This document shows positions 1-37,904 of a DNA stretch of 37,904 bases, piece after piece. The DNA is from Rhodospirillales bacterium (GTDB lineage Bacteria > Pseudomonadota > Alphaproteobacteria > BOG-932 > Roseiterribacteraceae): positions 1 to 37,904 of the forward strand of contig PLTD01000135.1 in the NCBI GenBank assembly GCA_003165335.1. The letters are read 5' to 3'. Made by a program: the position numbers and the translations under genes. The first letter of the stretch is position 1, and every line of letters begins with the position of its first letter. The notes beneath the pieces were generated by a model. It saw only the letters and a list, made by a program, of their open reading frames with translations, made no database searches and was not told the DNA's origin.

Positions 1-786
1 CAATGCCTCCTCGCCAAGCCAGAGCGGCTGGGGGAAAATGCGCTTTTGGTTTGTACTCTCCCAACGCCACTCGTAGCCTTTCCAGCCGCGATCGAAATTT
101 CCCATCAGCAAGTACAGCAGGGACAGATTCCAGTGTGCTTGGGTGTAGTCCGCTTTTATATCGATCGCACGCTGGTAGCTGCTGAGCGCCCCATCGAATT
201 GCTTCAACAGCTGCAGTGTCAGCCCTTGGTTATAATGTGCTTCCGCGTAATCCGGTCTCAGCGCCAATGCACGGTTGTAACTATCCAGCGCTTCGTCCAG
301 GCGATTGAGTTCCTGAAGGGTGATACCTCGATTGCCGTAGGCTTCCGCATATTCGGATCTGAGAGTGATCGCATGCTCATAGCTGCTCAACGCCTCTTGC
401 GGCCGGCCGAGCGCATGCAGCGTAATGCCCCGATTGTAATAGGCTTCCGTATAGTCCGGCCTGATTCGAATCGCCTGTTCATAACTGTTCAGCGCTTCCT
501 CCAGGCGGTCCAGTTGGTGCAGGGCGATAGCGCGATTATTGTATGCTGCGGCGTTGTTGGGGTTTAGCTCGATAGCATCGCCGATCAATTGCACCGCTCG
601 TGCCGGATCGTTCCTTTGAAACGCGATCAGACCCAGCAAACTCAGAGAGTCTGCGTGGTTTGGCTGAAGTGCGAGAACGTCTTGGTACAGATTTTCGGCA
701 CGCGTTAGTTGGCTGTTTTGATGCGCAGACAGCGCTGATTGAAAAAGAGATGCAACGCTCGCGGATGGCGATTGGATTTGCGTCAT
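1..786 (-). CDS. TPR-repeat protein, C-terminus beyond window
   Basis: This reading frame stays open from an ATG at 786 to the window edge (262 codons), so the C-terminal part is missing. About six to seven tetratricopeptide repeats fill residues 13-240, visible as 34-residue units with patterns such as AYNNRAIAL, YYNRGITL, YGNRGITL, HYNQGLTL and the NPNN or RPDY turns. TPR arrays bind other proteins. The last visible part, with GYEWRW at about 238-242 and PLWLGEE at 254-260, matches the linker that in many proteobacterial TPR proteins leads into an O-GlcNAc-transferase-like or ADP-heptose-type glycosyltransferase domain, so that domain may follow off-window. No signal peptide is visible. There is no clear ribosome binding site at 786, so the start is less certain than the frame. 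It lies downstream of secA on the same strand. Confidence 0.8.
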   Translation of the reverse strand, partial: MTQIQSPSASVASLFQSALSAHQNSQLTRAENLYQDVLALQPNHADSLSLLGLIAFQRNDPARAVQLIGDAIELNPNNAAAYNNRAIALHQLDRLEEALNSYEQAIRIRPDYTEAYYNRGITLHALGRPQEALSSYEHAITLRSEYAEAYGNRGITLQELNRLDEALDSYNRALALRPDYAEAHYNQGLTLQLLKQFDGALSSYQRAIDIKADYTQAHWNLSLLYLLMGNFDRGWKGYEWRWESTNQKRIFPQPLWLGEEAL

Positions 787-909
787 AGGTACCGCTTTGT
801 GCCGTCGTTACCCGAAACTTCCAAATGCAAATATCTCGCTACGGGCGCCGCAAATAGGTCGTCACACCTCGATCGGGCTCTTCGAATCCGATCTTATCTG
901 AATATTTTC
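787..909. other. Gap between secA and the TPR gene
   Basis: This 123-base stretch separates the secA stop from the start of the TPR gene. I see no GC-rich hairpin followed by a T run on the minus strand, and no convincing promoter. The two genes could therefore be co-transcribed, but this is not shown by the sequence. Confidence 0.4.
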
Positions 910-3627
910 TCAAAGATTGCCGTGGCAGTGTTTGAATTTTTTGCCGCTTCCGCAAGGGCACGGCGCATTGCGTTGCACTTTTCCAAACTGATCGTTTACG
1001 TCAGCGACGGCTGGTCCAGCGCTCGGCTGCTGTGATGTCGCGTAAGGCGACGGGACCGATTGCACGAATCCTGGGGCCATCTCCAGTGCTGGATCGACTC
1101 GAGTCTCATGCATCTCGATCTGTGCTGGAGGAGGGGGGACGTCCTCAGCGGGCGCAGTCCGGAATTCGATATTCGCCAGGTAACGCGTGATTTGTTCGCG
1201 CACGTCGTCCAACATCGCCGCGAACAACTGGAATGCTTCGCGCTTATATTCGTTCAGCGGGTCTCGCTGACCATAGGCGCGCAGATTGATACCCTGGCGT
1301 AGATGGTCCAACGCCAGCAAATGTTCTTTCCAGGACTGGTCGAGTATCTGCAGCAATAGACTGCGCTCGACTTGGTTCATGATGTCCGCGCCATAGGTTG
1401 CGATCTTGCCCGCAACCTTTTCGTCCGACGCGCAGATTATACGCTCCAGGACGGTCTCATCGCTGATGCCTTGCTCGGCTGCCCAATCTTCAATTGGGAT
1501 ATCGATCCCGATCAGGTCCTGAATCTCAGTCTTCAAGCCCGTCACGTTCCATTGTTCGGCATATGAGTTAGGCGGAATATTACGCGCAACGAAACGCTCG
1601 ATGACGTCGTGGCGCATGTCAGCGACGATCACGTCGACGATTTCAGCCGACATCACTTCACGTCGCTGCTCGTAGATGACCTTGCGCTGGTCGTTCATCA
1701 CATCATCGTATTTCAGAAGGTTCTTGCGGACCTCGAAATGCTGCTGCTCGACCTTCTTCTGGGCGCGTTCAAGGGCCTTGTTGATCCAGGGATGAATGAT
1801 GGCTTCACCCTCCTGGATTCCCAGTCTCTGGAGCACGCCATCCATGCGTTGCATCCCATAGATACGCATCAGATCATCTTCGAGCGATAGGAAAAATTTT
1901 GAATTGCCAGGGTCACCCTGGCGGCCAGAACGGCCACGCAGTTGGTTGTCGATGCGCCGCGATTCATGGCGCTCGGTTCCCACCACGTAGAGGCCGCCCG
2001 CCTGCTTTACCAGTTCCCGCGCCGCATCCAGATCCGCTTTAATCTGCGCGATCTTCGCTTCACGTGCCTCGCCTTCCAAACCAATGGTTTCCTGGCGAAT
2101 TCTTACTTCGAGATTACCGCCAAGCTGGATATCCGTGCCGCGGCCAGCCATATTCGTCGCAATAGTCACTGCGCCGGGGCGGCCGGCTTCCGCGATGATC
2201 GCGGCCTCCTGCTCGTGATAACGCGCATTGAGTACGGCGTGGGGTACGCGTTTCTTTTTCAGAAGTTCGGCGAGGTGTTCCGATTTCTCGATCGAGACCG
2301 TTCCGACTAGAACGGGCTGCTGGCGCGTCCTTGCCTCCTCGATGAGCATAGTGATCGCCGCGTTTTTTTCGTCGGCCGTGCGATATACTTCGTCGTCGCC
2401 GTCCACGCGGGACACCGGCTGGTTGGTCGGCATCTCTACGACGTCAAGCTTATAAATTTCCGAAAATTCGCCGGCCTCGGTTATCGCCGTACCCGTCATG
2501 CCGGCCAACTTAGGATACATGCGGAAATAATTCTGGAAGGTGATCGACGCCAGCGTCTGATTCTCCTTCTCGATGGTCACATGTTCCTTGGCTTCCAGCG
2601 CCTGATGAAGCCCCTCGGAATAGCGCCGTCCGCTCATCATGCGGCCTGTGAACTCGTCAATGATGACGACCTTGTCATCCTTCACGATGTAGTCGACGTC
2701 GCGCGTAAACAGCTTGTGGGCGCGCAGTGCCTGATTCACATGGTGGACCAGACTGACGTTATGCACATCGTACAAAGTCCCGGTTTCGAGCAGCGTTGCT
2801 TCGCGAAGCAACTCCTCGATCTTTTCGGTGCCCGGTTCGTTCAGCGCAACTGTCTTATGCTTTTCGTCCTTGTCGTAGTCGTCGGGCGTCAAAGACGGAA
2901 TCAGGCGGTCGACCCGCTGATATAGTTCGGAAGAATCCTGAGACGGGCCTGAAATGATGAGCGGCGTGCGCGCCTCGTCTATCAGGATCGAGTCGACTTC
3001 ATCGACGATCGCGTAGTTGAAGGGCCGCTGGACCATCTCCTCGAGCCGATATTTCATATTATCGCGCAGATAGTCGAAGCCGAACTCGTTATTCGTGCCG
3101 TAAGTGACATCTGCAGCGTAGGCTTGCCGGCGTTCGTCGTCATCCAATCCGTTGATGATGCAACCGACCGACAATCCCAGGAACCGATAGACCTGCCCCA
3201 TCCAGCCGCTGTCGCGTTGCGCCAGATAATCGTTCACCGTAATGACATGGACGCCTTTGCCGGACAGCGCATTGAGGTAAACTGCCAGCGTCGCAACCAA
3301 TGTCTTGCCTTCACCGGTCTTCATCTCAGCGATCTTGCCGCTGTGAAGCACCATTCCACCCATCAGCTGCACATCGAAGTGGCGTTGACCCAACGTTCTC
3401 TTCGCCGCTTCCCGGACTACGGCAAAGGCATCCGGCAGTATGTCGTCGGATGTCTCGCCTGCGTCCAGACGACCGCGCAGCACTGTCGTTTGTGCGCGCA
3501 GATCTTCGTCCGAAAGGACTTGATATTTCGCTTCGAAGGCGTTGGTTTTCTGAACCGCAGAACGGAGGCTGCCGACGACGCGGTCGTTGGCGCTACCGAA
3601 AAGCTTGCGGGCGACCGCACCGAACAT
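910..3627 (-). CDS. secA: SecA, preprotein translocase ATPase
   Basis: SecA is the motor ATPase that pushes unfolded preproteins through the SecYEG channel at the inner membrane. The product is 905 residues, normal for the family. The Walker A GEGKT is at 105-109 and the DEAD-type DEVD at 209-212, followed by the family sequence [11 protein letters not shown]. The helicase motor 2 region has NMAGRGTDI and RGRSGRQGD. The C-terminal zinc/SecB-binding motif is intact, with C890, C892, C901 and H902. I chose the ATG at 3627 because it gives the usual [15 protein letters not shown] start and has GAGG nine bases upstream; the longer frame from a TTG at 3651 adds an atypical extension. It is divergent from the PPIase gene, sensible since both act on exported proteins. 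Confidence 0.98.
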
Positions 3628-3641
3628 TGAAATTCCTCGCC

Positions 3642-3664
3642 CGAGCCGCAATTTTCCGGGCTCG
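3642..3664 (-). promoter_or_regulatory. Hairpin next to the secA ribosome binding site
   Basis: In the secA transcript the arms CGAGCC and GGCTCG form a 6-bp stem with an 11-base A+T-rich loop. The base of the stem is only three bases upstream of the GAGG ribosome binding site (3638-3635). It could affect secA translation. No SecM-like upstream peptide is recognisable, so function is inference. Confidence 0.35.
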
Positions 3665-3739
3665 TCTTACAAGAGTTCTGAACCCCCGTGAGATAAGGGC
3701 GCGCCCCCGACCTGTCAACGAACGGGCCGCTTGAGCGAA

Positions 3740-3769
3740 ATTATACCTAGTGCAAAGCCACGCTTGTAA
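3740..3769 (-). promoter_or_regulatory. Candidate secA promoter
   Basis: On the minus strand there is a perfect TATAAT -10 box (3745-3740), preceded after an 18-base spacer by TTACAA (3769-3764) as a weaker -35. Transcription would start near 3733 and leave a leader of about 105 bases before the secA ATG. The -10 match is exact; the -35 is imperfect. Confidence 0.5.
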
Positions 3770-3791
3770 GCCGCTTGACGACGTGTAGTAT
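3764..3791 (+). promoter_or_regulatory. Candidate ppiC promoter
   Basis: TTGTAA (3764-3769), a 16-base spacer and TAGTAT (3786-3791) resemble a sigma-70 promoter reading toward the PPIase gene. The -35 hexamer is the same six base pairs used on the other strand by the candidate secA promoter. Both boxes are imperfect. Confidence 0.35.
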
Positions 3792-3867
3792 GCGCCACTC
3801 TCGGGATCTGAGGCCCGGCGCCATTGCCGAAGGACCGATTCCCCGTCTTGGAGCGACTATCCCAATC

Positions 3868-4863
3868 ATGGCTTCCACCTCATCGACTGCTATCGTCGTC
3901 ATCGTTGCTGCGGCCGCAGCTGCAGGCATCGGCTATTATATAGGCCACCAAGGCGCCACGGACTCGGGGCCCGCTACAGCGATGTCCGCAATGTCGTCTT
4001 CTGCCGCGCCGACTGCCGCCAAGGGTGCTGTTGTCGCAAAAGTCGATGGCTCCCCGATCTATCAATCCGAGGTGGACTCGTTCATCGGCGACCTTGGAGA
4101 CCAGGCAAAGCAGATGTCGCCTGCCGATCTTCAGTCGCGCGTGGTCGATCGCCTGATTGATATAAAACTGGCCAATGAAAAGGCCACCGCCGAAAAGCTG
4201 GATCAGGAGCCGGCTGTCGCTCAACGGCTGCATATGGGCCAGATCACCACAGTCGCGGATGCTTATCTTGAGAAAAACGCACGCGCCCGGATCACGGACG
4301 ACGTCCTCAAGGCCAAGTACGACGAACTGGTAAAGCAGGTAACCCCCCCTGAAGAGGTCCATGCCCGCCATATCCTCGTGAAGACCGAAGCCGAGGCGAA
4401 GGATATTATCAAACAACTCGATAAGGGCGGCGATTTTGAAAAGCTGGCTAAAGAGAAGTCGACCGATCCGGGTTCGGGTGAAAGCGGCGGCGATCTTGGC
4501 TATTTCACCAAAGACAAAATGGTCCCTGAATTCGCCGAAGCCGCATTTAAGATGCAGCCCGGCAAATATTCCGATACCCCCGTGCATTCGCAATATGGCT
4601 GGCACGTCATCCAGGTCCTGGACAAGAGGGCACAACCTTTGCCGGCTTTCGATCAGGTCAAACCGCAATTGACCGGTCTCGTGCTCCAGGACGAAGAGCG
4701 CAAGGTCGTTGAGGATTTGCACAAAGACGCAAAGATCGAGCGCTTTAATCCCGATGGATCACCCGTGGCCGACAAGCCGGTGGCTCCTCCGGTCGCTCCG
4801 CCGGTTCCCGCTGCCCCACCAGCGCCCGCCCCGGCGACAGCACCTGCGCCTGCAGGGAAGTAA
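3868..4863 (+). CDS. Membrane-anchored parvulin-type PPIase (PpiC/SurA-like)
   Basis: This is probably a periplasmic peptidyl-prolyl isomerase and folding chaperone. The product is 331 residues from the ATG at 3868. A hydrophobic, alanine-rich segment at about 7-27 would act as an uncleaved anchor or signal. A SurA-N-like helical region follows (about 55-160), then a parvulin domain at about 164-254, with HARHILV at its start, the GGDLGYF core and GWHVIQVLDKR at its end. The tail from about 305 is almost only proline and alanine, likely a flexible linker. The longer frame from a TTG at 3775 adds 31 residues ahead of the hydrophobic segment and overlaps the candidate promoter, so I prefer 3868. 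The gene is divergent from secA and only eight bases ahead of argJ. Confidence 0.88.
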   Translation: MASTSSTAIVVIVAAAAAAGIGYYIGHQGATDSGPATAMSAMSSSAAPTAAKGAVVAKVDGSPIYQSEVDSFIGDLGDQAKQMSPADLQSRVVDRLIDIKLANEKATAEKLDQEPAVAQRLHMGQITTVADAYLEKNARARITDDVLKAKYDELVKQVTPPEEVHARHILVKTEAEAKDIIKQLDKGGDFEKLAKEKSTDPGSGESGGDLGYFTKDKMVPEFAEAAFKMQPGKYSDTPVHSQYGWHVIQVLDKRAQPLPAFDQVKPQLTGLVLQDEERKVVEDLHKDAKIERFNPDGSPVADKPVAPPVAPPVPAAPPAPAPATAPAPAGK

Positions 4864-4871
4864 GCGTCGCA

Positions 4872-6107
4872 ATGGCCGCGCTTTCGGTATCCCCGCTCGC
4901 GCCGGCCTCTCAGCCGGTACTCCCAAAAATTCGGGGGGTCCGGCTTGCCGGGATGGCCATCGGTCTTAAAAAGAACGGTGGTCGCGACCTCATGCTGGCA
5001 GAGTTGGCGCCGGGCACGACCATCGCCGGCGCGCTGACGCGGTCGCTTTGTCCATCGGCACCGATCGAGTGGTGCCGCCATGCGCTCAAAGGCGGCAAAG
5101 CCCGAGCTATCATAGTCAATTCAGGAAATTCCAACGCTTTCACTGGCAACGCCGGGGATATAACGGTTGCTGAAACCGTCAAGAGCGCCATGGCGCTGAT
5201 CGGCTGCAAGGCTGAAGAGGTGTTCATTGCCTCGACCGGCGTGATCGGGCAACCCTTGCCGCCTGACGCCATCGCCAAGGCGTTGCCGCGTATTGCCAAA
5301 AACCTAAAGTTCTCCGGTTGGAAAGACGCCGCTGAGGCGATTCGAACGACCGATACATTCGCCAAATCCGTTACGCGGACTGTAACCATCGGTGACACCA
5401 GAGTAACAATCAACGGGATCGCAAAAGGTTCGGGCATGATCGCGCCGGATTTGGCGACGATGCTGGCCTTTTTGTTTACGGACGCGGCTATTCCGGCCGA
5501 TGTTCTGCAGAAAATCGTTAGTCGTGCCGTCAAGCGTTCCTTCAATTCCATTACCGTCGACAGCGATACGTCAACCAGCGATACCGTATTATTTGCTGCA
5601 ACGGGAATGGCGCAGAATAAAACAATCGAACATCTGAACGACAAACAGCTGAAGCCTTTCCGCCGGGCGGTTGAGTCGGCCATGGTCGAATTGGCACAAC
5701 TCATCGTTCGTGATGGCGAAGGAGCCTCCAAATTCATTACAATCAAAGTCCGTGGGGCGGCATCCGGCGGCGCGGCGCGGCGCGTCGGGCTTGCTATCGC
5801 GAATTCACCTTTGGTGAAGACTGCGATTGCCGGTGAGGATGCGAACTGGGGTCGTATCGTCATGGCTGTGGGCAAAGCCGGCGAACGGGCGGATCGTGAT
5901 CGTCTTGGTATTTCGATAGGCGGCGTGCCGATAACTCTGAACGGTCAGATCGTTGAAAACTACGATGAGACGCCCGTTGCCAAGCATATGACCGGGTCAG
6001 ATATCGATATCGAAGTTGATCTCGATATCGGTAAAGGTAAGGCTACGGTTTGGACCTGCGATCTCACCCATGGCTATATCGATATTAATGGAAGCTACCG
6101 CAGCTAG
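4872..6107 (+). CDS. argJ: ArgJ, ornithine acetyltransferase / N-acetylglutamate synthase
   Basis: ArgJ moves the acetyl group from N-acetylornithine to glutamate, which drives the cyclic arginine pathway; bifunctional forms also acetylate glutamate from acetyl-CoA. The product is 411 residues, the family length. The precursor cleaves itself at the ATML motif, and here KGSGMIAPDLATML puts the nucleophile at Thr196, so alpha and beta chains of about 195 and 216 residues are expected. The oxyanion-hole region STGVIG is at 121-126. The C-terminus, HGYIDINGSYRS, is typical. Mono- or bifunctionality cannot be read from the sequence. It follows the PPIase gene by eight bases and is probably co-transcribed. 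argH of the same pathway lies at 23024-24481. Confidence 0.96.
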   Translation: MAALSVSPLAPASQPVLPKIRGVRLAGMAIGLKKNGGRDLMLAELAPGTTIAGALTRSLCPSAPIEWCRHALKGGKARAIIVNSGNSNAFTGNAGDITVAETVKSAMALIGCKAEEVFIASTGVIGQPLPPDAIAKALPRIAKNLKFSGWKDAAEAIRTTDTFAKSVTRTVTIGDTRVTINGIAKGSGMIAPDLATMLAFLFTDAAIPADVLQKIVSRAVKRSFNSITVDSDTSTSDTVLFAATGMAQNKTIEHLNDKQLKPFRRAVESAMVELAQLIVRDGEGASKFITIKVRGAASGGAARRVGLAIANSPLVKTAIAGEDANWGRIVMAVGKAGERADRDRLGISIGGVPITLNGQIVENYDETPVAKHMTGSDIDIEVDLDIGKGKATVWTCDLTHGYIDINGSYRS

Positions 6108-6152
6108 TTTTTTGGGAACCGATTGGGCTATTGCTCCGTCAAAGGCGGCAAT

Positions 6153-6728
6153 ATGAAAGTCTTCGGCATTAAGCCGCGGGTGCGTGTTGTAGCCAGCCAT
6201 CGGATTGATACAGATCGTCTCCTTTTGCGCTCTCCGGTCGCGGCCGATGCACCAACAATCTCCCCAATTTTGGGAAACTGGAACGTGGCGCATTGGGTGG
6301 TTCGGGTCCCGTTTCCCTATCGCACCGAGCACGCTGCCGCTTGGATAGAACGTTCCAACGAAGAACGGTCAGCGGGGGTCGGCTGGCCTTTTCTCGTCAT
6401 ACGGCGCGATGATGGGGCGCTTTTGGGTAGCATGGATCTTTCGATCGAAGATGACCCCACAAGCGGTGCTCTCGGCTATTGGCTGGGAGAAGAATATTGG
6501 GGGTTGGGCTACGCCACCGAAGCGGCAATTGCTATAGTCGGCTACGCTTTTCATAATTTGAAATTGAATGAAGTGACTGCCAGTACGTTGCCGGAAAACG
6601 GGCGCTCGATTCGGGTGCTGGAAAAAGCCGGGCTAATCCACATCGGTCGCCGATCAGAGGATACGATCGAGCGCGGTCGGGTCGAGACAGAATATTTTTC
6701 GCTGCGCCGCGCCCATTGGCGGGGTTAG
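6153..6728 (+). CDS. GNAT acetyltransferase, RimJ/RimL type
   Basis: The product is a single-domain GCN5-related N-acetyltransferase of 191 residues. It begins with a beta strand typical of the Acetyltransf_3 group (TDRLLLRSP), has a GYWLGEEYWGLGYATEA acetyl-CoA loop in the middle, and ends with NGRSIRVLEKAGL, the classic motif for RimJ/RimL-like proteins. Such enzymes acetylate protein N-termini or small amines; the substrate here is unknown. I chose the ATG at 6153, preceded by AAAGGCGG; a TTG at 6123 would add ten residues. Its place between argJ and mutT is common in Alphaproteobacteria, but does not show a role in arginine synthesis. Confidence 0.88.
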   Translation: MKVFGIKPRVRVVASHRIDTDRLLLRSPVAADAPTISPILGNWNVAHWVVRVPFPYRTEHAAAWIERSNEERSAGVGWPFLVIRRDDGALLGSMDLSIEDDPTSGALGYWLGEEYWGLGYATEAAIAIVGYAFHNLKLNEVTASTLPENGRSIRVLEKAGLIHIGRRSEDTIERGRVETEYFSLRRAHWRG

Positions 6729-6730
6729 GG

Positions 6731-7141
6731 GTGGGCACAGGAACCCGCACGCTTCTGGTTGCTGCCGTAGCGCTGATCGATTCGGATGGTCGGGTATTGC
6801 TTGCCCAGCGTCCTGAAGGAAAATCTATGGCCGGCCTCTGGGAGTTTCCAGGCGGCAAAGTCGATAGCGGCGAGACGCCTGAAGCGGCATTAATTCGGGA
6901 GTTGGCTGAGGAACTGGGCATCGATACAGATGCTCGCTGCCTGGCACCGTTCACATTTGCATCGCATGCTTATGAGGATTTTCATCTCCTGATGCCATTG
7001 TACATTTGTCGCGTCTGGCGGGGTATTGCCCGTCCTTGCGAAGGGCAAAAACTCGCCTGGGTCTTCCCTGGCGAACTGGCAAATTATGAAATGCCGCCTG
7101 CGGACGTCCCGTTGGTTGCAATGTTGAGGGATTTACTGTGA
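6731..7141 (+). CDS. mutT: MutT-like Nudix hydrolase
   Basis: This is a small Nudix hydrolase, most likely the 8-oxo-dGTP diphosphatase that cleans oxidised nucleotides from the pool. A complete Nudix box spans residues 42-64: G42, E48, then R56-E57-L58, E60-E61 and G63. The strand before it (LLAQRPEG) and WEFPGGK are typical of MutT rather than of ADP-ribose pyrophosphatases. I chose the GTG at 6731, just after the GNAT stop codon, because GGGG and AGGG precede it; a TTG at 6716 inside the GNAT gene would add five residues. Its stop overlaps the next start in GTGA. Confidence 0.88.
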   Translation: MGTGTRTLLVAAVALIDSDGRVLLAQRPEGKSMAGLWEFPGGKVDSGETPEAALIRELAEELGIDTDARCLAPFTFASHAYEDFHLLMPLYICRVWRGIARPCEGQKLAWVFPGELANYEMPPADVPLVAMLRDLL

Positions 7142-7479
7142 CCCGATTTCTCTATCACATGGCCCGACGCGCCGAATGGGAACAGGCGGAGGCAGAGGGT
7201 ATTTATCGTGGCTCGGCCGACGATAGGCGCGACGGCTTCATGCATTTCTCGACAGCAGAACAGGTAGCCGAAAGCGCATCGCGCCACCGTGCGGGCCAGA
7301 GCGATCTGTTGTTGATCGTTGTCGCTGAAGACGGGGCAGGGCCCTGGCGCTGGGAGGCTGCGCGTTCGGGTGATCTGTTCCCGCATCTCTATGCCGACCT
7401 GCCAGTCAAGGCGGCCGTCGGCATCCATGACCTTCCGCTTGGCGATGACGGGCGGCATGTTTTCCCGCCGTTAGTCTGA
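7138..7479 (+). CDS. DUF952 family protein
   Basis: This protein of 113 residues matches the DUF952 family: FLYHMARRAEWE at the start, then the hallmark DGFMHFSTAEQV, a central LLLIVVAEDG strand, and SGDLFPHLYADLPV toward the end. Members are small single-domain cytoplasmic proteins. Some resemble ADP-ribosyltransferase folds in structure, but no enzymatic role is established, so I leave the function open. The start GTG overlaps the mutT stop in GTGA, which points to translational coupling. Confidence 0.85.
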   Translation: MTRFLYHMARRAEWEQAEAEGIYRGSADDRRDGFMHFSTAEQVAESASRHRAGQSDLLLIVVAEDGAGPWRWEAARSGDLFPHLYADLPVKAAVGIHDLPLGDDGRHVFPPLV

Positions 7480-7485
7480 AGCGAT

Positions 7486-8241
7486 ATGTACCGCGATGTT
7501 GTCGACTTGCGGGAGTTCTACCGGACCAGCCTAGGTCAAGTGGCGCTTCGCCAACTTAAGCGGCGCATACGCGAATTCTGGCCGGACCTTGCGGGGCAAT
7601 CTATTCTGGGAATGGGCTACGCTACTCCCTATCTGCGTCCGTTTATCGGTGAAGCGGCTCGCACGATCGCGATCATGCCGTCCACTCAAGGTGTTGTCTT
7701 TTGGCCGCCTGAAGGTCCCGGACTGGTAGGCTTGTCGGACGAAGCGAATCTGCCGTTTGACGATCTGACGTTCGATCGCGTCATGGTGGTGCACGGGCTT
7801 GAAGCTACTGAGCGCAGTCGCCAGATGCTTCGCGAAATCTGGCGGGTTTTGGCCGGCGGCGGCAGGTTGCTGATCGTCGCCGCAAATCGGTCCGGACTTT
7901 GGTCAAGAACTGAGAGAACGCCTTTCGGACATGGCAGCCCCTATTCGGCGAGCCAACTCAGCCAAATGTTGCGCGACAACCTCTTCGTGCCCGAACGCTC
8001 GGCAAAGGCCCTCTACATCCCACCGGTCCGCTCGCGTTTCTTGCTCTCAACAGCTCCAGCCTGGGAGCGCTTGGGGGATCGCTGGTTTTCCACATTTGCT
8101 GGCGTAACGATGGTGGAGGCGACCAAGCAGATATATGCGGTCAGCGGTCCTGCAGTAGTTGCACCTGCGCGTCGGCGACTGGCCTTTCCCCGACCCGTGG
8201 CGGAATCCAAAGGCATGCGGGGACGCAGTGGCAAAATCTAA
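7486..8241 (+). CDS. SAM-dependent methyltransferase, class I, Methyltransf_11-like
   Basis: The 251-residue product has a degenerate glycine motif I at about 40-48 (ILGMGYATP), an acidic motif with PFDDLTFDRVMVVHGLE, and IWRVLAGGGRLLIVAANRSGLWSR, which is the usual post-motif III region of Methyltransf_11 proteins. The substrate is unknown. The C-terminal 60 residues are basic and look disordered. It begins six bases after the DUF952 gene and overlaps the next gene by 14 bases, so all belong to one plus-strand run. Similar genes occur in the same neighbourhood in other Alphaproteobacteria, to my knowledge often near gloB, which is absent here. Confidence 0.82.
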   Translation: MYRDVVDLREFYRTSLGQVALRQLKRRIREFWPDLAGQSILGMGYATPYLRPFIGEAARTIAIMPSTQGVVFWPPEGPGLVGLSDEANLPFDDLTFDRVMVVHGLEATERSRQMLREIWRVLAGGGRLLIVAANRSGLWSRTERTPFGHGSPYSASQLSQMLRDNLFVPERSAKALYIPPVRSRFLLSTAPAWERLGDRWFSTFAGVTMVEATKQIYAVSGPAVVAPARRRLAFPRPVAESKGMRGRSGKI

Positions 8242-8656
8242 AGCCAAACAGCCGGATTTTCTTGCCAAGCCAATAAACGCAATGACTGAATCTGAGTGGG
8301 AATCGCTATGCGACGGTTGCGGTCTATGTTGCCAGATACGTGTCGAAGACGAGGATACCGAAGAGATCGCGCTCTCTAATGTTGCCTGCCGGTTTCTGTG
8401 CTTGGAAACCAATCGCTGCAGCGACTACGCTAATCGGAAATCGAATGTTCCGGACTGCGTGAAGGTAACGCCCGAAACAGTTATGCAACTCGATTGGCTG
8501 CCGCATAGCTGCGGTTATCGGCTTGTTGCTTTCGGCATGCCGCTGCCATCTTGGCACCACCTGATCTGCGGCGATGCCAAACGCGTGCATTCCCGTGGGC
8601 CGTCAATGCTCGGCTCACTGATATCGGAAGACGACGCGGATTGGGAGGCGGCTTAG
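8228..8656 (+). CDS. YcgN/UPF0260 family protein, Cys-rich
   Basis: The 142-residue product resembles E. coli YcgN along its whole length. Near the start is [14 protein letters not shown], with the cysteine cluster CxxCGLCC, followed by [22 protein letters not shown], and LPHSCGYRL and LPSWHHL. The arrangement of conserved cysteines suggests metal or iron-sulfur binding, as proposed for the wider CxxCxxCC (YkgJ) group; the function is not known. I chose a GTG at 8228 preceded by GGGGA; the frame open from 8159 would translate an unrelated region of the methyltransferase gene. Its stop TAG overlaps the TAA of metXW on the other strand. Confidence 0.85.
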
Positions 8657-10500
8657 GTTGTCTGACGTCGTCGCTTCAGAAGGAATACCGCCTGTTCGCC
8701 GAACAAATTGGCCAGGCTTTTGGGCCGCACACTTTTCACGACGCGACCGACAGGACCCAACACGACGGTTTCCTCGATCTCGATATCCAGCGCCTTTGTG
8801 AGATCCAGGAAGTCGGCAATCGTGCACGGGTGAATATTGTAGGATTCCCACCAGCGATAGGCTCGCTCGCGGTCAATCGGTGATCGGCCGCGCAGCATCA
8901 AAGATAATCTGGTGCGCCAATGTCCATAGTTCTCAAACGAGACTACGGCGTGATGGCCGATGCGCAGAAGATGCTCCAGTACGGCACGCGGGTCGCGCAT
9001 CGCCTGCAGTGTCTTGGATAAAATCACGTAATCGAATGCGCCGTCGGCATATTCGGCGAGGTCGGTATTGGCGTCGCCCTGAATAACTGCAAGCCCATGG
9101 GCAAGTGAAAGATGAACACCATCCGGGTCGAGCTCCAGACCGCGTCCGTCGACGTCTTTGTCGTGTACGAGGTGCTCCAGCAGGGAGCCGTCTCCCGACC
9201 CGACATCGAGTGCTCGGCTCCCCGGCCTGACCATATCAGCGATAAGCTTAAGATCGGCACGGATGCCGCGGCGGGGTCGTGCCGCTTTGCGGTCCGCTTG
9301 TTGGGCCGTACTACGTGCTGCCAGGCCGTACTGCTCTGCACAGCCGTCCAGGAAGCCTTTGACGATCCGGAACAGTTCCGGCTCGTCGAGCAGAAAGGCA
9401 TCGTGGCCTTTGTCGGTTTCGATCTCGACGAAGGATACGGACGCGGAACCGGCGGTCAGCGCCTTAACAATAGCTCGCGATTCCGGAGTAGGAAACAGCC
9501 AGTCGCTCGTAAATGATACAAGCAAAAAGCGAACCGGTGACGAGGCGAAGGCATTCGCCAGCTGGCCGCCATGCTCCGCCGCCAAGTCGAAATAGTCCAT
9601 TGCGCGCGTGATATAGAGATAGGAATTGGCATCGAAGCGGTCGACGAAGGTCGACCCCTGGTGCCGCAAATAGCTTTCGACTTGGAAATCGGCATCGAAG
9701 CCGTAAGTCACCGCGATACGGTCTTGCAGATTGCGGCCGAATTTTCGGTGTAACGCAGTTTCCGAGAGATATGTGACGTGTGCGGCCATACGCGCGACGG
9801 CAAGCCCCCGGGACGGGTTGCGCCCAGCAGTATGATAGGAGCCGGCAGCCCAGTCCGGGTCGGCCATGATGGCTTGACGCCCGACTTCGTGGAACGCGAT
9901 GTTCTGTGAAGAATGACGCGCTGCAGTCGCGATGGGGATCGCGGCAAACACCCTTTCTGGATAGGACGTAGCCCACTCCAGTGCTTGCATTCCTCCCATC
10001 GACCCGCCGAGCACGGCGAACAGTTTATCTATACCCAGAGCGTCCAGCAGCAGAACTTGGGCACGAACCATGTCGGCAATTGTGATAACCGGGAAATTCA
10101 ATCCCCAGGGCTGTCCCGTAGCGGGATTGAGTTCGCGCGGGCCGGAACTGCCCATGCAACCGCCGATCACATTCGTGCAAATCACGAAGTAGCGGTCGGT
10201 GTCGACCGGTTTTCCCGGGCCGATCAGCGTCGACCACCAACCTGGTCTTCCGGTTAACGGATGGGCGCTTGCAGCATATTGGTCTCCTGTCAGCGCGTGA
10301 CAGACCAGAATAGCGTTCGTCTTCGAATCGTTCAGTAGGCCATATGTCTCATATGCAAGCGTAAAGGGACCCAGCACCGCGCCGCTGTCGAGCGGCATGG
10401 GTCGGCCCGAGGCCAGAATCATGGCCTGTACTGCCGGGGATTTTACCGGATCGCTGTCCGACTTCGACACCGGGCTGGCTACAAGAGGGGCCGAGTTCAT
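8653..10500 (-). CDS. metXW: MetX-MetW fusion protein
   Basis: One 615-residue frame joins two proteins that are normally separate neighbours. Residues 25-395 are MetX, a homoserine O-acyltransferase of the alpha/beta-hydrolase fold, with the nucleophile Ser167 in GGSMGG, Asp333 in SDWLF and His366 in KGHDAFL. Residues 415-612 are MetW, a SAM-methyltransferase-like protein with [10 protein letters not shown] at 431-440 and [10 protein letters not shown]. The link at about 396-412 is basic. MetX makes O-acetyl- or O-succinylhomoserine for methionine synthesis; which acyl donor is used cannot be told safely from these motifs. MetW is thought to assist MetX, so fusion fits. I see no frameshift or stop at the junction. 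Confidence 0.95.
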
Positions 10501-10523
10501 AGCACAACCATTGTTTTGCCTTT

Positions 10524-10554
10524 GCGTCCTGCAGGGACGACAGCTACACCTAGC
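10524..10554 (-). promoter_or_regulatory. Paired hairpins in the metXW leader
   Basis: In the metXW transcript two small hairpins follow each other: GCTA-GGTG-TAGC (10554-10543) and CGTCC-CTGCA-GGACG (10539-10525). The second ends about 24 bases before the ATG. I could not match them to the SAM-II or SAM-V riboswitch consensus. The intergenic region is only 92 bases and also serves the divergent chorismate mutase gene, so these could equally be operator sites. Confidence 0.3.
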
Positions 10555-10592
10555 CTATATTGCTTCGGCGCCCCCATAGTACAGATCATCCA

Positions 10593-11453
10593 ATGTCTTC
10601 CCCCAACCAACGGCTTGACCTTCTTCGTCGGGAGATCGACGAGATCGACGACGCTATTCACGATCTGATCGTTAAGCGCGGCACAATCGTCGAGGACATC
10701 CGCAAGATCAAGAAGCAATCCGGTTCGGCCCTGCGCCCGGGTCGGGAAGCGACGATACTACGCCGAATTTCGGCGAAACATCAGGGGGCATTTCCTTTGC
10801 CAGCCTTGATTAGCCTGTGGCGCGAAATGATGGGAGGCTTCACCCACATGCAGCAGCCGTTTTCCTGTGCGGTTTTCGCGCCGGACGGGAATCATCGGCT
10901 AAACCGGTTGGCGCGGAACCATTTTGGAAGTTTGACCCCGTTGAATGCAATGCCCACAGCTTCGGCCTGCGTCAGGGCAGTTGCTGACGGCGTCACGGAT
11001 GTCGCAATTCTTCCGGTTCCGATCGATGGCGAAAGCGAGGCCTGGTGGACTTTGCTGATGGGGGACGACGCAAAAGCCCCCAAAGTCGTCGCGCGTTTGC
11101 CATTCGTCGGCGAAGACGACGACGATGAAGCCTTGGTGATTTCTCCTTGGGCACGGGATTATTCTGAGGTCGAACTCAGTCTGATTGCTATCCGATTGGG
11201 CGAGCGAACCAGCCGTAGCCGGATAATCGGCGTGATGGTTTCCGCCGGATTTTTAGATCCCGTGCATCTGGCCGCGAAGGAAACGAATCCCGAAGATTGC
11301 TGTCATCTCATCGAGGTAGTTGGCATATCGGAAGCGTTAGACCAGCCCAAAGCCTCGCTCGCGAAGCAATTCGGCGATGTTCTGATCGAGGCTCATGTCA
11401 TCGGCGGTTACGCCCGTCCACTAGCGCTTTCGAGCAATACCGGCAAGAATTAG
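10593..11453 (+). CDS. Chorismate mutase with degenerate PheA-like tail
   Basis: Chorismate mutase turns chorismate into prephenate, the branch point to phenylalanine and tyrosine. The first 90 residues are an AroQ-type helical domain (LRREIDEIDDAIHDLIVKR, then PGREATILRRI). The remaining 190 residues look like a worn prephenate dehydratase: VFAPDGNHRLNRLARNHFG and DVAILPVPID match the first lobe, and a stretch near 185-245 resembles the ACT domain. The second lobe and its catalytic TRF motif are missing, so dehydratase activity is unlikely; this part is inference. The ATG at 10593 is chosen over a TTG at 10560. It heads an operon with hisC and tyrA. Confidence 0.82.
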   Translation: MSSPNQRLDLLRREIDEIDDAIHDLIVKRGTIVEDIRKIKKQSGSALRPGREATILRRISAKHQGAFPLPALISLWREMMGGFTHMQQPFSCAVFAPDGNHRLNRLARNHFGSLTPLNAMPTASACVRAVADGVTDVAILPVPIDGESEAWWTLLMGDDAKAPKVVARLPFVGEDDDDEALVISPWARDYSEVELSLIAIRLGERTSRSRIIGVMVSAGFLDPVHLAAKETNPEDCCHLIEVVGISEALDQPKASLAKQFGDVLIEAHVIGGYARPLALSSNTGKN

Positions 11454-11472
11454 GCTGGAGATGGAGATGAAA

Positions 11473-12573
11473 ATGTTAGGACCAATTCCCCAGCCGGGAA
11501 TTCTTGATATATCGCCCTATGTTGGTGGCGAATCTAAAGTTCCCGGCGTGGACAAGCCCGCACGCTTGGCCTCAAACGAAAATCCGCTCGGCCCCAGTCC
11601 TCGCGCTGCCGAAGCTTTTGAGCGCGCGATTCGGGAGTTACATCGCTATCCTGACGGAGGTGCGACCGCTCTTCGGGTCGCTATAGGCGCCCATCATGGG
11701 TTGGATCCGGCCCGGATCGTTTGCGGCACGGGATCCGACGAATTGTTTGCGCTGCTGGCGTCAAGCTATGCCGGAGAGGGGGACGAGGTGCTGTACTCGG
11801 CTCATGGCTTTCTTGCCTATCCGATCGTGGCGCAAAGTGCGGGCGCTACGCCGATAACGGCACCGGAAACCAATTTAAAGACTGACATAGACGCGATTCT
11901 AGCTGCCGTTGGGCCGCTGACACGCATGATTTTTTTGGCCAATCCGAACAACCCGACCGGGTCGTATCTGTCGAAGAGTGAGATCGAGCGCTTGCTGGAC
12001 GGTTTGCCCGATCATGTTCTGTTGGTGCTTGACGCGGCTTACGCCGAATATGTCGATCGCGACGATTACAGCGTCGGGCATGAATGGGTACATGACCGGC
12101 CGAATGTGGTGGTAACTCACACTTTTTCAAAAATTTATGCTTTGGGAAGCGCTCGGCTTGGCTGGGCTTATTGTCCGCCGGCGATCGCCGATGTTCTCAA
12201 TCGCGTTCGACAGCCGTTCAATGTCAATGCGCCGGCGATGGAGGCAGGGATTGCAGCCTTAGGCGATGCCGAACATTTCGCTGTGTCCAAGGCACACAAT
12301 GATCGTTGGCGTCCATGGCTAGCGGAAAAACTGGAGAGCTTCGGCTTTACGGTTCATCCCAGCGTCGCCAATTTTCTGCTTGTATCTTTTCTGCCCCATG
12401 ATGCCGAATCCGTGAGACTGTTTTTGAAATCTCGGGGTGTTCTTGTCCGGCAGATGGGAAGCTACGGCCTGCCAGACTGTCTACGCATTACGATCGGTAC
12501 CGAGGACGAGTTGGCGCAACTGATGGCAGGTATTGAGGCCTTTCTCTTTCAGAATGAACCGCACCGCCAATGA
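11473..12573 (+). CDS. hisC: Histidinol-phosphate / aromatic aminotransferase (HisC family)
   Basis: This is a fold-type I PLP aminotransferase of 366 residues. Landmarks are ASNENPLGPS near the start, YPDGGATALR, NPNNPTGSYL in the middle, and FSKIYALGSARLGW, where Lys220 (from the 11473 start) forms the Schiff base. HisC enzymes act on histidinol phosphate, and many copies in aromatic operons transaminate prephenate or 4-hydroxyphenylpyruvate instead. The position between chorismate mutase and tyrA argues for an aromatic role, perhaps a dual one. Three ATGs lie close together (11461, 11467, 11473); I chose the last because GGAG sits six bases before it. The stop overlaps the tyrA start in ATGA. 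Confidence 0.9.
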   Translation: MLGPIPQPGILDISPYVGGESKVPGVDKPARLASNENPLGPSPRAAEAFERAIRELHRYPDGGATALRVAIGAHHGLDPARIVCGTGSDELFALLASSYAGEGDEVLYSAHGFLAYPIVAQSAGATPITAPETNLKTDIDAILAAVGPLTRMIFLANPNNPTGSYLSKSEIERLLDGLPDHVLLVLDAAYAEYVDRDDYSVGHEWVHDRPNVVVTHTFSKIYALGSARLGWAYCPPAIADVLNRVRQPFNVNAPAMEAGIAALGDAEHFAVSKAHNDRWRPWLAEKLESFGFTVHPSVANFLLVSFLPHDAESVRLFLKSRGVLVRQMGSYGLPDCLRITIGTEDELAQLMAGIEAFLFQNEPHRQ

Positions 12574-13454
12574 CTGACTCCGTCTTTGACCGTATCGCTA
12601 TCATCGGCTTCGGTCTGATCGGTTCGTCGCTCGCGCGGGCCGTAAAAGCACATGGGCTGGTTCGATCAATCGTCGCTTGCGACAGCAGTCCCGATGCACG
12701 GGCGACGATCGTTCGCTTAGGTCTCGCGGATCAAGTGACGGATGATCCGGCCGTGGCAGCCAAGGACGCCGATCTGGTCGTAATCGCTGCACCTCTCGGA
12801 GCTTACGCTGACATAGTTCGCCGGATGGCTCCGTCATTGAAGCATGGGGCAATCGTTAGCGATGTTGGCTCGGTGAAAGCTCCGGTGTTGAGAGATCTGC
12901 CTTCGTTGTTGCCTGAATATGTCCAGCTTATACCCGGTCATCCAATTGCCGGAACGGAGAACTCCGGTCCGGCTTCCGGCTTTGAGACTTTGTTTGAGGG
13001 ACGTTGGTTCATCATGACGCCGGCCGCGGATGCCGATCCTGATGCAATAAAAAGGGTCGGCGATCTGTGGCGCGGTTGCGGTTCGCTGATCGAGATAATG
13101 GAGGCGTCGCACCATGACAAAGTGCTGGCGATTACCTCGCATCTCCCTCATCTCATTGCCTACACGATTGTAGGGACAGCCGCCCACTTGGAAGAGGATG
13201 CTCAGTCCGAAGTCATCAAATTTTCAGCCTCAGGTTTTCGTGATTTCACCCGCATAGCAGCGTCTGACCCAACAATGTGGCGTGACGTTTTCTTGAATAA
13301 CCGAGAAGCGGTTCTGGAGATGCTGCAGCGCTTTAATGAAGATCTGACCGTTCTGCAGCGCGCGATCCGTTTCGGCGAGGGCGAAACTTTGTTCGATTTA
13401 TTCACGCGCACGCGGGCTATCAGGCGCCGTATCATTGATGCGCAGCAGGCCTGA
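12570..13454 (+). CDS. tyrA: TyrA, prephenate/arogenate dehydrogenase
   Basis: The 294-residue product has the NAD(P)-binding GFGLIG at 13-18 at the start of a Rossmann fold, then the hallmark HPIAGTENSGP, with the catalytic-region His at 124, and the helical C-terminal domain typical of TyrA (SHLPHLIAYTIV, DFTRIAASDPTMWRD). It oxidatively decarboxylates prephenate or arogenate on the way to tyrosine. The sequence alone does not settle the substrate or cofactor. No ACT domain is present, so tyrosine feedback would act elsewhere or at the active site. Its start overlaps the hisC stop by four bases; the next gene begins eight bases downstream. Confidence 0.94.
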   Translation: MTDSVFDRIAIIGFGLIGSSLARAVKAHGLVRSIVACDSSPDARATIVRLGLADQVTDDPAVAAKDADLVVIAAPLGAYADIVRRMAPSLKHGAIVSDVGSVKAPVLRDLPSLLPEYVQLIPGHPIAGTENSGPASGFETLFEGRWFIMTPAADADPDAIKRVGDLWRGCGSLIEIMEASHHDKVLAITSHLPHLIAYTIVGTAAHLEEDAQSEVIKFSASGFRDFTRIAASDPTMWRDVFLNNREAVLEMLQRFNEDLTVLQRAIRFGEGETLFDLFTRTRAIRRRIIDAQQA

Positions 13455-13462
13455 GAGGAGAT

Positions 13463-15199
13463 ATGAGCCGGCGTCCGCGCTTCAGATTACTGTTCGCGGT
13501 TTTATTACTGGGCTGTCTTCTGACAGATTCCGGGGTCGGGTTTGGTGCAGACACCGCGAAGTTTCAGAGCCTCGTATCTGATTGGTATCAGGACGAGTTC
13601 CGTACACATCCAGTGGTTGCCGACTATGCTGGATTCCACGAATGGGACGGCGAGATAGGGGATGTCAGTGCCACAGGGCATGACATCGAAGTGCGACGCC
13701 TCCGTGGCTGGCTAGACAGGTTCGACGCTATCGATCCTAAGTCGCTCTCGCTTGCTGATAGCGATGATCGTGAAGTTGCGATCGGCAAAATCAAGGCGCA
13801 ATTGCTCGAGGAAGAGCGGATTGAGAACTGGCGACACGATCCAGGTGTCTATTCGGATTTGATAACCGAAGCGGTCTTTCAAACCGTAAAGCGGAATTAT
13901 GCCCCGCTAGATGTTCGGATGCGTTTCGCTATCAAGCGCGAGCAACGAATCCCCGATGTTCTGGCAACGGCCAAAACGCTGATCCGCAATCCGCCGCGCG
14001 TATATGTCGATGTAGCTCTAGAGAATATCGATGGCTCTATCGATTTTTTTCAATCCAGCGTGCCCGAGGTCTTTGCATCGGTAACCGACAAGTCTCTGCA
14101 AACGCAACTTGGCGATGCCAACGAAAAAGTCCTGTCGGCGCTTAAGGAATATCGCGAGTGGTTAAAGACCATCCAACCGACTGCTGACGGCGCCTTCGCG
14201 CTCGGTGCCGACAATTTTCGGCTTAAGCTTAAATACGAAGAAATGATCGACTTGCCGCTTCCTGAATTATTGGCAATCGGCGAGGCGCAACTCAAAGCAG
14301 ACCAGCTAGCCTTCAACGCAACGGCGAGACGAATCGATCCCGCTAAAGAGCCCAGTTTAGTCGTCGATGAGTTGCTAAAGGACCATCCGACAGCCGAAAC
14401 ATTGGTTTCAACCGCGCGCGAGCAGCTTCTGGCGCTGCGCAAGTTCATCGTCGCCCGTAATTTGACGCCGCTCCCGCCGGAGACCATGCCGACGGTGGCA
14501 GAAACACCGAGTTTCGAACGGGCCCTGATAACGGCTGAAGAGGATTCGCCCGGCCCATACGACAGCCACGCGACGGAAGCTTTCTATTTTGTCACACCGC
14601 CAGATGCCGGGCTAACTCCGGAGCAACGCGAGGATTATCTTCAAGGCTACAGTACCAGCGTTCTAAATAATGTGTCGGTGCACGAGGTTTTCCCGGGGCA
14701 TTTTGTACAACTCATGCTCATGCGCTCATTGCCTGGCCTGTCTATGGTGCGTCGCTTGTCGCAAACAAACTCCAATATCGAAGGTTGGGCGCATTACTGT
14801 GAGCAAATGACTCTCGATGAGGGATTTGGCGGAGACGATCCCAAGCTGCGCCTAGGACAACTTGCAGACGCGCTATTGCGGGATGCGCGCTACATCGTGG
14901 GGATCAAACTTCACACCGCGGGAATGACGATCGATCAGGCTACTGATTTCTTTGTGAAAGAGGGTCACCAGACGTTACCAGTCGCCCGAAAAGAGGCACA
15001 GCGTGGCGCATCCGATCCGACCTATCTTTATTACACTCTGGGAAAACTCGAGATCTTGAAGCTGCGGCAGGATTGGAAAGCAAAGATGGGTGACAAATTC
15101 ACGATCGGCGATTTTCATCGGCATCTTTTGGAGGCGGGTACCGTGCCGATCAAATTCATCCGGCGTGAACTGATGGGAAGAGACGGCCCCCTTCTTTAG
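13463..15199 (+). CDS. Exported DUF885 family protein, metal-dependent hydrolase-like
   Basis: The 578-residue product belongs to DUF885. It carries HEVFPGHF (His407, Glu408, His413), which resembles a zinc peptidase HExxx..H site and is the family's core motif, and EGWAHYCEQM at about 440-449, the second conserved block. Relatives are presumed to be metallohydrolases or carboxypeptidases, but few have been characterised. An N-terminal hydrophobic segment (about 8-29) should export it; LLLGC at 14-18 could be a lipobox with a poor -2 residue, so secreted and lipoprotein forms are both possible. AGAGGAG precedes the ATG. It directly follows tyrA, though no link to tyrosine synthesis is evident. 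Confidence 0.87.
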   Translation: MSRRPRFRLLFAVLLLGCLLTDSGVGFGADTAKFQSLVSDWYQDEFRTHPVVADYAGFHEWDGEIGDVSATGHDIEVRRLRGWLDRFDAIDPKSLSLADSDDREVAIGKIKAQLLEEERIENWRHDPGVYSDLITEAVFQTVKRNYAPLDVRMRFAIKREQRIPDVLATAKTLIRNPPRVYVDVALENIDGSIDFFQSSVPEVFASVTDKSLQTQLGDANEKVLSALKEYREWLKTIQPTADGAFALGADNFRLKLKYEEMIDLPLPELLAIGEAQLKADQLAFNATARRIDPAKEPSLVVDELLKDHPTAETLVSTAREQLLALRKFIVARNLTPLPPETMPTVAETPSFERALITAEEDSPGPYDSHATEAFYFVTPPDAGLTPEQREDYLQGYSTSVLNNVSVHEVFPGHFVQLMLMRSLPGLSMVRRLSQTNSNIEGWAHYCEQMTLDEGFGGDDPKLRLGQLADALLRDARYIVGIKLHTAGMTIDQATDFFVKEGHQTLPVARKEAQRGASDPTYLYYTLGKLEILKLRQDWKAKMGDKFTIGDFHRHLLEAGTVPIKFIRRELMGRDGPLL

Positions 15200-15238
15200 T
15201 TACGCCACCGGCGGGCAATGACTACGCCCTAACTTTGC

Positions 15239-16303
15239 TCAGTCGAGTTTTAGTTCCGGAATTAGGCCGAGCTTTGCCGGTCCGACCGAAATATGGCGGT
15301 TCTGGATAGTCAGTGGTGTGTCGACTGTAGGCTTTCCGTCGGTCCCTGGATGTGACGCGATTCCCAGCGCGATTTTGGCGATGCTTGCAGCACTCATTTT
15401 GATCCAACCTGCGGCCGCCAATGAGTCGAGGGCTTGTTCAAAGCCACTTAAGTGGGCGGTAAATGCGCCTTCCGGCTGCATATCATTGTCCAGCGCCAAG
15501 GTCCCATTGCCGGAAACCGATAGTTGCCCCCACTGAAGCCCAAGCTCGGGCAAGTTGAGTGTTCCTCCGGCATCACGCCAAGCCTTTATCCCTGCGGAGT
15601 CCCAGGTTACGGGTGGAATGCCTAACAGTTGGCCGTGCAACGAAGTTTGTTGGATTGTCGCGCCGAGCGGGTTGCTTTCCAGCAGTTGGGCTGACACGTC
15701 AGTCAATTTAAGCGATAGGTCGTAAGCGACTTCCGTATCTGTAGCTGGCAAAGTTTTGGGGCGCGAACCGAGGAGGTCGACCGTAGCGATCGTCATCTCG
15801 GGGCTCGTCTGGCCGTCCTGTCCGGGCTGAGATGTGCTGACGGTATCGGCAGTTAGGTCCATGGAAACCGGAATCGCCGAGTCGTAAAAGCTCGTATGCC
15901 CCCTTAGCGTTTCCCCGGCAAATGTCAGTGCGGGGCGATTGGTGCCCGGTGGCAAGGTGAAGCCGAATCCTCCCGTCGCGTTGACTTTGAAGGCTTTGAG
16001 GGACCATGGACGAGTCCGCACTTTCAGGCTTTGGCTCGTGAATGCGAATCCGCCCGGCCAGACCAAATCCACGTTAGTGACTTTTACGGAGAATGCGAAA
16101 GGATAGCCGCCGACCGACACGGTTGCCGGAGCGATTTTGGCGCCGCCAGCCTGCTCTCTCTCGATCCAGCGGTCGATGCGGGACGCAAATGCATGGGCCG
16201 TAAGCCACCACCATCCGCTATAAGCCACAATGACGAGGCCCGCGGAGATCGCTACGATATTTTTCTTACGAATTTGCGTTTTCCTGGATTTCCTCGGCGA
16301 CAA
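15239..16303 (-). CDS. DUF2125 family membrane-anchored protein
   Basis: The product matches DUF2125, an alphaproteobacterial family of unknown function. A basic N-terminus (RKSRKTQIRKK) leads into a single membrane segment ending in YSGWWWL, then a periplasmic-looking region built of beta strands with repeated phrases such as SVGGYPFAFSVKVTNVDL and GGFGFTLPPGTN. The fold resembles AsmA-like or lipid-carrying beta structures, but this is an impression only. The start is uncertain: an ATG at 16354 overlaps plsC by 89 bases, a TTG at 16303 by 38 bases, and an ATT near 16277 has the best ribosome binding site. I list the TTG. It is the last gene of the argH-to-plsC block. Confidence 0.75.
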   Translation of the reverse strand: MSPRKSRKTQIRKKNIVAISAGLVIVAYSGWWWLTAHAFASRIDRWIEREQAGGAKIAPATVSVGGYPFAFSVKVTNVDLVWPGGFAFTSQSLKVRTRPWSLKAFKVNATGGFGFTLPPGTNRPALTFAGETLRGHTSFYDSAIPVSMDLTADTVSTSQPGQDGQTSPEMTIATVDLLGSRPKTLPATDTEVAYDLSLKLTDVSAQLLESNPLGATIQQTSLHGQLLGIPPVTWDSAGIKAWRDAGGTLNLPELGLQWGQLSVSGNGTLALDNDMQPEGAFTAHLSGFEQALDSLAAAGWIKMSAASIAKIALGIASHPGTDGKPTVDTPLTIQNRHISVGPAKLGLIPELKLD

Positions 16304-16997
16304 GCCGGTTGGTTTCCGTTTCCAGCCGTTCTTCCAACAGCGAAAGAGCTGCATCGGGTTCCATGCCTGGCGCAATCGGTGACAGAAATGAGAAAGTCGC
16401 CGTTCCGCCGTGTTTCATCCCATTCTTGGGCCAGAACAAGCCAGAATTGAGGGCAAGAGGGACTATTGGCAAATCGAGATCCTGGTAAAGGGCAACGACA
16501 CCGGATTTATAGTTGCGCTTTGCGCCAGCGGGAACACGTGTGCCCTGAGGGAATATCACGATCGGTCGTCCCTCGGCCTTTGCCTGTTGAGATGCGGTCA
16601 GCATGTCGCCCACCGCGCGCCGACCGGCGCTACGATCGATCGGGATCATTCCGGTTTGCTTTAAATACCGTCCCCAGATCGGAATCCTCAGCAGTTCTTT
16701 TTTCAGTACGATCGCCGGGTCGTTCAATATCAGGTGCAATTTCATTGTTTCGAACGTCGATTGATGCTTGGCGGCCACGATAAAAGCGCCATGACTGGGC
16801 AAGTTCTCACGGCCGATAACTCGGTAATCCAAACCCAGGACACGCCGCTCGATCCAGGCGACGGAGCGCACCCATAGCAGGGCCATTGCAAGCGCGCCCT
16901 TGCGCGGCAGCAAGGGTCCGAAAGCAAGTCCTATGCAGCAGATGCCGGTCCACAGTGGAAACAGCAGCGAAAATGCCACGCTACGCAGTCGCTTCAT
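16266..16997 (-). CDS. plsC: 1-acyl-glycerol-3-phosphate acyltransferase (PlsC family)
   Basis: PlsC adds the second acyl chain to lysophosphatidic acid at the inner membrane to make phosphatidic acid. The 243-residue product has hydrophobic segments near the N-terminus (about 7-50), the acyltransferase block AAKHQSTFET, and the FPQGTR block at 149-154. In place of the textbook HX4D there is HX4E (His78, Glu83), and FPEGTR has become FPQGTR; both variants occur in many proteobacterial PlsC homologues as I recall, so activity is still expected. The ATG at 16997 has AGAGG upstream and starts eight bases after the ydcF-like stop. The next gene (DUF2125) overlaps its end. Confidence 0.9.
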   Translation of the reverse strand: MKRLRSVAFSLLFPLWTGICCIGLAFGPLLPRKGALAMALLWVRSVAWIERRVLGLDYRVIGRENLPSHGAFIVAAKHQSTFETMKLHLILNDPAIVLKKELLRIPIWGRYLKQTGMIPIDRSAGRRAVGDMLTASQQAKAEGRPIVIFPQGTRVPAGAKRNYKSGVVALYQDLDLPIVPLALNSGLFWPKNGMKHGGTATFSFLSPIAPGMEPDAALSLLEERLETETNRLVAEEIQENANS

Positions 16998-17004
16998 CGA
17001 ACCT

Positions 17005-17652
17005 CTATGCACTTTCGAAGAGATGGGCGAACAGGAAGCGCCATTTGGCGACCAAATATTTGCCGTATTCGCCTAAGAGAAGATTGAACATCGTGCGATC
17101 GCGCCACCAAGGCTCGGTGATGGAGCGTGTCGGTCGAACCGGATTGGGGTCGATGACGAGGTCGGGGGCCTCCATCCGGAACTCTATCAGCGCTCGGGGC
17201 ATATGATAATCCGCAGTAACGAGGCGCATGCTCTTAAAGTGATTGGCGCGCATCCAGGCGACGCTCTCTACCGAATTGCCGAACGTGTCGCCCGCCGTGT
17301 CTCCAAGGTCGATCCGAGCTGCGACGGCAGGGTCGAGCGGGGGGGAGCCTGTTCCCGCCCTGTCGATTTTCAACAGCTCCGCGACGTCCACACCGCGATG
17401 AACACCGGATACGAACAATCTCTCCGCCTTGCCGGCCTCCAGCAAAGAAAGTCCCGTCGGTATACGTTCACCTCCGCCCGTCAGCACGACGATAGCGTCG
17501 GTATGGGATTGATCTGTTGTCGCCTGCGGGAGGTTATCGACGAAGCGAACAAACCCGATCGCTATCGGCAACAGAACTGCCAAGACAACCAGAAGTGCGC
17601 GCGAGATCGCTCCGAGGGCCGCCTTAGCTATTTGCCCACGACCTCTTTTCAC
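17005..17652 (-). CDS. YdcF/SanA/ElyC-like DUF218 protein
   Basis: This 215-residue protein has one N-terminal membrane helix (about 18-36) and a DUF218 domain: DAIVVLTGGGERIPTGLSLL at its start, AERLFVSGVH, and VTADYHMPRALIEFR near the end. ElyC and SanA of E. coli affect envelope integrity and peptidoglycan or polysaccharide precursor metabolism, and YdcF binds SAM; the role here is unknown but envelope-related by context. Its start overlaps the ftsX stop in ATGA, so the two are likely coupled. plsC follows after eight bases. Confidence 0.85.
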   Translation of the reverse strand: MKRGRGQIAKAALGAISRALLVVLAVLLPIAIGFVRFVDNLPQATTDQSHTDAIVVLTGGGERIPTGLSLLEAGKAERLFVSGVHRGVDVAELLKIDRAGTGSPPLDPAVAARIDLGDTAGDTFGNSVESVAWMRANHFKSMRLVTADYHMPRALIEFRMEAPDLVIDPNPVRPTRSITEPWWRDRTMFNLLLGEYGKYLVAKWRFLFAHLFESA

Positions 17653-18515
17653 GGCAACCGGCGTGCCAAGCTATAGGCCGTCATTCGCGCAACCAATGTA
17701 GCCAACAATGTTGCACCGATCGGAACTGCTAACAGAAAAGCCACATCCTTCGCCGTCAGGTACAATTGGGGAATCATCGGTGCGATGGATAGGTCTACTC
17801 TCCCGGCAATCACGATGATCGTAGCGGAGATAGCCGCGCCGATCAGTGAGCCGACTGCCGCTGAGCGAAATGGGTCAGTTTGAAATTGGCGCGCGATATA
17901 GCCATCTGAGGCGCCAAGCGTATGCAAAAGCTCAATTTCCGAACGATTTATCGCAAGCCGGGCTCTGGCCGCAGCGGCGATAGTCGATAAGGCGGTCAGT
18001 ATGATCGCACTGAATAGCGATAAGCCGAACACCTCGCCTGTTTGAGCTATCCGCACCGGTATGCGTGTCCAGCTCTCATGGTCGTCGAGCTTGGCATTTG
18101 GAAGAACAGCGGACAATCGTTCCGAGAATAGGGATGAAGTAATTTGATCGGTCGGACTGACGTGAAGGTCGATCAAAATCGGCAGCGGCAACTCAGCCGC
18201 GAGAGCGTCGACGCCCAGCCAGGGATCGAGAAGGCGGCGCAATTCGTCCTGTGTGATAAGGCGAGCATCGATCACGCCGGGTATCGTGCGCAGGATTGAG
18301 AGCGCCTTTTCCACGTCTACAGGATGCAGCGTGTCGGACGATTCCATCTCGATGGTCCAGCGGTCAGCCAAAGCATGACGCCATTCGACGTCTAGATGGT
18401 GGAGCGCCGCTGCCCCGGCCAGCACAAGAATGCTAAGGGCGACCATCATGGCAGACACGAAGACTGACAATGCCGTCATCGCCCGATTTTCGTTTTGAAT
18501 CGGAATTCGAGTCAT
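17649..18515 (-). CDS. ftsX: FtsX, cell-division ABC transporter permease
   Basis: FtsX pairs with FtsE in a complex that signals across the inner membrane to peptidoglycan hydrolases during division. The 288-residue product has a first membrane helix at about 14-40, a periplasmic part beginning DVEWRHALADRWTIEME, and three more helices near 170-190, 215-240 and 260-282. The loop with NRSEIELLHTLGASDGYIARQF is the part that contacts the ATPase in FtsX/LolC-type permeases. Its ATG overlaps the ftsE stop by four bases. Confidence 0.93.
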   Translation of the reverse strand: MTRIPIQNENRAMTALSVFVSAMMVALSILVLAGAAALHHLDVEWRHALADRWTIEMESSDTLHPVDVEKALSILRTIPGVIDARLITQDELRRLLDPWLGVDALAAELPLPILIDLHVSPTDQITSSLFSERLSAVLPNAKLDDHESWTRIPVRIAQTGEVFGLSLFSAIILTALSTIAAAARARLAINRSEIELLHTLGASDGYIARQFQTDPFRSAAVGSLIGAAISATIIVIAGRVDLSIAPMIPQLYLTAKDVAFLLAVPIGATLLATLVARMTAYSLARRLP

Positions 18516-19192
18516 AACTTCATCCCGAATTCGACGGGTATGCGAACCAAATGACCGTCCATCAATTCCAGTCGAGTGTGAGGGAAACGCCTAATCAGAT
18601 TTTCGTTGTGTGAAGCTATTATCACTGCGGTGCCCAACCGGTGCAGTTCTTCGAATAGTCGCATTACGCGCTGACCGATAACATCGTCGACACTTCCCGT
18701 CGGTTCGTCCGCAAGAAGAAGTCCAGGGCGCCCTACGACCGCTCGGGCGATCGCGACACATTGTTGCTCACCGCCGGATAACGCGCGCGGGCTCACGTGC
18801 ATGGCCTTGCCGAGGCCAACCCATTCCAGAATTTCCGTTACGTTTCGGCTGAGTATTCGCTCCTTTTCACCGGCTAGCCGCAAAGGAAGGGCAACGTTGT
18901 CGAATACCGACAGATGCTCGAGTAGACGAAAGTCCTGAAACACGATGCCGATTTTGCGTCGGAGCAAGGGAGTCTTCGCGCGCGCCAGCATTGCGACATT
19001 TTCGCCCATAATCGACAGAAATCCGCGCGTGGGGCGACGGTCGAAATGCATCATGCTCAATAACGTTGATTTTCCAGCGCCGCTTGGCCCGGTCAAAAAA
19101 TGAAAGCTGCCGGCCTCGATTGTGACGCTGATATCATGCAGAATTTCCGGGCCGACGCCGTACTGGAAGCCGACTTTATCGAAGCTGATCAT
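18512..19192 (-). CDS. ftsE: FtsE, cell-division ABC transporter ATPase
   Basis: This 226-residue ATPase has Walker [10 protein letters not shown] at 35-43, the Q-loop in [10 protein letters not shown], the ABC signature LSGGEQQ at 138-144 and Walker B LLLADEP at 158-164, followed by the switch His in [17 protein letters not shown] and [14 protein letters not shown] are diagnostic of FtsE against LolD. It forms a cytoplasmic dimer on FtsX. The gene is separated from the DUF4175 gene by 33 bases and overlaps ftsX. Confidence 0.95.
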
Positions 19193-19225
19193 TGCGACTC
19201 GGCTCTGCGCTGAAAAAGATGGTCC

Positions 19226-21577
19226 TCAATATTGTTGCAGAAGCCGGCGCAGATAGTCGAGTTCCTGTCGGGGTCGTTCATGCTCCGCTGCCCGCTTGCG
19301 AAGCTCGTCCAATATTTCGCGAGATCGTTGCATCTCTCGGTCGGTGGGAACTTTTACGCTCTTGCCTGCGTCGAAACGGGCCCTCCCGAGGGGATCGCGA
19401 TTGCCTTTCCCATCGCCCTTGAGCTCGGTTTGTCCTTGCTGCGACAATTGATCGGATAGGGACTGCGCGGCGTCGTCTAACTGTCCTGCTGCTTGCTCCT
19501 GATCGCCTTGAGCGCCCCCCTTGGTTCCACGCTTCAGCGCCTTGGCTGCGTTGCGCATTGCCTTGTCCGCCGCCCCCAGCGATTGAGGAATATCTCCCAT
19601 CGATTCGCCGATCTCTTGGGCTGCATCCCCAAGCGATTTGCGCAAAGCCTCTTGATTCTCAGCCGCGTTGGGGTCGTTACCGTTTTCAAGGTCGCGTTGC
19701 TTCTTCGCCAGATCCTTGAGTTCCTGAAGAGATTTTTGTCCCTGTTCGTTTTTCTTACCCGCTTCCCCGGCCTTCATATTTTCAAGAAGGGATTTGATGT
19801 AATCCAGCATGTCCTGCGCTGCGTCGCGCGACCCGGTTTGCGCCATCTGGTTCATCTTATCGACCTGATCGTTCAGATCGTGCTGATCGATTGTTTGTGT
19901 GTTCGGGTCGGACTGAGAAGCGTCTTGTTTTTCTCCGTTTTCCTTCTGTTTGCGTAGATTTTCTGCCATCGCTGCAATGTCGCGATTCATTGCCTCTTTA
20001 AGGTTCTGAGTTAGGCGAGCAATTTCCGACGCGGTTGTATTGGGGTCTTTTAGGGCTCTTTCTAACGCGTCCTCGGCGGCTCGCAGTGCCTTTTCGGCTT
20101 CCGGCCGGTTGCCGTCTTCAATCTTCAGCGCGGCGTTCCAAAGCAAATCTTCGATCCTTGCGACTGCAACCTGATCGTCGGGTTGCAGGTGGCGCAACTC
20201 GATGATAGCGCTGCGCAAGGCCAGGAAAACGCCAAGCTCTTCGCCATAAACCTCAGGATGATCCGCCACATTGGAAAGCTGAAGGGCAAGCTGCGGACGC
20301 GATCCGTCAGCAAAGATGATGTGTTTGCGAATAGCCGCGATTGTCTGCGCGGTTGCATTCATGAACCTGCGCTCCGGCAATACGAAGAGGACTTCTGAGC
20401 TTTCGTTGGTCTGCCCCGCGGTATCCGTCACGATGAGCTTGCCCAAGACCTGCAAGCCTGCCCAAGGGTGGGCTGTCAGATCCTGGAGGCTGCTGCCGCG
20501 CAGATCTTTTTCGTTTTGACCTGATGCAAGCAAAGCAATGACAGGGTCGGCCACAATTTCTGGCTGTCCGGGCACCCGTCTTACACGCAGTTCGACGCCG
20601 GCAACGCCATAGTCGTCTGTTGCGTGATAATCGAGTTTGAGTGCCCCGGATTGCATCGTGGAGGGCGGACTCGCGAATTCTACCATTGGCAAAGCATCGG
20701 GAATGATGGTGACTTGCCAGCGTGAAAGACTAAACCAGCCGCGTCTGATGCTCATAGTTCCGGCAGTCGTGATCGTCTTGGTCAGGGCGAAGCCCCCGCC
20801 ATCGACATGCTTAAAGTCTTCGCGCGCGTCTCCAAGTACGAGACGCGGCGTCCGGGATCCACCGGTGACATGCGCCTCCAGCGTGCTGCCGACCGGAACG
20901 TAGACCGGCGTCTCGTCGTTGATTTTCAGAAGTATTGGTGCAAGCCCTGTATAGGCGGGCGGCTTGATCCAAGCTTCCACCGGAACGGTCGAGGCCGATG
21001 ACGCAAAGCTTGGCGTAAGTGCCGCAACTATCAGGCGTCCGGCTCTAGGGCCTGCGATCACGACACCTAACACTAAGGTAATGACCACGAGGAACCGCAG
21101 CGCCCGTGGATCGCGTTCCGGCAGACCGGCGTGCGGAACTGATACCCGCAATCGACCGATATCGTTACGGCGTCTCTCTTGATGCAGACGCCAAAGCGAA
21201 GCGCTCGTGTTATCTTCGGCACCGGCTGGCCGATCGTTAAGAACCTCGAAAGGTCTGTGTGCGAGTTCGCTGTCCCGTTCCACCCTGCGTTCTGCAGCGC
21301 CTGATGCCGGAGCCGAGAAGCGGCGCAATCCGGAACGGATCGACCATGCGAGCAGGGCCAAAAACGACAACAGAGCGAAAAGGTGGAGTATCGCCGGCAA
21401 TGCCGATAGTACCCCAAACAAAGCGGCGACAACGAAGACGCCCGACAAAGTGACCGGCTGCCAAAAGGAAGCAGCAAGCGCCTCGGTCCACAGAACGAGG
21501 CTGGCCAAGCCGGTAAATCGCCCAATTCGCTTTTCGAGGCGCGATAATCCGGCAGGACGGGTCCGCCCCGTATTCAT
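19226..21577 (-). CDS. DUF4175/TIGR02302-type membrane protein
   Basis: The 783-residue product matches the alphaproteobacterial family I know as TIGR02302/DUF4175, of unknown function. Two to three hydrophobic helices lie at about 22-82 and another near 158-185 (FLVVITLVLGVVIAG). A beta-rich periplasmic region follows (PVEAWIKPPAYTGL, then WQVTIIPDALPMVEF). The last third is hydrophilic, rich in Q, E, K, D and N, with long helical repeats such as LQELKDLAKKQRDLENG, ending in RRLLQQY; coiled coil is likely. The ATG overlaps the lysA stop in ATGA. Its position ahead of ftsEX suggests an envelope or division role, which is inference. Confidence 0.82.
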   Translation of the reverse strand: MNTGRTRPAGLSRLEKRIGRFTGLASLVLWTEALAASFWQPVTLSGVFVVAALFGVLSALPAILHLFALLSFLALLAWSIRSGLRRFSAPASGAAERRVERDSELAHRPFEVLNDRPAGAEDNTSASLWRLHQERRRNDIGRLRVSVPHAGLPERDPRALRFLVVITLVLGVVIAGPRAGRLIVAALTPSFASSASTVPVEAWIKPPAYTGLAPILLKINDETPVYVPVGSTLEAHVTGGSRTPRLVLGDAREDFKHVDGGGFALTKTITTAGTMSIRRGWFSLSRWQVTIIPDALPMVEFASPPSTMQSGALKLDYHATDDYGVAGVELRVRRVPGQPEIVADPVIALLASGQNEKDLRGSSLQDLTAHPWAGLQVLGKLIVTDTAGQTNESSEVLFVLPERRFMNATAQTIAAIRKHIIFADGSRPQLALQLSNVADHPEVYGEELGVFLALRSAIIELRHLQPDDQVAVARIEDLLWNAALKIEDGNRPEAEKALRAAEDALERALKDPNTTASEIARLTQNLKEAMNRDIAAMAENLRKQKENGEKQDASQSDPNTQTIDQHDLNDQVDKMNQMAQTGSRDAAQDMLDYIKSLLENMKAGEAGKKNEQGQKSLQELKDLAKKQRDLENGNDPNAAENQEALRKSLGDAAQEIGESMGDIPQSLGAADKAMRNAAKALKRGTKGGAQGDQEQAAGQLDDAAQSLSDQLSQQGQTELKGDGKGNRDPLGRARFDAGKSVKVPTDREMQRSREILDELRKRAAEHERPRQELDYLRRLLQQY

Positions 21578-22878
21578 GCGCGCTTCCGCACGACGGTCTC
21601 GTCATCCCGAGCAATTTGGCCCAGCCAATCGGGAATATGCTCGTTCGCGAACATAGCTTCCACTTTTTGACGGGACCGGACCACATCGAATCGGTCGTTC
21701 TGCACGAGTACTTCGGCTGCCAGCGGGCGGGCATTGTAAGTCGACGACATGCTTGAACAATAAGCACCCGCCGCGCCAAAAACCACCAGATCGTCAGCGT
21801 AAAGCGGTGGAAGCAGTCGCGCCCTTGCGAATGTGTCACCGGTTTCGCAGACCGGACCAACCACGTCGATTTCGGTTAACGTCGCACCAGAGGCAGGCTG
21901 TACAACCGGCTGGATCGGGTGATATGCGCCATACATGCTAGGCCGTATCAGGTCGTTCATTCCTGCATCGAGGATCAGGATATCGTTTGAGGCGCCACTC
22001 TTGCGGTAGACTACCCTGCTTAGAAGCACACCGGCAGTTGCAACGATCGACCTGCCCGGTTCGATCGCGAGCCGGCAGCCCAAATTGCCCACCGTGTCAC
22101 AGACGATCGTTGCGTATTCCTCGAGCGACGGGGGCGATTCATCCTTGTAGGTGATGCCGATACCTCCGCCCAGATCCAACGCGGTTACGCTGAGCCCTTG
22201 ACCTCGCATCTCCTGCACCAAGCCGGCTATCTTGAGATAGGCGTTCTTATAGGGCGTCAGGTCGATCAGTTGTGACCCGATGTGAAGCGCGAGCCCAATC
22301 GGCTCGAGACCGGCAAGTCCGGCTGCGCGCCGGTAAACCGATATGACGTCGTTATAGGCGATACCGAACTTATCACCTCGTTTGCCGGTCGATATTTTTT
22401 CATGCGTGCGGGCATCGACGTCGGGGTTGACCCGCAAGGCGATGCGCTGCCGACGCCCGGCTTCGCGTGCGACCTGATCGAGTACATCGAGTTCCGGTTC
22501 GGACTCGACGTTGATCTGGGCAACTCCGGCCAAGACTGCGGCTGTCAATTCTTCTCGAGTCTTGCCGACACCTGAAAAGACGATTTTCGAGGCTGGAATT
22601 CCGGCGGCCAGAGCGCGTTTGAGTTCGCCCAGTGAAACGATATCCGCGCCGGCGCCAAACCTGCCGAGCAACCCTACGACAGCAAGATTGCTGTTAGCCT
22701 TAAGGGCAAAATGAATGCCCAGATTTTGACCCCCGAACGCCATTTCGTAGTTGCGATAATTGCGCTCAAGAATCGTGGATGAATAGACGTAGGTCGGAGT
22801 GCCGACAGCATCAGCGATGCTAGTTAGCGCGACCCCGTCGGCGTGCAGCACGCCATTAATATAGGCAAATCCGCTCAC
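21574..22878 (-). CDS. lysA: LysA, diaminopimelate decarboxylase
   Basis: LysA removes CO2 from meso-diaminopimelate to give lysine, the last step of that pathway. The 434-residue product is a fold-type III PLP enzyme: Lys60 in HFALKANSN binds PLP, HIGSQ and the glycine-rich LDLGGGIGITY hold the phosphate, EPGRSIVA follows, and GPVCETGD carries the conserved Cys from the partner subunit. It starts with GTG at 22878, overlapping the lptM stop in GTGA, and its own stop overlaps the DUF4175 start. Confidence 0.97.
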   Translation of the reverse strand: MSGFAYINGVLHADGVALTSIADAVGTPTYVYSSTILERNYRNYEMAFGGQNLGIHFALKANSNLAVVGLLGRFGAGADIVSLGELKRALAAGIPASKIVFSGVGKTREELTAAVLAGVAQINVESEPELDVLDQVAREAGRRQRIALRVNPDVDARTHEKISTGKRGDKFGIAYNDVISVYRRAAGLAGLEPIGLALHIGSQLIDLTPYKNAYLKIAGLVQEMRGQGLSVTALDLGGGIGITYKDESPPSLEEYATIVCDTVGNLGCRLAIEPGRSIVATAGVLLSRVVYRKSGASNDILILDAGMNDLIRPSMYGAYHPIQPVVQPASGATLTEIDVVGPVCETGDTFARARLLPPLYADDLVVFGAAGAYCSSMSSTYNARPLAAEVLVQNDRFDVVRSRQKVEAMFANEHIPDWLGQIARDDETVVRKRA

Positions 22879-23027
22879 AGATGTGTTCCCGGAGCGTCGG
22901 TTGGTGGATAACGTTTAGGGTATTTCTCATGCGTGGCGTCCGGCGGATCCAAGAACCGGGCCCGCTTGCCGCACCCCGAAATGCTCAGCGCGATCAATAC
23001 GAGCAGAGCGCAGGATACAATTTTCAT
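22875..23027 (-). CDS. lptM: LptM-like small lipoprotein
   Basis: This small gene encodes 50 residues. It starts with a lipoprotein signal peptide, hydrophobic up to a lipobox ISGC with the lipidated Cys19. The mature part begins [12 protein letters not shown] and ends in a short proline-rich tail with YPKRYPPTD. Size, lipobox and the following G-K and hydrophobic-PP motif resemble LptM (YifL), which in E. coli aids disulfide formation in LptD, the LPS export channel, and lies beside lysine genes there too. The ATG overlaps the argH stop (ATGA) and the stop overlaps the lysA GTG (GTGA). The short length makes the family call less secure than the coding call. Confidence 0.82.
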
Positions 23028-24481
23028 AGGAACCTCGCTTTGGCGGCGCTGACCGCTTCGCGCACGCGATCTGGGGAAGTTCCGCCCTCGCTAGTCCGGC
23101 TGGCAACTGAGGCTTCTACGGTCAAGACGGCTAAGACCCGCTCATCGATCTTGGTGTGTACTGCGCGAAATTCGTCTAGCGACAGATCATACAGTTGTAC
23201 GCCGCGCGCTTCGGCTCGCTTAACGAGGCTGCCTGACACGTGATGTGCCTCCCGAAATGGAAGGCCAAGTGTACGAACCAGCCAATCGGCGAGGTCAGTT
23301 GCCGTGACATAGCCGCGATCGGCAGCACGCCGCATCGAATCCGCATTCACCTTCATATCCGCGACCATACAAGTCATAGCTGCGAGCGCCAACGCGAGCG
23401 TGTCCTCTGTATCAAAAACCGGCTCTTTGTCTTCTTGCATGTCTTTGGAGTAGGCGAGGGGGAGGCCCTTGAGCGCAATCAGCAACGCATTGAGGTCCCC
23501 GATGACCCGTCCAGTTTTCGCCCGTACCAATTCCGCCGCATCGGGATTGCGTTTCTGGGGCATTATTGAACTGCCGGTGGTGAACCCGTCGGATAGCCGC
23601 ACAAAGGCGAATTGGTCTGAAGACCACAACACCAGTTCTTCGGCCAAACGAGACAAATGAACCGTAAGAATCGCGGCCGTTGCCAGGTAGTCGAGGGCGA
23701 AGTCGCGATCGGACACGGCGTCGATAGAATTGGCGGACGGCCGGCTAAACCCGAGTGCGGAAGCTGTCGAGCGCCTATCGATGGGATAGGGGGAGCCAGC
23801 AAGTGCGGCGGCGCCCAACGGGCAATCTTCAGCCCGCCTGTGTGCGTCGGTTACCCGGCTGCGGTCTCGACCGAGCATTTCGACATAGGCCAACAGGTGG
23901 TGCCCAAAGGTGATAGGTTGAGCTAACTGCAGGTGAGTGAAGCCCGGCATGATTGTCGACGCATGCTTTTCCGCTTGGTCGATCAATGCCGCCTGGAGGG
24001 CTTTGATATCGCTATCAAGCCGGCCAAGCGCATTGCGTACCCACAACTTGAAGTCTGTCGCCACCTGATCGTTGCGGGACCTTGCAGTATGCAGTCTGCC
24101 AGCTGCAGGGCCTATGAGTTCTGCCAAACGTGCCTCGACATTCATATGAATGTCTTCGAGTTCGGTCTTGAATTCGAACCGGCCTTCGGCGATTTCAGTC
24201 TCAATCAGCGTGAGGCCGCGCGCGATCTCGGCTTCGTCGCTGGAAGAAATAATGCCCTGAGAAGCCAGCATTGCCGCATGGGCTCGTGACCCTTGGATAT
24301 CTTCGCGCCATAGCTTGCGGTCAAAACCAATGGATGCATTGATCCGCTGCATGATAGAAGACGGTCCAGATTCAAATCGGCCGCCCCATAGGCTGTTTGC
24401 CCCCTGCAATTGTGCGGAGTTTGTATCGTCTGGGATCGGTTGCTCGGCGTTTGCCGATTTCGTTGAAGAGGAATTGCTCAT
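23024..24481 (-). CDS. argH: ArgH, argininosuccinate lyase
   Basis: ArgH splits argininosuccinate into arginine and fumarate, the last step of arginine synthesis. From the ATG at 24481 the product is 485 residues. LWGGRF at about 34-39 is the normal start of the fold, TARSRNDQ at 135-142 and the lyase signature [10 protein letters not shown] at 307-316 carry catalytic residues. The first 30 residues (Ser, Asn, Gln-rich) are a low-complexity extension longer than in E. coli ArgH. The frame stays open further upstream to 24688, but that part lies opposite tlpA. This ATG has no obvious ribosome binding site and overlaps the tlpA start. It heads the minus block that runs to DUF2125. Confidence 0.93.
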
Positions 24482-25070
24482 GGTTGGCGTATCGATATCA
24501 TATTCTCGCGGAATCTCATGGGCTCGTTGCAGGTGGTCGTTGCCTGTCGTGCTGGGTTTGCTGCTGCTTTTCGCGCCGACCACGGCCGGTGCTGAAACAG
24601 CAAAGCCCGGGCAACTTATCGAGACAAAGCCCGGCAAGCCAGTCCCAGAGCTGACACTAACCGATCTTGACCAGGAACAGCCGACCAATCTTGCCGCCTA
24701 TAAGGGCAAACCGCTTATCGTGAATCTTTGGGCTACTTGGTGCGGGCCCTGCGTGACCGAAATGCCGTCGCTGATGAAGCTGGCGGGAGACTTGAAAGAG
24801 CAGGGCGTCGCTGTGGTCGCGATTTCGGAGGACCGTGGCGGCAAGTTTGTTGTCGATCCTTTTCTAAAAGAACATGGCATCTCTGGCCTGCCTGTCTATC
24901 TCGACAAGACGATGTCCACCGGCAAGGCCTTGAAAGAGGCGACAATCCTGCCGATGACCATCTTGATCGATGCAGACGGTAACGAAGTGGGGCGGGTAAA
25001 AGGCGACCGCGACTGGGATTCGCCTGAAAGCAAGGCCGAGATCATCAAAATATTCGGGCTAAGATCCTGA
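24480..25070 (+). CDS. tlpA: TlpA-family thioredoxin-like protein
   Basis: This is a periplasmic thiol-disulfide oxidoreductase of 196 residues, of the TlpA/ResA type that reduces apo-cytochromes or CuA sites during respiratory-chain assembly. A signal or anchor helix lies at about 20-37, followed by a linker and a thioredoxin fold with WCGPC (Cys88, Cys91). The cis-Pro region is [10 protein letters not shown] near the end. The ATG at 24480 has GAGGAA eight bases upstream and gives a clean signal peptide, whereas the longer frame from 24315 lies over argH. The gene is divergent from argH with overlapping start codons and converges on the PQQ dehydrogenase gene six bases away. Confidence 0.92.
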
Positions 25071-25076
25071 TACCCG

Positions 25077-26942
25077 TTATTTCCCGTCGACGGTAAATGC
25101 CAGCAACGCGTTGCCGGGATGCTGGACGGGGGTGACCCCTGAATTCACCAGTAGAATGCCGTCGCCGATTGTCTGCCCTCCCATATCGATGGCACCGCCC
25201 TTGGCCTGAATTCCGTTGACGCCCGCAAAAGTCTGCGCCGTATCGAAATCCCACAAGATGCTGCCATCCTTGGCAGAATAGCCTCGAATATGACCATCCC
25301 ATGAGCCGACAAATACTAGGCCGGGAATTGCGGTTACGCCACTTGGCTGTGCCTTGGAGCAGTTGACTGTACCCCAACTGCACACCGGGTTGGGAGCGGG
25401 CGTGTGCCAGACGACTTCACCGGTTTCGGCATTGATTGCGGTTACTCCGCCGGGTTCGTTCGGGGCGATAGCGATTGCATCGCCTATAGCCACATAAACG
25501 TTCGCGCCATCTGCTGCCGGTCCCCATTCGACACCACCAGTGCTGCTCCCGCCCGCCAACTTACGTTGCCATAATAGCTTGCCTTTGGCTGCTGGGTCGA
25601 AACCATAGACCACGCTGGATTTTGCGCCTGCAAGGATGACTTGTTTGCCGTTGGGCAGAGTGTCGAGGATCGGCGAACTGCCGAAGTCATAGTCCGGGCC
25701 CGTCGGTTTCGGGCAGTTGCCTGCGGTTTGCTCCGGACAGCCAACGAGCCAATTATCATCTTTGCGAACTTGGTTAACCCAGCGCCGGGTTCCTGTGGCC
25801 ATATCCAGGGCCATCACGGCATCCGACGCATCCACCGGGACCTCGGTGTAGGAATCACCGGTGCCGATATAAATGAGCTGTCGCTTTGCATCAACTGTGG
25901 GGGAATCCCATATCGCTACGCCAGCCGGACCGAACATCTGCGTTCCCGTGGCATTAGTCCGAGTCTTCTTGGGTTTCTGCTGGATCGGATAGCTTTGCCA
26001 CAAGATTTTGCCCGTTGCAGCATCGAGTGCGACGACGCTGCCGCGGAATGTACAGCATTGATATGTCGGCGTGGCGCCTGAGACCTCCTCCATTGAGGAA
26101 ACGGGAACAAACAGGTGCCCGTCATACAGCTTCGGGGCGCCGGTGATGCGTGCCAGAGGGTGTTTTTCGACTGGTGTGGCCCAGATCGGCTCACCGGTCA
26201 TCGCATCTACCGCATGCGCAACGCCTTTTTCGTCGCCGAAATACGCCGCATATTTCGCATGAGGCCCTTTCGATAGAGCGCCGATGCTGATCGCAGTTCT
26301 AACAGGGGTCCCTAGATCATAGACCCAATGCGTGCAGCCGGTTTGTGCATCCAGCGAAAATACCTGCCCTTCGCGAGTTTCGATGAACACCCGCCCGCTC
26401 ACCATGATCGGTTGACCATAGGCGATGCCGGGATAAGCAAAGGCCCATTTGACCTTCAGTTTCGGAACGTCATCGCTCTTCAATCCCGGATTTGGCTGAT
26501 AGCGAGTATTCTCTGGATTATTGCCCCAACCGTTCCATCCCGGCTTAGTCAGATCGATCGGTCCTCCATCGCTCTTACAGAGATTGGCATGAATGTCGGG
26601 TTGTGGGTCGCTACCCGGCTCACGGCCGGTGAGATACACCGCGACGTCATGAATTTGGGTTGCGTCCAAAGTTTTTGCCATTGGGCGCATAACACCCTTT
26701 GAGAGGGTATTGATGATGCTTTCGGGTGACCTGAGCATCGATACAAAACTACGGGCAGGGATTCTCCCAGTTGGGTGATCGTGGCATTCCGCGCAATGCT
26801 GATCATAAACGGCGCCACCGTTCGAGGCTTCGCCCGAAGGGACGGCGCCGGCGGGTGCTTGAACAGGTTCGGCGAGAGATTTCGAGGGATGCCCGTAACC
26901 GATAACGGCAAAACTCAGCGCGGCGAGGAAATATCGATACAC
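25077..26942 (-). CDS. Periplasmic cytochrome c / PQQ-dependent dehydrogenase (PVA-dehydrogenase-like)
   Basis: The 621-residue product is a quinohemoprotein. From the GTG at 26942 a signal peptide ends near 23-25. A cytochrome c domain follows (CAECH at 50-54, likely Met88 axial ligand in RPMAKTL), then an eight-bladed PQQ propeller with repeated blade ends such as GSVVALDAATGKILWQ and TAINAETGEVVWHT. A vicinal Cys pair at 296-297 (YQCCTFRGS) is like the disulfide ring of PQQ alcohol dehydrogenases. The order of heme before PQQ, with CCTFRG, recalls polyvinyl alcohol dehydrogenase; real substrate unknown. AGGG precedes the GTG; an ATG at 27023 would add 27 charged residues and spoil the signal peptide. 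Confidence 0.87.
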   Translation of the reverse strand: MYRYFLAALSFAVIGYGHPSKSLAEPVQAPAGAVPSGEASNGGAVYDQHCAECHDHPTGRIPARSFVSMLRSPESIINTLSKGVMRPMAKTLDATQIHDVAVYLTGREPGSDPQPDIHANLCKSDGGPIDLTKPGWNGWGNNPENTRYQPNPGLKSDDVPKLKVKWAFAYPGIAYGQPIMVSGRVFIETREGQVFSLDAQTGCTHWVYDLGTPVRTAISIGALSKGPHAKYAAYFGDEKGVAHAVDAMTGEPIWATPVEKHPLARITGAPKLYDGHLFVPVSSMEEVSGATPTYQCCTFRGSVVALDAATGKILWQSYPIQQKPKKTRTNATGTQMFGPAGVAIWDSPTVDAKRQLIYIGTGDSYTEVPVDASDAVMALDMATGTRRWVNQVRKDDNWLVGCPEQTAGNCPKPTGPDYDFGSSPILDTLPNGKQVILAGAKSSVVYGFDPAAKGKLLWQRKLAGGSSTGGVEWGPAADGANVYVAIGDAIAIAPNEPGGVTAINAETGEVVWHTPAPNPVCSWGTVNCSKAQPSGVTAIPGLVFVGSWDGHIRGYSAKDGSILWDFDTAQTFAGVNGIQAKGGAIDMGGQTIGDGILLVNSGVTPVQHPGNALLAFTVDGK

Positions 26943-27150
26943 AGTAATCTTCCCTATCTCATGCGGCCTGGTGCGATCCAGGTCGTCCTTTGGGTCGTAA
27001 ATGAGTGAAGGCCGTTTACGCATTCTCCGGTTTCAATCCGGTCGGGGCAAGGAACAAGTTTAAGAAACGCAGGAAATTATGTGCAATGCCGTTACCTTCA
27101 GAGCACTGCAGTTTGGTCGGAGAGGCTAGCCGAGCAAGGGTGGCTATGCT
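26943..27150. other. Divergent gap between PQQ dehydrogenase and GNAT-DUF4118 genes
   Basis: No gene is convincing in these 208 bases. Two short frames cross it: one extends the PQQ gene to 27023, one of 61 codons on the plus strand has no homology that I can see. A small inverted repeat CCGG-TTTCAAT-CCGG lies near 27027-27041. No strong promoter pair was found. Confidence 0.4.
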
Positions 27151-28587
27151 TTGGAAAAGAATGTCAAAACGCTTCAAGTTAAAGACATGAAATTGCCTGT
27201 AAGCGGTTCGACGTTGGGTTCCGGATTCCCGACCGATCCTGGGGCTGAGAGGGCGGCATTATCCCGCTTGCGCGTGGCTGCAAACCTTTCGGGCGGAACC
27301 GCGGTTCGCGAAATTCGCACTGGAATCCAATCCGAATTCGATGGTTGGTGGTTTGGGCTTCGGCTCTGGCGATGGGGCACGAGAGTGGCCGACGCCGTGC
27401 TCTCGATTCGTGGCACCGGCGGCGGAGTCGCATCCGCGATTGAGCAATTCATGCGCCAGTCAGACATCGATGTGGCGCGCTTTGCAATCGTGCGATCACA
27501 GATGGAACCGGCCGACATCACACGGGAGGCACACAGTCGCCGGGGTGTTTGGTATTTTCTGGGCAGACAAGAACAGCGCGATCTGCTGACGATTGGCTCT
27601 GAAATTAATTCTTTCGTCGCCGGTCTTGGTCGCGGCTTGCGGCGAAATATAAGGCGAACCGCGCGCGTTGTTGCTGAACTAGGTATTCGATACTCATTTC
27701 ATGAGAGGTCGGGTCCACTAGAAGTTGGCGAAGAAGTTGCTGGTCTCGCAGCACGCAATCGCCCGGTAGCCATTCCTTTAGAGGGATTGGATGTCTTCGA
27801 GGGAATGTTGTCGCATCGACCGACGAGCTTCGAGTCTCGTTTGGATGCAGAAGACGGATCATTAATTAGCTTGTGCCGCGGTTTTATTCAGGGTCGCACA
27901 GCCTATTTGGTCTATCAAATGAACGATCCGGCACGATCGAAAATCAGCTTGGGCTTATTCCATAATTTTAAGTTGATAGAAGAATTAATGGCGCTTGGTG
28001 CGACCGAATTGATTTTTGTCATGGGTGCGCATCAACTTAAGTCGGCCTGCCGAATTTCATCGAAGGACGAACTTATTACGATCCGTCCAACTGTTCGGGG
28101 TCTGGCGATCGCGCTTACGCTCGCGGTCGCTCTGAGGGGAACGCGCTTCGGTGATGGGGTAAGGGAAGTTCTTAAATCCATCGCCCGTTACTGGTTCGGA
28201 TTACCGAAAGCGGCCTATGATCGGAGGGTAAACTTGCTGACGCCTCCCGGCAAGAATTGGGCACCGGCGATAGCTGCACTCCTCGGTGTTGGCGTATCGA
28301 TCGGAGCGGTGGCTGCCGGGGTTATGATGCGACAAGGTCTGGGCTCATTATCCTATATTATGGCTTACCCGGCATTCATGGTTGCCACCTATTTTGCCGG
28401 CGCTTGGACTGGACTGCTAACGATTGCGCTGGGTGGCTTGGGAATTTTATACTACGTCATTCCACCGTATAATTCATTCGCACTCGAACGGGCCAGCGAC
28501 ATTTGGGCCACGGCGATCTATATGGTGAGCGCATTGGGGCTTTGGCGTTGGTGGGCGCGCCGGACCAAGCCACTGCAAGCAGTCTAA
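27151..28587 (+). CDS. Fusion of GNAT (BioF2/FemAB-like) and DUF4118 membrane module
   Basis: This 478-residue protein joins two parts rarely seen together. Residues 105-300 look like an Acetyltransf_6 (BioF2/CelD/FemAB-like) GNAT domain: GLRRNIRRTARVVAELGI is the basic helix of that family, and GLFHNFKLIEELMALGATEL, with GFIQGRTAYLVYQ before it, is the acyl-CoA region. Residues 368-468 hold about four membrane helices; AYPAFMVATYFAGAWTGLLTI and YYVIPPYNSF match DUF4118, the KdpD-type sensor membrane domain. No HisKA, HATPase or GAF part follows. The start is unsure: a TTG at 27151 with AAGGG ten bases upstream, or an ATG at 27187. The region looks a little more A+T-rich than its neighbours. 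Function unknown. Confidence 0.75.
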   Translation: MEKNVKTLQVKDMKLPVSGSTLGSGFPTDPGAERAALSRLRVAANLSGGTAVREIRTGIQSEFDGWWFGLRLWRWGTRVADAVLSIRGTGGGVASAIEQFMRQSDIDVARFAIVRSQMEPADITREAHSRRGVWYFLGRQEQRDLLTIGSEINSFVAGLGRGLRRNIRRTARVVAELGIRYSFHERSGPLEVGEEVAGLAARNRPVAIPLEGLDVFEGMLSHRPTSFESRLDAEDGSLISLCRGFIQGRTAYLVYQMNDPARSKISLGLFHNFKLIEELMALGATELIFVMGAHQLKSACRISSKDELITIRPTVRGLAIALTLAVALRGTRFGDGVREVLKSIARYWFGLPKAAYDRRVNLLTPPGKNWAPAIAALLGVGVSIGAVAAGVMMRQGLGSLSYIMAYPAFMVATYFAGAWTGLLTIALGGLGILYYVIPPYNSFALERASDIWATAIYMVSALGLWRWWARRTKPLQAV

Positions 28588-28629
28588 TCGACGGTCGCTC
28601 TCATAGGCCGGGAGACAGGAAATAATCCC

Positions 28630-29550
28630 GTGTCCATTTCAAGCGACAGTAAAGCAGAATGTCTTTTGCCTGCAATCCAAGCGCGAGTGGTCAACGCTAA
28701 CGGCCTGTCGTTTGAGATACTCGAGAGCGGAGGGGGCGATAAACTCGTCCTTTGTTTGCACGGCTTCCCGTCTCATGCGATCTGCTGGCGAGATCAGCTT
28801 CCAGCTTTGGCCCGTCTCGGTTTTCGTGCTTGGGCTCCTAATCAACGTGGGTATGGCGGAACATCCCGCCCCAAGGGTTCTATAAACTACACCGTTGACC
28901 TTCTTCTTGCCGATATCGCCGCCGTCATCGACGCTTCGGGTGCGCGTTCGACAGTAATAATCGCCCACGACTGGGGTGGATTACTGGCTTGGTTCTTTGC
29001 CGCTCGACGCATACGACCCATAGCCAAGCTGATCATTCTGAATGCGCCGCACCCGGCCTGTGCCGCCGTAGCCTATCGCCGTTGGCGGCAGATGCGAAAA
29101 GGTTGGTACATATTGGCTTTCCAGATTCCCTGGGTGCCGGACTTTATCCTGGGATTTAATCGTGCTTGGCTCATTGGTAAACTAATTGCCTGGGTAGCTG
29201 GACCAAGGAAAGTTTTCGATGCGGCCACGCTCGACTTTTATCGATCGAACGCATCCGGTCGCGGTGCTGTTACGGCAATGCTGAATTGGTATCGTGGCCT
29301 GACGCGCGGCGGTGTTCCCCTCGAAATGGCCGGACGTTTTCCAACAATTGACACGCCTGCACTCATAATCTGGGGCGAGGGCGACGTGGCTCTCGATCGG
29401 TCATGCATCGAGGGGGTTGAGGCATATGTCCCAAACGTCACCATTCGCTATCTTCCGGGTGTCTCCCATTGGGTGCAGGAGGAAGTCCCCGATACGGTTA
29501 ACCGTCTGATCGAAGCATTCCTGACTGATCGCCTAGTTCCCGACCACTGA
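28630..29550 (+). CDS. Alpha/beta hydrolase, epoxide-hydrolase-like
   Basis: The 306-residue product has the core alpha/beta-hydrolase landmarks: HGFP oxyanion-hole loop at 44-47, the nucleophile elbow HDWGG with Asp114 (an aspartate, as in epoxide hydrolases and haloalkane dehalogenases), an acid near Asp252-Asp256 and the catalytic His280 in GVSHW. The path RGYGGTSRP after strand 4 is also typical of epoxide hydrolases. No signal peptide is seen, so it is cytosolic. The start is GTG at 28630 with AGGAAA nine bases before it. It follows the GNAT-DUF4118 gene by 42 bases and converges on hbd with only three bases between the stops. Substrate unknown. Confidence 0.87.
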   Translation: MSISSDSKAECLLPAIQARVVNANGLSFEILESGGGDKLVLCLHGFPSHAICWRDQLPALARLGFRAWAPNQRGYGGTSRPKGSINYTVDLLLADIAAVIDASGARSTVIIAHDWGGLLAWFFAARRIRPIAKLIILNAPHPACAAVAYRRWRQMRKGWYILAFQIPWVPDFILGFNRAWLIGKLIAWVAGPRKVFDAATLDFYRSNASGRGAVTAMLNWYRGLTRGGVPLEMAGRFPTIDTPALIIWGEGDVALDRSCIEGVEAYVPNVTIRYLPGVSHWVQEEVPDTVNRLIEAFLTDRLVPDH

Positions 29551-29553
29551 CCC

Positions 29554-30432
29554 TCAACGTGTAGGGACGGGAACTTCGCCGCGATAATCATAGAATCCGC
29601 GTCCCACCTTGCGGCCGATCCAGCCAGCTTCGACGTATTTTACGAGAAGCGGGCAGGGACGGTATTTGGAATCGGCCAGACCTTCGTAAAGCACCTGCAT
29701 GATTGATAGGCATGTGTCGAGACCAATAAAATCGGCAAGCGCCAACGGCCCAAGTGGGTGGTTGACGCCGAGATGCATTGCGATGTCGATCGCTTCGACT
29801 GAGCCGACGCCTTCGTAGAGTGTATAGATTGCCTCATTGATCATCGGCATTAAGATCCGATTGACGATGAAAGCGGGGTAATCCTCAGATAGTGCGATCT
29901 GCTTGCCCAGCGTCTCTTCGCAAAGGGCGCGGATCGCTTCGTAAGTTGCGTCGTCGGTCGCGATGCCGCGGATCAATTCGACCAACTGCATGACCGGTGC
30001 GGGATTCATGAAATGCATCCCGATAAACTTCTCGGGACGGTCTGTAGCCGCAGCTAGGCGCGTAATCGAAATCGACGAGGTGTTACTGGCCAGCAGCGCA
30101 TCGGGTTTAAGATGCGGAGTCAGGGTTCTGAAGATCTCCCGTTTGACATCCTCTCGCTCCGTAGCCGCCTCGATCACTAGATCGCAGTCGCCGAACTCAG
30201 AAAAATCATCTGTGGTGCGAATGCGCGCTAGGGCTATCTGCTTGTCTTCTCCCGTGAGCTTGCGCTTCGCGACCTGCCGCTCGAGCGTGCGGTCGATAGC
30301 CTCAATCGCCTTTTTGAGCTGATCGGGGTTCAAATCCTGGATGGTAACTTCCAAACCGGAGACAGCGCATACATGCGCGATCCCTGTACCCATCTGGCCC
30401 GCCCCGACGACTCCGATCTTTCCGATGCCCAT
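29554..30432 (-). CDS. hbd: 3-hydroxybutyryl-CoA dehydrogenase
   Basis: This enzyme oxidises or forms 3-hydroxyacyl-CoA with NAD(P). The 292-residue product has the Rossmann motif GAGQMG at 10-15, EAATERED with the nucleotide-loop region, SNTSS at 117-120, and the catalytic His140 in GMHFMNPAP with its partner Glu152. GWIGRKVGRGFYDY marks the C-terminal domain. It is a short, single-function form of the fatty-oxidation dehydrogenase, used in beta-oxidation, butyrate or PHB metabolism. It follows etfA by 33 bases on the same strand, which suggests that the reducing equivalents from acyl-CoA oxidation are handled together. Confidence 0.94.
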   Translation of the reverse strand: MGIGKIGVVGAGQMGTGIAHVCAVSGLEVTIQDLNPDQLKKAIEAIDRTLERQVAKRKLTGEDKQIALARIRTTDDFSEFGDCDLVIEAATEREDVKREIFRTLTPHLKPDALLASNTSSISITRLAAATDRPEKFIGMHFMNPAPVMQLVELIRGIATDDATYEAIRALCEETLGKQIALSEDYPAFIVNRILMPMINEAIYTLYEGVGSVEAIDIAMHLGVNHPLGPLALADFIGLDTCLSIMQVLYEGLADSKYRPCPLLVKYVEAGWIGRKVGRGFYDYRGEVPVPTR

Positions 30433-30465
30433 ATTAGATCTCTCGGGAGGTGGGTGGCAGCCTTG

Positions 30466-31404
30466 TCAGGCCTTTCCGATTTCTTCGGCAAGCTCAGGCA
30501 TGATTTTGAAAAGATCGCCAACTAATCCGTAATCGGCAACCGAAAAGATCGGAGCTTCGGAGTCCTTGTTGATGGCGACGATTACCTTGGAGTCCTTCAT
30601 GCCGGCCAGATGCTGAATAGCGCCGGAGATGCCGACCGCGATGTAAAGGTCTGGGGCGACGATTTTCCCGGTTTGGCCGACCTGATAGTCGTTGGGAACG
30701 AACCCCGCATCGACGGCTGCGCGGGACGCACCGATTGCCGCGCCGATCTTGTCGGCTACGGCCTCGAGAAGCTTAAAGTTTTCGCCGTTCTGCATGCCTC
30801 GGCCGCCTGAAATCACACGACGCGCCGACGTCAGCTCAGGCCGTTCAGACTTCGACAATTCCTGGCCGACGAATCGCGATAGCCCGGCATCGCCAGTCGA
30901 AGCAATCTTTTCGATTGGAGCCGAGCCGCCATCTGCAGGTGCTGCATCAAATGCCGTTCCGCGGACTGTCAGAACCTTGACCTTGTCGGCAGTCTGAACC
31001 GTGGCGATGGCATTGCCGGCGTAAATCGGACGCGTAAATGTATTTGGCCCTTCAACGCTCATGATCTCGCTGATCTGCTGCACATCCAGCAAGGCCGCGA
31101 CGCGCGGCATCGTGCTTTTACCGAACGACGTGGCCGTCGCGATCAGAAATTCGTGGCTCTGCCCCAAGGCTGCAATCAGAGGGGCGACGTTTTCCGGCAG
31201 GCCATGGGCCAGTTCCGGCGCTTCGGCGAGGAGAACCTTGGTGACGCCGGGGATTTTTGCCGCAGCTTCCGCAGCTGCCTGGCACGCATTTCCGGCGACC
31301 AGGACCGTGATATCGCTACCCAACTTGGTCGCTGCGGTTACGGCGTTGCGGGTGGCAGCTTTCAGTGACTGATTATCATGCTCGGCGATGACGAGAATGC
31401 CCAT
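30466..31404 (-). CDS. etfA: EtfA, electron transfer flavoprotein alpha subunit
   Basis: EtfA carries FAD and, with EtfB, passes electrons from acyl-CoA and related dehydrogenases to ETF-ubiquinone oxidoreductase. The product is 312 residues. The C-terminal FAD-binding region is clear: RRVISGGRGMQ, GFVPNDYQVGQTGKIV and YIAVGISGAIQHLAGMKDS, followed by INKDSEAPIFSVADYG. The ATG at 31404 lies two bases after the etfB stop. Confidence 0.96.
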   Translation of the reverse strand: MGILVIAEHDNQSLKAATRNAVTAATKLGSDITVLVAGNACQAAAEAAAKIPGVTKVLLAEAPELAHGLPENVAPLIAALGQSHEFLIATATSFGKSTMPRVAALLDVQQISEIMSVEGPNTFTRPIYAGNAIATVQTADKVKVLTVRGTAFDAAPADGGSAPIEKIASTGDAGLSRFVGQELSKSERPELTSARRVISGGRGMQNGENFKLLEAVADKIGAAIGASRAAVDAGFVPNDYQVGQTGKIVAPDLYIAVGISGAIQHLAGMKDSKVIVAINKDSEAPIFSVADYGLVGDLFKIMPELAEEIGKA

Positions 31405-31406
31405 GG

Positions 31407-32153
31407 TCAGATAACCTTTGCTTCGTTTTTCAACTTGTCGACGAGTTCCTGTACTGAGGCGACCTTCACTCCCGCTCCGCGCTTGGGCGGTTCGACGACC
31501 TTCAAAGTTGTTAGGCGCGGCGATACATCGACGCCGAGATCGGCGGCGCTGACCGTGTCCAACTGCTTCTTTTTCGCCTTCATGATATTCGGTAACGACG
31601 CATAGCGCGGTTCGTTTAGCCGAAGGTCAGTTGTAACGATCGCGGGCAGCTTAAGCTCATCAGTCTCCAAGCCCCCGTCGACTTCGCGAGTGACAGTGAT
31701 CTTACCTTCGCCGAGTTCGACCTTAGAGGCGAATGTCGCCTGTCCCCAACCCAAAAGTGCAGCCAACATCTGACCGGTCTGGTTCGAATCGTCGTCGATC
31801 GCCTGTTTTCCCAGAATGACCAGCTCGACGGATTCTTTCTCCACCAAAGCCTTTAGCAGTTTGGCGACTGCGAGGGGCTCGACGCCCTCTTCCAGCACCA
31901 GAATGCCGCGGTCGGCGCCGATCGCCAGAGCTGTCCTGATTGTCTCTTGCGCTTGAGCCGGTCCTACGGACACAGCGATGACTTCTTGAACTTTGCCAGC
32001 TTCCTTTAGGCGCACGGCCTCTTCGACAGCAATCTCGTCGAACGGATTCATGGACATTTTTACATTCGCGGTATCGACCCCCGTTCCATCCGGCTTTACT
32101 CGGATTTTAACGTTGTAGTCGATGACGCGTTTGACAGGGACGATGACCCTCAT
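31407..32153 (-). CDS. etfB: EtfB, electron transfer flavoprotein beta subunit
   Basis: The 248-residue product begins [19 protein letters not shown], which is the usual EtfB start, and contains the ETF beta signature around [20 protein letters not shown] and the recognition loop region after [17 protein letters not shown]. EtfB binds AMP and docks the partner dehydrogenase. I chose the ATG at 32153, preceded by GGAA; an ATG at 32165 adds four residues and is possible. The much longer frame to 32366 is not supported. etfB, etfA and hbd form an operon on this strand, divergent from the riboflavin genes. Confidence 0.94.
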
Positions 32154-32447
32154 TGGCTGTTCCATAATTTCGTTGCGTTTCCGCAGGCGAGGCCGAATGC
32201 GGCAGGCAGCGGATTGGAATGGCGCGCACCTTAGAAGTCTGCTCAGCGGGCTGTCAACGCGGCGGTCAGACTGAAACCAGTCTAGATGCCTTCGGTGTCT
32301 CGTCCGTTCGGCCGATGTCATTAAAATCCGGACATGCATCTCTAATATAATAAATAGTCCTGACATTCAGATGCGTGATCGGAGCCTCAGCCCCTTACAA
32401 GTCGCGGTCGAAATGATAGGTATGGGTGAATTGGCGGGTAAGTTTAC
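32154..32447. promoter_or_regulatory. Divergent etfB-ribE control region
   Basis: These 294 bases hold no convincing gene. An A+T patch at 32338-32356 contains a perfect TATAAT (32346-32351) on the plus strand, which would start ribE transcription about 90 bases before its ATG; the -35 is weak. The same patch on the minus strand gives TATATT, usable for etfB. I find no match to the conserved core of the FMN riboswitch. Confidence 0.4.
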
Positions 32448-33050
32448 ATGTTTACCGGAATCATAACCGACCTGGGCACGCTGAAATCCATCGTGTCGGG
32501 CTCGTCTACGCGTTTTGAAATTGCCACTGCCTACGATCTTGCGACTGTCGCAATTGGGGCCTCGATTGCGTGCGCGGGCGTTTGTCTGACAGTTATTGAG
32601 CGCAGCGGCGATAGTTTCATCGTCGAAGTGTCCAACGAAACCATCGCGCGAACGACGCTTGGCGGTTGGCGGACCGGACAGCGGATCAACCTCGAACGTC
32701 CGCTTCGGGCCGGCGACGAACTTGGCGGCCATATTGTGACCGGCCATGTTGATGCGGTATCCGAGGTGATTGAACGTACACCCGATGGTGCCAGCGTTCG
32801 GTTCAGGTTTGCGGTGCCTGCTGAGCTTGCCGGTTTTATCGCATCGAAGGGGTCGATCACGATCGACGGCGTATCGCTAACTGTCAATGAAGTTGAAGAA
32901 GGATATCTGGGTGTGAATTTGATACCGCACACGCTTGAGGTGACCAGCTTGGGAGCGCTCGAAGCAGGAACCAGGGTAAACTTCGAGGTCGATCTGGTTG
33001 CTCGATATCTCGCAAGACTCATTCGCCCCGAACTCATGAGGGCGGCATGA
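32448..33050 (+). CDS. ribE: Riboflavin synthase, alpha chain
   Basis: Riboflavin synthase dismutates two 6,7-dimethyl-8-ribityllumazine molecules to riboflavin and the pyrimidinedione. The 200-residue product shows the start [10 protein letters not shown] and two lumazine-binding barrels in tandem, about residues 1-95 (with GVCLTVIE) and 96-190 (with GVSLTVNEV and LIPHTLE), the normal layout. A weak ribosome binding site precedes the ATG. The stop overlaps the ribBX start in ATGA. ribD, often next to it, is not in this window. Confidence 0.95.
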
Positions 33051-34192
33051 AGCCGAAGAGGGTTGTTTGGCCGGACGATCGCTCAGCGATCTCGACTCCG
33101 GCAGAGCTGATCGAAGAGGCTAAAGCCGGCCGCATCTTCATCATGATCGACGACGAGAATCGCGAGAATGAGGGTGATCTGATTATTCCGGCCGAGCATG
33201 CAACGCCTGACGCGATTAATTTCATGGCGCGGTACGGACGCGGGTTAATCTGCCTGGCACTTGATCGTCACAGAGTTGAGACTTTAGGTCTGCCTCTGGT
33301 TGCAAGACAAAACGCGTCGCGCCACGGAACAGCCTTCACCATTTCGATCGAAGCTCGCGACGGCGTCACAACCGGCATTTCGGCCGCCGACCGCGCGCGA
33401 ACGATCGAGGTAGCGATCGACCCCGAATCAAATGCCCGCGACATTGTCACGCCCGGCCATGTGTTTCCCTTGGCTGCGCGAGACGGCGGCGTTCTTGTTC
33501 GGACTGGGCACACAGAAGCCGCAGTCGATATTTCGCGCTTGGCAGGCCTTAATCCCTCGGCCGTGATCTGCGAGATCATGAACGATGATGGGAGCATGGC
33601 GCGTCTTCCCGACCTGATCGCCTTTGCGCAGCTTCACGGTATGAAGATCGGGACAATTGAAGATCTGATCTCCTATCGTCGCCGCACGGAGAAGCTGGTT
33701 GAAAAAATCCTGGAAGAGCCCTTCGACAGTCATACCGGGGGCGAATTCAAGCTGATGATTTATGTTAACAAAGTGGCCTACGCCGAACATATCGCCCTAG
33801 TTAAGGGAGACGTATCGAAACCAGGCCCCGTGTTGGTTCGTATGCATTCGGTCAATATTCTGGACGACGTCCTGGGCGACCGCGCATCGACACGAAGTCG
33901 TGATCTGCATGCTAGCATGGAGGCGATCGGTCGCGAGGGGCGCGGTGTTATCGTTATGATCCGGGAGGGCTACCCAACCTTCCTGACCGATAAGTTGAAG
34001 GCTCGAAAGGAAGGTGTCGCGCCCGACGGTGGACACGAACTGCGCGACTATGGAATCGGTGCCCAGATCCTTCGCGACCTGGGAGTGAGCGAAATGGTGT
34101 TACTGTCCAACAATCCTATGACGGTGGTCGGGCTGGAAGGTTACGGTTTGAAGATAGTATCCCGGCGCCCGATTCCGGAGCTGGACGTATGA
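33047..34192 (+). CDS. ribB: RibBX: DHBP synthase with degenerate GTP cyclohydrolase II domain
   Basis: The 381-residue product looks like bifunctional RibBA, but only the first half is intact. Residues 15-210 form 3,4-dihydroxy-2-butanone-4-phosphate synthase: [13 protein letters not shown] at 35-47, the RHGTAFT loop, [22 protein letters not shown] at 137-158 and [11 protein letters not shown]. Residues 225-381 match GTP cyclohydrolase II in outline (VRMHS at 264-268, [15 protein letters not shown] at 353-367), but the zinc site SECLTGD..RCDC is replaced by [19 protein letters not shown] without any cysteine, and the catalytic HRQEGRNIGL is gone. It should make only the four-carbon precursor. 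Such RibBX proteins are known in Proteobacteria. It overlaps ribE and ribH by four bases each. Confidence 0.92.
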
Positions 34193-34626
34193 GAGCCGAC
34201 GCTCCGCGAATTCTATTGATTGAGGCGCCGTATTATACCGACATCGCCATCGCTCAACTGCATGGAGCGATGGCAGTTCTGGATGCTGCCGGGGCCAATG
34301 TGACACGCGTTACCGTTCCGGGCGCATTGGAAATTCCAGCGGCCATTAGATTTGCTCTTGGTGGACTTTGGGATGGTTATGTCGTGCTGGGCTGCGTAAT
34401 CCGAGGAGAAACCTCTCATTACGATATCGTCTGCAATGAATGTGCGCGCGGTGTTCAGGATCTTGCGGTTGAGCACGCGCTGGCAATTGGATTTGGTGTA
34501 CTCACCGTCGAAGACGAGGCTCAAGCCTGGGCGCGTGCGAAACCCTCAGAGATGGATAAGGGCGGCGAGACCGCGCGAGCTTGTCTCGCAATGATCGCAC
34601 TTCGTCGCGAATTGGCATCGCATTGA
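34189..34626 (+). CDS. ribH: 6,7-dimethyl-8-ribityllumazine synthase
   Basis: RibH joins the pyrimidine and the four-carbon unit to make lumazine, which ribE then converts. The 145-residue product has VPGALEIP (substrate site), the core VIRGETSHYDIV with catalytic His77, and FGVLTVEDEAQAWARA followed by DKGGETA, which is the phosphate-binding end of the family. Its ATG overlaps the ribBX stop and its stop overlaps the nusB TTG. Assembly into an icosahedral capsid or smaller ring cannot be told here. Confidence 0.95.
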   Translation: MRADAPRILLIEAPYYTDIAIAQLHGAMAVLDAAGANVTRVTVPGALEIPAAIRFALGGLWDGYVVLGCVIRGETSHYDIVCNECARGVQDLAVEHALAIGFGVLTVEDEAQAWARAKPSEMDKGGETARACLAMIALRRELASH

Positions 34627-35189
34627 CCATATTTGTCGGCAAGCGACCCAAGTCGCCGCCAAAGCCGCGTTCTTCGGCCAAAGCTCGGCGCAGCGCAGCG
34701 CGCCTGGCTGCCGTTCAAGTGCTTTATCAAATTGCTCAGACGGGTAAGTCGGCAGCCGAAGGTCTTGCTGAGTTCATTGAATTCCGTATCGGCCATGAGG
34801 TTGATGGTGCGACCTTCGTATCCGCCGATATCACCCTCCTCAGCGCTATCGTGCGCGGTGCCGATGCCGAACAGGCGCACATAGAAGGATTGGTAGAAGC
34901 TGCTGTTCGTCCCCCGCTGGAGCGCCAGCGATTGGAACTGTTGCTGCGGGTAATTCTTATTGCCGGCGTGTGGGAGCTCTTACGCAATCACGACACGCCT
35001 GCGGCAATTATTTTGGCTGAGTATGTCGGCATCGCGACGGCCTTCTATGGTGGTGCAGAGCCGGGCTTGATGAACGGCGTTCTGGACCGTGTGGCGCGAA
35101 CATTGCGGCCTTATGAATTTGGCGTCGTCGGCGAAGGGCAGATTCCAGGCGGAGTAACTCACACGCCTCAGACCAAACCTAACGGCTAA
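34623..35189 (+). CDS. nusB: NusB, transcription antitermination factor
   Basis: NusB with NusE (S10) binds boxA RNA and helps transcription of rRNA operons. The 188-residue product shows ARLAAVQVLYQIAQTG at its start, then a helical domain with RLELLLRVILIAGVWELL, and AIILAEYVGIATAFYGGAEPGLMNGVLDRVAR, the family's C-terminal signature. The first 20 residues are basic. The TTG at 34623 overlaps the ribH stop in TTGA; a TTG at 34581 within ribH is less likely. The C-terminal extension after GVLDRVART is about 25 residues. Confidence 0.92.
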   Translation: MTIFVGKRPKSPPKPRSSAKARRSAARLAAVQVLYQIAQTGKSAAEGLAEFIEFRIGHEVDGATFVSADITLLSAIVRGADAEQAHIEGLVEAAVRPPLERQRLELLLRVILIAGVWELLRNHDTPAAIILAEYVGIATAFYGGAEPGLMNGVLDRVARTLRPYEFGVVGEGQIPGGVTHTPQTKPNG

Positions 35190-35210
35190 ACCACTCCGGT
35201 CCGCCCGATT

Positions 35211-36209
35211 ATGGCAAACCAAACCGGTTCACTCGGCGAATTTGGTCGGATTGAACGCTTTTTCAGACCGTTGGCCCGTAACTTTCCGGGTGCGCTGTCG
35301 CTAGACGATGATGCGGCGATCATTTCTGTGCCTGTGGGCAAGGAGCTGGTCGTGACCACTGACGCGGTGGTCGCCGGCATTCACTTTTTGCCATCTGATA
35401 CCCCGGCGGACATTGCTCGAAAGGCTCTGCGCGTAAATCTTTCGGATCTGGCTGCAAAGGGCGCGTGCCCTCTGGCCTATACTCTCACTTTGGCGATCGG
35501 GCGCGATGTAGATGACGATTGGATAGAGGCCTTTGCGTCAGCGCTAGCGGATGACCAGACGCGGTACCGAATTGAACTGACAGGGGGCGATTCGGTGTCC
35601 ACGCTCGGTCCTGTTTGGGTCTCGATCACGGCGTTCGGTCTCGTTGACTCCGGTCGTATGGTCAGACGCAGTGGAGCCCAAGTCGGTGATCGTGTTTTAG
35701 TGACGGGTACAGTTGGTGACGCCGCGCTGGGTCTGGCAGCCCTGCAAGGACGCCTCGGTGTCTCTGATGAAGATCGAGCCGAGCTTTCTTCGCGTTATCG
35801 TTTGCCGCAGCCGCGAAGTGATTTGGCAGTGGCAGTCGCCGATTTTGCTCATGCCGCCCTCGATGTTTCCGATGGGCTTGCTGCAGACTTCGGCCACCTC
35901 TGTCGGGCCTCGGGGGTAGGCGGGAAAATTTGGGCCTCCAATGTGCCGCTCTCTCCAGCTGCGACTAAAATTATCTCAGCCGACCCCAGTTGGCTCCCAG
36001 AAGTACTGGGCGGCGGCGACGACTATGAAATTCTCTTGACGGCCCCGCCCGGAGCGGTCCCGGCGCTTGTCGCCGCGGCGACGGGTGTTGGAATTGCATT
36101 GACCGAAATCGGTGTGATCGAACCTGGCGGCTCTTCCTCTCGGGCAGACATCGTCGATGACGAAGGTACGCCTCTGGCGCTTCCCAAATCCGGCTGGACC
36201 CATAGTTGA
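35211..36209 (+). CDS. thiL: ThiL, thiamine-monophosphate kinase
   Basis: ThiL phosphorylates thiamine monophosphate to the active pyrophosphate cofactor. The 332-residue product is of the AIR synthase-like fold: SLDDDAAII at about 29-36 and VTTDAVVAGIHFL bind metal and substrate, ALRVNLSDLAAKGA is diagnostic, ELTGGDSVST and GDRVLVTGTVGDAALGL form the nucleotide half, and LDVSDGLAADFGHL with GGGDDYEILLTAP complete it. It starts 21 bases after nusB, and the nusB-thiL pairing is common in Proteobacteria. Confidence 0.95.
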   Translation: MANQTGSLGEFGRIERFFRPLARNFPGALSLDDDAAIISVPVGKELVVTTDAVVAGIHFLPSDTPADIARKALRVNLSDLAAKGACPLAYTLTLAIGRDVDDDWIEAFASALADDQTRYRIELTGGDSVSTLGPVWVSITAFGLVDSGRMVRRSGAQVGDRVLVTGTVGDAALGLAALQGRLGVSDEDRAELSSRYRLPQPRSDLAVAVADFAHAALDVSDGLAADFGHLCRASGVGGKIWASNVPLSPAATKIISADPSWLPEVLGGGDDYEILLTAPPGAVPALVAAATGVGIALTEIGVIEPGGSSSRADIVDDEGTPLALPKSGWTHS

Positions 36210-36375
36210 ATTAGGGTGAGGCGAACTTTTAGCCGACAGTATAGCGCTCCGGTTGTGTCGGTAGCGCTTTACAGTCATTTAAGCGCCCTGTATCCCACGT
36301 CGGATGAAACGGGGCGCACCTGTGCAACGTCGCTGAGTCGTGCGCGGGCGCAAAAGGCAAAATAGGGACATCATA
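36210..36375 (+). promoter_or_regulatory. hppA upstream region with tandem TAGCGCT sites
   Basis: Two exact copies of TAGCGCT lie at 36242-36248 and 36262-36268, 20 bases apart, each with a palindromic AGCGCT core. The second touches a possible -35 TTTACA (36268-36273), followed after 17 bases by TATCCC as a poor -10. An inverted repeat CCGACA/TGTCGG (36233-36238, 36256-36261) spans the gap. This looks like an operator at a promoter, but the -10 is weak. No T-rich terminator for thiL is seen. Confidence 0.35.
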
Positions 36376-37904
36376 ATGACAGCCTATGACTATGTGATCA
36401 TTGGCGGCGGGATTATCGCCGTGCTTTACGGTATTATTGCGGGGCGCTGGGTCCTCGCGAAGGACGCCGGCAACGCCCGGATGCAAGAGATCGCACTTGC
36501 GATCCAAATTGGCGCACGCGCCTATCTCAATCGGCAATACACCACCATCGGCATCGTTGGTGTCGTCATCGCGATCATACTCGGCTTTACACTCGGCTAT
36601 TTAGTCGCAATCGGCTTCGTGATCGGCGCAGTGCTCTCTGGTATCGCGGGCTTTGTTGGAATGAACGTGTCAGTTCAAGCCAACGTGCGTACCGCGCAGG
36701 CGGCTACAAAGGGAATGGCGCCGGCTCTGGCTATCGCCTTCACTTCCGGCGCTGTCACCGGCATGCTGGTGGTCGGGCTGGGGCTTCTAGGTGTTGCAGG
36801 CTATTACTTCTTCCTCCGCGCACTCGGCATTCCGCAGCGCGAATTGCTTGAAGCGATGGTCGGTCTGTCCTTCGGCGCCTCCCTGATTTCCATCTTCGCT
36901 CGCCTTGGTGGCGGTATTTTCACTAAAGGTGCCGATGTAGGCGCCGATCTGGTGGGTAAAGTCGAAGCTGGGATCCCCGAAGATGACCCCCGCAACCCTG
37001 CTGTCATCGCCGATAACGTCGGTGACAATGTCGGGGACTGTGCTGGCATGGCGGCTGATTTGTTCGAAACTTATGCGGTCACAACCGTTGCCACGATGCT
37101 GCTGGGCTCGATCTTCTTCGAAGGCGAAACCCAGGCCAAGCTGATGCTTTTGCCGCTCCTCATTGGTTCGGTGTGCATCCTCGCCTCGGTCATCGGCACT
37201 TTCTTTGTCCGCCTCGGTGGCGGCAAGAATGTGATGGGCGCCCTCTATAAGGGCTTTATCGCAACGGCCGTCATTTCATTCGGGCTAATCCTCGCCGCGA
37301 TGAATTGGCTTCTGGGGGCGGGTACCAGCTTCACGACCACCGGCGGTGAACTCGTCACCTTCACCTTCAACAACTTGATCATCTGCGTCGTTACCGGACT
37401 AGTGGTTACCGGCCTGCTGATCTGGATCACCGAGTACTACACCTCGACGGTCTACCGCCCTGTAAGGTCGATCGCCAAATCGTCCGAAACCGGTCACGGC
37501 ACCAACGTGATCCAAGGGTTGGCAATTTCGATGGAAGCGACTGCACTTCCAGTTATCGTCATCGCGATCGGCATTATCGTTGCCTTTAGCGAAGCCGGTC
37601 TCTACGGCATCGCCATTGCTGCAACGACGATGCTGGCGCTTGCTGGAATGGTCGTGGCGTTGGATGCCTATGGACCGGTGACAGACAATGCCGGCGGTAT
37701 CGCGGAAATGGCGAACCTGCCTGCGGAAGTTCGAGTTACGACCGACGCGCTCGATGCGGTCGGCAACACCACCAAAGCGATCACCAAGGGCTACGCGATC
37801 GGCTCGGCGGGCCTCGGCGCGCTGGTGCTGTTCGCCGCCTACACCAACGACATCAAGCATTTCGTCGATACCGGGGTGCCTTACTTCCAGGGCGTTGGCA
37901 CGGT
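36376..37904 (+). CDS. hppA: Membrane proton-translocating pyrophosphatase, C-terminus beyond window
   Basis: HppA pumps protons across the inner membrane with energy from pyrophosphate. The frame is open from the ATG at 36376 to the window edge, giving 509 codons of a protein usually about 700 residues long; TAGGGA precedes the ATG. Many hydrophobic helices are visible. The pyrophosphate site has DVGADLVGK at 187-195 followed by [31 protein letters not shown] carries Lys467 and Thr470 at the positions that distinguish potassium-independent enzymes, whereas potassium-dependent ones have Ala and Gly there. So a potassium-independent proton pump is expected. Confidence 0.95.

Follow-up and report, generated by a model that had tools for sequence, protein, structure and literature searches.

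Almost everywhere that DUF4118 is known, it opens a sensor kinase, and we know of no ligand for it. Many of the FemX, FemA, peptide synthase and MprF proteins, which are the fold neighbours of the protein described here, act on envelope molecules, and to our knowledge none of the Fem enzymes carries a DUF4118 domain. The Caulobacter protein HfsK is a FemX-like tandem GNAT which is active only when it is associated with the membrane via its C-terminal extension; the protein is soluble, and at high c-di-GMP it is released from the membrane through this 25-residue tail (PMC5362036). As for the DUF4118 kinases, two reports describe KdpD as a four-span protein with both of its large domains in the cytoplasm (PMC6581901, PMC2440551). 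Finally, in the lpiA-acvB pair a lipid aminoacyl synthase is operonic with an alpha/beta hydrolase (PMC13197417).

The window, i.e. the whole stretch of 37,904 nucleotides that was analysed (contig PLTD01000135.1 of a Rhodospirillales bacterium), contains a gene in which, as judged from the reading frame, the Pfam matches and the structure model, a tandem GNAT transferase is fused to a C-terminal DUF4118 (27151..28587, + strand). The frame is open throughout and encodes 478 aa when counted from the TTG, while the in-frame ATG at 27187 (residue 13 of the 478-aa frame), which gives a 466-aa product, is more likely to be the start. An earlier note had proposed a BioF2/CelD/FemAB-type transferase in the first 300 residues and a DUF4118 closing the protein, with no kinase or cyclase output. 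The Pfam scan bore out both domain calls and their order: Acetyltransf_6 (PF13480) was found at residues 163-297 (24.6 bits, cut-off 22, E 3.2e-5) and DUF4118 (PF13493) at residues 378-462 (29.1 bits, cut-off 28.4, E 8.9e-7), both above the Pfam gathering scores. In the ortholog from a sister genome (G002, the MAG 'Rhodospirillales bacterium RYN_452') the scores were 27.6 bits for PF13480 and 28.3 bits, 0.1 below the cut-off, for PF13493.

Since the Pfam scores of both domains were modest, profile-profile and other checks were added. With hhalign the C-terminus of the window protein and its ortholog matched DUF4118 domains from related genomes (97.8%, E 9.5e-13), and the GNAT part matched PF13480 proteins from nearby genomes (95%, E 1.7e-8), while the control profiles (kinase, KdpD N-terminal and MprF) gave essentially no match, about 0. 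By blastp the DUF4118 part matched DUF4118 kinases (E 1e-8), and in the alignment its YYVIPPYNSF segment falls on the YFFxPPxxSF stretch that is conserved in DUF4118, the common signature being YY(V/L)xPPxxSF. The similarity of the fused protein to other PF13480 proteins by blastp was weak. No kinase or cyclase output domain was detected in the ORF, HisKA, HisKA_2 and HATPase_c being absent from the Pfam scan at E <= 10, and no kinase output follows downstream either, where the next gene on the same strand encodes an alpha/beta hydrolase. The NCBIfam scan of the fused protein matched no family; in the Pfam scan no match at E <= 10 was obtained for FemAB (with the HMMER weak-match filter applied) or for PF09924 (LPG_synthase_C).

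A first AlphaFold model built from four sequences reached a pLDDT of 64, and its GNAT part was usable. A wide alignment in which PF13480 enzymes were mixed with the query was dropped for modelling, the GNAT part being misaligned in it. When DUF4118 fragments were added, the second model had a mean pLDDT of 81 and a pTM of 0.67 with four confident membrane helices; its alignment held 23 sequences including the DUF4118 rows, which limits how far the relative placement of the two lobes and their position against the membrane domain can be read. In the model a tandem GNAT makes up the enzyme part, at residues ~30-311, and Pfam detects only its second lobe. The first lobe (residues 30-147, 27238..27591, +) has no Pfam match, while the second (residues 152-311, 27604..28083, +) includes the Acetyltransf_6 match at 27637-28041. 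A linker (residues 312-363, 28084..28239, +) with a hydrophobic helix at 315-327 and a cationic amphipathic helix at 332-349 leads to the DUF4118 (28264..28584, +; PF13493 at 28282-28536), where the helices 372-392, 401-416, 418-435 and 448-477 are modelled with a pLDDT of ~90-95.

The best match of the model by VIA-align was FemX 6snr (Z 16.1, rmsd 5.2, 282 residues aligned, the identity to Fem enzymes being ~10%), followed by FemA 1lrz (Z 14.6), the Weissella FemX (Z 14) and aminoacyl-tRNA-dependent peptide synthases (Z 13). MprF catalytic domains gave Z values of 12-13 over ~250 residues (12.8 for 4v36), lower than FemX and similar to further tandem GNATs, with a range of 10-13 across the MprF/LpiA proteins. 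In the Foldseek search MprF catalytic domains and FemX came out on top with E values near 1e-8 to 1e-9 (4v36 E 2e-9). These fold matches hardly cover the fused protein beyond residue 334, and a shared fold is no proof of function. Nevertheless, the FemX-like fold together with the confident four-helix domain supports the earlier suggestion of a membrane-anchored aminoacyl- or acyltransferase, at the level of a model and with its chemistry presumed.

Residues R164, R165, N166, Y255, Q256, N258, D259 and H271 do not vary among the four members of the family, the GNAT-only relatives included. In the first lobe an RxxGxG motif (RGTGGG, residues 87-92, 27409..27426, +) resembling the acyl-CoA P-loop is placed by the model between a strand and the next helix. 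In acyl-CoA GNATs such a strand-helix loop is the place where the pyrophosphate is bound; the two loops were equated by the order of the elements and not by superposition. The ortholog has RDSGAG here, and the GNAT-only relatives lack the motif. Its chance occurrence at this spot is about 1%, yet a motif of this kind is expected about once in every 350 aa. The motif hints at an acyl-CoA donor, whereas aminoacyl-tRNA is the usual donor among the nearest folds. No (R/Q)xxGx(G/A) acyl-CoA loop was found in the second lobe.

The first and the last DUF4118 helices have flanks rich in K/R, and the loops 1-2 and 2-3 carry no positive residues. From this charge pattern both termini should be cytoplasmic, and therefore the GNAT lobes, the predicted catalytic part, should face the cytoplasm as well. 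KdpD has the same four-helix module, also preceded by a cytoplasmic domain of ~350 residues; it differs in the modules around it, because the fused protein lacks KdpD/Usp, PAS, HisKA, HisKA_2 and HATPase domains and its chain stops after TM4. The extension following the GNAT lobes is common to the fused proteins and to a GNAT-only paralog, in which the amphipathic moment is weaker. As the paralog has this extension, membrane proximity may predate the fusion.

The alpha/beta hydrolase gene (28630..29550, +) starts 42 bp downstream of the fused gene. Its product is of the epoxide-hydrolase type, with the epoxide hydrolase 5ng7 as the best solved relative (E 8.6e-59) and an HDWGG motif in which the Asp is expected to be the nucleophile. 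Both genes are present in the source genome (G000) and in G002, and neither was found in two other genomes of the family, G003 and G004. The neighbouring gene for 3-hydroxybutyryl-CoA dehydrogenase is retained in both G003 and G004, and in G003 it stands next to a different gene. The fused gene and the hydrolase gene probably form an operon. No envelope or polysaccharide gene cluster was seen near the fused gene, the neighbours being housekeeping genes, a PQQ dehydrogenase gene and the epoxide-hydrolase-type gene. The PQQ-dependent dehydrogenase-like beta-propeller, which has an N-terminal cytochrome c domain, is encoded at 25077-27023 (-) and diverges from the fused gene; in G002, to judge by the ORFs lying upstream of the ortholog, a PQQ dehydrogenase-like gene adjoins too.

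In order to see how common the architecture is, protein and alignment queries were run, and the fused gene was found in the source genome and G002 alone. No copy was detected in G001, a 65% complete genome of the same genus, in G003 and G004 of the same family, or in 380 further alphaproteobacterial genomes. An alignment search of a 398-genome phylum sample gave no additional relative, the plasmid search no relatives of the fused protein, and a scan of genome contigs returned nothing beyond the sister MAG and a single GNAT-only protein of a Hyphomicrobiaceae MAG. PF13493 is present in 78 of the 385 alphaproteobacterial genomes, and among the PF13480 matches listed from these genomes the ortholog pair is the only case of a DUF4118 closing a large protein, so that the architecture is restricted to one genus in this sample; such a survey could miss an unrelated fusion whose GNAT part scores very weakly and whose frame exceeds 600 aa. 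In the other DUF4118 frames of <600 aa, nearly all of which were checked, at most 96 residues precede the domain and at least 200 follow it, barring cut contigs and one exception, a stand-alone 155-aa frame (L137, G361:C1:3282806-3283096) with 27.4 bits, just under the cut-off, and no kinase. The scanned frames of this size were all kinases but for one PAS protein in which no kinase domain was found, and the longer frames sampled were KdpD-like or had the DUF4118 near the N-terminus. In the papers searched, as far as their accessible text goes, a DUF4118 together with an acetyltransferase is not described, the sole co-mention concerning gougerotin production, and the search for PF13480 plus acyltransferase yielded no paper. 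The architecture is thus rare in the sampled genomes and is a new combination of known modules.

The GNAT-only relatives are a G002 paralog with 33% identity and the protein of the Hyphomicrobiaceae MAG with 28% identity. Beside the paralog (L004 1372-2655 (-); L013) lie an ORF resembling TonB-dependent receptors and a response regulator of the OmpR type, both named by eye. The closest DUF4118 relatives in the sampled set belong to PAS/HisKA and HisKA_2 kinases and not to KdpD. Since relatives without DUF4118 exist, the module probably joined an existing transferase; most simply, one member of this small transferase family gained it.

The best supported claim is that of a membrane-anchored tandem-GNAT transferase, of which we infer the topology, the catalysis, the donor and the acceptor. 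On balance we lean towards an integral inner-membrane tandem-GNAT enzyme, anchored by DUF4118, which modifies a membrane-associated envelope precursor. In this model a FemX/CelD/HfsK-like catalytic unit would be placed in the cytoplasm and held at the membrane first by the amphipathic helix of the conserved linker and then by the four-helix DUF4118 bundle, which would serve mainly as a permanent anchor positioning the active site. An acyl or aminoacyl group would then be passed at the inner-membrane surface to an acceptor accessible on the inner-leaflet side; a phospholipid head group, a glycolipid and a lipid-linked saccharide would be candidates. The fused protein shares with HfsK (CC3689) the FemX-like tandem-GNAT plan and a C-terminal element tying the enzyme to the inner membrane; the 25-residue tail is replaced here by an integral four-helix DUF4118, and so by analogy the protein looks like a permanently anchored counterpart of HfsK. 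HfsK, which we take to belong to the PF13480 family as the second lobe does, was compared by its description and not by sequence. The FemABX enzymes (FemX 6snr and 1ne9, FemA 1lrz) give the best fold match for the whole catalytic part (VIA Z 14-16), but the fused protein has no FemAB profile match and an identity of ~10% to them. MprF/LpiA also combines a tandem-GNAT catalytic domain with membrane helices in a single chain; its many-helix membrane domain is, however, N-terminal and its catalytic domain is a DUF2156, whereas in the fused protein the order is reversed, the helices are four and DUF2156 is unmatched. With MprF using an N-terminal membrane domain and HfsK a reversible tail, this would be a third mode of tethering a Fem-fold transferase to the membrane.

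An origin of the fusion in misassembly or in a frame that is open by chance has a negligible probability and is already refuted by the ortholog. The source genome is fragmented (265 contigs) with an estimated contamination of 4.5%, but the second genome has a 64% identical fused gene with both domains and in the same gene order. Between the two genes the differences at first, second and third codon positions number 136/95/279, so that third positions vary about twice as much as first and three times as much as second positions. The NG86 estimates were dN 0.29 and dS about 2.7 for the whole gene pair and dN 0.25 and dS 1.6 for the DUF4118 part alone; dS is near saturation and could not be estimated in 2 of the 4 regions, therefore the dN/dS ratio is approximate. 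Both the enzyme and the DUF4118 halves are under purifying selection, and the DUF4118 is no decaying tail. A real gene could still encode a GNAT pseudoenzyme that acts as a non-catalytic membrane scaffold or regulator, an improbable case in our judgement. The lack of the classical (R/Q)xxGx(G/A) loop in the second lobe and the weak similarity to other PF13480 proteins would fit it; however, many PF13480 proteins are likewise without this acyl-CoA loop, as are the Fem-type enzymes, and the polar and aromatic positions listed above are invariant in all four family members.

The role of the DUF4118 also admits a different reading, in which it is a working sensor: a membrane signal would shift the helix bundle and switch the transferase on or off without a kinase. 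We regard this as unlikely, though deserving attention. In the kinases the signal is relayed via the helix after TM4, while here the chain stops right after TM4 and the signal would need a return route through TM1 and the linker. On the other hand, the most similar DUF4118 domains serve as input modules in HisKA_2 and PAS kinases, the domain is constrained in the ortholog pair as strongly as the enzyme, beyond the need of a bare anchor, and the membrane binding of HfsK is itself regulated (PMC5362036). The more specific proposal, that a kinase input module was recruited onto an envelope-modifying tandem GNAT to give a one-protein membrane-signal circuit with no phosphorelay, appears rather doubtful. 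With DUF4118 as the sole partner of an enzyme, the protein offers a small system for asking whether the module is a sensor or an anchor. It is also hardly probable that the enzyme is an aminoacyl-phospholipid synthase like the catalytic domain of MprF, working at the inner leaflet with DUF4118 in place of the MprF membrane domain. In its favour, Foldseek ranks MprF catalytic domains near the top (4v36 E 2e-9), their VIA Z values being 12-13, and lpiA-acvB (PMC13197417) provides an operon precedent. Nonetheless, PF09924 was unmatched, the hhalign probability was 1-11% when genuine DUF2156 domains of the genus and family were compared, and a full-length MprF/LpiA homolog is already encoded elsewhere in the genome, in an 872-aa frame (L114, G000:C23:5130-5999). 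The neighbouring hydrolase is epoxide-hydrolase-like and has no signal peptide evident in its sequence, unlike the periplasmic AcvB. Since the hydrolase differs in type and apparent location, DUF2156 fails and a separate MprF homolog exists, the pairing of an MprF-type synthase with a lipid-aminoacyl hydrolase was set aside and the protein was not filed as a lipid aminoacyl synthase.

Another fusion was observed elsewhere in the window: a 615-aa ORF at 8653-10500 (-) joins MetX (homoserine O-acetyltransferase, residues 21-389) to MetW (residues 414-608), and each part exceeds the cut-off of its own NCBIfam model.
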